This document shows positions 1-64,000 of a stretch of 64,000 bases of DNA, piece by piece. The position numbers were made by a program, and so were the translations under genes. Positions within the stretch are counted from its first letter, which is position 1. Each line of letters starts with the position of its first letter. Location of the stretch: contig FMBT01000332.1 of NCBI GenBank assembly GCA_900095095.1, forward strand, positions 62,001 to 126,000. Direction: 5' to 3'. The notes below the pieces were generated by a model. It had not been told where the DNA came from, ran no database searches, and worked only from the letters and a program-made list of their open reading frames with translations. This stretch comes from Fragilariopsis cylindrus CCMP1102. Lineage: Eukaryota; Bacillariophyta; Bacillariophyceae; Bacillariales; Bacillariaceae.

Positions 1-3000
1 CTTGGTGAAAGACTGGGCCCGAAGCTTGGTCTGGAACTAGGAGCAGTACTTGGGCCAGCACTTGGGACAGAACTCGGTGCGCCGCTCGGATCCAGACTAG
101 GAGCAGAGCTAGGAGAAGCACTCGGATCAACACTCGGTGCTGCGCTTGGATCCGCACTAGGATCAGAACTAGGAACCTCACTGGGAGCAAGGCTAGGGGC
201 AGCGCTCGGATCAAGACTTGGGATGGAACTGGGTGCAGCACTTGGCAATACACTTGGTTCCAAACTGGGCAAGCTACTTGGTGAAAGACTGGGACCTGCG
301 CTTGGGTCAAGACTTGGAGCAGAACTGGGGTCAAGACTTGGAGCAGAACTAGGACCACCACTTGGAAGACCGCTCGGATCAGAACTAGGACCACCACTTG
401 GAACTACACTTGGAAGACCGCTCGGATCAGAACTAGGACCACCACTTGGAACTACACTTGGAAGAGAGCTGGGCAAATTACTTGGCTCCCCGCTCGGATT
501 AGCACTCGGAATGGCACTCGGAATGGAACTTGGAATGGAGCTGGGGTCCAAACTAGGGACAGAACTCGGTGCACCACTCGGATCAGAGCTAGGTGAAAGA
601 CTAGGAACAGAACTTGGTGAAAGACTGGGACCTGCACTTGGGTCAAGACTTGGAACAGAACTCGGAAGAGAACTTGGTGAAAGACTGGGCCCGAAGCTCG
701 GTCTGGAACTAGGAGCAGTACTTGGGCCAGCACTTGGGACAGAACTCGGGTGCGTCGCTCGGATCCAGACTAGGAGCAGAGCTAGGAGAAGCACTCGGAT
801 CAACACTCGGTGCTGCGCTTGGATCGCACTAGGATCAGAACTAGGAACCTCACTGGGAGCAAGGCTAGGGGCAGCGCTCGGATCAAGACTTGGGATGGAA
901 CTGGGTGCAGCACTTGGCAATACACTTGGTTCCAAACTGGGCAAGCTACTTGGTGAAAGACTGGGACCTGCGCTTGGGTCAAGACTTGGAGCAGAACTGG
1001 GGTCAAGACTTGGAGCAGAACTAGGACCACCACTTGGAAGACCGCTCGGATCAGAACTAGGACCACCACTTGGAACTACACTTGGAAGACCGCTCGGATC
1101 AGAACTAGGACCACCACTTGGAACTACACTTGGAAGAGAGCTGGGCAAATTACTTGGCTCCCCGCTCGGATTAGCACTCGGAATGGCACTCGGAATGGAA
1201 CTTGGAATGGAGCTGGGGTCCAAACTAGGGACAGAACTCGGTGCACCACTCGGATCAGAGCTAGGTGAAAGACTAGGAACAGAACTTGGTGAAAGACTGG
1301 GACCTGCACTTGGGTCAAGACTTGGAACAGAACTCGGAAGAGAACTTGGTGAAAGACTGGGCCCGAAGCTCGGTCTGGAACTAGGAGCAGTACTTGGGCC
1401 AGCACTTGGGACAGAACTCGGTGCGTCGCTCGGATCCAGACTAGGAGCAGAGCTAGGAGAAGCACTCGGATCAACACTCGGTGCTGCGCTTGGATCTGCA
1501 CTAGGATCAGAACTAGGAACCTCACTGGGAGCAAGGCTAGGGGCAGCGCTCGGATCAAGACTTGGGATGGAACTGGGTGCAGCACTTGGCAATACACTTG
1601 GTTCCAAACTGGGCAAGCTACTTGGTGAAAGACTGGGACCTGCGCTTGGGTCAAGACTTGGAGCAGAACTGGGGTCAAGACTTGGAGCAGAACTAGGACC
1701 ACCACTTGGAAGACCGCTCGGATCAGAACTAGGACCACCACTTGGAACTACACTTGGAAGACCGCTCGGATCAGAACTAGGACCACCACTTGGAACTACA
1801 CTTGGAAGAGAGCTGGGCAAATTACTTGGCTCCCCGCTCGGATTAGCACTCGGAATGGCACTCGGAATGGAACTTGGAATGGAGCTGGGGTCCAAACTAG
1901 GGACAGAACTCGGTGCACCACTCGGATCAGAGCTAGGTGAAAGACTAGGAACAGAACTTGGTGAAAGACTGGGACCTGCACTTGGGTCAAGACTTGGAAC
2001 AGAACTCGGAAGAGAACTTGGTGAAAGACTGGGCCCGAAGCTCGGTCTGGAACTAGGAGCAGTACTTGGGCCAGCACTTGGGACAGAACTCGGTGCGTCG
2101 CTCGGATCCAGACTAGGAGCAGAGCTAGGAGAAGCACTCGGATCAACACTCGGTGCTGCGCTTGGATCTGCACTAGGATCAGAACTAGGAACCTCACTGG
2201 GAGCAAGGCTAGGGGCAGCGCTCGGATCAAGACTTGGGATGGAACTGGGTGCAGCACTTGGCAATACACTTGGTTCCAAACTGGGGCAAGCTACTTGGTG
2301 AAAGACTGGGACCTGCGCTTGGGTCAAGACTTGGAGCAGAACTGGGGTCAAGACTTGGAGCAGAACTAGGACCACCACTTGGAAGACCGCTCGGATCAGA
2401 ACTAGGACCACCACTTGGAACTACACTTGGAAGACCGCTCGGATCAGAACTAGGACCACCACTTGGAACTACACTTGGAAGAGAGCTGGGCAAATTACTT
2501 GGCTCCCCGCTCGGATTAGCACTCGGAATGGCACTCGGAATGGAACTTGGAATGGAGCTGGGGTCCAAACTAGGGACAGAACTCGGTGCACCACTCGGAT
2601 CAGAGCTAGGTGAAAGACTAGGAACAGAACTTGGTGAAAGACTGGGACCTGCACTTGGGTCAAGACTTGGAACAGAACTCGGAAGAGAACTTGGTGAAAG
2701 ACTGGGCCCGAAGCTCGGTCTGGAACTAGGAGCAGTACTTGGGCCAGCACTTGGGACAGAACTCGGTGCGTCGCTCGGATCCAGACTAGGAGCAGAGCTA
2801 GGAGAAGCACTCGGATCAACACTCGGTGCTGCGCTTGGATCTGCACTAGGATCAGAACTAGGAACCTCACTGGGAGCAAGGCTAGGGGCAGCGCTCGGAT
2901 CAAGACTTGGGATGGAACTGGGTGCAGCACTTGGCAATACACTTGGTTCCAAACTGGGCAAGCTACTTGGTGAAAGACTGGGACCTGCGCTTGGGTCAAG

Positions 3001-5486
3001 ACTTGGAGCAGAACTGGGGTCAAGACTTGGAGCAGAACTAGGACCACCACTTGGAAGACCGCTCGGATCAGAACTAGGACCACCACTTGGAACTACACTT
3101 GGAAGACCGCTCGGATCAGAACTAGGACCACCACTTGGAACTACACTTGGAAGAGAGCTGGGCAAATTACTTGGCTCCCCGCTCGGATTAGCACTCGGAA
3201 TGGCACTCGGAATGGAACTTGGAATGGAGCTGGGGTCCAAACTAGGGACAGAACTCGGTGCACCACTCGGATCAGAGCTAGGTGAAAGACTAGGAACAGA
3301 ACTTGGTGAAAGACTGGGACCTGCACTTGGGTCAAGACTTGGAACAGAACTCGGAAGAGAACTTGGTGAAAGACTGGGCCCGAAGCTCGGTCTGGAACTA
3401 GGAGCAGTACTTGGGCCAGCACTTGGGACAGAACTCGGTGCGTCGCTCGGATCCAGACTAGGAGCAGAGCTAGGAGAAGCACTCGGATCAACACTCGGTG
3501 CTGCGCTTGGATCTGCACTAGGATCAGAACTAGGAACCTCACTGGGAGCAAGGCTAGGGGCAGCGCTCGGATCAAGACTTGGGATGGAACTGGGTGCAGC
3601 ACTTGGCAATACACTTGGTTCCAAACTGGGCAAGCTACTTGGTGAAAGACTGGGACCTGCGCTTGGGTCAAGACTTGGAGCAGAACTGGGGTCAAGACTT
3701 GGAGCAGAACTAGGACCACCACTTGGAAGACCGCTCGGATCAGAACTAGGACCACCACTTGGAACTACACTTGGAAGACCGCTCGGATCAGAACTAGGAC
3801 CACCACTTGGAACTACACTTGGAAGAGAGCTGGGCAAATTACTTGGCTCCCCGCTCGGATTAGCACTCGGAATGGCACTCGGAATGGAACTTGGAATGGA
3901 GCTGGGGTCCAAACTAGGGACAGAACTCGGTGCACCACTCGGATCAGAGCTAGGTGAAAGACTAGGAACAGAACTTGGTGAAAGACTGGGACCTGCACTT
4001 GGGTCAAGACTTGGAACAGAACTCGGAAGAGAACTTGGTGAAAGACTGGGCCCGAAGCTCGGTCTGGAACTAGGAGCAGTACTTGGGCCAGCACTTGGGA
4101 CAGAACTCGGTGCGTCGCTCGGATCCAGACTAGGAGCAGAGCTAGGAGAAGCACTCGGATCAACACTCGGTGCTGCGCTTGGATCTGCACTAGGATCAGA
4201 ACTAGGAACCTCACTGGGAGCAAGGCTAGGGGCAGCGCTCGGATCAAGACTTGGGATGGAACTGGGTGCAGCACTTGGCAATACACTTGGTTCCAAACTG
4301 GGCAAGCTACTTGGTGAAAGACTGGGACCTGCGCTTGGGTCAAGACTTGGAGCAGAACTGGGGTCAAGACTTGGAGCAGAACTAGGACCACCACTTGGAA
4401 GACCGCTCGGATCAGAACTAGGACCACCACTTGGAACTACACTTGGAAGACCGCTCGGATCAGAACTAGGACCACCACTTGGAACTACACTTGGAAGAGA
4501 GCTGGGCAAATTACTTGGCTCCCCGCTCGGATTAGCACTCGGAATGGCACTCGGAATGGAACTTGGAATGGAGCTGGGGTCCAAACTAGGGACAGAACTC
4601 GGTGCACCACTCGGATCAGAGCTAGGTGAAAGACTAGGAATAGAACTTGGTGAAAGACTGGGACCTGCACTTGGGTCAAGACTTGGAACAGAACTCGGAA
4701 GAGAACTTGGTGAAAGACTGGGCCCGAAGCTCGGTCTGGAACTAGGAGCAGTACTTGGGCCAGCACTTGGGACAGAACTCGGTGCGTCGCTCGGATCCAG
4801 ACTAGGAGCAGAGCTAGGAGAAGCACTCGGATCAACACTCGGTGCTGCGCTTGGATCTGCACTAGGATCAGAACTAGGAACCTCACTGGGAGCAAGGCTA
4901 GGGGCAGCGCTCGGATCAAGACTTGGGATGGAACTGGGTGCAGCACTTGGCAATACACTTGGTTCCAAACTGGGCAAGCTACTTGGTGAAAGACTGGGAC
5001 CTGCGCTTGGGTCAAGACTTGGAGCAGAACTGGGGTCAAGACTTGGAGCAGAACTAGGACCACCACTTGGAAGACCGCTCGGATCAGAACTAGGACCACC
5101 ACTTGGAACTACACTTGGAAGACCGCTCGGATCAGAACTAGGACCACCACTTGGAACTACACTTGGAAGAGAGCTGGGCAAATTACTTGGCTCCCCGCTC
5201 GGATTAGCACTCGGAATGGCACTCGGAATGGAACTTGGAATGGAGCTGGGGTCCAAACTAGGGACAGAACTCGGTGCACCACTCGGATCAGAGCTAGGTG
5301 AAAGACTAGGAACAGAACTTGGTGAAAGACTGGGACCTGCACTTGGGTCAAGACTTGGAACAGAACTCGGAAGAGAACTTGGTGAAAGACTGGGCCCGAA
5401 GCTCGGTCTGGAACTAGGAGCAGTACTTGGGCCAGCACTTGGGACAGAACTCGGTGCGCCGCTCGGATCCAGACTAGGAATAACCT
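1..5486 (-). repeat. 672-bp coding tandem repeat, about 8.2 copies
   Basis: The unit is exactly 672 bp (224 codons) and recurs at constant spacing, for example the same word begins at 2469, 3141, 3813 and 4485. Copies are almost identical: I see one substitution (near 4640), a few differences in the outermost copies, and three single-base indels (extra G at 748-750, missing T at 825/826, extra G at 2283-2286). Within the unit there is a finer 9-12 bp periodicity coding PSxxPS on the minus strand. The unit has no stop in several frames, so antisense frames also stay open. The left end lies outside the window. Confidence 0.95.
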
Positions 5487-8477
5487 GACATTTCTTTAAG
5501 CATGTAGCAGGACAAAAGAACTTGATCTTTGGTGAATCCTTATCCTTTTTTTTGCAACGTCTGTCAGGTTTTGCAGCTACCCAGACTGCACAATTTTTCT
5601 TCTGCTTATTTTTGAATCGATATTTATCGTCGTCAGTACAGTCTATGGATGGAGCTACACTTTGGTCTATTGCAAGATTAGATGCCTGAGGGGCTGGCGA
5701 AGGAGCTGTTTTGCTAGTTGGAAAAGAAGTGATGCTGTCGGAGTCAGTCGTAGGCATGGGAATACTTCTGTAAATAACAGTAAAAAATCACACAGAAGGG
5801 AGTAACAACAACAACAGAATTAGTCCACGTATTGAAGCACGAAAAATAAAAAACAAAGGAACAAGCAAAAAGGCAGTGCATCATATTGCTGCATAGTAGT
5901 TTCTTACCCTTCTGGGATCAAAACTCCATCAATAATGTGAATAATTCCATTGTTGGCAAGAATGTTTGGAATAATGATCCTTTTGTCATTGACAAATTCT
6001 CCATTCTCCTTTGTACTTTTAAATGTTAATTTCTCTCCTTGTAATGTGGTCAAAATAAGGCCATCTCGTAGGTCGGTGTCAGCATATATACCTTTCAGAA
6101 TATGGTAGGAGAGAATAGATGAAAGTCGATCAGCAGATATGGAAGTTCCACCTCCAAAAAGTGAGTCCAGAAAAGCTGCATTTGTTGGTGCAAATACAGT
6201 ATAGGGACCGGCTTCTGATAAAGTCCCACTAAATCCAGCTTGAACAACTAAATCAACCAAAGTTGATAGATCAGAGGTCCCCTCGGCAAGTTTCATAATA
6301 CTGTTGCTAAACCAAGATGGAAGAATAACATCGTCAATAGCATGGATGATACCGTTTATGGCATCAATATCAGCCTCAACAACTTCTGCATCTGTATTAA
6401 CAAACATACCAGTACCACCACCTTTAGTAATCGATACAGTGAAGTAAATGTCATCTTCGCTAAGAGTAGTGACACTAAGGCCATCCGTGATATCTGAGGA
6501 AGGAACAACTGTAGGAAGGACATGATGGTACAATAGATCTTCCAGGTGATTTTGCCATTCTTCAGTTTTCAAGTTTACTTCAACATCAGATGCAGCTTCA
6601 GTAAGAGTTTTAAATGCATCATTGGTAGGGGCAAATAGAGTGATTCCTTGGCCATTGCTGAGTGTTTCAACAAGATCTGCTTGAGAAAAATATCCTAGAA
6701 GAGATGAGAAGTTATCTGGATCAACGATGATGATTTCAAGCACTGTTTCACTTCTGTAGAAAACAGCAAAAATAACACAGGAGGGAGCAACAACAACAAC
6801 AAAATTAGAACATGAATTGACGCACGAAGGATAAAAAGGCAGTGGAGCTCATAGCTGCATGGTTTCTTACCCTTCTGGGATGCATCTTTTTTCGCATTCG
6901 ACAGGACAGAAGAATCTGACAGCTTTTCCTGTAATACGGTCATTTTTCTTGCATCGCTTGCCAGGGTCTGCCGAAACCCAGGTAGCACAGTCCTTGTCTT
7001 GGTTATTATTGAAACGGAAAGTTTTACAGTCTTCGCATTTTTCACGGTCATCGCATAGTGAAGATATTGGAGGCGATGTGGGCGATGCAGTAGGTACAGA
7101 ATCTGAATCTATGATAGGATTATCGATAGGTGCAGATGATGGATTACCGGTCGGAGATAACGTAAAAGGCGATAACACTGCTTCAGTCGGATTTGTTGTA
7201 GGGGATCGAGTCGGGAAAGATACTGGCGACATAGTGGGAGATCGAGTCTTCTTTCTTTGACTCATTTTATTCCCTTCGCCTGATGGATTACCGGTCGGAG
7301 ATAACGTAGAATGCGACAACATTGCTTCAGTCGGATTTGTTGTAGGGGGTCGAGTCGGGAAAGATACTGGCGACATAGTGGGAGATCGATTGTTCATTCT
7401 TTGACTCATTCTATTCCCTTCGCCTTTGCCTTTTTTCTTCCCGCTTTTGTTGCTCTTCGAATTCTTTCTTTGACTCATTTTATTCCCTTCGCCTTTGCCT
7501 TTTTTCTTCCCGCTTTTGTTGCTCTTTGCGCTTTTGATGTTATTCGAACCCTTCTTTGAACTCTTTTCGTTTCCGCCTCCGTCTCTATCACCCGTCCCTT
7601 CACTCTCTGCGCTTTTGATGTTATTCGAACCCTTCTTTGAACTCTTTTCGTTTCCGCCTCCGTCTCTTTCACCCGGTCCTTCACTCTTTGCACTTTTGAT
7701 GCTATTCGAATCCTTCTTTGAACTCTTTTCGTTTCCGTTTCCGCCTCCGTCTCTTTCACCCTTGCCTTTTCCCATCCCTTCACTCTTTGCGCTTTTGATG
7801 CTATTCGAACCCTCCTTTGAACTCTTTTCGTTTTCGGTTCCGCCTCCGTCTCCTTTGCCCTTGCCCTTCCCTTTGCCCGTCCCTTCACTCTTTGCGCTTT
7901 TAATGCTATTCGAACCCTCCTTTGAACTCTTTAGTTCGCGTTCTAATCTATCGTCCTTCCTATAGTTGCCGTCAGCATTGACACCATCGTATTCATATTC
8001 ATGGACACTACCGATGCCGTCGACAGCTTTTGTTGTAGCAGTATATCTTCGTAACAACTGTCGGTAGATTTCTTTGACGAACAAAAACAAATCTTTTGTG
8101 GTGGTGGTTGTGGACAAATTATCGCTGCTGTTGCTGTTAGTATTAGTATTACTATTAGTATTAGTGTTAGTGATGGTATTAATATTAGTGTTGATGGTAT
8201 CAGTTGTAATGGGACGAATATTTTCAATAGAACGAAAAAATTTACTGGTAGAAAGGATATTGGCAAGAAAGAAACCTGATCCAAGAACCACTCCTGTTAA
8301 AAACAGCGATAAAAGAAACAGCAGCGAATTACTTCTTCCAGTACAACGCGATCGATATTCTTGTTGTTGATGATCATCATCATCATCATCGTCGTCGTCA
8401 TCATCATCCTCGCCTTCATGACGTTGCTTTCTGTCGTCTTCATCACGGCGGGGCCTAAAAAAAGTTGGGATGAACAT
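1..8477 (-). CDS. Membrane-anchored FAS1 / Cys-rich / PSxxPS-repeat protein, 3 exons, C-terminus beyond window
   Basis: I join three minus-strand exons: 8477-6871, 6753-5908 and 5767 to beyond base 1. Both introns are GT-AG and phase 2, and the frame closes exactly (...CIPEG-SETVLEII... and ...VLIPEG-SIPMPTT...). Exon 1 starts at ATG 8477 and encodes an acidic cytosolic-looking head with a poly-Asp run, one hydrophobic anchor (about residues 48-73, no cleavage site evident), a basic Lys/Gly/Ser linker, PTxxPT-type motifs and an 8-Cys domain ending CPVECEKRC. Exon 2 carries two fasciclin (FAS1) domains, each with the TLFAPTNDAF / TVFAPTNAAF and NGIIHxID signatures. Exon 3 repeats the Cys-rich domain (6 Cys, CPATCLKKC) and continues into hundreds of PSxxPSxxPS residues. 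FAS1 domains mediate cell adhesion, and PS-rich stretches are common in diatom surface proteins, so a cell-wall or adhesion role is inferred. Single-base indels near 2284, 825 and 749 break the repeat frame. Confidence 0.8.
5768..5907 (-). other. Intron 2 of the FAS1/PS-repeat gene, paralogous to intron 1
   Basis: Donor GG|GTAAGAAAC at 5907 and acceptor TTTACAG ending at 5768; phase 2. The 140-bp intron aligns along most of its length with the 117-bp intron 1 of the same gene, sharing a purine-rich start, a run of CAACAACAAC and the segment around GGCAGTG. Confidence 0.85.
6754..6870 (-). other. Intron 1 of the FAS1/PS-repeat gene
   Basis: Donor GG|GTAAGAAAC at 6870 and acceptor TTCTACAG ending at 6754; phase 2. 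Removing it joins the first Cys-rich domain to the FAS1 exon. The bases on both sides of the splice (CCAGAAGG and AAGT) are the same as at intron 2. Confidence 0.85.
7417..7935 (-). repeat. Imperfect coding repeats in the Lys/Gly/Ser linker
   Basis: A unit of roughly 65-100 bp coding for KSSKxGSNSIKSAKSEGxG followed by GKGKG or RDGGGN is repeated about five times, then decays into SNKSGKKKGKGEGNKMSQR copies. A second duplicated block (7130-7400) codes PTMSPVSFPTR...NPTEA. The result is a highly basic, length-variable spacer between the membrane anchor and the first Cys-rich domain. Confidence 0.75.
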
Positions 8478-10150
8478 CTCTCCTTATCTTGCTCTCTTCT
8501 TATCTTGTTGTCGCCCTATTTTTTTCTTCTACTCTTTGTGATTATGCGGGACGATTATGAATACAATAATGTATTTGGTTTTGCACTGTGATCGTCTCTC
8601 TGATGGACTGTGAAATTTGTAGAACAAATTAATCAACAACTTTAATGATAACGGGTAAGGATGTGGTTTTGGAATAACAATTCTCTACTTCCTCCGTGCA
8701 CCGGATTTTGCGCAGGCTATGGTTTGAAAATTGAAAATTAACAAGCGCAAAAGCACGGAGAGTGATTCGAAAACTTTCAAAATCTCCTTTTATTTTTTTA
8801 ATAGCTAATAATCTGTTGACAGGTTTTCAAAATTAGTTTCCCCGTCTTTTAAACGTAGAAAAAATTAAGTATACCATTATTTTCAATATATATACAAGTT
8901 ATATAACATAATTATTCACGAATGAGTCATTAAAATTTAACAATTGATATATTAAAAATAAAAATATGATAAAATTAATAGTGCCTAAGAAGGGATGAAT
9001 CAATTCAGCTTTTTAGTATTACATACGTAGTCGCGTCGACTTACAATGTATAACGACAATTTAAAAACAAAAAACCTGTACGTGACGGACAAAAACCGTA
9101 ATTTCAGGTTCAGCAGAACTTAAGTAAAATCAAAAAAAACCTTTAAAATTGTACGTTTAGCTTCAATAAAAACAAAGGATAGAACGAAGCAAAGAAGAAT
9201 AGGTTCTCCAGGGCTTATCATTACTCAAAAATCCAAGCAGTATTCGTGTCGTCGTATTCACGTACAAGCGTCGTCTTCGACGTAGTCGCTACGTCGATAC
9301 AACTAATGCGCTCTCAAACAAAAAACTCCAGGGGCATAGGAATTGGAGATCTCGTACGATGTTTCAGGTCTACATCGCTACGTCGTGGTAGTCGCGTCGA
9401 TGACGTCGTGGTAGTCGCGTCGATGTATACGAAAATATCAATCAGAAAGCGTAATATCACTAAAATTCGTATTTTCAGCTTCAACATAGGATTTCATAAT
9501 GCCTCCGAGGGGCATGGGTAAATGGGAATGGATGGGAACTATTGGAAAGGGAGGTTATCGTGTCGTTTATTCGTGTCATCGTAGTTCTCGCGTAACTATT
9601 GCATTATTATTTCTGTCAAATTTTCCCTACTGTGTCCTCTCACTAACACCTTCCATCGACCAAGGATACATGCAGCCTGGTTAATTTTTGGGAAGGGGTG
9701 ATACTTGAAGATTTAAAGGAGGAAGAAGTGTATGATGCTTACTGTTGGCGGTTCTGTACAGTACACTGCAGGGGAACAACGCTCATTCTATGGTGATGAT
9801 TTCTAAAATCATGAGACGTGACGTGATGCAAACACTAGTCTACGAAGAAAGAAATGATGTGTAAAGATACTGTGACTAAATGATGAGAGATGAATCCCTT
9901 TTTTTACTGCTGAAGCTAAAGTGACTGGATGAGAAAGTCAACCTATCTCAACTGGTGGCTGAGAGGTCTTGAAGCGCTTATGGAGGAAGGTCAGGCTGCT
10001 GTGACACTTCCTCTGACTGAATATCTATGGCTGAAAACTAGTCAATTCTAGCAGAGAGGCTTATGTAATATGGCAAAAGAAGTGAAATACTGTTGCATAG
10101 GGATAAAGAACCATCAGCCAGTATGTAAATTCCATAGATGTTTTCTACTA
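8478..10150. other. AT-rich stretch without a supported gene
   Basis: No reading frame here resembles a known family. Short frames at 9246-9521 and 9499-9684 have no homology that I recognise and atypical composition. A 23-bp unit (cgtcgtggtagtcgcgtcga plus 3 bases) is duplicated in tandem at 9381-9426. The 8600-9240 part is strongly AT-rich and probably contains the upstream region of the FAS1 gene. Confidence 0.6.
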
Positions 10151-10154
10151 AAGA

Positions 10155-10773
10155 TCATAGTGGAATCAGTAAGCAAGCACATTGGCTGAGTGCAGTATGT
10201 TCCGCTTTGCATGCACTCAAAGCAACATCAGTTTGCACCTTGTAATGCCAAATTATTGGCATGAGGCTGTACATTATCACAGAGCCAGTTCTGTTTAGAT
10301 AAGAACTTCTTGTGTTGGCGTTTGCTTTGCACCATGTGCGGACAAAATACAAAGTCTAAGTCTGCGTCGCACATGGCATGAAAGGAATAATTTCCATTGG
10401 GTCAGAATGCTAATGCTATACCTTTGGTTGCAGCTTCTTCCAAGTATTTTCCTATTTGTGTAAGGACTGAATCATGTGATTGTCAGGTATTTGGACACCA
10501 TTGTGTACATTGATGGACGGCAAAGCAAATGTCAGGGCTTGAATTTAAAGCAGGAAGATTCAACTTTTCTATTAGTGAGCAATAATTCCAATTTTGCTTG
10601 AAGGGTGGTTTGTTTTCATCAGGGTGTAGTATAGCAGTAGCTTGTGTTTCATGTGTATCATGTGCCATGTATTGCAACTTGGTAGATGTAAGATGAGGTC
10701 TTTTAACATCCATAATGATTCTTCGGCGCGCTTGAATCAATTGACTCAAAAGAAAATTGAATCTGGTTTTCAT
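10155..10773 (-). pseudogene. Ty1/copia polymerase relic (reverse transcriptase-RNase H end)
   Basis: Two minus-strand fragments resemble the end of copia Pol. The 10773-10483 part has W-NY-SLIEKLN ... SPDICFAVHQC, matching the conserved region downstream of the reverse transcriptase. The 10352-10155 part has RTGSVIMY..PIIWHYKVQTDVALSACKAEHTALSQ, matching the copia RNase H region (usual form LQTEIALSTTEAEYIALS). The two lie in different frames with a gap between them, and no protein upstream is intact, so the element is dead. It is oriented against the copia relic at 11440-15330 and is therefore a separate insertion. Confidence 0.8.
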
Positions 10774-11439
10774 TTTTAGGATTCGACTTATGTGCCGTCA
10801 CTCCATCCTCAATCCAGGACGAACATGAAAAATCCCCCAAGACTTGACAATGGCATAACATCTCTTACAGGGTCTACTCAACAATTTTGAGGTCAGCAAT
10901 TTTGTGGTCATGCCGATGCTAATGGTAAGCAAAATAGTGCTCAAAACTAATGAATTGGATAATAATTCCATTTTGGGAGGGATACCGGTATGTTTGTGAT
11001 AAGATCCTGGAATCACTAGCAAGCGGGACTAACAGTAAAGACATGAGTCAAATCTTTGTTATTTTTGTCTAAATTTTCGTCTCTTAAGCTTTACTCCAAG
11101 TTTTTCATCTTTTTTTCGTGTCTTTTTTTCGTGAAAATTATAGCGTATTTTTTACTAGTGAAAATATGCGCAAAATACCTTATAGCATGAAGAAAGCTGT
11201 TAATTGACATCACCCGTAACAACAGTCCACCAACTCTAATTTGTATTACTAAAGCCAGGAGAGAAATCAGTTGACAGTTACAGACAAGAGTGTGTGCTGA
11301 CGCACAAACTCATGACCATGGTCACTCATACATCATATGGGGCAACAGTGACTGGCTTAAAAAGTGCTAGGTCACATCACAAATTATTCCACCAACCAAC
11401 AACACACAACGTGCTAGAAATACACAGGACAGCGTAAAA
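10774..11439. other. Unassigned sequence between two copia relics
   Basis: No convincing gene. The minus frame 11022-10798 is open but I do not recognise it. The segment probably contains decayed transposon sequence; I could not identify LTR boundaries by eye. Confidence 0.4.
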
Positions 11440-13888
11440 TTAGCATGGAAAAGAAACAAGCTAGCCCAAGCAGCAACAAAGAAAATGATCATGTTTGCAT
11501 TCAAAGATCACCACTTCTTAGAATTACAGGATGACAATGGAGGCATTGTTGGATACACTGCAATTGAATTATTTGATCATCTAATGGACCAATATGTCTA
11601 GGCGGAAGATGTGGCAGATCAGGTGACAGTACTGCACAAGATACTTAAGCAAGACTATGACCCGAAAGAAGAACCCCAAGTGTGCTACAAACAAGTACAA
11701 GATGCAAAAAATACACTTAAATCATTGAATCAAACCATGGATGATGAAACGCTCATTCGACATGGACTCAATCAGTTCAAGGAGCACATTGATTTAACAT
11801 TAGGCATCAAAGCATGGAAACAACTACCAAGAACTGACAAAACATGGAAAAAATTCAAATCCCAGTTCACTAGGGCAATTAATCACAACAAGAGCAATAC
11901 ATTGGAATAACCAATACAGTAAAAGAACAAGTGGATCAAAACAAAGGAAATCAATGCATCTTAGCACAAGCAACAGTCGATGCAAATGATAGGATTGATC
12001 ACCTTGAGAAACAAACAGCACAGCTATGTGCTGCACTAATGGAAAAACAACCACAACAACAGCCTCTCCAAGACACAACTGCAGCGACAATCAAGGCTCT
12101 GACAGATAAAATCAACAGACTTGAAAGTGGCAGTGGCAGTGGCAGTGGCAGTGGCAGTGGCAGTGGCAGTGGCAGTGGAGGAAGAGGTCGCGGAGGATAC
12201 AGATCATTAGGAAGCAACAGCTTCCCTCGAAATATATAACTTGCTATTTAAAAGCTGCCGCGCTGCTCCTCACTGTCTTAGAAAGACAAGTAAGTCAACA
12301 GCCGACCCGCCTATGATTAATCTATATTAATAGTACATATTTAAGTAGGGATATCACCGAATCTGTCATCTATGGACTGGTCCTCTACGTCTAGTACCTG
12401 ATGAACTCTGCTGGTCGATCTCTTTTTCCCTAAGTTTGTAAGCATTCAAGTGAGTATACTGTAAACTTGTATTTCTGCTTCAGTATTGGGGTAGGCGCCT
12501 TGCTGCTCGACCGATTTGGTTTGGCTCTGGAGAATACATTAGTCAGTGGGTTGTTTGACATTCTCTTAGGGAGGTCGTGCTTCCTTGTGGATATATGCCT
12601 GATCACTTTTGTCTTTGCCGGCTTATCAGCAGTATAATGCCTCCAGATTGGTACGCTTTTTGATTGAGCCAGTTCTTTGACTCTCTTCATGCTATGATCG
12701 ATTACTGGTCTCCACCTGTTTATCCATTTCTCTAGTTGCTGGTTTGTTGCCTCCAGTCTTATTTTCAATGTTTTGTTGTAGATCTTGATCTCATCCTCTG
12801 GTAGTACCATTTCACGCAGTGTATATAAATGTGTTACTTTCTTTGTGAGTGAGTCATATTCTGCCACTATTCTTCCTCCTATGACTGGTGTGTTCCGGTC
12901 GATGCACCTGTCTTTCCATATATCCATATATCCTTTATAGATGGAACTATGGCCTGGAAGAAGGAGTGAAATGCCTCTGTTTTGTTTTTCCTTTTACCTT
13001 TGTCCTTTTCGTTATCCCTTTTCCTATTCCTCCTTTTCTCTGCATGTACTCTTGGGTGCTTCAGTCGTACTCTGTTAACATAAGCCTTCTGATATATCCT
13101 CCACTGCTTCTTGAATTTCCCTCGTAGCAGGTTGTCCCAACCTATCATCAATTGTTCATCAATGAGTAGATCATATTTTTCCATTCCTTCCCTACCTCAT
13201 ATTCTAAGCATTGTATTTGTCATGCACTCCCCAAGAAGTAGGCCATAATCCCTTCCTGCAGTATGTCACATAACTTCACACCGACTGACTTCCGTAGTGT
13301 CTTTATCTGGTTGATTATGTTTCTACAATGGGCCTTCCTTTTCACACAGGTGAAGATGTGATCATCATCCTCCACTGGATCCAAGCAAGAAGCGCAGCGC
13401 CTGTTGTGAAATTGGTCCCTTTCCTGTACTCTTTTTCCTGTACGGAGTTTCCCGCTGCAGAACTTGTGCATCCATTGTATTCCATTCTTTGCAATGTACT
13501 TCTTATACACTGGTCGAAAAATGTCCCAGTCCACTGTATCGAAGATGGTGTCACTCCATCCATATTTGTCATAGTAAAATTGCTGTAGGTTTGGAAGTGA
13601 TAGTAGCTCTCTCACTGATTGTTTGAAATCTCTTGTTATTGTTCTGCCTTTCAGGTGAAATTGTATCTCTGTCAATGGGTCCATTGCTTCCCTCGAAATA
13701 ATGATGGAGGTACTGGAACAACTCAGAGATGGGACAATGACAATAATAACTGTTGGACATGTGGCTTTGATATAAAACATACAAGCATGACATGTACATA
13801 CTTCAAGGATCTAGCCAACCACAAAAAGGAAGTAACAGCCACCAACACAATGGGTGGATCCACTTGGAACCTACACCTCAGGACATAA
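11440..13888 (+). pseudogene. Copia gag relic, split by a later insertion
   Basis: The reading frame around 11480-11910 codes a Gag-like helical region (FLELQDDNGGIVGYTAIELF ... KQLPRTDKTWKKF) and is broken by an in-frame stop TAG at 11599-11601 and by a frame change near 11910. It continues through a QL-rich segment and a (GSG)n run to 12234. There it is interrupted by 1.45 kb of foreign sequence and resumes at 13701 with a zinc-knuckle-like CWTCGFDIKHTSMTC motif, ending at the stop near 13886. Joining 12234 to 13701 keeps the frame. Gag would have formed the particle of the retrotransposon; the gene is no longer functional. Confidence 0.75.
12235..13700 (-). mobile_element. 5'-truncated retroelement insertion with 15-bp target duplication
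   Basis: A 15-bp sequence (gcttccctcgaaata) occurs at 12220-12234 and again at 13686-13700, directly flanking about 1.45 kb that interrupts copia gag. On the minus strand the insert codes pieces of one protein: 13690-13220 has WMHKFCSGKLRTGKR and a Cys/His motif CASC..DDDHIFTC, and 13184-12430 continues with IYQKAYVNRVRLKHPRV and a basic tail. The order resembles the region after the reverse transcriptase in non-LTR elements (zf-RVT-like). At least one frameshift lies near 13200. The upstream polymerase is missing, so the copy is 5'-truncated, as expected after target-primed reverse transcription. I cannot name the family. Confidence 0.7.
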
Positions 13889-15330
13889 AACAGTTGGAGG
13901 AATGACAAAATGATTGAAATAGCACCAAAAAATAAGAATAAAAATGAAACAATTTGACCAATATCACAATGTCATTCCTTGCGTAATAGACTACAACACT
14001 AGCAACAATACTAGAGAATGATGTGTATATACATTGGTACAGTAGCAGATTCAGCCGCTACAGGGCATTTCTTACCAAACAAAGACAAAAATAGAATAGC
14101 CACAATGAAATACAAGTAATATGTGCAAACAACTACTCTATGAATTCAGTGGAAACAACACAACTAGATATACCAGAACTATCAACAAAAGCACAGACAG
14201 CTTACCACTTCAATGAAATGGAACAACCGCTAATACTATCCATACCAGTGCTAATTTAACAAAAGATAATATTGTAGTAACAAAAGATGATAAAATTATT
14301 TTGAAAGGAATTAGAGATAAAATATTAACACTGTGGATCATCCCAATCAAACATCACAAAAAGGTAAATCTATTAGCACAAGAACTTACACCAGTACCAG
14401 TGCATACCTTCAACCATCAATAGCAAAATTGATGGCATATCTCAATCCCTACCGGTAAAAACACTCTGCCAAGCCATTGTTGACCGACAAGCAAAGCAAT
14501 TAGGAAACACCTTCTACCCAAATCAATATCAACAACCATGGGACACATGTAAATATTCAGTAAATGATTAGAAAAGGCATTCGATCAACAATCAAACCAA
14601 CCATTGATGACATTATGAATAAGGAATTAGAAAAGGAACCACAATTAGATCGCCCAGACACATAATAAATCAAAAACACTATGTAGGTGTAACAACAATA
14701 GCATTCAAAGAATTGAAAGGAATTATAGCAACAGGTCTACCAGGTTAGTTCTCCATTACATCTGGACAAGGAAATTCATATGTACTAGTAATGTATGATT
14801 TTGATTCAAATACCATCAATGCAGTTGGAATAAAGAATGGAAAGACAGCTTCACTAGTACAAGGGTATAATGAACTATGCTATATGAAGACCTTCAAAAA
14901 GCAGGAATCAATCTAATACTACATCGGCTGGACAATGAAACCTCTGAGGAATTAATAATAGAAGAAATTGAAAAGAAAGGATGGACTTCCAAATAGCATC
15001 GCCAGGAGATCATCAACTCAACCATGCTGGAAGAGTAGTCCAAACCTTTAAGATCACTTCATTGCCATACTGTATGGAACAGACAGTAGCTTCCCAGCGA
15101 AACAATGGGATAGACTAATAAAACAGGCTGTAATGACAATAAATATGTGATAACCATCCCAAATCAATCCAAAATTATCTGCATACCAACAAGTATGGGG
15201 TAACTTTGACTTCAACAAAACACCACTGGCACCACCAGGATGTAAAGTAGTGGTCCATGAAAGATTAATGGAAGTCAGACAAAGGAATTTGAGTACTTAT
15301 ACCATAAACAGAGCTAAATTAGTACTCGCA
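13889..15330 (+). pseudogene. Copia pol relic (protease and integrase)
   Basis: Same orientation and same element as the gag relic. At 14037-14110 a short frame codes TVADSAATGHFLP, the aspartic protease motif D-S-A-A-T of copia elements. From about 14660 to 15300, pieces in changing frames match copia integrase: YVLVMYDFDSNTINAVGIK, SPGDHQLNHAGRVVQTFK, SFPAKQWDRLIKQAVMTINM and WGNFDFNKTPLAPPGCKVVVHER. Several stops and frameshifts separate them. The reverse transcriptase and RNase H that should follow are absent, so the element is also 3'-truncated or replaced near 15330. Confidence 0.8.
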
Positions 15331-15489
15331 AAATACAGGTGTTTTTGTTCGAATTAAGATTGATAATGGGAAATGTACGAGTGCACATATACATTCTAAT
15401 GGTACAAGGTGTTGTATTCAACTCCAATAAAAAAGAAGATAACCTATAAGATCCCCATCAAACAGAGGCAATATATTACCTGGTGGAAT

Positions 15490-16870
15490 ATCTATTCATC
15501 TGTTAAATCAGAAACAACACTACATTCAGTAGTAACAACAGGAGGAGCTGTTGTCGTATACAAGTTCATGTCTACATGGTATGCTATATGACAATCAACT
15601 ACTTTCACCAAGATTCCATCCACCTCCTTGGTTGAATTACATAGCCAAAAATTGGATCCCTTCTCCATAGTACACTGCTCACACACATACTTTGTTGACT
15701 TAAAGGTTCTTGGTCTCTTTGCTGCAGAATTCAAACCAGGACAGTTCTTGTACTTGCAGTAAGATGTAGCCCTTTTTCCCCTAACAACAACTGGTACAGG
15801 TATATGATTCCTCCCCGACTGGTAGTTCTTCAGATGTTTAAAAGCAACTTGTCAATAATGGAGAGCCCTAGCACTGACACCCAAAACTGGTGTTTGAGGT
15901 GTACCCCTTGCTGTTGCAGTAGGGGATGTAAATGGTTGTCGATCTGAATCAGTCCTTACTTTTCTTCCATCAACAGAAGAAGAAGAAGTAGTGATATCCT
16001 TGGTTGGGTTAGGTGTAGATCCATACCCTCTCTTCCTCATAGGAGCGCCTCTTTGAAGTAGGGAATGGGTCAAACTATGGATGCACTATTTTAAGGGCAT
16101 TACAACTTGTTTCTTAAACAGATAGCAGTGGATTTTGTAGGCATTATTAATATTCATATTGAAATAACGGGCTGCTAACTTGGGACACCATCCATGTAAA
16201 TGGGATTCAGTATTAAACAGATCATACTTAGCTTCATGTTGACATCTTGATCAGCTTTACCACCATCCACTCTCTAGCATACAACTTGTATGAACTTAGA
16301 GGACCTTCAGTAATACAGACAGTATGAAGAGTAGCACCAATTCGAATGGGTTTTGGTTCAGGACCAATGGTTATGGCACTATGATACCATCCTGTAATGC
16401 AACTCTCATCAGTTATAATCCAATTTCCAGGGTTGACACAGTATTGCCTATGCTTGTAAGAAGAAGGAAGGAAGGAAGGAAGGAAGGAAGGAAGGAAGGA
16501 AGGAAGGAATACAATTTAGTAATCAATTCAAAACACAATAACAACAACACCAACAACCACGTTACATACCTTAATATAGCAATCTTCTAACTGGCCATGC
16601 TTTACTCTATGTATTGCAGTAGATGGATCTGCCACAGCTTTAGGATCATCATAAATATCATCCCAATTTTCATTATTGAGAGGATCCCAATTGTCACTGT
16701 AGTGCAGACAGCTAGTTAGATCTTCTAAAGCATTCTTTGGCATTGGGTTTTGTATAGATGGTACTGTATTGAAGATTTCTCTTGTACAAAACATTTGATT
16801 AATTGATTGATTGCCACTAAGCATTAAGTCCATTTTTTGAGGGAGAAACACCCCTGAGAAAAAAAGCACC
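15490..16870 (-). pseudogene. piggyBac-like (DDE_Tnp_1_7) transposase relic
   Basis: Minus-strand fragments, N to C terminal: 16870-16530 (LEDLTSCLHYSDNWDPLNNENWDDIYDDP ... VKHGQLEDCYIK), then about 16430-16230 (NWIITDESCITGWYHS ... ATLHTVCITEGP), then a Ser/Thr-rich part, then 15734-15492 with a Cys-rich end (YVCEQC...LCNS). The order and the DES(x)-GW motif fit the catalytic region of piggyBac-type transposases found in stramenopile genomes. The pieces are in different frames with stops, and a (GAAG)n run interrupts the sequence at 16459-16508, so the copy is inactive. I did not find terminal repeats. Confidence 0.65.
16459..16508 (+). repeat. (GAAG)n microsatellite
   Basis: About eleven GAAG/GGAA units in a row inside the transposase relic. 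Confidence 0.95.
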
Positions 16871-17102
16871 CCAAAACAAAAGGGAGAAATTCATCTGTGG
16901 TGTCCAGACCTGACACTTATGACATTGGCATTACAATAGTTTTTTAAGATGTACAGTACAAGGTAACTTACTACCACAGCAGTACATTGTACTACAGTAG
17001 TTAGAAGTCTGGTATAAAAACATGTTCATACCTATTGCGGTAAAATATAAGAAAAGATATATAATAGCCTTTAAAATTTGGGAAAATTATAAGAAATACT
17101 TC

Positions 17103-17175
17103 GGGGAATTGGCGCAGTTGGCAGCGCGTGTCCTTAGCATGGACAAGGTCGCCGGTTCGATTCCGGCATTCTCCA
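17103..17175 (+). tRNA. tRNA-Ala (AGC)
   Basis: The 73-nt cloverleaf folds with acceptor GGGGAAT/ATTCTCC, D stem GCGC/GCGC, anticodon stem TGTCC/GGACA with loop TTAGCAT (anticodon AGC), and T arm GCCGG-TTCGATT-CCGGC. The acceptor contains the G3-U70 wobble pair that identifies alanine tRNAs to alanyl-tRNA synthetase. No intron. A nearly identical copy lies in opposite orientation at 23130-23202. Confidence 0.97.
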
Positions 17176-17517
17176 GAATATGCACTTGTTTCATTTTTGT
17201 TTTATTAGGACGTCATTATTTTTTCTTTTTCGTTTGAATCAATCTGTACGCACCGCACCTACAGTACCGTTTTAAAACTTGTATTTCATCTTCATCATGA
17301 TACTATACTAGGTTAGACTTCTTCAGCGCAACTGTACAGTAGATCATATCAGCAGCATCGTCGGTTTATTATATATTGGCAAGAAATCGTGTGTGGTCAG
17401 TAGTCCATGTCCTTTCTGGAATAATCTGAACCAATATCAGTAGGTAGGTAGGTAGGTCGGGTCGGTCTGTGCAAAGTCCTTTGCTACTACTGTATATTCT
17501 ATGTTAGAAAAGAAATA
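17176..17517. other. Intergenic, upstream region of the sulfotransferase-like gene
   Basis: No gene seen. Contains a T-rich stretch just after the tRNA, suitable as a Pol III stop (TTTTTCTTTTT near 17219), and a short (GTAG)n run near 17441-17456. Confidence 0.5.
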
Positions 17518-19439
17518 ATGACGATCGCACCACCATTATTAGAAAAACAACAACAAGAACGACGACAAGAACGACGACGACATTACTCGTACTGTTGTTC
17601 GAATCGGGTTTTCTTAGGAATATTATTACCATCTATGATTGTGTATGTGATAGTATCATCCAACTATTTTACATATATTCAACAATATGATTTCGACGAT
17701 GACAACGATGACGATACAATAACAGGAATACCACACATCAACATCAACAGTAGCAGTAACAGTAGCAGTAACAGTAACAATAACAATAACGAGGAGGATG
17801 ACGATGACGATGACGATGACGATGATGACGACGATGATGATGACGATGATGATGACGATGATGACGATGATGACGATGATGACGACGATGAGGAAGAAGA
17901 AGAAGCGTCGTTACCTGCGATAACGACGTCATCATCATCATCATCATCATCATCATCGTCGTCATCATCGTCATTACTATGGACCGATGAAGATCCAAAT
18001 CGTACACATTGGTGGGAGCCATATGTGAATACTACATCAAGGACATGGGATAATATAATAGTAAATACGAATACGACACAAACACAAGATGATGATAATA
18101 ATAATTACTATGATTGGTGTCATCCAATAAACAAGTCAAAGGATGATCCCAACATATTTTATCCATCTAGTACTAAATTAGGACGACAAAATGTTATTTT
18201 GAATGGTATTATATATATAAAATCTCATAAGACTGGAAGTAGTACAGCGGAAGGTATTAATGTTCAGATTGCACATAATGGTAAATATCATCTCATGTCG
18301 TGTATTATTATTTGTTGTTGATTACAATGGATCGATCATCTTATCACTTCAAATAATTACTGTAGATGCATATTCTAACCATAATTAATTTTTTTCTTTT
18401 CCTTGTTTTATTTTTCCTATTACAATGTATAAAAGTTGCTGATCGTAAATATAATAACAAAAACAGCAATCATTATAGTAATGCTAATGATAATAATAAG
18501 ACCAGCATCGACGACGATAACGATCCTACATCACCAGAACCAGAACCAGTGGTTTGTAGTCATTGGAATCGACATGAATTTGCGGAACAAAAAATACATG
18601 ATTATCGTCAACGTCGACATACCGATTCCTTATTATGGACCTTAGTTCGACATCCCAGGAAACGTGATTTGTCACACGTCTTCTTTTTTCGTGTCTCACG
18701 CAATCATATGTCACCCAATAAAACAAAGATATTAGTACAGGGTCTAGCGAAAAATCGTAATAAACAAACGAATTATTTAACTGGTTCAACACTCCATTAT
18801 GGAGAGAAAATCCGTAAAAGTAAAAATAACGGAGGCGGCTACTACAGAGTATCAGAACAAATTAAAAGATTAATTATAGATCAATATGACTTTATTGGTG
18901 TAACAGAACGATTATCAGAAAGTTTAGCAGTGATGACATTATTATGGAACTTACACCCCACTGATGTTATCGTATTAAGTGCCAAAAAATCACCTTCTAA
19001 GAACAAAAAAGATGGTAGTAAAGCTGATGCAGATGGAGTTGTCTACGATGATGGTGGAGGGCATCATAAATGTTCCAAAATCAAATCACCAGTAATCCAT
19101 CCAACACTACGAAAATATTTAAATTCAGAAGAATTATATATTAACTATCAAACAGATTATTTACTCTATTATGCTGTCAATGAATCATTAGATCGGACCA
19201 TACAATTACTTGGTCCAACTATTGTACACGAACGTAGGATCCTCATCAATAAATTACAGAGATTAGCGGAGATACATTGCGAACAGGACGAAAGAACAGT
19301 TTTTCCCTGTAGTTCGGAGGGTAGATATCAAGGTGAATTATCCTCCAAAAGTTGTTACGTTCAAGATGCTGGTTGTGGACATGAATGTGTAAATGATATT
19401 ATGGATTTATACAATCGTGGTGAAATACAATTACCTTAA
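17518..19439 (+). CDS. Sulfotransferase-like type II membrane protein, 2 exons
   Basis: Exons 17518-18280 and 18436-19439 give 588 residues; the 155-bp intron has donor G|GTAAATATC and acceptor AAAAG, phase 1, joining QIAHN to VADRKY. The N-terminus has one hydrophobic anchor (about residues 38-58), then low-complexity spacers: a poly-Asp run of more than 30 residues and a poly-Ser run. The conserved part has KSHKTGSST (about residue 234), which fits the 5'-phosphosulfate loop of PAPS-dependent sulfotransferases, and LWTLVRHPRKRDLSH...FRVSR, which fits the 3'-phosphate binding motif. The C-terminal half is Cys-containing. This layout suggests a Golgi enzyme that sulfates glycans or proteins; the substrate is unknown. 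An ATG at 18366 lies within the intron and is not the start. Confidence 0.75.
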
Positions 19440-19945
19440 AATAAATAAAGAATAAAATATATAGCTTATGAATACTATTATTCATAGCTAGTATATTAAA
19501 ATAATTAAAGAATCTATGTTTATCATCAGTAAATTTTTCTTATCATTTCCGAGCTAGTAAATACCTGGTATAGAGAACAGAAAAAAGCCTACATTACGAG
19601 GACGTGAGTACTACTAGTACTGTAGACTAGTAGCGTAATACGAGGACGCGAAGAACGCGACGACGATTTATTCATCTCCTTCTTTTCCCAGTTGCATTTG
19701 CCCCTAGCCTGGAGAACCCATTTTATTTCCTAATTAGGCTAACACTACGATTCGTCAGTAATCTTATGGTAATACAAAGACGCGACCACCAACGAAGACA
19801 ACATTGAAGAAAATATAGGGTACTTTGTCGCCATCTCGAATCCCCTCTTCTTTGAATGCGTATTGTATACATATCGATGATTAAGACTAACAATTGACTA
19901 TACTAAAGACATAAAAGATTTAATAATAATTGTAACTAGAGATGA
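19440..19945. other. Intergenic between convergent genes
   Basis: It separates the ends of the sulfotransferase-like gene and the minus-strand ice-binding gene. AT-rich, with several AATAAA-like words just after 19440 that may serve in 3' processing. Nothing else seen. Confidence 0.5.
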
Positions 19946-20743
19946 TTATGCTACCTGTAGCCCCCGTAGTCCCCGTCGTGTTTGTGTGTATGGTGTCTGA
20001 GTGATGGTCGCCATTTGGAGGGTGACTGCCGTCTGTGAGAAGATACGACCGTTCAAAGATGAACCAGTAATGAATTTTACACCTGTCTGGCACAAGATGA
20101 CACCCTCCATATGCGAACCTGCGGCGACAACAACCTCTTGGGCAACCTGCCAGAAGATATTTTCAGCCTTTGCACCGCCACTAAGAATCACACTGGTGCT
20201 CCCGGCTTGCTTAACATTCTTCGATGTCTGAATGATGAAGACATCCGTTGCGTTTCCACTGAAGGTGAGGTCACCATTGGTGATGAGAACATCTACATCG
20301 AAAGTGTAGACACCCGATGTCAACGTTGTACCACCGATTTCGCCTCCTCCGAGATTTAGGTTGTCGATGCCATTAGTGGCAGTGGTGTCACGTCCTGCGG
20401 CGTCATTGTACGCAGCCTTCATCTCGCCGACCGCGGTGATCAAATTAGAGCCATCGGTGTAGTCCGACGCTTTGACTTTTCCTACGACCTGGGTAGACGT
20501 CGCAAATGTGTCCGAACTATCAATGATCAAGCTAAAGCCAGTAATAGCGGCCGAAGTGATGGGCGAGACGGCTATGTTGCCGGTAACAGTCGATTTTGGT
20601 ACGGTGGAGATACCAGTCTTTGCAAGGATAGCGAAGTCGCCGGCGGCATTTCCAAGTTTGACGGGTTGGACGTTGATGGATGCGCCTTTGATAGCACTGA
20701 CCATGACGGCCACAGATAGTAAAAAGAGATTCAAGTTCATCAT
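19946..20743 (-). CDS. Ice-binding protein (DUF3494), copy 1
   Basis: This single-exon gene codes 265 residues with an N-terminal secretion signal (about residues 1-20, MMNLNLFLLSVAVMVSAIKG). The rest is one DUF3494 ice-binding domain: GDFAILAKTGISTVP, TVTGNIAVSP, GGGEIGGTTLTSGVYTF, VFIIQTSKNV, GGAKAENIFWQVAQEV and the final ITGSSLNGRIFSQTAVTLQMATIT. Such proteins form a beta-solenoid that adsorbs to ice, inhibiting recrystallisation and shaping brine pockets in sea ice. They are known from polar diatoms, bacteria and fungi, and horizontal transfer is well established for the family. The tail TRRGLRGLQVA is shared with the divergent copy at 21690. Base composition is visibly richer in G+C than that of the neighbouring genes. 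Ends at TAA/TAG side near 19946; start ATG 20743 is followed by a second ATG. Confidence 0.95.
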   Translation of the reverse strand: MMNLNLFLLSVAVMVSAIKGASINVQPVKLGNAAGDFAILAKTGISTVPKSTVTGNIAVSPITSAAITGFSLIIDSSDTFATSTQVVGKVKASDYTDGSNLITAVGEMKAAYNDAAGRDTTATNGIDNLNLGGGEIGGTTLTSGVYTFDVDVLITNGDLTFSGNATDVFIIQTSKNVKQAGSTSVILSGGAKAENIFWQVAQEVVVAAGSHMEGVILCQTGVKFITGSSLNGRIFSQTAVTLQMATITQTPYTQTRRGLRGLQVA

Positions 20744-20885
20744 TTTAGATTTGTAGATTTGAGATTTGGATTGATGAAAGTGGTTGTTGAGGTTTTTGTT
20801 TGTTCGGAATATATTTTTGTGAGGATAATATATATTTGCGATGTTTGTGTAAATGTTCTTGTTATAAAAAAAGTTGAGTCAAAAA

Positions 20886-21540
20886 CGATTTAATTAGCTT
20901 GAGTAGTATTAAATATTTCTAAAATAGCTCGGGCGACGTTTTAAATTAGCTCTGAGTAGTATTAAATACTTCAAAATAGCTCGTGCCAAAGAGTCAAAAG
21001 CAACAAAAATGATTTAATTAGCTTGAGTAGTATTAAGTACTTTTTATATAGCTCGGGCCAATTACGTACATTTATTAAAACGACTTAAGAAGCGAACGAA
21101 GAGTGATGTTTGACTGGAGTAACCGCATACAATCATGAGTATAATTTGTACCGAGTCGAATACGGTTTTTAGCCTATGTAGTATTAAGTAGTACTTTACG
21201 CAATTTCTTGAAGTCGAACGATTGAATTAGCTTGAGCAGTATTAAATACTAAAACAAACAGCTCCTCGGGCCGGTGAAGTCGAAAATATTATTAGGTGAG
21301 TTTTTTTGTTTATGATTTTATTGCATGATATTTTCGTCATGGAACGCGCAGTCACAAGAGAATGCATCGACATGTTGTAACGCCGTACGATAGTTTAAAA
21401 AAAAGTGGAGAATGCCGGAATCAGTTTTTACTTTATGTAGTATTAAGTAGTACTGTACTTCAAAAATAGCTCACGCAATTTCGAAATTGAAGGCGAACGA
21501 TTTAAGTCGCTTGAGCGGTATTAAATACTAAAACAAACAT
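20886..21540 (+). repeat. Dispersed repeat family around AGTATTAAATACT palindromes
   Basis: A motif of about 45-50 bp, GATTTAATTAGCTTGAGTAG then TATTAAATACTTCAAAATAG then CTCGGGCC, occurs in full or in part at about 20886-20934, 20941-20986, 21011-21060, 21177-21205, 21219-21270, 21435-21480 and 21497-21540. Each copy has the near-palindrome AGTATTAAATACT or TAGTATTAAGTA. The last four form two higher-order pairs (21170-21260 and 21425-21540). Confidence 0.85.
21262..21422. repeat. Truncated copy of the block at 22754-23146, ending in a tRNA-Ala fragment
   Basis: The sequence ACAGCTCCTCGGGCCGGTGA and on to GTCGAAAA, a T-rich part with TATGATTTTATTGCATG, and CGACATGTTGTAACGC are shared in the same order with 22754-22878. 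At 21406-21422 a 17-bp piece (tggagaatgccggaatc) is identical to the 3' end of the minus-strand tRNA-Ala at 23130; no further tRNA sequence follows. Confidence 0.8.
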
Positions 21541-21689
21541 AGAATCGTTTTTAGTAAACTTTCTACCCAAAACAAGAACATTTACGCAAACATCGCAAAC
21601 ATATATTATCCTCACAAAAATATATTCCCAACAAACTAAAACCTCAACAACCACTTCCATCACAATCCAAATCCAAATCCAAATCTAAA

Positions 21690-22514
21690 ATGATGAACAT
21701 GAATCTATTTTTGCTCTCTGTGGCCGCCATGGTCAGTGTTGCCGGTGCCACTACTGCTGTCAACCTTCGAACTGCCGGAGACTTTGTTATCCTCGCAAAG
21801 GCTGGTATCACCAATGTACCTGGTGGAGTTATTACCGGCAACATTGGTGTCTCACCTATTGCTGCGAGCGCTATGACTGGTTTTGACTTGATCATGGACA
21901 GTTCGAATGAGTTTTCGACGTCTGCCGAGGTCACTGGAAGTGCCTATGCTCCAAACTACATGTCTCCCACTGGCACTAAATTGACCACGGCTGTCAGTGA
22001 TATGTTGACCGCGTACAACGACGCCGCAGCACGTCCCGTCACATCTGGCCCCTTCGAAGGCGCCGGCGCTGGCGCTACTTACACCAATCTCGGAGCAGGC
22101 GAAATTGGTGGTTTAACGTTGACCCCGGGTGTCTACACTTACACCATTGACGTTAGAATCACCAGTGAAAACGTCATTTTTGACGGCCAAAACGACCCAA
22201 ACTCCGTCTTCATCATTAAGACATCAAAGAACGTTTTGCAAGCCGCGGGCACCCAAGTGACTCTCACTGGCGGTGCAAAGGCAGAGAACATCTTCTGGTC
22301 AGTTGCACAAGAGGTTGAAATCGGTGCAGGTGCGCATATGAAGGGAATCCTCTTGGTCGCCACGGCTGTTAAATTCATTACTGGTTCCAACTTTGTCGGA
22401 CGTGTCTTAGCAGCAACGCGGTTACCCTTCCAGCAAGCGACCGTCACTGACCCAACGGCAGCAACATCATCACAATCAACACGCCGGGGACTACGAGGAC
22501 TTCAGCTAGCATAA
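21690..22514 (+). CDS. Ice-binding protein (DUF3494), copy 2
   Basis: Single exon, 274 residues, divergent from copy 1. It has a signal peptide (about residues 1-20, MMNMNLFLLSVAAMVSVAGA) and one complete DUF3494 domain: GDFVILAKAGITNVPGG, VITGNIGVSP, LGAGEIGGLTLTPGVYTY, VFIIKTSKNV, GGAKAENIFWSVAQEVEIGAGAHMKGILL. It differs from copy 1 by short insertions (near SPTGTKL and GPFEGAGAGATY) and many substitutions, yet the signal peptide, promoter arm and C-terminal TRRGLRGLQ are closely kept. A secreted ice-binding role is inferred from the family. G+C-rich coding compared with neighbours. ATG 21690 is directly followed by another ATG, as in copy 1. Confidence 0.95.
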   Translation: MMNMNLFLLSVAAMVSVAGATTAVNLRTAGDFVILAKAGITNVPGGVITGNIGVSPIAASAMTGFDLIMDSSNEFSTSAEVTGSAYAPNYMSPTGTKLTTAVSDMLTAYNDAAARPVTSGPFEGAGAGATYTNLGAGEIGGLTLTPGVYTYTIDVRITSENVIFDGQNDPNSVFIIKTSKNVLQAAGTQVTLTGGAKAENIFWSVAQEVEIGAGAHMKGILLVATAVKFITGSNFVGRVLAATRLPFQQATVTDPTAATSSQSTRRGLRGLQLA

Positions 22515-23129
22515 ATATCTAGGTAGTTGTAATCACTACTAAACTTTAATATCATTTACTAAATAAGTCAATTATCTATTCTAAAGTAATATATAGTTCG
22601 CTAAAAATCTATTGATACTTCAAATCATTCGCCCCTAGTAGGCAATCGTATTGATCATTGAATGCATGTGCTTATACAGTACGCAATCAAACAAAAATGG
22701 GATTGGCGATAAAGTACATCATAATTTCTTTGTTTCGATATATTCTTCTTCTACAGCTCCTCGGGCCGGTGAAGTCGAAAACAATTATTTTTTAAGTAGG
22801 TGAGGTTTTTATTTTGTTTTATGATTTTATTGCATGCGCGATACAAGCGACCACGTCGAGTCGACATGTTGTAACGCAATTACGATATTTCTTTTCCGCG
22901 TGGTTCCTATCCAATCATAGTTATTCCTGCCTCTGCAGAATCCATTTTGTTTCCTAAATAAATAGGCTCTGTTGAAACTGAAAGTACGTTTTTTTCTTTT
23001 CAAATTTTGAGTGGGTGTTGAGTTGGATACGATGACGCGATCACTGCTGTCCGGTAAGCAGAGCAAAATAAAAACAAATTCTTACATAAGTACCTTGTAG
23101 TTCCAAACGAAGTTGAACACGAAAAAAAT
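22515..23129. other. Downstream region of ice-binding copy 2, with the parent of the 21262 duplicate
   Basis: No gene seen. 22754-22878 is the fuller counterpart of the block at 21262-21390. The minus-strand tRNA-Ala follows directly. Confidence 0.6.
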
Positions 23130-23202
23130 TGGAGAATGCCGGAATCGAACCGGCGACCTTGTCCATGCTAAGGACACGCGCTACCAACTGCGCCAATTCC
23201 CC
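23130..23202 (-). tRNA. tRNA-Ala (AGC), inverted copy
   Basis: The reverse complement gives the same 73-nt cloverleaf as 17103-17175, including G3-U70 and anticodon AGC. I see one difference, in the D loop (TTGGTAGC here, TTGGCAGC there). Together the two tRNA genes bound a 6-kb block with the sulfotransferase-like and ice-binding genes. Confidence 0.97.
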
Positions 23203-23886
23203 GAGTCATTTCGTGAGAAAAAATGGTTTTTTACGTAATTGAACTTGATTATTACTTTTCCAAACCTTTTTTCTGCAAAAATAAAGACTAAGTTTACTGT
23301 ACCACACTAATTCTGAAGTACTTCCTGTAACTTAATCTGTAAATCATACTATAAACTCTCGTTATATCATTGGCAATGGGTCAGGTCTAGATACTACAGA
23401 CTGATTATCTCTAAATGTAAGACTTCCTTCTCAAACGTGTAAGCATCAGTTAGAAATTGCATCAATAAGCCAACTATATTAACACCATCAATCAGAACAA
23501 CACAATGTCAACCAGGAAACCTCTCTGTATGGAGACAATACACTAAAGAAGACCACCTTCCTTCATATTAATGTATGACCAATGAAGGTGTTGTGAGAGA
23601 AATACCGTACTAGTACATCAACTTGCTATCCATCATCAGCCATAAATTAATATATATTGTCAATTTTTACGATGGCATTTGACGCGGAAAATGACCGTAA
23701 AATGTCAACAATAGTCATCATTTTCTTCGATTTTCCTTTTTTTTTCCTTTTGACTTTTTACGCAACAAAATCAACATATATAAATAAAAATAAGATACAG
23801 CAGACGTCGATCTACCAATCAGTCGATCTATTAATCAGTCGACCTAGCCACAAAGATACAAAGGGAAGGAGATAAGAGACAATATC
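23203..23886. other. Intergenic, upstream of the SET-domain gene
   Basis: AT-rich; no reading frame with recognisable homology. Holds the presumed promoter of the gene starting at 23887. Confidence 0.5.
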
Positions 23887-25284
23887 ATGCAGTGTTATAG
23901 ATCGGCTTCAGTAAGGCTATTCTTATCGATGTCGATATCGATATTATTTGTTCTTGTTGCAGTAGGACCACAATTCTTCGTTTCTGCACAAGAATATCAA
24001 TCATCATGGCAGGCATGTAGTACATTTTTAACACCGAGTATGGATTCATGGGCAGTTTATGCTGCTCGTCCCTTCAAGGCTGATGAATTAGTCGAATTAA
24101 CACCATTTTTCATCCCACTTGAAAGTTATCATACTCGTCATTCCGTGTTAGATAACTATGTGTTTAGTTTCCAACGCAATAATAATAAGAATGATAGCGA
24201 AGAAAGTGATAGTGAAAGCAGCAACAGCTCTTTAAATGTTGTTTTATTGGGAAATGGTGCGTTTTATAATCATCATCCAAATCCAAATCTTAAATACGTT
24301 CAAATCGTGCAAAAGAAGGGTGATGATGTTCCACATTTAGTTGGTTTTCGTGCCACAAGAGATATTATTGCTGGAGAACAATTGTACGTATCGTATGGAG
24401 ACGCGGTCGATTCATCATCATTAGATGAGAACAGTAGTAGTAGTAGTAGTAGTAGTGATAATAATAATAATAATGATAATGATAAAATGGATTGGTTTAA
24501 ACGAAGAGGATTAGAGGCACAAACTATGACAGAAGACTATATCGAGTCGAATATGATACCATTTTATTTATCCAAACATTGTTCTAAAATTTACGGAGGA
24601 GTTGGCTTACCAGCATGGAGGGATAATATTTTACCCGCCCTATCATATATGCATTATAATGGTGCTGGTGCTGATACTATATTAGAACCATCCAACTGGA
24701 TGGAATTAGATCGACTTGCACCATTCGATGCTGGATTGAGTGATGCACGAGCAAAAGTTTCTATTAAAAAAGGTGAACACATCGAAAAGAGTTTAGGACT
24801 TGTTATTAGTCGTAATCAAATACGTGGTACACCGTTAGGACCGATCGCATTCTATTGGGAAAATTTAAAAATTGATCATCATCAGCATTTAATTGATTTA
24901 CGTGACGATGAAAAACTTATAATTCAGTATCAAGGGAGTGATACAGAATGGGAATCCGTGGATCGTTTTATTGCGTATTCGGAAATCACAGTGTTACCCG
25001 TATCGGGAAATATAGGTTTAGTACGACGTGTTGGTGGTCACGGTGAGGAGGAATATAATTGTAGACTAATGATCCGATCAAATAAAGACTATGATACGAA
25101 TGTTGGTGTAACACTTGAATTGATAGCAACAAGAGACATTGCTGCAGGGGATGTATTGAAACTCAATATCGCACCATCAGAATTCGAGGAGGAATATCGA
25201 TTATTACACGATGAGATGGAAGAATCTGGACAACCTCATCATCCTGGAATATTCGATTCAATTCAGGAAGAAGAAGAACTATGA
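23887..25284 (+). CDS. Secreted or ER-lumenal SET-domain-like protein
   Basis: Single exon, 465 residues, starting at the ATG in atcATGcag. Residues 1-34 form a signal peptide (LFLSMSISILFVLVAVGPQF...VSAQ). The next part has SET hallmarks: NGAFYNHHPNPNLKY (about 118-132; the usual motif is NHxxxPN) and GFRATRDIIAGEQLYVSYGD (about 149-168; the usual motif is IxxGEExxxxYG). A Ser/Asn run follows, then a region without family similarity that I can name, ending with a second GDVLKLNI-type segment (LIATRDIAAGDVLKLNIAPS) that resembles a degenerate repeat of the SET end. SET enzymes methylate lysines, normally in cytosol, nucleus or plastid, so a secretory-pathway form is unusual. Catalytic activity is uncertain; it may be a SET-fold protein with another role. 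Confidence 0.7.
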   Translation: MQCYRSASVRLFLSMSISILFVLVAVGPQFFVSAQEYQSSWQACSTFLTPSMDSWAVYAARPFKADELVELTPFFIPLESYHTRHSVLDNYVFSFQRNNNKNDSEESDSESSNSSLNVVLLGNGAFYNHHPNPNLKYVQIVQKKGDDVPHLVGFRATRDIIAGEQLYVSYGDAVDSSSLDENSSSSSSSSDNNNNNDNDKMDWFKRRGLEAQTMTEDYIESNMIPFYLSKHCSKIYGGVGLPAWRDNILPALSYMHYNGAGADTILEPSNWMELDRLAPFDAGLSDARAKVSIKKGEHIEKSLGLVISRNQIRGTPLGPIAFYWENLKIDHHQHLIDLRDDEKLIIQYQGSDTEWESVDRFIAYSEITVLPVSGNIGLVRRVGGHGEEEYNCRLMIRSNKDYDTNVGVTLELIATRDIAAGDVLKLNIAPSEFEEEYRLLHDEMEESGQPHHPGIFDSIQEEEEL

Positions 25285-25540
25285 AAAAGAAAACAGAAAT
25301 GAATTAAATAATGATAGTATTTATCTATTCTATTCTAGTGGCGCCCTTCGGGGTTGCTGCATGTTCGTGCGTATGTATGTGGCCATAGTAGTCCATCATA
25401 CCGGAACAGTACAAAAGTTAGATATTTATATTATTCTATTCTATTCTATTATGAATGACATAATAGTATGGGGATTAATTCACAACAAGTAGTACTTAAT
25501 TGTTATCGTCTATCTTTCTACCTTTCTCTCTATGTCCATA

Positions 25541-28085
25541 TCATTCCGGTGGTGCCTTGTGGTGATGTACAATTGCTGCCAGTTTTTTACCCAATTTTCT
25601 TATTTTTTTCCGTAGCAGAGCAGCTTCTTCTTTTCCTCTGTGACTTGGTAGACTTGGTATTTCTTCCCGGACGAATGGAATGTTAGTGTCATCGTCATCG
25701 TCGTCGTCGTCATCGTCGTCGTCGTCGTCGTCATAAAGATTGTAGCCCTTAAAATCAATGGAGCCAAGAATAGAGGGGCCATGATCAAGAATAGAGCCAC
25801 GATGACATGTCTTGTATATATCCGAGGTACTATTCACGGTATCAAAGCGATGGCCCACTTGTTTCTCGTATCTATCTATCCGAAGATTGGCAACTGCTTT
25901 ATTTATACCAAGGCTACCCTCTGCTACACGAATGGCTACTCTTCTTTCGTTCTTGTCGATTATACCATCCGACATAGCAATTTCTACCATAGCGTTGAAG
26001 ATAACCTCCTTCATAGCATCTGTCATGTATGCCTTGTGTGATAATCGTTCTAGGTACTTGTAATCTTCCGGATGTTCACGGACATGTTTTGAAATCTCTT
26101 CAAACAATTTCTGATCCAATTCTACACCAAAATGTTGCTTGTATTTTTCTTTGATAACGTTTTCTTTATTTGAAGCTAAACCTTTACTGGATGATTCGGC
26201 AATCCGACAGACTGCGGCCAAAAATATATCACGAAGTTTCGTGGCTTCATCGTCACCAACACTAGCCGCCCATGCAAGATTCGAAATTTCCTTTTGCTCA
26301 TCTTTCCAACCGTTTTGGCGGGGGTCGATCTTACCCCCATTGTTCCCAGCCAATGGCTCAAACATATGGAGACGATAACATTGCACCAATCGCTTGCAGA
26401 AATCTATACCTCTCGCAGAATTCCCTTTCTTGTTAAGACGCGGTGAAAATGTAGCAAACCCGAATAAACCAGGAGCCATCACCATGAGCACACCACTAAC
26501 ACCACTTTTGGCAGGTAATCCCACTTCAACCATAAATCGTCCTGCTCCGTCGTACATACCACATGTCATTGTTTCTGCTAAGACTGATCGTACGACGTTA
26601 GCTGGGAATACTTCCTTTTCCGTAATCGGGCAGATCCCACCTATATAATGAAGAAGGAAGAAAGTAGGAAAAAAAGCAAATTTTACTCGTCGTGAGAGAG
26701 ATGAAAGGGATAAATTTTCGACAGATTTTTTCTCTCAATAAAATGGAACAGAAAATCTTTGTCCAGAACATCATTGACATACCGTTCGCAAGCGTCGCAG
26801 CGGCCACAGAGAGAGCTTCAGTCGTCATTTCAATGGAACAACAGCCCAGATATACATCCAACATCTGTTGAAGATCAACATCACGTGGAAGACCCTTTCG
26901 ACCCTTAAGGTTATAAGCTAAATATGATGCACCAAATAAAAACAAAACAGCGAATATCATTATTAGAACTATTTTCTTGAACAGCGAATATAAAAATTGA
27001 CAAGGACAGAAACTTTTATCTACTTAACTCACCAATTGCAAAGTTATTGTACGCAGTGACCTTTTCTGACTCATATGTCTCGTTGGAAAATCCAGCTTCC
27101 ATATCGTGACCGCATAATTCAGTCCATTTGTCACGAATATCGTCTACAATATCTCGCCATGATATATTCTTTTCTGACTCATATCCACTAGCTAATACAC
27201 CGGCAGCCATGATAGCGCCGCTGTTGACAGAAGCATTGAATGGTCTTTGTGTAACTGGATCTAGATCTTGCGTGTTGAATGGTCGGCTGTGATGATATTT
27301 TAATGATAGAGACATATAATAGAGAGGTATAAAATAATACAATGAGTTTGCAAATAATGAAATGTTGATTGGACACACGAACAGTAAAATTTAAGAAGAT
27401 CGGTACTACTTGCCCGGCAGGTTCGACATCGATCCATTCTTCCATAAAGTCTTCGCCTTCTCGAGCCATTGCTAATGCATACGTAACCGGCTTACTAACT
27501 GATTGGAGAGAAAATGGAACTGTAGTATCTCCTATAGAGAATCTTTGACCCGAAGTCGAACACACAGAAACTCCCCATCGATTTGGTATTGCATCTCGTA
27601 ATAATGGTATATACTGTGCAGTTATTCCACTAACTTCCTCCTTTGATATTTCATAAAATTGTTTTAGGTCGGTTGTAAACCTCGTCCATCGGGAATTATA
27701 TTTTCCTCATTGAAGGCACTCAGAAGAGTCTTGCACAAGGTTTCACGAGATCCATAAACTTGGCGTAACTTACTGGAAGAGCTCCGATCTCTTCATGCAT
27801 CTCGGTTGAAACTATAGGTGTAGGACTTTGTTGTTGTCGATTCTGGTCTTGATCGATCCATCCCAATGCTACCTTCTGGGATTCTAAATATCGTTTGTCA
27901 CGCCAAAAATATATACCTTCACATTCCAAGGACAAAATAATACCTTCAAATATCAAGTGGTCGTCAAAAGCAGTATTTCTCTTCCGTTTGATATACCAGA
28001 ACAGTTCAATTATAACATCTTGACTCTTTTCCTTTTCAGCTTCTGCAGCAATATTATTATCATTAAACGTATCTACTGTGGACAT
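25541..28085 (-). CDS. Glutaminase with C-terminal TerB-like region, 5 exons, two apparent frameshifts
   Basis: The exons are 28085-27414, 27286-27033, 26917-26783 and 26640-25541, with the first broken internally. Glutaminase hydrolyses glutamine to glutamate and ammonia; the fold is that of serine-dependent beta-lactamases. Seen motifs are FSLQSVSKP (Ser-x-x-Lys dyad), EPAGRPFN (spliced), NASVNSGAI, AIAYNLK (spliced), CSIEMTTEALS, GGICPITEKEVFP (spliced) and FMVEVGLPAKSGVSG. The C-terminal part adds IFNAMVEIAMSDGIIDKNERRVA, which resembles TerB-like domains, then a poly-Asp run and a basic end. The intron 27413-27287 has a GC donor (GG|GCAAGT). In exon 1 the family pattern changes frame twice, near 27730 (...LVKPC to KTLLSAFNEENIIPDG) and near 27665 (to DLKQFYEISKEE). 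These may be sequencing errors or a damaged allele. I list four splice-separated exons; the frame breaks would make it five segments. Confidence 0.75.
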
Positions 28086-29053
28086 GATGGTCCGTCCGAT
28101 TAGTTACTTGTTTTGGTCTTGCTACTGTCTCGTAATTTAGAATTATGATGTTAAATACTGTACGTTCAAGTCGTTGTTTGATGATCTATCTACTCTCTTC
28201 GTATTAGGAAAATATTGTTCTAAAGAAGGCGAGGCGAATTTCTCGTAAATGATTGTATAGTATCTTTTACATCAACGTTTTGGGGGAAGATAGTTTTGGG
28301 AATTGTACATTGGATCATAAAAAGCCTAGTCCTACTACGTACAACCCCCTTTTTTATGCGTGTTACAGTATTTTAACTTCCCATAAAAAGAGTTCAAAAA
28401 ATCTTGACGCGTCGAAATAATCGACTCTCTCGACTAAATATATACGAGGTAGTTTTTCTCAACGTCGTCGTACAGTACCACGTGTGGAAGAACCAGCTGT
28501 GAGAACCCATATGGTTCAGTTGCACTGAAATTGTTCTTTGTTGAACAGATTTTCCGATGATGCGATATGAGTCATCTACTTCCACGATCTTTAATCCATC
28601 TGTTTTTGATCTGCTGTCAAAACCGACATCATTCTTCTCTGACTTGGTTAGTTTTTACTGTATCTACTACGGTAGCATATTGTACACTAACTGCTGTACC
28701 TGGTAAGATTTACTGTTTACTGTACAACATTTTTCCACTTAACATTACGTCGTGCATTATGCTTTAGCGTCACACAGACCAACACCTCAGTAAAAGAAGC
28801 AAAAGCCGTAAAAATCATCATGAAAATAAAACAAAAGAAACAAAGAAAAAGACAGATGTCTCAATAACATCGGTATTGAATTGTTAGATGCGTCGCCTTC
28901 ATCCATAACAAAAAAAGTGACAAAAAATACGTATTATAAATACCACTAACTCAGCAGAATAGTTTGAAAAAGTGCACAACCCTTAACAAAATACGTGTGA
29001 GTCACTCAAGTAAGAAGAAGAGTGTTTGTTGGGGTATCTTGAATCAAAAGTCA
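28086..29053. other. Intergenic between divergent glutaminase and bZIP-PAS genes
   Basis: Nearly 1 kb without a supported gene. It should hold both promoters. Short frames at 28394-28585 and 28567-28767 show no family features. Confidence 0.5.
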
Positions 29054-29721
29054 ATGAAGTGTCATCATAATTCTCATACAATGTATATTAAAAAAAAAAT
29101 GAAAGGCATTCAAGGTCTTGAAGCTTTAGCTGCATTATGCGGTGATCAATCGAATGCGGTCGCAGCAACAACAACAATATCTTGTACAAGTAGTAGTGGT
29201 AGTAGTGGTTCTGATACAGCTGCACAATCTGGTACGAAAAAAACTAATGCTATTAATACTTTATCTACACCCGTAGCCGCTCCTATCGCTGCTGCTACGA
29301 CTACTACAAACGGAAAGAACGGATCTATTGCGGGTGAAGCAAATTGTACCAGTACTAATAGTATCTCATCTTCAGTAGTAGGCCCACCATCCGTTATCAC
29401 CACCAGTACCACCGCTGCGATGTCGAATAATCCTCCTGCTGCTCTTCCTCCCCCCATGATTAGTATGAACAATAATATGAACGGTACTGGAGCAGGTATG
29501 AACAACTTGAACATGAACAATATGTTTAGTCATCTAACGCCTCAACAAATCATTGCGGCTGCCACCAATCTTCGTGTTCCTCTCGCAGCAGGCAACGCAG
29601 CCAACACGGCCAACACAGCAGGTGGTGGTGGTATAATGGACCCGCTAATGCTTCAATCCTTGTTATTTTCCGCTGGATTGGCCCAAAACAACAACAATAA
29701 TAATCAATATCCAGCTGGTTC

Positions 29722-29753
<32 letters not shown>

Positions 29754-32150
29754 CCTCCCCTGCTAGCAACAGTTCGAACAACAACAACAATAATGTTGTG
29801 TTGGCAAATACGATGCAGCAGTTAGCGATTCAACAATTCCTTCAACAGCAACAACAAGCAGCGGCGAAAGCTCAGCAGCAACAACAAGCAGCTCACGCAC
29901 AAGCTCAAGCAGCTGCTGCAGCATTATCATCTCATCCTCAAGCAGCTTTATTTGCTGCTATGGCTGCATTAGCTGCTGGTGGGAATGTAAATGCTAATGC
30001 GAATAATAATAGAGGAGCAACTACACAATCAACAGTGGGTGGTGTTCAACAGCAACAACAATATCTTCCTCCACAGAGCGCTAATACTACAACAACAACA
30101 ACAACTTCGGGCGGTGCTGCTTTATCTACCGCTAATAATGCTACGACAATGGCTCCTACTAATAATAATGGTAAGTCTATATATATATATGTTCAATACA
30201 AAAAAAAAAGATATATCGTTGTTTGCTACGGTATTTACGTGTATATCATGGCTGGCTACTGTATGTATGCACAAGTATGTTCTGGGTTACTCAGTCATCT
30301 ATCTTCACCATACACTACACGTGTACAGTGTGCTGTATCTCTGTATTGTTACATCTTTACTATATGCTCTGTTGTTACGTTACACACTGTAACGCTGTGT
30401 TACATTGATGATGTGTTGTTCTACGAATTAATTGAATCGAATCATTACAGCCATTTTCCTATGTGTTTGTTATTTGCATTTTCTACCAACATCTGCTTTT
30501 AAACATATTGTTATGATGTCGCTTGATACGATTCTTTTGTGATTGACGCGATTCTTTTGTGATTGACGCGATTTCTATTATCCAATTAAAATCATTTATA
30601 ATTATGTGTCATAGTCCGTAATGTTCATCTCTTAATCAAAAGAAAATCTGTTTTATTCTTCTTGACTTTTCTTCTGATGCGCATCTAATTTATCGCGCGA
30701 TTTCTTCTTTTTTTCTTTCTTAAAATCAGTTCTTCTTGGGTGTGCTCCTCAACAACAGCAACAACAATCATTATCGGCATCACAACAACAACAACAACAA
30801 CAACAGTTTCATCAGCAGGTTGTTCCCATTTCAACGTCATCTGGTGGGTTTTTGAATAAACAACCAACTGCTGCTGTACAGTCACAATCACAGTCTGTGC
30901 AACAATTTAGTTGTTTAGCCCCTGCTACTAATCCAGTGACTTCAAATGCTGCTCCTGTTGCTGTTCCATCATCGACAGCAGCGGCATCGTCATCGTCATC
31001 ATCATCATCATCGTCGTTGATGAAAGTCGCTCCTGCAGGAGGTCGTATCTTACCAACTACGGAATTATCATCTGCTAGTGCTATGAGCAACAACAGTGTT
31101 AACAATAACAACAATTATAGTAATAATTATCTATTCAAATTAGATAATAATTACAAGACGAAGGAATCAGCAGGTGCAGTCACTTCCTCATCGACCTCCT
31201 CTGGTAAGAAGAAACCAGGAGACAAGAAGCAAATAAAGCGTGCTGCCAATAGACGGTCGGCACAACTCAGTCGTAAACGAAAAAAACAATTTATTGAAGA
31301 ACTCAAGGAAGAAAATGATGATCTACGACGTAAGGAACAAATTTTAAGAGCTATTCCTGATCTTATTGTTGTATTTGATTCGTCGGGGAAACTTGGTTTC
31401 GTTAGTGAAAGTATTGGTCGGTTTTTGGATGTATTTCCTGAAGCATTGGAGGGAACATCATTCTGGGATTTGATCTGTGAAGATTCAGTTCGGCTATTAA
31501 AGGCTGCCTTTATGGATTCCTTGGCTGCACGTGATCCTGATTCTGATACGGCATTGTTAGGATCCGGTGTATGGGAACTCCGTTTGAAGAATAAGGATTC
31601 AAAATACATGCTTGTTACGTTGAACGGTGTCGTTCACTTTAAGGGTGAAGCACCAGAATGTGTTTGTTGTATCCGCCCATTACGAAGTGAACAGCAGCAG
31701 CAACAACAACAGTCATCGCCACAATCATCGAAGCGACAAGTATCTGTTACCGTTGACGGTAGCAGCAACATCAACATCAACGTTGACGGTGTCAATGATG
31801 ATGATGGCTGCAATAATAAAGACAAGAACAATGTATCCTGCAGTGACGGTGATGCATCACGGACATCGGATGGAAGTAACGGAACACAGCAGCAAAGTGT
31901 TTTAAGCCGTATCAATCCCAGTGGGCTGTCGATACAGGCACAAGATGAGGTAGCGACTGAGGCTAAACACAGGAACAAGAAATTCCGTAGAATGATGCAC
32001 CACCAGGCGGACGAAGAAGCGGACAACAAGAAGAACAACCATAACCACATGATCAATGGTGGAGAAGCTGACGGAACTAATAATAGCGTTCGTATCAGTG
32101 ATGGGGATATCGATAGCTTAGACGGACTTGACAGTGACGAGTCTAACTAA
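29054..32150 (+). CDS. bZIP-PAS transcription factor, 2 exons
   Basis: Exons 29054-30170 and 30730-32150 are joined across a 559-bp intron (donor G|GTAAGTC, acceptor AAAATCAG, phase 1), giving 845 residues. The first in-frame ATG is 29054; a later ATG at 29099 opens MKGIQGLEALAALCGDQ, which looks like the start of conserved sequence and may be the true start. The N-terminal half is Asn/Gln/Ala-rich, typical of activation regions. A basic region NRRSAQLSRKRKKQ and a short zipper follow (coded at about 31245-31340), then directly a PAS domain (LRAIPDLIVVFDSSGKLGFVSES...FWDLI...WELRLKNKDSKYMLVTLNGVVHF). The PAS lacks the NCRFLQ cysteine motif of LOV domains, so this is not an aureochrome photoreceptor. 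The acidic C-terminus is low-complexity. Ligand and targets are unknown. Confidence 0.88.
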
Positions 32151-32888
32151 CGAACTAGAGGTTGAGGTTGTGTGTATATCGTTGAAAAGCATTGTCATTT
32201 TTTGTACATAATAATGGCTTGTGTGTTGTTAGTAATCAATCTTGTGTTTCATCACAACAACATTAAGCGAAAATGACATCGACTTATTACTCATTTCCAC
32301 TTTTTCTTAATCAAGGAAAACATCAAAGCAACGAAGAATTAAAATTTCACAGATCATATCGTAAGAAGTAGTGTATATTCTCCTACTTCACGAATATCAT
32401 CATTCCATACATATTCCAAACTGTATCTTTCATTTATTAATTAAATATTAAAACAACGACGACGGTATACGGCAAGAAGTAAGCAAACGAAATCAAAAAC
32501 ACATTCATTGCACATAAATGTATTATATATTTGAATTTCGTTGTGGAGTGAGTCATCGTAAATAAATTATCATATAACATTAGTACTTCATATTTAAAGA
32601 TTATTTCATCATTATTCTTCTTCCTTGTAGATTAAGTATCTATTGCAGTATTCAATTAATTTCATATCAGGACTACTTTCATTTTTTATGAAGAGCAGCA
32701 ACACAGTACGGTACTTAAATTGTCTAGGTCAAATAACTTCATAAAATATTATATGCAGTTTACTAAAGTTATTATATTTAATCCTTATACAGAATCAATA
32801 AAATAATGGTTAGATAGAGGAGAATGGACTCGTTCTCTTCCTTGGAGCTGGTAATATAAACGACCTTTCTCAAATTAAAAGATCTAAA
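32151..32888. other. Intergenic between convergent genes
   Basis: AT-rich, with no gene recognised; it carries the 3' ends of the bZIP-PAS gene and of the minus-strand membrane protein gene. Confidence 0.5.
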
Positions 32889-34817
32889 TCAAGGGGCATT
32901 GTTTAGAGTAATACTATCCGATGAATCAATGACAGCTAGTTCAAAGTAAGGAGCAGGAAATCGCTTTACGTTCTCCGAGGTATTATTGGCTAAATCCTTG
33001 CTATCATGTCCCAATACAACCCCAACCCAAGATAAGGATGATGTAGGTGATATTCGTCCTGAGGGACGACTCCGCCGTTTCTTGACGAACGTGTAAGAAA
33101 CAAAACAAACAAATAGACCAAATATCACTATAATAAAAGATCTGACAGTAGTAACACCCCCACTCCCTCCAGCAGAAGAGGGTAATGGCAACATCATAGA
33201 TTTCAATTCTTGTGGTAAAAAAATTACAGAGTCTGGATATGCACCCGGCAACATTTGGATAAGATTGTCTCCATTTCGATCGACGGAGCCAAAATTTCCA
33301 TGCCCTCCCTCTTGGCCATAACATCCAAAGAAGATACGGTCGGGGGTGCCATCCTCCTCATTCCATATAACATCTAGACCAGTAACTACTGTTGTCTGCC
33401 TCTCGTAGATTGCACTAGAGATTTTGGAAAAACTATCGAGCGTACAAAAGGTTTTCACTTGAACGTTTGTTAGAAATATTTCCGGATCATCCTCAGCCAC
33501 AATATAGACCGAGTCGACGTCTTCCTCCACGGAGATAGGCATACATGTTATGCCCTCGTTAAAGATCGTCCGACACATATGGTCGGGACGTCCAGTTTGT
33601 TTGTTGTAATGCAATCGAATAGTACCACCATCGTACACATCGTCGTCCATCAAAATTTTGTCAACATTGGTACTGTCGAATTCTTGTCTCTTCCAATATT
33701 CAGCGTGATCGTGACGGCCTCCTTCGGGGTACGCCCACAGTTGACTTTGCAACTCCGTCCTGTCGGTCCCCGGACTGTGCAAAATAGACAAAAGAAAACT
33801 TCGACGGGGAGGTACACTGTCCTCAACGTTGTTGGGGTCGTTGGGATTGTGATCATTCTCATCATCACCATAAATGGGTGTTTCTTGTTGCAGTGATGCT
33901 GGTATTAATTCAAACCCTCCATACGGCACGATGGTTTCACGACCACGAGTGCTTTGATAGACTATAGACACAGGCACAGTACAACGAGCAAAATTGTTTT
34001 CCATAGTCGTCGTTGTCGTCATCATAAACGTCGTATCAAAGCACGTAGGATCTTCCATCTTTAATCTCGAAATACCTATAGTCCACAGAAGTCCTTTCTG
34101 ACTGTTAGCAAAAAAGTCTTCAGTGCTACAATTCTTATAGAAACCTTCCCATACAATAAAAATTTCTCCAGTTTCATCATCAACTGTGAATGATTTTGGA
34201 CAAGTGCGGGTATATGCGTGTCCGTATGATGAATCATTTCCGTGTTCCATCCCACCTCTTTCATCGTTCGGAGGACAACAGTCAAAATCACAATCATTCC
34301 AATCAAACATTCCATGTGTTTGAAAATATGGTTCGAATGTAAGGAGATCATTATTTGATGTTGTTGTTTTTGCACCACGGATATAAGATTCTGAAAGTTT
34401 CGCTCGAAGGATTTCCCAACTATTATTCTTAGGTTCTTCTTTGATCCTTTCATCGTAAGATCTACCGTATAAATAACTATTCTTGTCGTCGTGATCGTTG
34501 TTTGACGATGATAGATAAAATTTCAAATTCATTAACGATAAGCTTGGGCGATAGCTACCACCATGCTCGTTTGCAACTAATCGAGGATCTATACAATGTC
34601 CTCCGTCATCTTCATAATCATCATCGTTGTTGACGTCACCGTAATCTTCGACCGTACAACTATATAGACCAGTATGTGTTGATGCAGGAGTAGAACCATC
34701 ATTATTAAGTATCTTTAATTTGCTAGAAGGAGAACTGGTAAAGAGAATAGTTCTTTCACTTTCTTCAATCACCTTCCTATTCATAGTTCTTTGTTGTTGA
34801 CTCTGACGACTCATCAT
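32889..34817 (-). CDS. Uncharacterised single-pass membrane protein
   Basis: Single exon, 642 residues. I do not recognise a family. The N-terminus (MMSRQSQQQR...) has no clear signal peptide. The long middle part is rich in Asp, Cys and aromatic residues and has paired cysteines (DCDFDCCPP, KNC, RTC); segments such as GGTIRLHYNKQTG, VVTGLDVIWNEEDGTPDRIFFGCYGQ and GAYPDSVIFLP read like beta-strand blades. One membrane segment, VRSFIIVIFGLFVCFVSYTF (about residues 560-580), is followed by a basic stop-transfer KKRRSRPSGR and a short tail. A large extracytoplasmic beta-rich domain with a C-terminal anchor is inferred. Confidence 0.65.
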   Translation of the reverse strand: MMSRQSQQQRTMNRKVIEESERTILFTSSPSSKLKILNNDGSTPASTHTGLYSCTVEDYGDVNNDDDYEDDGGHCIDPRLVANEHGGSYRPSLSLMNLKFYLSSSNNDHDDKNSYLYGRSYDERIKEEPKNNSWEILRAKLSESYIRGAKTTTSNNDLLTFEPYFQTHGMFDWNDCDFDCCPPNDERGGMEHGNDSSYGHAYTRTCPKSFTVDDETGEIFIVWEGFYKNCSTEDFFANSQKGLLWTIGISRLKMEDPTCFDTTFMMTTTTTMENNFARCTVPVSIVYQSTRGRETIVPYGGFELIPASLQQETPIYGDDENDHNPNDPNNVEDSVPPRRSFLLSILHSPGTDRTELQSQLWAYPEGGRHDHAEYWKRQEFDSTNVDKILMDDDVYDGGTIRLHYNKQTGRPDHMCRTIFNEGITCMPISVEEDVDSVYIVAEDDPEIFLTNVQVKTFCTLDSFSKISSAIYERQTTVVTGLDVIWNEEDGTPDRIFFGCYGQEGGHGNFGSVDRNGDNLIQMLPGAYPDSVIFLPQELKSMMLPLPSSAGGSGGVTTVRSFIIVIFGLFVCFVSYTFVKKRRSRPSGRISPTSSLSWVGVVLGHDSKDLANNTSENVKRFPAPYFELAVIDSSDSITLNNAP

Positions 34818-35210
34818 AATATGATCGTGTTGATACAGTACCGATAGACCTATAATAGTCTATGATTGATAGTTTCACTCCTTTAGCGCCAAACCAAACA
34901 AACGTTAATTCCAGTTGACACAGTCTATGATTATTAGTGACACTCATTTAGCGCCAAACCAAATAAACATTCCTACTGTTTTCTGATGTTGCTTGTCCTA
35001 ATGTGCCTAATGTGCTGTGTCAGTGTCGTCATGAATTTAATTATTAAAGAAAAGAGAATAAAGAAGGAAAAGTATGTAACATTAAGTAATAATGCGAACT
35101 GTTGCCGTGTTTTTTTACTCGTGCTGACACCATATTCGCATCAACTTGAAGGGCTTATGTAAACTTTATATTGTGAAATATTTTCGTTGTAATTACAACA
35201 TGATATCAAA
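34818..35210. other. Intergenic, upstream of the membrane protein gene and of tRNA-Asp
   Basis: A 27-bp word (TTTAGCGCCAAACCAAA and flanks) is duplicated near 34882-34910 and 34948-34973, each preceded by a CACTC and TCTATGATT pair. Its form TTTAGCGCCAAA resembles an E2F/DP binding site (TTTSSCGC). No gene. Confidence 0.5.
34882..34971. promoter_or_regulatory. Two E2F-like sites TTTAGCGCCAAA upstream of the 34817 start
   Basis: The word TTTAGCGCCAAACCAAA occurs twice, about 65 bp apart, within 160 bp upstream of the minus-strand gene. TTTSGCGC is the established E2F/DP consensus, but a function here is inferred. Confidence 0.45.
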
Positions 35211-35282
35211 TCCGTCATAGTATAGTGGCTAGTATCCCCGCCTGTCACGCGGGAGACCGGGGTTCGATTCCCCGTGACGGAG
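35211..35282 (+). tRNA. tRNA-Asp (GTC)
   Basis: The 72-nt cloverleaf has acceptor TCCGTCA/TGACGGA, anticodon stem CCCGC/GCGGG with loop CTGTCAC (anticodon GTC), and T arm CCGGG-GTTCGATTC-CCCG. Discriminator base G, as usual for tRNA-Asp. No intron; a T-rich stretch follows. Confidence 0.97.
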
Positions 35283-35457
35283 AACATATTTTTGTTCATT
35301 GTCTAATATTTAATTGCTTTTCCCTTTCAATCCGCCAGAGCTACTCTCATGCTGCTTTTGTTCGTAAAGTAATAACATTTTAATTTTCCTAGAGTAGGTA
35401 CCAATAAGTCGTCTCTCAACACAGCTCAACACCCATAATAGCGCTCCCTGTAGCATC

Positions 35458-37944
35458 ATGATACCAAACGCTCGTTCACTGGCTCTATCTCTTGCCATCG
35501 CCGCGGCATCAATACAAATAGAGTACTGCAGTGGTTTCACATCACCTCATTGTCTTTCCAGTTCACCACCATCAAGATCAATACCAATACCAATATCAAT
35601 ACCAATACCAATACCAACAACGTCGAGACTTTGCGCCGCCAAAAGTGACAACAAAGAAGATGCACTCAAAGATGGCCGCCTAGTGGAATTCACCTCTGGA
35701 ACCGGAGCCAACAAACAAACCACCCTGGGCGCAATCATCGGGAAAGAGGGAAAGAAAAATCTCAAAATACTAAACTCTTCCGGGCGAACTTCCTCCGTTC
35801 CCCTACGCAGTATCAAGCACATGGTTCCAAATGCACGCGAGATAATGACCCAAGTGCAGATTGAACAGCACGAGACTGCTGCTGCTACTGCGCTGGAAAA
35901 GGATGCTGCAGCGGGCGGACAGAGTGTCGCAGAAGTTTGGGAAATGCTATTGGAAGACTGCAACGATGACGAATCATGCGCTTCCGACGCTACTGCCGAC
36001 CTTGTGACCCTTTCCGATTTAATCCTTGGTGATTCCTCCTCGATGGCATGCTACGCCACGCGGGCAGTGTTAACAGAGGGTGTGGAAAGTTTTTGCTTCA
36101 AGGAAATTGGGAATACAAATTTTGATCCCGTTGGTGGTCCAATCTATGAACCACGTCAGATGGATGTCGTTGCCACTATGCGGAGTAGAGCGAAAGTGGA
36201 AGCGATGGAGGCAGCCAGGTGGGAGGATTTGAAACAAAGAATATACAACGCTAGCAGTAGTGTCATTGCGGCATCATTATTTATTGTCGAAAACGAAGCG
36301 GAAGAAATACAAACGGCGTTGAAATCGCTCGAACGACTCGGCTGCATGGCCAATCTGAGCCCGGACGAAATGAAAGAGCAAGAAAAGACCATGCTGGAGA
36401 ACACAAATGACGCCGATGAGCTAGCTACAGCGAAACAATTCCTTCAGAATATTGATAGACGAGCAACTCCCGAAGTGGCAAGGCAATTGCTTGTTAGTCT
36501 TGGTATATGGACAAAACACACTAATTTGGATATTGTCCGGCTCAAGGTTCGGACTGCGTTTGATGCATACCTTGAAGATGCCGCCGTTGACATTGCATCG
36601 CATCCACCACCAGATTTGGATGAAGGGTCAAGGTTGGACCTGACGCACCTCCCCGCATTTGCCATTGACGAGGCGTCCACGAAAGAAATAGATGATGCAC
36701 TATCTGTTGAAATGTTAGACACGGATGGTTCAATCCACAAACGACAGCGACTATGGATCCATATTGCCGATCCCACGAGATACATTGAGCTAGGGTCTCC
36801 GCTGGGGAAGGAAGCACGTAGGAGAGCCACGTCCATTTATCTGCCAACTGAGACTATCCCCATGTTTCCTATGAGCTTGGCGGCGGGACCACTGTCGTTG
36901 AGGCCTGGGGAGGTGTCGTGCGCTTTGTCGGTGGGGATTATGCTGGATGATGCTGGTGGTATTGATGAAGACACGGCACCGATTATTACTCCATCGTATG
37001 TTAGAACGACAAGACTTACGTATGACGAGGTGGATTTGTTGCTGGATCCTTTTGCCATGGTGGACAATGAAAGCAAGAGTGACAGTGGTGGCGGCGAAAG
37101 CAACGCTATCGAGGATATGGAAACCACTGTTGAATGTCTTCGTCAACTTCAGTACGCAAGTGAGCAGAGACTTCTTTGGCGCATAGATGGTGGATCATTA
37201 GAATCCATAAGTCCGTATGAGCTACCCGACTTGACTATCAAGGCTAGACCATCACCTGATGGAATCGACGGATGGGAAGTTGACATCTACGCAAAGGAGC
37301 GACGCGCAGCAAACCGCATCGTCACAGAACTAATGCTGGCAGCCAACGAAGCTGTTGCATTGTATGGTGATGCACACGGAGTACCCATGCCATTCCGCAG
37401 TCAACGCATGGACGCGCTTTCCGATGACGAAATCGAAATGACTCCGGAAGGCCCATGCCGCAGCTGGATCGCGATACTATCTACTTCTGCGTCGCAAATA
37501 TCTTCCACTCCTTTGCCACACGCTGGCTTGGGTCTGGACATGTACGCTCAGGTTACATCGCCAGTGCGTCGGTATGCAGACCTTGCCCTACACTTTCAAG
37601 TAAAGAGTCATCTCCGAGGGGATCCACTTCCCTTTCCAGGGAATGATAGTAATGGCGATGCCAATAGTGATGGAGAAACAATGGTCGGTATAGCAAAAAA
37701 TGCAGGAACAATATCACGGCAAATGGAAAGGCCTGCAAACGATTATTGGTTGAAGGAATTTTTGAGGAGGAGAGGAACACAGACCACGAAGGTGCTTGTA
37801 CTGCATAGTGATCGATGGAAGGATGATGTGTATAAGCTGTTCCTTCCGGAGCTTGGTGCTATATGTACTTATCGCAGTACTAGATCTTTAGCGGTTGGGG
37901 AGCGACTTGAAATGCAAAGTGTGCACTTGTCTGAAATTGTTTAA
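35458..37944 (+). CDS. RNB-domain ribonuclease (RNase II/R-like), probably plastid-targeted
   Basis: Single exon, 828 residues. RNB enzymes are 3'-to-5' exoribonucleases that process and degrade RNA. The catalytic motif is FAIDEASTKEIDDALS (about residues 401-416), with the acidic residues expected for metal binding; RLWIHIADPTRYIELGSPL and the conserved LPTETIPMFPMSLAAGPLSLRPGEVSCALSV follow, then LMLAANEAVALYGD and LGLDMYAQVTSPVRRYADLALHFQVK. The C-terminus (VLVLHSDRWKDDVYKLFLPELG) may be a short S1-like end. The N-terminus is a signal peptide-like stretch ending in CSGFTSP, similar to the ASAFAP cleavage site of diatom plastid preproteins, followed by a Ser/Pro/Ile-rich transit-like region. 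The plastid location is inferred. Confidence 0.85.
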   Translation: MIPNARSLALSLAIAAASIQIEYCSGFTSPHCLSSSPPSRSIPIPISIPIPIPTTSRLCAAKSDNKEDALKDGRLVEFTSGTGANKQTTLGAIIGKEGKKNLKILNSSGRTSSVPLRSIKHMVPNAREIMTQVQIEQHETAAATALEKDAAAGGQSVAEVWEMLLEDCNDDESCASDATADLVTLSDLILGDSSSMACYATRAVLTEGVESFCFKEIGNTNFDPVGGPIYEPRQMDVVATMRSRAKVEAMEAARWEDLKQRIYNASSSVIAASLFIVENEAEEIQTALKSLERLGCMANLSPDEMKEQEKTMLENTNDADELATAKQFLQNIDRRATPEVARQLLVSLGIWTKHTNLDIVRLKVRTAFDAYLEDAAVDIASHPPPDLDEGSRLDLTHLPAFAIDEASTKEIDDALSVEMLDTDGSIHKRQRLWIHIADPTRYIELGSPLGKEARRRATSIYLPTETIPMFPMSLAAGPLSLRPGEVSCALSVGIMLDDAGGIDEDTAPIITPSYVRTTRLTYDEVDLLLDPFAMVDNESKSDSGGGESNAIEDMETTVECLRQLQYASEQRLLWRIDGGSLESISPYELPDLTIKARPSPDGIDGWEVDIYAKERRAANRIVTELMLAANEAVALYGDAHGVPMPFRSQRMDALSDDEIEMTPEGPCRSWIAILSTSASQISSTPLPHAGLGLDMYAQVTSPVRRYADLALHFQVKSHLRGDPLPFPGNDSNGDANSDGETMVGIAKNAGTISRQMERPANDYWLKEFLRRRGTQTTKVLVLHSDRWKDDVYKLFLPELGAICTYRSTRSLAVGERLEMQSVHLSEIV

Positions 37945-38720
37945 AGTAAGATTGGACATAATAATAACATGTGATAACAATTATCACTTGAATTGGCAGT
38001 TAAGGTGTAGAAATTTGTATTGGTGGACTGTAAAACCTTAAGAAAGTAAAACATCAATATTACAGTATGTTTATGTTATCTGAAAATGAAATCGATATTG
38101 ATTTAGTGCGTCGTCCGTGTTCCAATATTACCATCAATGTTGTTTGTCGTTGCGATGATGATGATGATGATGATGATCCCGTCATAATATTTCGGAAAAG
38201 TGAACAGATCAATTAATTTATTCCATCCAATTTCAAATTTTCTTTCGATTCATTTTCATTTATTTATTATTATTTTTGTAAAAAGAGATATAGTATTTCA
38301 TTCGAAGCCTACTAAATTAGTTGCTGCTGCTACTACGTTTTATCTATCGTCAACCCCCCCCCCCCCCCCCCCCGGTTGCATTTAGTGAGCTTTCGTTGAC
38401 CAAATTAGAAAAATCTCGTCTATCTTTCTTTTACTGGAGTCGAGAACATGGATGATTTTTTTTTTCTTTCTTTTTTTCGTATAACGAGATCATTGCATTA
38501 CATGTATTGACAATCAAGTCGTTTCGTTCGTTCGTTCGTTCGTCGTCCAGCGAACAACATTATTTTCCTATCTTACAGTATTCATTCTCCAATAATTAAT
38601 TGCCATCATTAATAAATTGCTCGACACATACGAAGAATACGGCACGTGCCATATATTTATTCTTGGATTGAATATACTATTCATAATAATTATCACTCCG
38701 TAGTTTTAATACTATAATAA
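37945..38720. other. Intergenic with homopolymer and short tandem repeats
   Basis: No gene. Contains a (GAT)n run near 38154-38177, a run of 20 C at 38354-38373 and (TTCG)n near 38521-38543. Confidence 0.6.
38354..38373 (+). repeat. Poly-C run of 20 bases
   Basis: Twenty consecutive C in otherwise AT-rich intergenic DNA. Length may be affected by sequencing; such G/C runs can form G-quadruplex or i-motif structures. Confidence 0.95.
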
Positions 38721-39773
38721 TTATTTTCTGTTTATATTCCAATATACTCCTCCACTATTATGTGCGATCATTTCTTTCCTCCATCTTGGAATTTTAGTTG
38801 TAGTACAAGTACTCTTTTTCTGCTCCTTCTTCGTTTTCGATTTCGTACTATTGTCATTATTATTATTATTATTATTATCATTATTATCATCTCCAAGACC
38901 GACGAAACCCCCTTGTCGTCGTCGTCGTCGTTCGCCACTACTACTACTACTACTACATCCAACGTCGCTGTTGTTGCTGCTGCTGCGTCCAAAGGCTGTT
39001 GCTGCTGATGTTGCCGTTGTTAGTGGATTTGTTGGAGGAATGATTTTTTCTGTTGTAGCTGCAACAACAGTTGCTGCTAATAGTAGTGGTACATTTGTGG
39101 AATCCACCGTTGCTACTAATGATGTTGTTGTCGGCAGAGAGGGTGGTGGTGCTACTACTTGTAATGTCGGCGTTGGCTTGACTGCTGACTCAACTGCTGC
39201 GGTATTAGTGGTACTATTAGTAGAAGTAGGGTTGATTCGTATTTTTTGTTTGTTTGTAGTAATCGTATTACTACTACTTCGACGACGGCGACGCCGAATA
39301 GGTTTTATTGTTACACCTACTGGTGCTGATATCATCCCTGTTATAGAAACATTAGAGGTTCTAGGTGTTCCGTTATTATTATTTGTGTGTTCCATCATTT
39401 CTGGTGTTGATCCGACGTTGATAAGATTTGTGGACGTCGTCGTCGTCGCTGTTGCTGTCGATCTGATTTTAGAATGATCGGTGATAGCTTGTTGTTGAGG
39501 ATCTTGAATAGTAGTACGCGTAGTAGTAATACTGTCACCACCACGATTTTGATTATAGAACCGTGGTGGTACTGTAGCAGTAGCAGCAGGCATTACTGAT
39601 GGACTATTGCTATTGTTATTTGGATTTCTTTTGTTTGAGATTTCTTGTATTAGAGACGACACACCAGGCCAATACTCAACACAAATATTTCCTGCTCCAT
39701 TATTCTTCGTAATTGAAATTCTCCGACCAGCAATTCCACGTCTTCTCTTGTTTAGATCATATGTTTCCGGCAT
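38721..39773 (-). CDS. Uncharacterised low-complexity protein with conserved-looking ends
   Basis: 350 residues from ATG 39773. The N-terminal 45 residues (MPETYDLNKRRRGIAGRRIS ... VEYWPGVSSLIQEI) and the C-terminal 20 (IPRWRKEMIAHNSGGVYWNI) look like constrained sequence. The middle is Thr/Ala/Asn/Ser-rich, with arginine patches RRRRRR and a poly-Asn run from trinucleotide repeats. I do not recognise a family. The basic patches could be nuclear localisation signals. The antisense frame at 38851-39477 is a by-product of the low complexity. Confidence 0.55.
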   Translation of the reverse strand: MPETYDLNKRRRGIAGRRISITKNNGAGNICVEYWPGVSSLIQEISNKRNPNNNSNSPSVMPAATATVPPRFYNQNRGGDSITTTRTTIQDPQQQAITDHSKIRSTATATTTTSTNLINVGSTPEMMEHTNNNNGTPRTSNVSITGMISAPVGVTIKPIRRRRRRSSSNTITTNKQKIRINPTSTNSTTNTAAVESAVKPTPTLQVVAPPPSLPTTTSLVATVDSTNVPLLLAATVVAATTEKIIPPTNPLTTATSAATAFGRSSSNNSDVGCSSSSSSGERRRRRQGGFVGLGDDNNDNNNNNNNDNSTKSKTKKEQKKSTCTTTKIPRWRKEMIAHNSGGVYWNINRK

Positions 39774-40236
39774 TATACTTGTATTTGGTATCAATATTAA
39801 TAAGAGTGATACAGTTTAGTAAATTCAAAGTTAGCAGTAGAAAGAATTCACAGAATATATTATAATAACATCATTGTCGTCCCGATTTTGCCTCCATAAT
39901 TTGCTTAATTAGCTAGTAAAATTTCGAAATTCAAAAACTCGCTCATCAGCGCGCTCTAACCAGCAGGGGGAGCTGGGAAATTATTGAAATTAAACGCAAA
40001 TTCTTCATGTCTGTCTGACAAACGGGAATACACACTCATTTTGAAAAATCATATCACGACAAAATGACTTTTACGTTAGGAAACACATGCTAAAAAAAAC
40101 GTGTCTATCATCATAGTAGTAACAACACAAACTCAAAGTCTACAGCTTGTAGCGAAAACCTCACTAAACAACAAAGAGACACACCCCAAGGTGTCTAACG
40201 TGAGGAAACTAGACCAACAAATATAACTGTAAAAGG
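39774..40236. other. Intergenic between divergent genes
   Basis: Presumed promoters of the 39773 minus gene and the 40237 plus gene. A CACACCCCAAGGTGTC-like palindrome near 40179-40197 and nothing further. Confidence 0.4.
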
Positions 40237-43200
40237 ATGAATTTTTTGTTGAACGCAATTGAGGGCAATGTCGGTAACGACATAGGAGACGATGATGATG
40301 GAGGATGGGGATCCGATGAAGAATTGGATTTATCCGATGATGGATACGACGACGATGATAGTAATAGTAATAGCGATGCAATGAATCTTCCTCCACAGCA
40401 CCAGTACCAGCACCAGCAGCAACATGGAAACAATCCTCCTCCACCGCCACCACCGCCACCACCTCCTCCACAACAACAAGGACAAGGTCCAGGACAAGAC
40501 GAATACAACGATAGTGGTAACATTCAGATGGGTGGAGGCATGTTTATGGGTCAGTTGACACGATTTTTGGATGTTGTAGCTCCCCAAAATATTGACGACG
40601 AAGATGATGATGGCGATGATGACGATGACGATGACGATCAAAACAGGATCGGTGATGGATGGCAAGACGACGACGATGAAGTGGACGTCGAAGGATGGGA
40701 AGATGATGATGCGCAAGACATCTTGAGTATGTTAGACACCGATGATGACGTAGCTGACAACAATAATAATATAACGACGATAACGAATGATACTTCTACG
40801 ACAGTACATACATCGCAAGCGGTAATTGCACCGTCTCATCAATCTCATACTGCCATGATTCCTCCACCGCCACCCCCTCCACCACCACCACTACCTCCTC
40901 CAATTCCAATCGAACATGTTCCTGTTGTTGATGCTGTTCACGAAAATCCGTCTGTCTCTTTCGGTGAAGAAACATTTTCCACTACGGCAGCTATAGGACT
41001 AGCTTCAAATGACATAACAACAAATGATATTGGCAACGATGATGGTATTGATAATGGAAACAATGATGACGGTAATGGATGGGACGACGACGATGGTGAT
41101 GATGGTCTTATGTTCGATGATGTAGATGTTGATGTTGACGTCGAAGGAGAAGTAGATACAACAAAGGAAAAAGAATCTGACGAATCACAAATAATGGTCG
41201 ATATCATTCCATCGCCTTCTCCACTATCACTTGTTCAATCTGCTATAACAGAGGATGATAACGACGACGCATTTGCTTTGAAAGACAATGGGGATGGTTG
41301 GGGAGGTGATGATGATCTTGACGTTGATGTTGATATTAATAATATTGGTGTTGACCTTGACGTTGATGACTCAAATGTGGTAGATCATATTCCGCCTCCT
41401 TCGCCATCGTCGAGAATAGGAGGCCCAAACACCAATGATGCTACACATGGAGACGATGATATCTCTCAAGATGATACCCTTTCTATGGCAAATTCTCGTA
41501 GTCAACAAAATGCTTTTCGGCCAACATCGACTTCCACCATTGAAGACGACGACGACGACGATGATGATGATGATGATGTGTCCGAAGATGTTGCAGTTCG
41601 ATCTGTTTCTACAGTCGGTAGTGGTAGTGTTGGTGGTGGTCGATTCGCATCAACGAAACCACGAAAGGTCGTAGATTGTACCCCCCGTGTATACCGAGGG
41701 ATCACAGGAGATGCTTCGCTGTTAGTTTCTGGACATACGTCCGTGGGAGAATCTTTAGAATCAATCGATGAAGCGAATGAGGGAGATTACGAAAATGATA
41801 TCGACATTGACAATGCCGAGACGTTGCGAAGATTAAATGCATCGTTTGGTGTTGTCGTTCCCGCCGCTGCCGCTGATAGAACATCAGCAGAAGATAGTAC
41901 AACTCCTCGAACTATGGAATCAGGATGGGGAGCCCTACGATCGCATTCTGTTGAGCGGGCAATATCATCAGAAATCCCGTTCGGATCGGCTACTACACCT
42001 ACCGCTAATAATAGTAATAATCATAATAGACTAAGTGGATCGCATACCAATGAAAGTAATAATAATAACGATGAGGAGGGAGATTTGCTCCCATTGGTCG
42101 ATCAAACTCCAGGAGTATCAGTGGCACTGAACGACGATAACGATGTTCGACAACCACGACCGTCATCGCGAAGATCGATGACATCTGTAGAAGTTTTGAG
42201 TGTTTCGTCAGAGGAAGGTGACTTAGGAGAATCAGATGTTGGCGTTGACGACATTTTGGAAGAATTGTACGGTCCCATGGTCGATCAAATTCCTCCTACA
42301 CCAGGAGGAGATGACGAGACTGCGACGGCTCTCAAAACATTTTCGGGACAGGCTTCTGTAGAAGGTGAAGGAAGTACCGTGGTTGGCCAAGCCGAAAACT
42401 TGGACGTTGAAAATGATATTCGTGAAGACGATGCAATGAGCGCTGAAGACGACGAGGACGATGAAGATGGCGTTGATGAATCCGGATGGGGTAGCACTTT
42501 GGAGTTTGAATTCGACAATCGAAGTCTTCTTTCGGGTCTTCCACTTCCAGTCGTCGATGAGACCCAGCATTTAGTGGATCATGTTCCTGTAGATAAATTA
42601 TTCCGGGGAGGAGGACGAGGTGTTGTTGGTGGTGCTGTTAAAGGAGGTGGCGCGAATTCCATGGACGTATCGATCACTTCCAGTCGAGGTCGAGGTGATG
42701 ACAATGTTACTGACGACGATGGACCTAATACATCAAACTTCGGTCCCATCGTTGATCATACCCCCTCTGTGACTATACGTGGTGTAGGAGCAAGAGGTGC
42801 TAGTACACAGTCGATAACAACGTCTGTGGCTACCGCGGTGAGTGGACTTGAAAGAGACATAAAGGAAGATGACGACATGGATAACACGACTGCCGATGGC
42901 GGAAGCGTGAGCTCGGCTGGAGCTGATGATGACCTAGACGAGAATGACATCGAAGATGACCATATTGTGGACCACATACCGAAGGATAAAAATCAAAACG
43001 TGGCACTAGATGCTTCCGTACGAGTTCTGGTTGACAAGGACGACGATATGACTCAAGTTGATACTATCGTGGAAGATGCTGTTTTAGATTTTGGTCCCAT
43101 TGTTGATCAAACTCCATTTGTACGGGTCACATCCGGTTTCTCAGTAGGAGCATCCATGATGGCCCAAGGAAATCGAGTCGACGATAACAATACAGCTACC

Positions 43201-46200
43201 CTGGGAAGCGTTTCTTTGGAAGATAATTTGTTGCAAGACGACGAATCCGGTTGGGATGACGATGGGACTGATCTCGACGATCTTACGGCCGGCGCCGATG
43301 AAGTACAGATCCTGAATGATACTGTTGCAACAAAAGAAGAAAATAATCTCGTAGATCATATTCCCAAGAAAAGATTTAGTAGGCCCATTGACGGCTCGAC
43401 TATGGTCCTCGTAGATCCATTGGATGCTGATTCCGAAGTTGATGATGCTGACGATGACACTGCTGGAAATGCTCGAACCGACAGATTCGGTCCTATTGTA
43501 GATCACACTCCGGCTCCTCTATCTACACCGATATCAATCGCTACATCTATGATAAATGGTGCCGGCAGTGCTATTCGTCCTGATGATAACGATATAGATG
43601 GTTCTGGAACGTGGTTTGGAGCGTCGACACTAGGAGGGATGTCAAGTGCTGCAGGAGATCGATCCATTGCTGATGATGACGATGTTAGTGGAACGGGATG
43701 GGATGACGATGATCAAGTTTTAGAAGATTTAGCGTCTCCCGCTGCAGCTCCGCGGCCGGTACAAGATCCTGAAAATATTTTGGTTGATCATGTTCCTTCT
43801 CTTGCATCGCCTCGTCATGTTGATACGAATGCGTCCATGGCGGTGGCAGTTGATCCTTCGGTAGTTTCCTCCCAAGCTAATGACGATAATACGCAAGACG
43901 GCAATATTGGAGGAGGGATTTTTGGTGCCGTTGTTGACCACACCCCAAGTATTGAAGGTACATCTCATCGTTCTGCTGACAATAGTTCCACAGTAACAGG
44001 AATGGCAACCAATACAAAACGGGAAGACGAAATGGACGAAACAACGTGGCAAGGTGGTGTGTCTGCTCAAGGAGAAGGATGGGATCAAGATGATCCAGAA
44101 CTCGATGAGCTCGCTAGCAATAACGAAGATGAAGCAGTGGTAGACCATGTACCGGAACGACCCGAGTCGAGAATAGGAGACCCTTCTTTGATCGTTGCTG
44201 CCAATCCATCTGAAATGAGTTCACAAGTCGAAGATTTGAACCAGGATGAAAACAATTTTGGTCCTGTCGTTGACCAGACGCCTTTGGAACATGTTCTTCC
44301 TCAACCAGCTGTTGGATCGACTGTTGTTGCAATGCCTTCTGTCTTAAACGACGATTTAGACGAAGGAGACGCCGACGAACAAAGTGCTGAGGATGCAAGA
44401 ATTCCTGGCGAATGGGAGGATCATCTACCAAATCCACAGTCTGAAAATGATACAGAAAATAGAAGTGAGCAACTTGTCGATGTCGTACCTCCTCCACCCG
44501 AGCAAAGAGTTGCGGATGTAGTTAGGGACGCTTCATCAGAAATGGCAACAGTCGATGATAAATCATCAGTCGTTCCAGCAGATGATCCCAAAGAAGACGA
44601 ATTTGGACCTGTTGTTGACCATACTCCAACGGGAGAAAATAACGATGGTGATCAGACATCCAACGGAGGATCTCTTGCTAGCAGCGATGACGACGATGAC
44701 CATGATAAGAAGCCTGCAGCGGACCAAAATAATGTAGATTCTGTCGAACCTATGTGTTCCATTGAAAGCACAGACAAAGAAGATGGTCTCGACGAAGATG
44801 AGTTTGGACCTGTAGTCGATCAGTTACCGGCCGTGTCTTCAAAATCGTCAATTGCTCCGTCAAAAAGTGGCTCCACCGCTGATGCAAAGGCGACTGTGTC
44901 TGAAGACGACTTGAATACACGTGATGGTTGGGACGACGATACAATCGATAATATTGATCCATCATCTCCAAGTAATACGAGTTACCGTAAAAGTAACTCT
45001 GTCACATGGGACGATAACGTCAACGATAATGTCAACGATAATGTCAACGATAAAGAAGATGACGCTCAGAAGGCAGCGAACACATCCAATCAGCTGGATG
45101 GCATTTGCGATTCAGGTTTCTTCACCGCGGAGATGGTTGATACTTCAAAAGTGAACTTGGACGAAACAAAATACTATGATTCCGAACCACCTGTTGAGAT
45201 GAATGGTTGGAGTGACGACGGTCTCTGTATCGCCGATGATGATACGCCTCCGTCCACTCCTCGAACGAGTGCAGTTTTCAAAACCCAAACAGCAACTAAT
45301 GAATGCCCAAGTTGCTCAAATGCAGATACTACGGATTGTCCATGTATACAGGCACTGATTGAAACGAATGGAGAAAATAATGATATGGTTGGACTTTGGA
45401 AGACACCAGAAGGTGATTCTGTGAAAGTTAACTTGCAAAAACTTTTACAGAATGAGACATCTAAGCGACTTCTCATAGAAAAGGAATCACAGGCATTTCG
45501 ACAAACGATTGAATCGTTGAAGCAAGCAAAAGACACTTTGGTCAACGTAGGAGAGACGCAAATGGGTCGTGAAAATGAAATGATGTCGGCAATCTCTAAA
45601 TGGCAAGAAGCTAACGGAGAATTGTCTTCCGAAAATGGAAAGCTATCCGAAAATGTTTCGGTTTCCCACAACGAGATTGAAAAGTTATCCGAAGATGTTT
45701 CGAAATTGTCTACCGAAAATGGAAAGCTGTCAGATGATATTTTTAAGTTTCGCAACGAGAATGGGACGTTTTCTTCTGAAATTGTAAAGTTATCCAAAGA
45801 CCTTTCGAAGCTTCAAAGTGAGAACGGAGAGCTATCCGAAGATCTTTTGAAGTTAGAAAGCGAATGCACACAGCTACGAAATATAAATGATATCTTGACG
45901 AATGAAATGGAGGCAGTCCGGGGATCAATGACTCAACTCGAAGACGAGAAGTCGCAAATACAATCACGAGAAACTGCTCTTTCTGCAGAAATATCCAATT
46001 TGAAGTCTTCCCTTGAGAAACAAATCCAACAGTCAACATCTGATGCCAGTCTCCAAGACGAAATTAGATCCATTCAATCGGAGCTATCCTCTAAAGTAAA
46101 TGAGTGTTCACAACTCAATTCGCAACTGAGTCGGGTGCAAGAGAAATTGACGAAGTCAGAAGCTCAAAATTTTAAACACACGAAAGATCTTGGCAAGATC

Positions 46201-49200
46201 ACCAAAGACCATATGCATAAAATCTCCGAATTACAAAAGAAACTCGATTTGCAGAAGAAGCAGCTAGAAGAATCTAAATTACTCAATGAAAGATCGATCG
46301 CTGATTTGAAAAAGAGATTGTCAATAGAAGCTGCTACGAACCAAAATATCCAACGAGAGAACGATTCTTTTACACTACAGAAAAAGAATCTCCAAACGCA
46401 ACATGAAAATTCCGCCCGCATCCACCAACAAGATTTGTCCCAGAAGGAAGCGAAAATAAAGTCCCTCGATATCAAATTGAAAAGTGTCGAGAACGAAAAG
46501 ATACAACTTTTCAATGAAATAAAAAATTATACTCAACAGATAGAGAGATTCTCTTCTATTTCTACACAGCACGAATCTATTTCGAGGGAACGACATGTAT
46601 TGAATGAGGCCCTTGTGGATAGTAAGACTTATATTGCTGGACTACAAAAGCAATTTGACGACCTTAGATCTTCGTTGGGATTGAATTCTTCCAAACCAGA
46701 ATTGGTGTTGAATGCACTAAAAAAAGATAGAAGTCAGCAATTACAAGAAATCGAATCTTCGCAAAATCAAATCACCGCATTGAAACAAGAAAAAGCCAAT
46801 CAATTGCAAGAAATAGAATCTTCACTGAATCAAATCAACATGCTGAAACAAGAAAGATCTAACCAACTGCAAGAAATTGAGTCTTCAAAGAATCAAATAA
46901 CCGACCTTACCCGCAGAATTGACGAAATTGAGTCCGAAAAGAATTCTATACAGGCACAGTTTGACGAATTTCGTAAGTCCAACGCGAGCTCACAAAATAC
47001 GTCTGCAGTTTCGGCTTTGAATACCATCAAGGAACAAGCAAAGTTGAAGAAAATGCAGGGCGAAGTTCAACAACTGCGTCTACAATTACAGAATGCTACA
47101 AACGGGATGCAGAACAGCGATAACGAGTGTACGCGACTGTCTGGTAGATGTACAGAATTAGAGGCCGAGATTGCACGACTTGGTCAATTAGCTGCCCAAA
47201 CTGACAGACTTCAACAAGATTTACTACAGTTCCAACAGGTAAACGAGTCACAAGGACAGCGCATTCAGGTTCTGGAGAGCAATCTATCAGAGAACGAACG
47301 CATGCTGTCATTGAAAGATAAAGAAATTACCAACTTGAATGAACTTCAAAATTCAAATCAGTCGAACGCTGTAGGAATTGAAAACGAGAAGAAAAATTTG
47401 CTTGCTAAGCTACAAGAAATGAATGCTAGGATATTTGATTTAGAATCTGAACGTGGTAATCTTGCAAATGATAATGAAGATAAAAATTCGACGCTGGATG
47501 GTTTGACTGAACAAATAACAGGATTGACCAATGAGAGAGACCAGTTCCAGAACGAGAAAGACGCGTTGGAAGAAGAAAGCGATGAGATGCTTGTGCAGTT
47601 TGGACTATTGAACGAAGAGATGATTGCAAAGGAAGCAGAGACGATAAGGGTCCAAGAAGAGCTAACACAACTCCATGACGAACGCGAGCGCTACGAGCAT
47701 GAGAATCAAGATTTACGTAGTAAGATTCAAGCGCACGAGGAAAAGCTTCAAGATGCAATCAGAAAGTCAGAACAGAAGTACGAGGAAGAACTTCGATCTA
47801 AAGATGACGAGCTTCAATCGAAAGATGACGATCTCCGATCGAAAGACACAGAACTCCAGAATCATCTCCAGGTAGCTCGTAGAAAATCCCAAACATACGA
47901 GGATCAGCTCCACGAGTCTGAAGAGAAATTGAATGCACTCATCAAGGAATCCGAAGAAATGATGAAGAATTCTGGAAATGTAGACGATACTCAAAAGAAA
48001 CTGATGGAGTCGAATACTGCCTTGAGAGACCGACTAAAGGAATTGTCTTCTGAGCAATCAGTTGCAGTTGGTCAAATGCAAGTCCTAGAATCCGAGAAAC
48101 TAGATCTGAACGGAAAAGTTGAAGGTTTACAAGCTCTTGTAGACGAACTTATTGCCTCTTTTGAAACTAAGGAAGGAAAACTTCAGTCGATCATTGATGA
48201 AATAAATTCTCAAAAGATAGAGATTGCCAATAAATCTCAAATTCAAGAAATCGAAGTTGCTCGACTGAACAAAGAACTGGAAGTATCAAAAGGTGTTGCC
48301 GAAGAATCTACAGCACTTCGTCGTAGTCTCGCTGATCTGGATAGTAAATTATCTGATCAAGATCGTTTTCTTCTTCAAAAGGATGCTGCATTACAGGATC
48401 TTCGTAACCAACTTGAGGATTCCGGTGAAGCACCGGTAGAGAGCGCTGAAACGGAAATTCTAAGACAAACTGTTCAAGACTTCGAGGCCAAATCAGCGAA
48501 TGACAAGAACCAACTTCAAGAAATGGGATTCATTTGTGATGAAACACAGCAAGAATTAACGTCAACCATGGAACAGCTACAGGTTTCAGAGGATCTAGCA
48601 CAACAATTACAGAACGATCTACAATCCAAGGAGGATATTGAATCTACAAATCGAATGCTGGAATCCCGTCTGGATCAACTCGAGCAAGAACTTTTGTCCA
48701 CACGAACCGAAGAGTCGAAGTATCGTACCGAGGCTTCCGATCTTAGACAAGAAGTAGCTGATCTCGAGACGAAACCTAGAGATTCCTTGCATCAATACGA
48801 ACAGTCAACGAAGGAACAGAGTGGCGAAGTATCCGCCGAACTCGAGGCTCTTCGGCAGGAGGTCGAGTCTCTCAAGCGTGATCAAACGACATTGTCGTCC
48901 GCCGAGGCCAGTGCACGAGAGGAAGCAATGGAACGAGAATTATATGCGCTACGAAATCAAATGGCACAAAAGAATGATCAAATTGCAAGTATGGACCAAA
49001 GATTTTTATCGGATTTATCTCATTCGAACCAAGAAATAGCAACAGTCACAGTCGAGTTAGAGAAATTGAAATCGATCGCATTGAAGCCTACTTCCTCACG
49101 TGTATTAGAGCTTACCCGTGATCAAGCTGAAAACGTTGATCAGATGCGTTCACAAGTAGTGTCGTTAGCACATGCCTTAGAAAATTCCGAAAATCGACGT

Positions 49201-49314
49201 GCGGAAGTTATCGAGAAGATCGAAACAGAACGTCAAGCTCATGCCGAAAGTCTACGTCGTATGTCTGTAAACGTGAAACGATTCTATTCAACGATGAAAA
49301 TGAGTGATATATGA
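40237..49314 (+). CDS. Giant acidic VDHxP-repeat and coiled-coil protein, 3025 residues
   Basis: One uninterrupted exon of 9 kb. Residues 1 to about 1680 are very acidic with Asp-rich GW(D)DDD patches, two polyproline runs (about 70-85 and 208-227) and about 18 copies of VD-[HQIVC]-[ITVL]-P coded between about 41198 and 44830. From about 42500 these alternate between a type with basic followers (LVDHVP..R or K) and a type preceded by FG (FGPIVDHTP). A short Cys cluster CPSC...CPC lies near residue 1690. From about 1720 to the end the protein is heptad-rich coiled coil, including LSxENGKLSED-type repeats and three copies of NQLQEIESSxNQI. The C-terminus is NVKRFYSTMKMSDI. The plan suggests a long tether or scaffold, as for golgins and similar proteins, but no GRIP or other named end domain is visible. 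The function is unknown. Confidence 0.85.
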   Translation: MNFLLNAIEGNVGNDIGDDDDGGWGSDEELDLSDDGYDDDDSNSNSDAMNLPPQHQYQHQQQHGNNPPPPPPPPPPPPQQQGQGPGQDEYNDSGNIQMGGGMFMGQLTRFLDVVAPQNIDDEDDDGDDDDDDDDQNRIGDGWQDDDDEVDVEGWEDDDAQDILSMLDTDDDVADNNNNITTITNDTSTTVHTSQAVIAPSHQSHTAMIPPPPPPPPPPLPPPIPIEHVPVVDAVHENPSVSFGEETFSTTAAIGLASNDITTNDIGNDDGIDNGNNDDGNGWDDDDGDDGLMFDDVDVDVDVEGEVDTTKEKESDESQIMVDIIPSPSPLSLVQSAITEDDNDDAFALKDNGDGWGGDDDLDVDVDINNIGVDLDVDDSNVVDHIPPPSPSSRIGGPNTNDATHGDDDISQDDTLSMANSRSQQNAFRPTSTSTIEDDDDDDDDDDDVSEDVAVRSVSTVGSGSVGGGRFASTKPRKVVDCTPRVYRGITGDASLLVSGHTSVGESLESIDEANEGDYENDIDIDNAETLRRLNASFGVVVPAAAADRTSAEDSTTPRTMESGWGALRSHSVERAISSEIPFGSATTPTANNSNNHNRLSGSHTNESNNNNDEEGDLLPLVDQTPGVSVALNDDNDVRQPRPSSRRSMTSVEVLSVSSEEGDLGESDVGVDDILEELYGPMVDQIPPTPGGDDETATALKTFSGQASVEGEGSTVVGQAENLDVENDIREDDAMSAEDDEDDEDGVDESGWGSTLEFEFDNRSLLSGLPLPVVDETQHLVDHVPVDKLFRGGGRGVVGGAVKGGGANSMDVSITSSRGRGDDNVTDDDGPNTSNFGPIVDHTPSVTIRGVGARGASTQSITTSVATAVSGLERDIKEDDDMDNTTADGGSVSSAGADDDLDENDIEDDHIVDHIPKDKNQNVALDASVRVLVDKDDDMTQVDTIVEDAVLDFGPIVDQTPFVRVTSGFSVGASMMAQGNRVDDNNTATLGSVSLEDNLLQDDESGWDDDGTDLDDLTAGADEVQILNDTVATKEENNLVDHIPKKRFSRPIDGSTMVLVDPLDADSEVDDADDDTAGNARTDRFGPIVDHTPAPLSTPISIATSMINGAGSAIRPDDNDIDGSGTWFGASTLGGMSSAAGDRSIADDDDVSGTGWDDDDQVLEDLASPAAAPRPVQDPENILVDHVPSLASPRHVDTNASMAVAVDPSVVSSQANDDNTQDGNIGGGIFGAVVDHTPSIEGTSHRSADNSSTVTGMATNTKREDEMDETTWQGGVSAQGEGWDQDDPELDELASNNEDEAVVDHVPERPESRIGDPSLIVAANPSEMSSQVEDLNQDENNFGPVVDQTPLEHVLPQPAVGSTVVAMPSVLNDDLDEGDADEQSAEDARIPGEWEDHLPNPQSENDTENRSEQLVDVVPPPPEQRVADVVRDASSEMATVDDKSSVVPADDPKEDEFGPVVDHTPTGENNDGDQTSNGGSLASSDDDDDHDKKPAADQNNVDSVEPMCSIESTDKEDGLDEDEFGPVVDQLPAVSSKSSIAPSKSGSTADAKATVSEDDLNTRDGWDDDTIDNIDPSSPSNTSYRKSNSVTWDDNVNDNVNDNVNDKEDDAQKAANTSNQLDGICDSGFFTAEMVDTSKVNLDETKYYDSEPPVEMNGWSDDGLCIADDDTPPSTPRTSAVFKTQTATNECPSCSNADTTDCPCIQALIETNGENNDMVGLWKTPEGDSVKVNLQKLLQNETSKRLLIEKESQAFRQTIESLKQAKDTLVNVGETQMGRENEMMSAISKWQEANGELSSENGKLSENVSVSHNEIEKLSEDVSKLSTENGKLSDDIFKFRNENGTFSSEIVKLSKDLSKLQSENGELSEDLLKLESECTQLRNINDILTNEMEAVRGSMTQLEDEKSQIQSRETALSAEISNLKSSLEKQIQQSTSDASLQDEIRSIQSELSSKVNECSQLNSQLSRVQEKLTKSEAQNFKHTKDLGKITKDHMHKISELQKKLDLQKKQLEESKLLNERSIADLKKRLSIEAATNQNIQRENDSFTLQKKNLQTQHENSARIHQQDLSQKEAKIKSLDIKLKSVENEKIQLFNEIKNYTQQIERFSSISTQHESISRERHVLNEALVDSKTYIAGLQKQFDDLRSSLGLNSSKPELVLNALKKDRSQQLQEIESSQNQITALKQEKANQLQEIESSLNQINMLKQERSNQLQEIESSKNQITDLTRRIDEIESEKNSIQAQFDEFRKSNASSQNTSAVSALNTIKEQAKLKKMQGEVQQLRLQLQNATNGMQNSDNECTRLSGRCTELEAEIARLGQLAAQTDRLQQDLLQFQQVNESQGQRIQVLESNLSENERMLSLKDKEITNLNELQNSNQSNAVGIENEKKNLLAKLQEMNARIFDLESERGNLANDNEDKNSTLDGLTEQITGLTNERDQFQNEKDALEEESDEMLVQFGLLNEEMIAKEAETIRVQEELTQLHDERERYEHENQDLRSKIQAHEEKLQDAIRKSEQKYEEELRSKDDELQSKDDDLRSKDTELQNHLQVARRKSQTYEDQLHESEEKLNALIKESEEMMKNSGNVDDTQKKLMESNTALRDRLKELSSEQSVAVGQMQVLESEKLDLNGKVEGLQALVDELIASFETKEGKLQSIIDEINSQKIEIANKSQIQEIEVARLNKELEVSKGVAEESTALRRSLADLDSKLSDQDRFLLQKDAALQDLRNQLEDSGEAPVESAETEILRQTVQDFEAKSANDKNQLQEMGFICDETQQELTSTMEQLQVSEDLAQQLQNDLQSKEDIESTNRMLESRLDQLEQELLSTRTEESKYRTEASDLRQEVADLETKPRDSLHQYEQSTKEQSGEVSAELEALRQEVESLKRDQTTLSSAEASAREEAMERELYALRNQMAQKNDQIASMDQRFLSDLSHSNQEIATVTVELEKLKSIALKPTSSRVLELTRDQAENVDQMRSQVVSLAHALENSENRRAEVIEKIETERQAHAESLRRMSVNVKRFYSTMKMSDI
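41198..44835 (+). repeat. Array of VD-H/Q-x-P motifs in the acidic half
   Basis: FGPIVDHTP-type motifs start at about 42739, 43090, 43486, 43921, 44257, 44602 and 44803, giving spacings of roughly 200-435 bp; LVDHVP-type motifs lie between them at about 42571, 42964, 43351, 43783, 44137 and 44476. GWDDD elements precede most LVDHVP motifs. The DNA between motifs has diverged, so selection appears to keep the peptides rather than the nucleotides. Confidence 0.85.
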
Positions 49315-49830
49315 TGATGCGAATGAAAGAGTTCATTGTAGTACTATGCAAATACTAATAAATAAACAATAAGATCATATTGCCAACTTAGCTAATAGTT
49401 TTTGAAGAACAAAATTATAATTCCATTGTGTGTACATAAAATCGTAAATAAGGTACAATGTATACATAAAATTCGAAAGTTTCTTCTAGGCAGCTAAGAA
49501 AAGAAAATAGACGATAACGACTACACCCTTTTAACGATCAATGGCAGGTTTAGAGCCAACAAAGAAGACATATGCAGATGATAGGCGAACAGCAATCACA
49601 ATACTACGAGAAGGAATACAATCAACAAAACAAGCAGATCAATAGATCAGCGAATAGCCAAGGATAATTAATTATACCGTAATATGTGAAGGATTTTTGA
49701 GACGCTGCATAAGGTAGCAGAATAATAAATTGTTTCTCTCTATATTTTTGTGTTGTTAAATATATGGTATACAGTAATCTATCCCTCTCCAAAGTACAGT
49801 AGCAAAAAGACAAAAAGAACAATTTAATAT
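49315..49830. other. Intergenic between convergent genes
   Basis: AT-rich 3' flanks of the giant gene and of the small plastid protein gene. No gene seen. Confidence 0.5.
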
Positions 49831-50335
49831 TTAGTTTGCTCCAGTGTTTTCGATGTTCGATAATAATTCTGCCACCTTTTCTTCTAATCGATCTTCGGCT
49901 TCCTTTTGAACTTTCGCAAGATCACCTTCGAAGTTACTATCTTTCCATTCTTTTTCCCATTCCGCGCTCAAGGCAGTGGTGGTGATGGGTCTGTTGTAAT
50001 TGGGTTTTTTTCGAGAAATATTGAAGTGACAGAAGAAGGAAAGAGGTGAGAAACCCGATTTGAAAAAAAAGCCAGGAATTAACAACAAAAGCAGGCCTCT
50101 ATTTTCCTAGAGTATCTAAATTCCATCGTCTAAGCAAACACAAATCCATATCGAAATAATGATCACTATTGTGCAGTCATTATTATTCTCGATGTCCACG
50201 AGGGGAGAACTCGAGCTACAAATTTAAAAATTAAAGTTGCGACTATAAACGCAACGATCGGACGCACCTGCTAGCAGGAGCAAAGGCAGAGGCAGAGGCC
50301 ATAAGGGCGGCAACGATAAGAACTTGTTTCATCAT
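49831..50335 (-). CDS. Small plastid-targeted protein, 2 exons, 75 residues
   Basis: Exons 50335-50268 and 49990-49831 are joined across a 277-bp GT-AG intron (donor AGCAG|GTGCGT, acceptor TTACAACAG, phase 2). The N-terminus is a signal peptide MMKQVLIVAALMASASAFAP; ASAFAP with Phe at the cleavage site is the established diatom motif for import through the four plastid membranes. The intron falls right after this presequence (APAS-R-PITTT). The mature part is short, acidic and helical: SAEWEKEWKDSNFEGDLAKVQ, then KEAEDRLEEKVAELLSNIE. I do not recognise its family. A soluble stromal or thylakoid-lumen accessory protein is possible. The gene would be missed by length-filtered prediction. Confidence 0.85.
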
Positions 50336-51860
50336 ATTGTACAGTTTGTTGGGATATATGTATATATAATTTAAGTGGAAACGTTGTATTAGTACTGTAG
50401 TAGTTGAGGAAAGAGCTCTTTTCAAGGCTGTTTGCTTCAACAAACAACAGATGTGCTTTCATCTTTCATATTTCGATCATGGTCATCGTCGTGCTTTAAG
50501 CGGTTCGTGCGTGCGCCGTCCCTCCGTCGTACGTACCTACGACGCAAGATCGCGTACGTCAGTTGCCTTGATTATTTCGACTCACTCGACCAGATAGAGG
50601 AGAGAAGTTAAAGTTCTCGAAGCAAGTTTAAAAGTTCTACTAACGTTGCGTTGAAGAGTATAATATAGCTACAGCAGCTACAGTAGGGATGATCTCTTAA
50701 CCTGTTGCTAGTGAGTACTGTAGGATGTAAAAATTAGCAGACTACATGAATATTTGATGAGAGAAATAATAAAGCTGATGGTAGTGTTTCACCACCATTA
50801 ATTATTGTTTTGTTTTATTTGGGTCATAATCCACTTCAACTTCTTTGTAGTTTTCAACGGATGGCAGCTGTGCCTTTTTCTTTTTCAGTGCTGCTGCTTC
50901 ACAAGTGTTTTCCATATTTCCAGTGGTGTCATGATGTAGTTTATTTCCATACTCATCCTCTAAATTCAATAAAGATGCTTTCCATATTTGGATACGCAGC
51001 AAGGATGTATGGATGGTTGGCCTAATTCCAACATGGCTTGGTGTATTGTGCATACAATTCCCTTTTTAGGTTGTGGCATGAGACTGTGATAATGGTGGAT
51101 ACACCTTCTGTTAATTCACAAAAAAATAAAATTCAGAATCCTGAAAAAATTAGGCCTAGAATCCGTATGGAGCAAAAACAAAGGTAGAACCTAGCCCCGC
51201 AACGAAACAACGTCGCCGGTCTCCATTCCAACGAAGGAATCATTAGTAAAATGTGGTATGTAATCATCAAAAGAAGAAGTTGTTAGACATTGTTACTTTA
51301 CTAAAATAAATTTACCTCTATTGTCTAAACAGCAATGTGTCACAGTCCACAGTGATTAATGAGTTTGGACAGGCAGCAACACTTCTCTTTTCTCTGACAC
51401 TTCTCTTGTTTGTACTCCAACTTCTTATATGTCTAAAACCCTTCTCTTGTTTGTGTTTTGACTTTGACTAGTCATCTTCAGTGATCATATAACGACCGTC
51501 CAACTTACTTCTTGTATTAAATAGAGCAGTATTAATGGAGATTCGATTAATTATATTCCCATTGTCATGTTGATGTGTTTTTTGAACAAGATTGTTAATA
51601 GGAGATGAAAAAAGCAAAAACTAGGGGACCCTTACATAGTAGGACAGACAAAAAGTACATCGATTTGAAAAAAAGTACATAAAATATAACCTCCAGCGAT
51701 ATTGGGGCATATTGGTGTAGGTAATTTCATGTACCTGGCATTTCAATCGATGTACTTTTTTTCGGTCATAAGTACATGAAAAAGTATACTGATTTTCGCA
51801 CGACTCTTCTCAACTCTCACACAAAACAAAACACAAAATATTTTACTTTGATTTGATCTT
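50336..51860. other. 1.5 kb with no supported gene
   Basis: A minus frame at 51053-50802 (ending VENYKEVEVDYDPNKTKQ) is open but unrecognised and may be a decayed gene or exon end. Near 51650-51760 there is an inverted repeat, listed separately. The first exon of the NET-ankyrin gene may lie in this region. Confidence 0.4.
51650..51760. repeat. Inverted repeat with about 20-bp arms
   Basis: Arm 1 aaaaagtacatcgatttgaa (51650-51669) pairs with arm 2 tttcaatcgatgtacttttt (51741-51760), with one bulge and a 70-bp loop. Further AAGTACAT words lie inside and just outside (51674, 51770), so it may be the remnant of a small palindromic element. Confidence 0.7.
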
Positions 51861-51901
51861 TATAAAATAAGAATCTTGAGCTTGGATTAAATAACTCTTA
51901 T

Positions 51902-53395
51902 AATTTTAAGAAAAAAACGAGAAAAAAATCCACACGTAGAGAGACCATCATAAGCGATTCGGACTCCTCTACAGAAGCGGATCCACAAGCTGTCGAATTC
52001 GCCAATGCCCAAGCTGACCAAATTGCAGTAACACAACAACTTGTTGCACAACTTGGAAACCAACTCGACGCGAATGGACGGCTCCCGATCCGTCACGTAC
52101 CGCTCACGTTACAAGAACAGGAGTTGCTCACCGATACAATTCCATTGTTAGCCCCGGATAACTTGCATGGTGTGATCCAAATTATTCGAGATGCTGCCAA
52201 ACTTACTGGCGAAGAAGATGAAATCGACTTGGAAATCGATCAACTCGATACGCAGACGCAACAAAACCTTTTACGTTACGTCACTAAGGTAAGAATGAGT
52301 TATATTTTGAATATTTTGTTATTGTCGTCGTCTTTGTTAAGTTCAGTGATCTATATTTGTGATTTGCAATCGATCCGCTTTCACTTGTACTTGTACCTGT
52401 GTTCGGATCATGCGTTTCTCAATTTGTGTTGATCTCGTGTCCAGTTCATCAAGCAACCAAAAGGCAAAAAGGCAAAGGTGATCAAGAAGACGAAATCACC
52501 CACCGCTGAGGAGGAGGGTGTGATGTCCGTGGAGGAAGACAACAAAGCAAGAAGATGGTTACAGGACGCTGGATTCGATCCCGACGATGTCAACAAGGAA
52601 TGTTTTCTGTTCCATGACGGCGACTATTTTACTGGTGTCACTCCACTCATTTTTTTCGCCCGCGAGGGCAATCTGACAATGTGTCGGTATTTGTCTGCTC
52701 GTGGTGCCGATTGTCGAAAGGTAACAGCCGGCAATCGATCGATGCAGGCGTTAGGACGAGTTTCTCCCATGCTTGCCGCAGCGTCGAAGGGCAATATCGA
52801 CGTGTGTGACTGGCTGTTTCGGTATGGCGGGGCCAAAGACGATCTTCGAAGAACACCAAACAGCCCGGGAGCATCGCCCGTACATGCCATGTTAAACTAC
52901 GAGTGGATCTCGGATGAAAATCGATTTGCAATCATCCCCTGGATGATCCGTCATGGAGCATTTGCTCGTGCTGACGATAGTGGTGGCATTGACGATACTA
53001 CGATGAGGAACGATTTGTATCCAAAACGTCGTTGTTGGATGTTTGACAAACGACTCAATATACTGGTATGGGCACGGATGTTTGTGGCAGCACATGATAC
53101 CTTTCGATTGTTTCTCAAGGGAACCATCCTGTCTTCGCGTTCGATTCGTCGTCACAACAATTACTACGGAACGAGAAGTAAATACGTGAAAGTATCGCAG
53201 TCACCCGTGGCATTTTTGAGGGGAACATCCGGTATCCTGGAATTGATTGCAGCATATGCAGGAACACCCAAAGCGAACGATGTACGCACTGTGCGTCAAT
53301 TGATCGATCTCTTGTCTACGTTCATCGATGACACACCATTCGATGATGCGGAGGAAGAAGAAGAAGACGACGAATTCGACTACGGCAATTATTGA
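51902..53395 (+). CDS. NET-domain plus ankyrin-like protein, first exon not identified
   Basis: Exons seen: a 5'-open segment from about 51902 to 52288, and 52445-53395, with a phase-0 GT-AG intron (AAG|GTAAGA ... TCCAG). The open frame runs back to a stop near 51863 with no ATG, so translation must start in an upstream exon. The first segment has a basic, Ser-rich part (FKKKTRKKSTRRE..SDSDSS) and then a NET domain: LLAPDNLHGVIQIIRDAA ... DEIDLEIDQLDTQTQQNLLRYV, the extra-terminal domain of BET chromatin proteins, which binds short basic peptides. The second exon has ankyrin-like units (GVTPLIFFAREGNLTMCRYL, SPMLAAASKGNIDVCDWLF, SPVHAMLNY) and an acidic end. No bromodomain is visible. A role in chromatin or transcription is inferred. 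Confidence 0.75.
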
Positions 53396-54012
53396 AACCA
53401 TTTATACTCTTTTTGCCGTGAACCAGACTCGATCTAGCTGTCGACAGGTAACTATCCAAATATTGTTCATATACCAACGGAAACGGGAGGAATAGAAATA
53501 CAGAAGTCAAGTATCTTCTGAAATCATACCCATAATGCCATTAAAATATTGTTATCCTTAATCATTGTGTAGGACTATACAAATTAGTTGTACAGTATGC
53601 ACTATTTACACACATACAAGACATCGTACAAAAATGCTCATTAAATGTTTTCAAGTGAGGATGCCAATTAATTATTTTCATCCTGCTAAGAAAATCTACT
53701 TGAATACAATCAATTGATGTTGCCATGGTCAATTGTATTGTTCTACAATAGGAAGCAAAAGGTATGTATTACACATATAGATAGGTCATGGATATTACAC
53801 TAATGTCACAAGCATTTGTAGCTATTACTATATAATTTGTAATATTATCGACAACAAATAGAATAAAACGAGCTGGATGATTTTGATGACCAAAATTAGA
53901 GTAATAATATTAACACGTTCATGATGCTTGTCTTATTATGACCACCATGACATAACATCTTCTCCGTATGGAGAGGGTTCTTCTTCTATATAATTCGTCT
54001 TCAACTTTTTTT
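53396..54012. other. Intergenic between convergent genes
   Basis: AT-rich, 3' flanks only; no gene seen. Confidence 0.5.
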
Positions 54013-55152
54013 CTACCAACATCGTGATTGTATTTTTACTACATTTAAATCCCATTCATTTGCATCCATAGTCGGATTTTTATGTAATACTTTTTTCTTC
54101 GCATTATTTAATAATCGATTTACTTGTGACAACAATTTTTCTGCTGTTTCTTTACCTTCTGATGAATCTTCTACCTCGCTATCCAATACTTCTTCTAAAT
54201 CATACCTTGCTTGTACTAAATATGCAGCACCATCCATTTCACTACTCCCTCTGGATGTTATTTCATATCGATCATATTTACCAATTTCTATATTAGCTTT
54301 CGCTCGACGTATTCTAGATTTTTCATGATCATTCATAAATATTAATGCTTCTGTACTAGTTTCGGCTGCATCTTCATATTTACCTTTTCTTAATAAACAT
54401 TCGGCTTTGTTAGATAATACATTCACAATCTGTTGTATCTGATGTATTGGTGCAATAAATAAATAATTCTTGTTGTTATTGTTTGGAATACATGATAATG
54501 CATCATCATAATCATCGATTGCTTCTCTAAATTCATATCTTGTAAAATGATGGTTACCTTTCAATTTGCATTCCATAATACGTTTCATTGTTGTTTCTTC
54601 ATCAAGTCGACATATGGGTATCTTTGATGGACAACAACCTTCAACTAATCGACGTAATACACCATCAGCTAAATGTAAATGACGTTCATTTAATTTTTCT
54701 TGACATTCAATCATACTTTCTTCATTAGATGGATCAAAATTAATAAAATTTATATGATTTTCTTCATAATGATCGTCATCGTTGGTTGCTTTTTGTTGCA
54801 CCTTTTCTTCATGTTGTGCTTTTACAAAATCTTCTGCAAGTTGAACCATCATTCCATTAAATCCAGCAAATGACCACATACCATCGTATGCAAGATCGTT
54901 GTTAATACCACTAGTACTGCTACCACTACAACTGTTGCTGTTACTATTGGCGCTGGCACCAGTGCAAGTAGAAGTAGACTTGTGGTTGCCTTTGTCGTCG
55001 CCGTCGTTACCGTCGTCCATCATGCTATTCAGATTCTTCGTCGACATTTCTTTTTCTTCTTCTTTATTGTTTTCGCCTTTCGACTTCCTCTTTACCGGCG
55101 AATCACCTGTCTCCGACATTGTTGTAATCAGCAATGTTTTTTCTTCGATCAT
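54013..55152 (-). CDS. TPR-repeat protein
   Basis: Single exon, 379 residues from the first ATG at 55152 (a second ATG at 55119 is possible). The N-terminal 100 residues are charged and low-complexity (KRKSKGENNKEEEKE, then Ser/Asn runs). Tetratricopeptide-type helices follow: MECKLKGNHHFTRYEFREAI then DDYDDALSCIP, VLSNKAECLLRKGKYEDAAE then TSTEALIF, and IRRAKANIEIGKY...LVQARYDLEEVLDSE. TPRs are protein-binding scaffolds, often for chaperone tails; the arrangement is TTC4-like or that of a co-chaperone, but the partner cannot be told. It is divergent from the Nudix gene, with about 430 bp between starts. Confidence 0.75.
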   Translation of the reverse strand: MIEEKTLLITTMSETGDSPVKRKSKGENNKEEEKEMSTKNLNSMMDDGNDGDDKGNHKSTSTCTGASANSNSNSCSGSSTSGINNDLAYDGMWSFAGFNGMMVQLAEDFVKAQHEEKVQQKATNDDDHYEENHINFINFDPSNEESMIECQEKLNERHLHLADGVLRRLVEGCCPSKIPICRLDEETTMKRIMECKLKGNHHFTRYEFREAIDDYDDALSCIPNNNNKNYLFIAPIHQIQQIVNVLSNKAECLLRKGKYEDAAETSTEALIFMNDHEKSRIRRAKANIEIGKYDRYEITSRGSSEMDGAAYLVQARYDLEEVLDSEVEDSSEGKETAEKLLSQVNRLLNNAKKKVLHKNPTMDANEWDLNVVKIQSRCW

Positions 55153-55583
55153 AGCTATATTGAGTACAAGATGCAATTTGGCTACAAGCTACAACAATGG
55201 TGCTTTTTGTTCTTGTAGAAGCCGAAGTTTTCGTGTGACTTTTTGAGATTGGTACGGGTATGTGATATGGATATTAGTACTTCGTATGGAAGGAAAGAAT
55301 TGCCGTTGTGATAACAACCACGCGGTTTCTAACGCCCCGTGCTACTTCACGTGATTTCTTCGCGTACAGTACGTCCACCATACTACTTCGTAGTACGGTC
55401 GTAGTACTGTAGTCAAATTGAAGTGTGAGTGAGTTGAGTCGAGTCAGTCGAGTCGTTAGAGTCGATTCATGATGTCCTAAATAGAAAGATCTTGCAAATT
55501 GCACAAGACATAATTTCTTCACTTTTTCGTCACAATTAGAATGGTGACAGTATTTTATAAATATTTGAATATTATAACATATA

Positions 55584-56222
55584 ATGTCTTCCACACTGCT
55601 TGTACCACCATCGACCGGTAACGTCGTTCGTGTCGGTGTTGGTGTAATTATCACGGATCCGAAAGATACGACACGAGTTTTTTGTGGGATCCGAAAAGGA
55701 TCTCACGGCGCCGGATCACTCGCCTTACCGGGGTAAGTTTTTATTATCCTATTTATTCGTGAAGTGAGAATTCAAGTCAACTTTAATTGAAAGGAAAATG
55801 ATCTCCCTTTTTACTAAAATAGTCTACTGAAACAGTTCGTTTTTTGTGCTATCAATTAATTAATTAATTGATTATTCAGAGGACATCTTGAAATGTTCGA
55901 AAGTTGGGAAGATTGTGCAAAACGAGAGGTAAAAGAAGAATGCAATTTGGATCTTGAAATACCAATATATGGACACACTACAAATGATCCTATGCCATCA
56001 GAGAACAAACACTACGTGACAATATTTATGCTAGCGACGTGTAAAATAACAGATCCTATACAAAGACCAGAAAATATGGAACAGGAAAAATGTGAAGGTT
56101 GGAATTCGTATAGTTGGGATGAACTCAAGGTATATCAGAAGAGAGGTAAGCTATTTGGTCCGTTAGATTGCCTCGTTCAACAGAATCCAAAAGCAGTCAT
56201 TGATTTTTTAAGTGTTGCATAG
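55584..56222 (+). CDS. Nudix hydrolase, NUDT15-like, 2 exons
   Basis: Exons 55584-55732 and 55880-56222 are joined across a 147-bp intron (GG|GTAAGT ... TTCAG, phase 2), giving 163 residues. The splice rebuilds the Nudix box: LPGGHLEMFESWEDCAKREV then KEECNL, with the RExxEE metal-binding core. VRVGVGVIITDP, RKGSHGAGSLALPG, HYVTIFML and the EKCEGW region fit the NUDT15 group, which hydrolyses nucleoside triphosphates such as oxidised or modified dGTP. The usual family length is about 165 residues, so the gene is complete. Cytosolic, as no targeting signal is visible. A role in sanitising the nucleotide pool is inferred from the family. Confidence 0.9.
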
Positions 56223-56334
56223 AAAGAATAATGACGAAGACAGTTAAATAAATACTAATTGAAGACATTATTTCATTGAAGAAAGAAAAGCAACTATTAT
56301 TATTATTATTATTATTACGTGTATTATTATTTAT

Positions 56335-57228
56335 TTATTCTATTTTCTTTTTTGATATTTTTACTACATCATTTTCTTTGTTGTGGTAACAAATTATATA
56401 AAAAGCTGCCATACTTAATGGTATGTATGCATCGTATAGTAAATGACCACCATAATGTATAACAAAAGATTGACAATGAGTACTTTCTAACCACCCCACC
56501 AAACCCAGAGGTAGACTAACAATAATTCCGTACATCAGGTATGCAAATCCTTTCTCTTCTTTTGGTCTTACAATTTGATTCAAAGAAAATGCAAGTAGAA
56601 GAACCGTCTGTACATATGTAAAAGCAAAAGATGGTGCAACACTTAAGTTACCAAAGAAACTTAATATTGATAATACCATGATCCCTTTGAATGGTGTTTT
56701 TGGCATCGATGCCTTTAATAGTCCAATCCAGAATACTAAAAGTCCGACATTGCTTGAAGAAAAGAGTTCGTTCAATGCAACAGCCCATGATTCCTTTGTG
56801 TGTATTGTTGACATAATTGAAATATCATCATTATTTTTTTCTTCATTGAATAGTCCATTAGCAAGTCCACCATGGCCTAAACCATGAGCGATAACACCAA
56901 AAATACCATAAAAAACAAATTCATTTGCTGCTTCCATTCCATCACTTTTATGTAAGAAGAAATAAAGTATACCAAATAGACTTGCTAGTACTACATCTGT
57001 ATATAAACATAAATGATGAGAATTCCAATGCATCGTTGTTGGGTTTGAAATACAAAATCCATCCTTTGCCCATACAGAATCAAAATGGTGACTATCCTTG
57101 AAGAAAATAACACTTGTACAAAATGCAACCGTATTCAAGAGACATAATGCATACATTGCATCACCCATTCGTGCATACTTTGCCGTAGCCGTCGAAGTTG
57201 CTGTTGTTGCTGTTGCAGCGGACGGCAT
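56335..57228 (-). CDS. Uncharacterised polytopic membrane protein with His motifs
   Basis: Single exon, 297 residues. About seven hydrophobic segments can be seen (for example MYALCLLNTVAFCTSVIFF, LYTDVVLASLFGILYFFL, VLLLAFSL, LMYGIIVSLPLGLVGWL, IPLSMAAFYIICY). Conserved-looking polar residues lie near membrane ends: HWNSHHLCLYTD, GVIAHGLGHGG and ESTHCQSFVIHYGGHLLYDA. Clusters of His, Glu, Asp and Cys of this kind recall membrane metal-dependent hydrolases such as alkaline ceramidase relatives, but I cannot assign the family. An Ala/Thr-rich N-terminus precedes the first helix. The gene starts 730 bp from COX19, divergently. Confidence 0.65.
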   Translation of the reverse strand: MPSAATATTATSTATAKYARMGDAMYALCLLNTVAFCTSVIFFKDSHHFDSVWAKDGFCISNPTTMHWNSHHLCLYTDVVLASLFGILYFFLHKSDGMEAANEFVFYGIFGVIAHGLGHGGLANGLFNEEKNNDDISIMSTIHTKESWAVALNELFSSSNVGLLVFWIGLLKASMPKTPFKGIMVLSILSFFGNLSVAPSFAFTYVQTVLLLAFSLNQIVRPKEEKGFAYLMYGIIVSLPLGLVGWLESTHCQSFVIHYGGHLLYDAYIPLSMAAFYIICYHNKENDVVKISKKKIE

Positions 57229-57960
57229 TTTTGATTTTTTTAAATGATATGATATGACTGGAAGCGCGATGAAGACTTCGTCGAATTGTTTCTGAAGAGT
57301 TCACGTGATATTAATGTTTCTGATGTCTCGAATGGGGTGTATTGCAAGAGAGTAGTGGCTAGCGATGCATATCGATAGTTTAAACGTGATTAATGAGACT
57401 ATCAGCTCGCTTTCTTGGTTACAACTCTATGCCAGTAATGGTAGAACACGTCGTAGGCAATGAAGTCGTGTATTGATTGAGTGATGTCAACAACAAAGGA
57501 GATCCATTTTTTTTAACATTTATTCTTGCATTGGGCCATTTCGAAGTTCGCTCGTTCGCGCCACGAGTGACTCACCTAAAACTCCGACTCGACTCACTCG
57601 ATCAAACACATTCTCCCGCAATCTCTTTCTCTGCTTCGATTTATTGTTTCATGTTTTCGATTCTTCTAATTTTTGTTGACCCCATCATCCATCATCAATC
57701 ATACCGGTAACAATATAAACCTACGAAGTTTAAAAGTCTAAAAGTAATGCACGACAAAGTTAATACAGAAGTGCAAGCAGTTGATACTACGTTAACAGAT
57801 AGATTATTAGTACATTCCGATCGCTATTGAGCATTGATTTGACTCAATTCAATTCAATTCGATTCGATTCGATTCGATTTGATTCCAGGAACTGCATTGA
57901 ATTGCATTGCATTGCATTATTGCCATTCGATATTCAATATCATATCATAATATCTCTATC
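57229..57960. other. Intergenic between divergent genes
   Basis: Contains (GATTC)n near 57862-57887 and (ATTGC)n near 57897-57918 close to the COX19 start. No gene. Confidence 0.5.
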
Positions 57961-58856
57961 ATGTCGGCTATGAATTTTAGCACATCGAAACAATACGTAA
58001 AACCACCTCAACGAGGAGTATTCCCTCTTGATCATGATGATGAATGTAAACCCTTTATAAAGGCAAGTATACGTATACGTATATGTATTATTTTTAGATT
58101 ATTCATTCGCATATTATTCACCGCACCTTTGTCTATGCTACTTAATCTGACATGACGTGACGTGACGTGACGTAACATTCAATATTGAAGAAAATGATCG
58201 AATAAACTAAATAACTGTAATAATGCAGCAGCAATAACAACTCTCATCTCTGACATTATATATTCTTACACTTTCTATCATCATCATCATAAATACTGTT
58301 CTGCACTTTGTTTCTATTTCTATTTCTATTCCTATTTTTTAACTTTAAATTCATTCTACACAGAAATACCTGTCATGTCTGAATGATTCAAATGACGTAC
58401 ATCATAAATGTAAAGAAGTTTCAAAAGATTACCTTCAATGTAGGATGGATCGTCAACTAATGTCAAAGGAAAATTTAAATGATGTAAGTGTACACACAAT
58501 TTGAAGGGTAAAGTGTTATTATTGAAATTCATTTATGATTCGTTTTATTCATTTGCTATTCTATTCTATTCTATTCTATTCTTTTACCACTACTACTGTT
58601 TTCATTGTTATTATTACTGCTCCAAAACCAACCAAATACAAAACAAAATAAAATAAAGATGGGTTACGCTAAAGATAAAGATGTTGTTGGGGCACATGAA
58701 TATGATAAAGCAAAAGAAAAGGCAGGTTTTGTTGCTGGTAAACATATACATAAAAAGTCAAAATGGTGGTTCCAATCGAAAACAACCACAAGAACAACAA
58801 CACCAACAGCAGCAGTAACAAATAATAATGATATAAAAGAAGAAGTACAAAAATGA
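57961..58856 (+). CDS. COX19: COX19, CX9C cytochrome c oxidase assembly factor, 3 exons
   Basis: Exons 57961-58062, 58364-58483 and 58659-58856 (139 residues, all introns phase 0). COX19 is a small twin CX9C protein of the mitochondrial intermembrane space, required for copper delivery and assembly of cytochrome c oxidase. The N-terminus PPQRGVFPLDHDDECKPFIK then KYLSCL carries the first CX9C, completed only after splicing; exon 2 has the second, CKEVSKDYLQC, and RMDRQLMSKENLND, a family signature. Exon 3 adds MGYAKDKDVVGAHEYDKAK and a Thr-rich tail; this is longer than the usual family (about 90-110). The first intron has a GC donor (AAG|GCAAGT). The third exon's acceptor (AAATAAAG) is weak, so its start is less certain. 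Confidence 0.88.
58153..58172 (+). promoter_or_regulatory. Four tandem TGACG units in COX19 intron 1
   Basis: TGACG is repeated four times without a gap, followed by TAAC. TGACG/TGACGT is the established core recognised by many bZIP factors. It could equally be a simple 5-bp microsatellite. Confidence 0.4.
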
Positions 58857-59049
58857 TGATGCTTAAATTATATACAGTACTGTAAAATAAAAAATAACTG
58901 ATAGAGAAATAAATAAACACGCGATAATGATGAAGGACTTTTCTTATCTGACAGATTGATTTCTTCTTATTGTGCAGATTAAATATATCAATTTTTTCAA
59001 ATCGATACTACTAATATCCTGTATAATATTATTTATTGCACAATTCTTG

Positions 59050-60276
59050 TTAAAAATCAAGAAGAAGATCTGAGGATCGTTTTTCTTGTGTATTGTTATC
59101 TGAATACCCTGTAGCAGCTGCTGGATTAGAAGGAGAATTAAAGTCCATAAAACCAGTGGGATCTCCGGATCCTCCTCCTCCTGAAGGAGGTGCCATAAAT
59201 GGATCATGATGTGGAGGCTGCTGCTGCAGTTGAGGGGTTGTATACATCGGTGTTGTTGCTAATTGTGGAGGTGCCATAAATGGATCCAGTGGAGGTTGCT
59301 GAGTGTGAGTGGTGGCAAACATCGATGCCGGTGCTGATTGTGGTAGTTCCCCAGAGGTTGCTCCATAACTGGTGAAATTGTTGTTGTTGTGGTTGGTATT
59401 TGCGGTTGCCGGTGCGATTGATGTAGTTGTCGTTTCTTGTACCATGCCACTAATATCATTATTATTATCTGATATTCTTTTTCCTCCCAATGCAACTATT
59501 TCTTCTTCTTTTGCTTTCTTTTGTTTGTCCAAGGCATCTATATCCCCCCTGGCTGTATCGTAGACGTTCCTAATTTGACGATCGGTGGGTAAAAATCCTT
59601 CCTGATCTTCCGCATACACAAAGGCATCAAATAATGCTACACCAAAATCTTCCTTATGGCCTTTCATTAATCGATCCGTGATCGATAATTCTGCTTTCAT
59701 TTTCGTTTCCCCGCCATGTAAGTATCCCGCCTTACCAAAATTAAATAGGGACTGTCCGACCGATTCTGATTTGGTGGGAAAGGCCGCTGCACGATTCGTT
59801 TCTGCTTTTGCTAATTCTTCCTTTTGTGTCACCCGCCGGGCTGCTAATGCTAAAATTTCTTTTTGAGCCGTAATCATGAGTGGTCGTACTAACGTTGTTA
59901 GTTTGTCCCCCGCGGCATAAAAATTCTGTGATTGTGTTAATGGACTTAAATAATCATACATCGCTACTCCAAAGGATCGTTTTCGATTATCAATGGATCG
60001 TTCCACTAACACAATGTCCTTTATTATATTTTTATTATTATTTCGATGTGTAATGGCAAATTGAATCGAATTGAATTGAATGGTATATAAAATAAAGTAA
60101 ATATTATATATGAGAGAAATTCAGAATTAAAAATATATATTTCAGATTCAAGAATATTCCCGAGTAAAAATGAAGTCTTATATACTTACCGTTCTCAGCT
60201 TCGCTTTTTTAGCATGGTTCGTAGCACTGTCACCTAAATTTCTGGTGGAAGCGCTGATTGCATCCCAGAGTGGCAT
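59050..60276 (-). CDS. Coiled-coil protein with internal duplication and DPF motifs, 2 exons
   Basis: Exons 60276-60190 and 60018-59050 are joined across a 171-bp intron (ACG|GTAAGT ... ATAAAG, phase 0), giving 351 residues that start MPLWDAISASTRNLGDSA. Two related segments are visible: TDIVLVERSIDNRKRSFGVA then MYDYL (about 30-54) and KAELSITDRLMKGHKEDFGV then ALFDAF (about 134-160), each followed by charged helices. The C-terminal third is Pro/Gln-rich with PLDPFMAPP and HDPFMAPP, and ends in SSDLLLDF. DPF is a well-known ligand for the ear domain of clathrin adaptor AP2, and acidic/leucine ends bind clathrin, so a trafficking adaptor is suggested. The helical part could form a dimer like BAR-type modules. 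I do not recognise a named family. Confidence 0.75.
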
Positions 60277-60873
60277 CTTTATTTGTTGTTAGGTCTGCCT
60301 ATTGATTTATACAATAATGGTAGTAATATGCAGTATGTTGTTGATTAGGATGAGATGAGTGCGTCTTCAATACTGGCCTGTTCATCAATTGCTCGATATA
60401 TTATGATGTGTTGTACAGTACAATATATAAATAAAAGTGACCGCTAACTTACTTCTTCAGTCTCATCTATGTTTTCAATTATTCAGTCTCTTATCAACGA
60501 ATTCGAGTCGTGCATTTTTAAATTTGGGGGATACGTTTTTTATCATACATTTTTATCCACTAAATTAATCACCTTTACGTACTACACCGTACGGTAACGA
60601 GGTACAATAAACAACAATAACAACAAAAGACAACAAGAAGACAAGAAGCAAGGGTAGACTTTTAACCTTGTTACACTCTAGAATATTCCATCCCATCCTT
60701 GCTTACAAGTGACGATAACCTACATTTTGTAAATTGATATTTGTACGCAGTTGAAAAAAGCATTTCTGAAAACAATAAATTATAGAAGTAACCACATACC
60801 GCATACCGCATACCGCATACTATCACCTAATAAATCACCCATATACAATTAATTAATTAAACAACACACAAAA
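60277..60873. other. Intergenic between divergent genes
   Basis: Promoter space for the coiled-coil gene and U2AF35. Contains a short (CATACCG)n repeat at about 60798-60820. No gene. Confidence 0.5.
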
Positions 60874-61680
60874 ATGGCAAAACATTTAGCTCGTATCCAT
60901 GGAACCGAAGAAGATAAGGTCAATTGTCCCTTTTATTTCAAGATTGGTGCCTGTCGACATTCGGATCGATGCAGTCGATTGCACCACCGACCGGCCTTCT
61001 CTCCGACGATTCTGATCAAACATGTGTATCGTCACCCCGAGGCTCCATCAGCATCAGCATCACCCAACAAGAACGCCGGTGGGGACAATAATAGTAATAA
61101 TAATAATAATAAATCGACTGACGAAAGAAAGGCCTTTGAAGAATTTCTGATCTTTTACGAAGAAATGTTTTTGGAATTATCAAAATGCGGGAGGATTGAT
61201 GAGTTACATATCTGTGACAACTTAGGTGATCATATGATTGGTCACGTGTATTGTAAATTTTTCAATGAAGAAGATGCGAGTGATGCGATGCAGGCTATGA
61301 ATGGTCGCTTGTACGACGGCAGGAAGATGGAAGTAGAATTTTCTCCGGTGACGGATTTCCGTGAGGCACGTTGCCGTGATTTTGATGAAGAGGCCTGTAA
61401 GAGAGGTGGATTTTGTAACTTCCTCCATGCGAAGCCGGTTCCTATTTGTATGATCCGGAGCTTAGAGGCGGATTCGGAAACGGATCGTTGTCGTGTGGCA
61501 GAGGAACGGCGTGATCAGGACCGAGATGAGAGACGATCGAGAAAGAGAGATCGACGAGATCGTCGAGAACGGAAACGTTCGTCACGAAAGTCTAGTCGTA
61601 GGTCTAGTAGAAGCAGATCAAGATCTAGATCACCAGGGGGAGGAGGATCTGACGATGACAGTCAGTCTGATCGCGATTAA
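60874..61680 (+). CDS. U2AF1: U2AF small subunit (U2AF35), splicing factor
   Basis: Single exon, 268 residues. U2AF35 recognises the AG at the 3' splice site and works with U2AF65 and U2 snRNP. The first zinc finger CPFYFKIGACRHSDRCSRLH is followed by HRPAFSPTILIKH; the UHM/RRM-like domain runs from FLIFYEEMFLELSKCGRIDE to VEFSPVTDF; the second zinc finger is CRDFDEEACKRGGFCNFLH. A C-terminal RS domain (RRSRKRDRRDRR...SRSRSRSP) completes the family order. A poly-Asn insertion with PSASASPNKNAGG lies between zinc finger 1 and the UHM (about residues 58-83), which is not present in animal or yeast proteins. Start ATG 60874 is well supported by MAKHLARIHGTEEDKVNC. Nuclear. Intronless, as often for compact protist genes. 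Confidence 0.95.
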   Translation: MAKHLARIHGTEEDKVNCPFYFKIGACRHSDRCSRLHHRPAFSPTILIKHVYRHPEAPSASASPNKNAGGDNNSNNNNNKSTDERKAFEEFLIFYEEMFLELSKCGRIDELHICDNLGDHMIGHVYCKFFNEEDASDAMQAMNGRLYDGRKMEVEFSPVTDFREARCRDFDEEACKRGGFCNFLHAKPVPICMIRSLEADSETDRCRVAEERRDQDRDERRSRKRDRRDRRERKRSSRKSSRRSSRSRSRSRSPGGGGSDDDSQSDRD

Positions 61681-63203
61681 AATTATTATTTATTAAATTT
61701 GTTAATAAATGATAGTTTTGTATATGAGCAATACATCACATCATGATTGATCGAGCAAGAAATAATAAATTCTGCGTTTATTGAATGAGAGGTGTAACAA
61801 TATTTTGCATTAGTTTCCGAATATTATTAGTACAGATAAAATATTATGATCTTGTTCAATAATAAAAATAAATTTAAAACTCCACCAAATAAATGATATC
61901 GTTTGGGTAGATACATACTAATACTTCGATATTGCTGCCCACGATGAGTGACGGTTATATAGTATTCCTTACAAAGTAGAGTACATAATATACTTTTGTA
62001 TATAATACTACTCCACTTGGGAAACAAACTAATAGGCTAGTTAGGATCCTACTATTCTTCCTTGATAACCTTTCAGATAGGACAAGCTATTGAACTTTTT
62101 CCTCTTAGTGCAGAGCTGGGACATACTTGTGTACAGCGTATCTATAGGTAAATTATCCATCTGAAATCAACCAAGAGGTGGTTACACATACACGCACTAT
62201 ACAAAAAAGATAGGATGAAAAATTTGCTTAATTGTGAGGAAAATTGCACTCATATAGAGCTCCTTTCTTGCTTCTCTTTATATATTGTATGTAGCTTCTT
62301 TTATCATTGCTGGCTTGTGACTAGCTACTAATACATGTTCCACGCACCCAACCCAAAAAGAATGTATATATATCTCAGAATGATTAATAATCATAATATT
62401 TTCACAAAAGAAGAGCAGTTTATAACATTTGTATATTACTTAATACAGGTATCTATGGTCCTACTGGCTTCTAGGAGCTCTAGCTAGAGTTACTTAATAC
62501 AGGTATCTATGGTTCAACTGGCTTCTAGGAGCTGTAGCTAGAGTATAGGTACACCCCTCCACTCTCTTTGTTACACAACACAATCCCTGGCTTGCTTAGT
62601 ATGACCCTTAGTATGTATGTTTGTTTTATATATAAGAGTACTATATAGTATACATACTAATAGTATGTTCAATTAGTGACATATCTTTGACTTTCTTGTC
62701 GAGGAAATTGTAAATGACCGTTTTTAGTATCCTTGGGCATGATTAAAATTACGACAAGATTAGCGATGATTGTAAAGTTTTAATGTAAGAATAATCAAAA
62801 AGTATGTGAAGAATGTTGACAAATATGATTTAGGAAAAGTACTACCACCGACTACAGTATAATAAAGTTTAATAGTAACACGAATGCATGAAGGTTAATC
62901 GATAGCATACTGTCTCACATACTGATTTCATCTTTCAATTGCGAAGCAGTTCCCCGCACTACATTGCAAGTATTACTGTTGCTTCTCGTCCCACAGAATA
63001 AATAATTTTACTTCTTTACTTTGAAGTATTCAAAAGGAGGCGACCTAAAAGAAGAAGAAATAACATAGAACATCGCCTTTATTTTTGGTCGAGAGGATTA
63101 TTATTATATCGTTGCAAAAATTGACATCGTTTGGTAACCACAGATAATTACAAGTACTATATACACAGATAGAGAGAGAGAAAAAGAACAGCGTATAAAA
63201 ATA
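61681..63203. other. 1.5 kb intergenic
   Basis: AT-rich with no supported gene. A 54-bp tandem duplicate lies at 62437-62544. The minus frames 62027-61827 and 63251-63045 have no recognisable features. Confidence 0.5.
62437..62544 (+). repeat. 54-bp direct tandem duplication
   Basis: Units 62437-62490 and 62491-62544 (beginning tacttaatacaggtatctat) differ at only about three positions. Each holds CTAGGAGCTSTAGCTAG, a nested palindromic stretch. Confidence 0.9.
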
Positions 63204-64000
63204 ATGACGACTGTTCCTGCTGGTGAAACATCTGCTACCATTGTCGATCATTATAATGACGAGAAGGAGGAGAATGACGACTATTACGACGACGAAACAT
63301 CGGAAGACGAGGAAGCAGAATTAGAATTTGCTCATTTTCAGAAACAACAACGCCAACAGCAGCAACAACCAGAAATTGATGATGAAAATGATGATTTTGA
63401 TGAAGATGATTCTGAATCAGAATCAGAAGCTTGGGAAGATGTATCTGATGACATTGTTGACGACGATGAAAGCGAAATAGAGTCAGACGAGGAAGAAATA
63501 GTGTTAGAAGAGGGCGAGGAAGATGATGTAGAAGAAAATAATGATAGAATCAAAAACGACAAAATGCTTCAACGTGTCCGAATTAGGATGCTGACTGATG
63601 AAAATAGTACTGATGATGATGATATATCGGAGGAAGCTGTATCTGATGACGATGAAGTTGAAATAGTGTCAGAAGAGGATGACAGTGACGAATATGAAGA
63701 ATATGACGATGAAGTAGACAATGGTATAAGCAAAAATGAAGAAATGCTTCAGCGTGTCCGAAATATGATGCTCAGTGGTGAAAATAACAACGACGACCAC
63801 GATGATATATCGGATAGTCAATACAGTAATGAAGTACGGAATAGTCCAGAACTTGTCATATCTAATACATCAGACCATATTAGCAACAGCAGCAGTAGTA
63901 GTAGTATAAGAAGGAGGAATAATGTTTCGAAAGACGTTTGGGAAGCCTTTGATGCCGATGATGACAATGCTTTCGGGTCGGAGAATGACGACGACGACTA
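63204..64000 (+). CDS. Acidic low-complexity protein, truncated by the window end
   Basis: ATG 63204 opens a frame with no stop to base 64000 (265 codons). The sequence is dominated by Asp, Glu and Ser (TSEDEEAELEF, DSESESEAWEDVSDD). Two related modules are visible: NDRIKNDKMLQRVRIRMLTDE (about 63541-63603) and ISKNEEMLQRVRNMMLSGE (about 63727-63783), separated by about 60 residues. A motif VSKDVWEAFDADDD occurs close to the edge. I do not recognise a family; the remainder and any introns lie outside. Confidence 0.7.
   Translation, partial: MTTVPAGETSATIVDHYNDEKEENDDYYDDETSEDEEAELEFAHFQKQQRQQQQQPEIDDENDDFDEDDSESESEAWEDVSDDIVDDDESEIESDEEEIVLEEGEEDDVEENNDRIKNDKMLQRVRIRMLTDENSTDDDDISEEAVSDDDEVEIVSEEDDSDEYEEYDDEVDNGISKNEEMLQRVRNMMLSGENNNDDHDDISDSQYSNEVRNSPELVISNTSDHISNSSSSSSIRRRNNVSKDVWEAFDADDDNAFGSENDDDD

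Follow-up and report, generated by a model that had tools for sequence, protein, structure and literature searches.

What function could be served by a single-copy diatom protein of 3025 residues that displays one short peptide motif again and again? The question is raised by a locus in the window, the 64,000-nucleotide stretch of Fragilariopsis cylindrus CCMP1102 that we analyzed (contig FMBT01000332.1, positions 62,001 to 126,000 of the forward strand). Its main features, in window positions, are as follows.

40237..49314, + strand: open reading frame of 3025 aa, the whole protein, intronless, with an ATG start (ORF reading; allele indels in frame)
40237..41193, + strand: acidic N-terminal part; two poly-Pro runs and five patches of Gly-Trp/acidic type (Trp 24, 142, 154 and 282, with 355 just beyond) (sequence)
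41194..44829, + strand: array of 18 VDxxP motifs (motif scan, shuffles)
45454..49311, + strand: coiled-coil rod, aa 1740-3025 (proline count, hydrophobic period)

The genome carries one copy of this gene plus one allele. Twelve indels separate the two alleles inside the open reading frame, and because 11 of them are multiples of three, the frame is coding; a one-base difference in the other allele, at the motif at aa 478 (VVDCTP), breaks the frame in one allele. A PDB sequence search with the protein returned nothing at E<=0.01, no Pfam family exceeded its cut-off on the whole protein, and each of the seven repeat units described below matched 0 families. Protein-guided scanning of viral contigs with aa 620-1554 matched 600 stretches with no relative by tblastn, a weak scan since its patterns were low-complexity acidic peptides; the last 200 aa matched three stretches, again with no relative. 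The DNA pattern for FGP[IV]VD[HQ]TP had no matches in viral contigs and none in prokaryotic contigs, which says little on eukaryotes. The strings VDHTP and DFGPLV occur in none of 5.39 million open-licence papers, and the titles and abstract openings screened yielded no description of a protein of such layout. In stramenopile algae, homology searches have difficulty in finding tethers and coat accessory proteins, since the arms of such proteins are disordered.

Scanning the whole protein with [VIML][VIM]D.[TVILQMF]P located 18 motifs, which start between aa 320 and 1526 and together span aa 320-1531, compared with a mean of 0.16 and a maximum of 3 when aa 1-1700 were shuffled 2000 times. The narrower expression VD[HQ][TVIL]P occurred 15 times, compared with a mean of 0.02 and a maximum of 1 (2000 shuffles, aa 1-1700). 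Two motif classes could be separated, A (LVDH[VI]P-like, n=10) and B ([FY]GP[IV]VD[HQ]TP-like, n=8), which have VDxxP in common but are told apart by the FGP prefix and by position 5, where T is found in six of eight B copies and V or I in eight of ten A copies. The motif scan placed them as listed, in the order AAAABABABABABABABB.

41194..41211, + strand: A motif, aa 320, MVDIIP
41377..41394, + strand: A motif, aa 381, VVDHIP
41668..41685, + strand: A motif, aa 478, VVDCTP, one-base allele difference (also allele comparison)
42094..42111, + strand: A motif, aa 620, LVDQTP, alternating run starts
42268..42294, + strand: B motif, aa 678-686, YGPMVDQIP, sole strict gamma-ear consensus match
42571..42588, + strand: A motif, aa 779, LVDHVP
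42739..42765, + strand: B motif, aa 835-843, FGPIVDHTP
42964..42981, + strand: A motif, aa 910, IVDHIP
43090..43116, + strand: B motif, aa 952-960, FGPIVDQTP
43348..43365, + strand: A motif, aa 1038, LVDHIP
43486..43512, + strand: B motif, aa 1084-1092, FGPIVDHTP
43780..43797, + strand: A motif, aa 1182, LVDHVP
43921..43947, + strand: B motif, aa 1229-1237, FGAVVDHTP
44137..44154, + strand: A motif, aa 1301, VVDHVP
44257..44283, + strand: B motif, aa 1341-1349, FGPVVDQTP
44473..44490, + strand: A motif, aa 1413, LVDVVP
44602..44628, + strand: B motif, aa 1456-1464, FGPVVDHTP, alternating run ends
44803..44829, + strand: B motif, aa 1523-1531, FGPVVDQLP

A preliminary description had counted about 18 short repeated motifs in this protein, and that count stands. 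The alternation it proposed is strict for 14 consecutive motifs (aa 620-1464) and fails at the first three and the last; when the labels of all 18 motifs are shuffled, 3694 of 100000 trials reach as many A/B switches. Basic residues, which were said to follow LVDHVP, come after some A copies but are not a general rule.

The array proved to consist of degenerate units repeated in tandem, each of about 110-160 aa and running from a Trp patch through A to B. There are seven A-B units, and in six of them a Trp-acidic patch lies ahead of A. The spacers are weakly homologous between units (the observed mean score was reached by 0 of 500 full and 0 of 500 local shuffles), so the motif copies arose by duplication, and the origin of the pattern is a tandem repeat. 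Taken by itself, this homology would also suit a low-constraint repeat expansion without docking function, as would the poly-Asp, poly-Pro and Asn runs, which are prone to slippage, and the one-base frame break, which, if real, would make one copy dispensable. However, synonymous codons among the motif copies look as if drawn afresh, with 210 identical compared with 232.8 expected in 596 same-residue pairs. Codons randomized while residues were held argue that the copies are old and residue-constrained, with motif identity kept at the protein level. Between the alleles, residue changes numbered 0 in 131 motif core codons compared with 30 in 1434 spacer codons, a contrast that is suggestive only, as the spacer rate predicts no more than about 2.7 changes in the cores; the Trp patches had 2 changes in 112 codons. 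With the frame also kept by 11 of the 12 indels, an expansion without function, already disfavoured, is highly improbable. The spacers themselves are under at least as much constraint as the rod (pN/pS between alleles 0.18 and 0.26, respectively), so the motifs are perhaps not the sole target of selection. The initial picture of conserved motifs amid drifting spacers needs correction on this point: the spacers are weakly related and under constraint.

The rod has four prolines in its 1286 aa (aa 1740-3025) and a 3.5-residue hydrophobic period with z = 11.5 relative to shuffles, whereas the array is not periodic (z = 1.3); the coiled-coil rod of about 1300 residues noted earlier is thus confirmed. 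A charge-hydropathy plot classes the acidic, motif-bearing arm attached to it as disordered. This plot calls the rod disordered too and is therefore blunt, but the arm (aa 1-1700) is probably disordered, in agreement with the original picture of an acidic arm on a rod. It contains 16 Trp residues, 12 of them preceded by Gly and most surrounded by small and acidic residues; five of the 15 Trp-Trp gaps measure 111-128 aa, and the smallest spacing is 11, with close pairs 11 and 12 residues apart. Argonaute hooks are GW/WG repeats that fill Trp pockets of Argonaute, and the preceding Gly, the small and acidic surroundings and the spacing of the close pairs would all fit a protein that uses such hooks as an RNA-silencing or granule scaffold. 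The genome also has a Piwi-domain gene, which lies on C306 as two adjoining pieces that each exceed the cut-off. Nevertheless, GW is common in acidic low-complexity sequence, and hooks would leave VDHxP unexplained, so we consider this reading distinctly unlikely.

We favor, with a probability of about 0.6, a large cytoplasmic scaffold or tether in which a multivalent docking arm is mounted on a rod, probably acting in membrane traffic. The rod, a coiled coil of aa about 1740-3025 and presumably a dimer, would display the disordered acidic arm of aa 1-1700, on which each of the seven A-B units would offer one A motif (LVDH[VI]P) and one B motif (FGP[IV]VD[HQ]TP). A single motif would be a weak ligand, bound in extended form by a folded domain of which a membrane coat or compartment carries many copies, and many motifs together could supply the avidity needed to recruit or cluster coat machinery. 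The array had been imagined as many identical ligands for one partner; because the repeat unit holds two motif classes as well as Trp patches, more than one ligand type on the arm is likely instead. Of the roles suggested at the outset, namely a vesicle tether, a centrosome or basal scaffold and a nuclear-pore-like filament, a vesicle or coat scaffold fits best, and an FG-nucleoporin-like filament is disfavoured by the 0 matches to FxFG/GLFG in aa 1-1700.

As for the reader of these motifs, 12 ligand classes, a selection that is not exhaustive, were scanned in aa 1-1700 with 300 shuffles; the LFa, DPF and Trp expressions came from papers. None of the 12 explains A and B together. In this region, clathrin box and FFAT-like expressions had 0 matches, and SUMO-interacting motifs (12 matches, three in cores; shuffles 15.8), calcineurin PxIxIT (two, both in cores; 1.9), LC8 TQT (one, none in a core; 0.3), SxIP (one; 0.5) and COP1-like VP[DE] (one, in a core; 2.2) failed to hold up as well. 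LIR [FWY]xx[LIV] matched 13 times (shuffles 9.2, maximum 19), with seven of the 13 starting in B cores; the A motifs lack an aromatic residue.

Multivalent arrays built in this way have precedents in Eps15 and FAM21, which speaks for the docking reading. Eps15 has a coiled coil. It is also described as a scaffold of endocytosis that bears short acidic motifs in an array, fifteen DPF in number (PMC4731787), but the diatom protein has 0 DPF/DPW matches in aa 1-1700 and no EH domain among its Pfam matches, and an Eps15-type array was rejected. FAM21 (WASHC2) is reported to carry 21 retromer-binding LFa motifs (PMC4110399), defined as L-F-[D/E]3-10-L-F (PMC10899256). Its tail is alike in being an arm whose roughly 20 short motifs bind a membrane coat; however, LF[DE]3-10LF has 0 matches in aa 1-1700, and a FAM21/retromer LFa protein was likewise set aside. 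For the Dsl1 lasso and delta-COP, Trp is described in acidic disordered tether sequence (PMC7145657, PMC4868844), as it is in the diatom arm. A delta-COP di-Trp ligand was nonetheless dismissed, with 0 matches to W-x(1-6)-W (a spacing of our own choice) in aa 1-1700, where no Trp pair is closer than 11.

VDHxP may instead be a ligand class of its own, with a candidate partner other than an adaptor ear, an FGP that acts as an affinity extension in B and a Thr-Pro in B that could be switched by a proline-directed kinase; we place this at a little under even odds. All 18 copies have V at position 2, where the expression permitted V, I or M, position 5 separates A from B, and no ligand class tried covers both. 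Moreover, the B-motif pattern occurs in the 67.9 Mb genome only in the array gene (7 matches) and its allele (7), with 0 in the reversed control. On the other hand, the search expression itself demands D at position 3 and P at position 6, which makes these two residues invariant by definition, and the list of known classes compared is incomplete. Phosphorylation is putative: [ST]P is not commoner than in shuffles (20 and 18.6, respectively, aa 1-1700), with eight of the 20 in motif cores. More tentatively, VDHxP could be a new short-linear-motif class, presented 18-fold on a rod, in tandem units of Trp patch, A and B, and read by a candidate diatom peptide-binding domain, in which case the protein might be a lineage-specific multivalent organizer of a coat or compartment with phospho-regulated Thr-Pro copies. 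Eighteen constrained docking peptides on a single-copy scaffold would make a cheap bait that could name the partner, and its identification could bring to light either a tether specific to the lineage or a new pairing of motif and domain.

For B, the most likely partner is the gamma-adaptin ear of AP-1, an assignment that we nevertheless hold to be doubtful. Gamma-ear ligands are described by the consensus PsiG(P/D/E)(Psi/L/M) (PMC7714068). Its strict form is matched by one of eight B copies (YGPM; shuffle mean 0.13), so that B as a class falls outside it, whereas a relaxed form with I/V at the last place is matched by seven of eight, compared with 0.31 per shuffle. B lies in an acidic context, and a gamma-adaptin-type ear is encoded in the same genome, at C90/C597; among solved structures, the six that match it best are AP-1 gamma1 ears, the first of them at E 4.3e-08. 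The genome also holds an epsin-like ENTH locus with a strict-consensus motif, DDDFGDFSD (FGDF), in an adjoining frame, which suggests that ear-ligand pairs are probably used in the cell and, with the near-match of B, favours AP-1 as its partner. A motifs, having no aromatic residue, cannot be gamma-ear ligands, and the gamma-ear core, four residues long, does not include the V, D and P of VDxxP. A VHS search for GGA found no match in the genome, but none in any control genome either. The AP-1/GGA accessory proteins rabaptin-5, epsinR, gamma-synergin and aftiphilin are alike in their aromatic-Gly-Pro/Asp/Glu-hydrophobic tetrapeptides and acidic surroundings, and rabaptin-5 combines a gamma-ear motif, FGPL (FGPLV), with coiled coils. 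The diatom protein differs in its seven or eight copies and in Ile/Val at the last place in seven of eight; neither its A motifs nor its VDHTP extension belong to the accessory consensus, and Pfam and PDB searches found no sequence homology. If AP-1 is the partner, gamma-ear ligands would be extended to a high-valency array, as FAM21 does for retromer. The favored scaffold reading and a ligand class of its own have the docking-array mechanism in common and differ in the partner, so their odds overlap.

A golgin-type vesicle tether related to TMF, whose arm captures vesicles, is unlikely. The golgin layout resembles a rod with a flexible arm, the long coiled-coil rod is shared with TMF and other golgins, and aa 1812-1870 match TMF_DNA_bd weakly (18.4 bits). 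This score, however, falls short of the 35-bit cut-off and is exceeded by those of two unrelated coiled-coil families. TMF_TATA_bd (PF12325) is absent from the Pfam matches of the protein at E<=1, which sets it apart from TMF, although a golgin-like role may hold. A different gene of the genome, C89, does carry the domain above its cut-off, at 34.4 bits together with its neighbours. One more TMF_TATA_bd locus, C679, scores 28 bits, below the 29.1 cut-off.

The gene studied here is single-copy and encodes a diatom coiled-coil protein with a two-class motif array that is real, old, and constrained. Its open reading frame (40237-49314, forward strand) encodes 3025 residues, comprising an acidic arm (residues 1-1700) and a rod (residues 1740-3025). 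We searched the 67.9 Mb assembly (818 contigs, with the window on C439) and found a second copy on contig C670, with 96-99% identity in the arm and 95-98% in the remainder, which we read as the other allele. Within the frame, 11 of 12 indels between the alleles were multiples of three, unlike many of those in upstream non-coding DNA. Therefore, the frame is real and the window copy needs no intron. The lone out-of-frame indel, a single C within a C run in the motif at residue 478 (window-equivalent 41680), breaks the frame of the C670 allele and could reflect either faulty assembly or a genuine allelic lesion. Genome searches in which only the best candidates were scored gave no paralog of the arm at E<=0.001 or of the rod at E<=1e-5; a profile search of the genome matched 27 stretches to the silicon transporter family (Silic_transp), all over the cut-off, and on this basis we took the genome to be that of a diatom. 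Pfam returned five weak matches to the protein at E<=1 (ATG16, 25.5 bits; FAZ1_C, 24.7; TMF_DNA_bd, 18.4; DUF1843, 11.5; LPP, 10.5), none reaching its cut-off, and a PDB sequence search returned none at E<=0.01.

The expression [VIML][VIM]D.[TVILQMF]P matched 18 times between residues 320 and 1531, bearing out the preliminary description's figure of about 18, compared with a mean of 0.16 and a maximum of 3 in 2000 shuffles of residues 1-1700. Preceding residues and position 5 separate two classes, A (n=10, [LIVM]VD[HQICV][VIT]P) and B (n=8, [FY]G[PA][IVM]VD[HQ][TIL]P), in the order AAAABABABABABABABB. The alternation claimed for them holds for a run of 14 motifs but not over the full order, where 3694 of 100000 label shuffles gave as many A/B switches as observed, so that alternation is better judged by the unit structure. 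Across the whole genome, B-type DNA patterns, outside which the FGAV copy of B falls, had 14 forward matches (seven in this gene and seven in its allele) and none in a reversed control.

When seven A-B units were aligned, all seven invariant columns lay within an A or B motif, and the A-to-B stretch showed a weak consensus, R-x2-D-x-S-x2-V-x-V-D. Tryptophan precedes A in six of the seven, the exception being the unit with its A motif at residue 910. Spacers were more alike than composition-keeping shuffles (A-to-B, z 6.6; B-to-A, z 9.4) and shuffles within 8-residue windows (z 4.7 and 5.0), with 0/500 reaching the observed value in each case, and B-to-A spacers stripped of their Gly-Trp patches still gave z 4.4. 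This similarity indicates that the array arose through duplication of a unit of ~110-160 residues and not from scattered motifs. The contrast previously drawn between conserved motifs and drifting spacers is thus one of degree, as the spacers are themselves related.

Same-residue motif codon pairs used the identical codon in 210 of 596 cases, against 232.8 expected from the gene's codon usage; synonymous sites are therefore saturated. The motif copies are old, and their identity is maintained at the protein level. Between alleles, the 131 motif codons carried two synonymous changes and no changed residue, a zero that is only suggestive given the ~2.7 expected at the spacer rate. Changed residues numbered 2 in 112 codons of the Trp patches, 30 in 1434 of the spacers (pN/pS 0.18), and 35 in 1322 of the rod (pN/pS 0.26). 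Spacers are under constraint too.

Each 150-residue block of residues 1-1650 is acidic. A charge-hydropathy plot put residues 1-600 and 600-1560 on the disordered side, but it is blunt, since it placed the rod there too. The proposed coiled-coil rod was upheld by a count of four prolines and a 3.5-residue hydrophobic period over residues 1740-3025 (z = 11.5, versus 0.0 in residues 1-600 and 1.3 in 600-1560). Directly ahead of the rod lies a cysteine cluster, CPSC-x7-CPC (45304-45345), a possible metal site.

By analogy, the protein is probably (roughly 60%) a multivalent avidity or docking scaffold, in which a flexible acidic arm would bear numerous weak extended peptide ligands and the rod would hold that arm together. 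We prefer this mechanism because the layout matches avidity scaffolds that likewise gather many short motifs in one protein, such as FAM21, with 21 LFa motifs for retromer (excerpts of PMC4110399), and Eps15, with fifteen DPF motifs (PMC4731787). The docking array first proposed agrees with the age and constraint of the motifs, although it has two motif classes rather than one, and binding itself is predicted. Searches of open-licence papers by motif strings, and of paper listings by the topic of diatom golgins and tethering, gave no description matching such a protein; our statement covers that literature and is not a general claim that the protein is undescribed.

The B motif has the form Psi-G-P-hydrophobic, to which the FGPL of rabaptin-5 would be nearest. 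This form is near the gamma-adaptin-ear ligand consensus, PsiG(P/D/E)(Psi/L/M) (PMC7714068). One of eight B copies fits the strict consensus and seven of eight a relaxed form (0.31 expected). PF02883 matched four times in the genome. Two of these loci, which we regard as alleles, encode a gamma-adaptin; the other two we take, from characteristic features, to be one alpha- and one beta-adaptin. Of ten PDB matches to the gamma-ear, four were GGA sequences and six were AP-1 gamma1, which also gave the best match. In that alignment, what we take to be the human pocket residues A753, K756, P765, and K797 are retained, with R795 replaced by Lys, L762 by Met, and R793 by Val. Among four ENTH matches in the genome, we inspected the surroundings of three (C353, C322, and C451). 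At C353 (L041), a frame adjoining the ENTH frame, presumably spliced to it, contains DDDFGDFSD, which fits the strict consensus; SEFGAF, in that same adjoining frame, misses it. The C322 and C451 loci showed no such motif. The C353 motif makes the gamma-ear a plausible, if doubtful, candidate partner of B. A motifs, lacking an aromatic residue, cannot be accounted for in this way. The VDHxP core common to both classes fitted none of 12 ligand classes tried, and so VDHxP and its reader may be a new motif-domain pair. In two of the ENTH stretches (L042 and L043), the match shares the stretch with a long frame that is DENN-like by eye, an unusual combination if real.

Other genes in the window are as follows.
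1-5757 (-): PSxxPS (Pro-Ser) repeat protein whose 672-bp tandem repeats closely resemble one another (Pfam PT disordered repeat); owing to the repeat, both strands are open over long stretches.
5904-6743 (-) and 6867-8477 (-): fasciclin protein (two stretches) adjoining a protein that seems to contain a membrane segment, has repeats, and ends in a Cys-rich C-terminus similar to the beginning of the PSxxPS protein; these genes may form a group encoding surface or wall proteins.
19949-20743 (-): ice-binding-like protein (PF11999, E 2.6e-57); its presence would be in keeping with a diatom from cold water.
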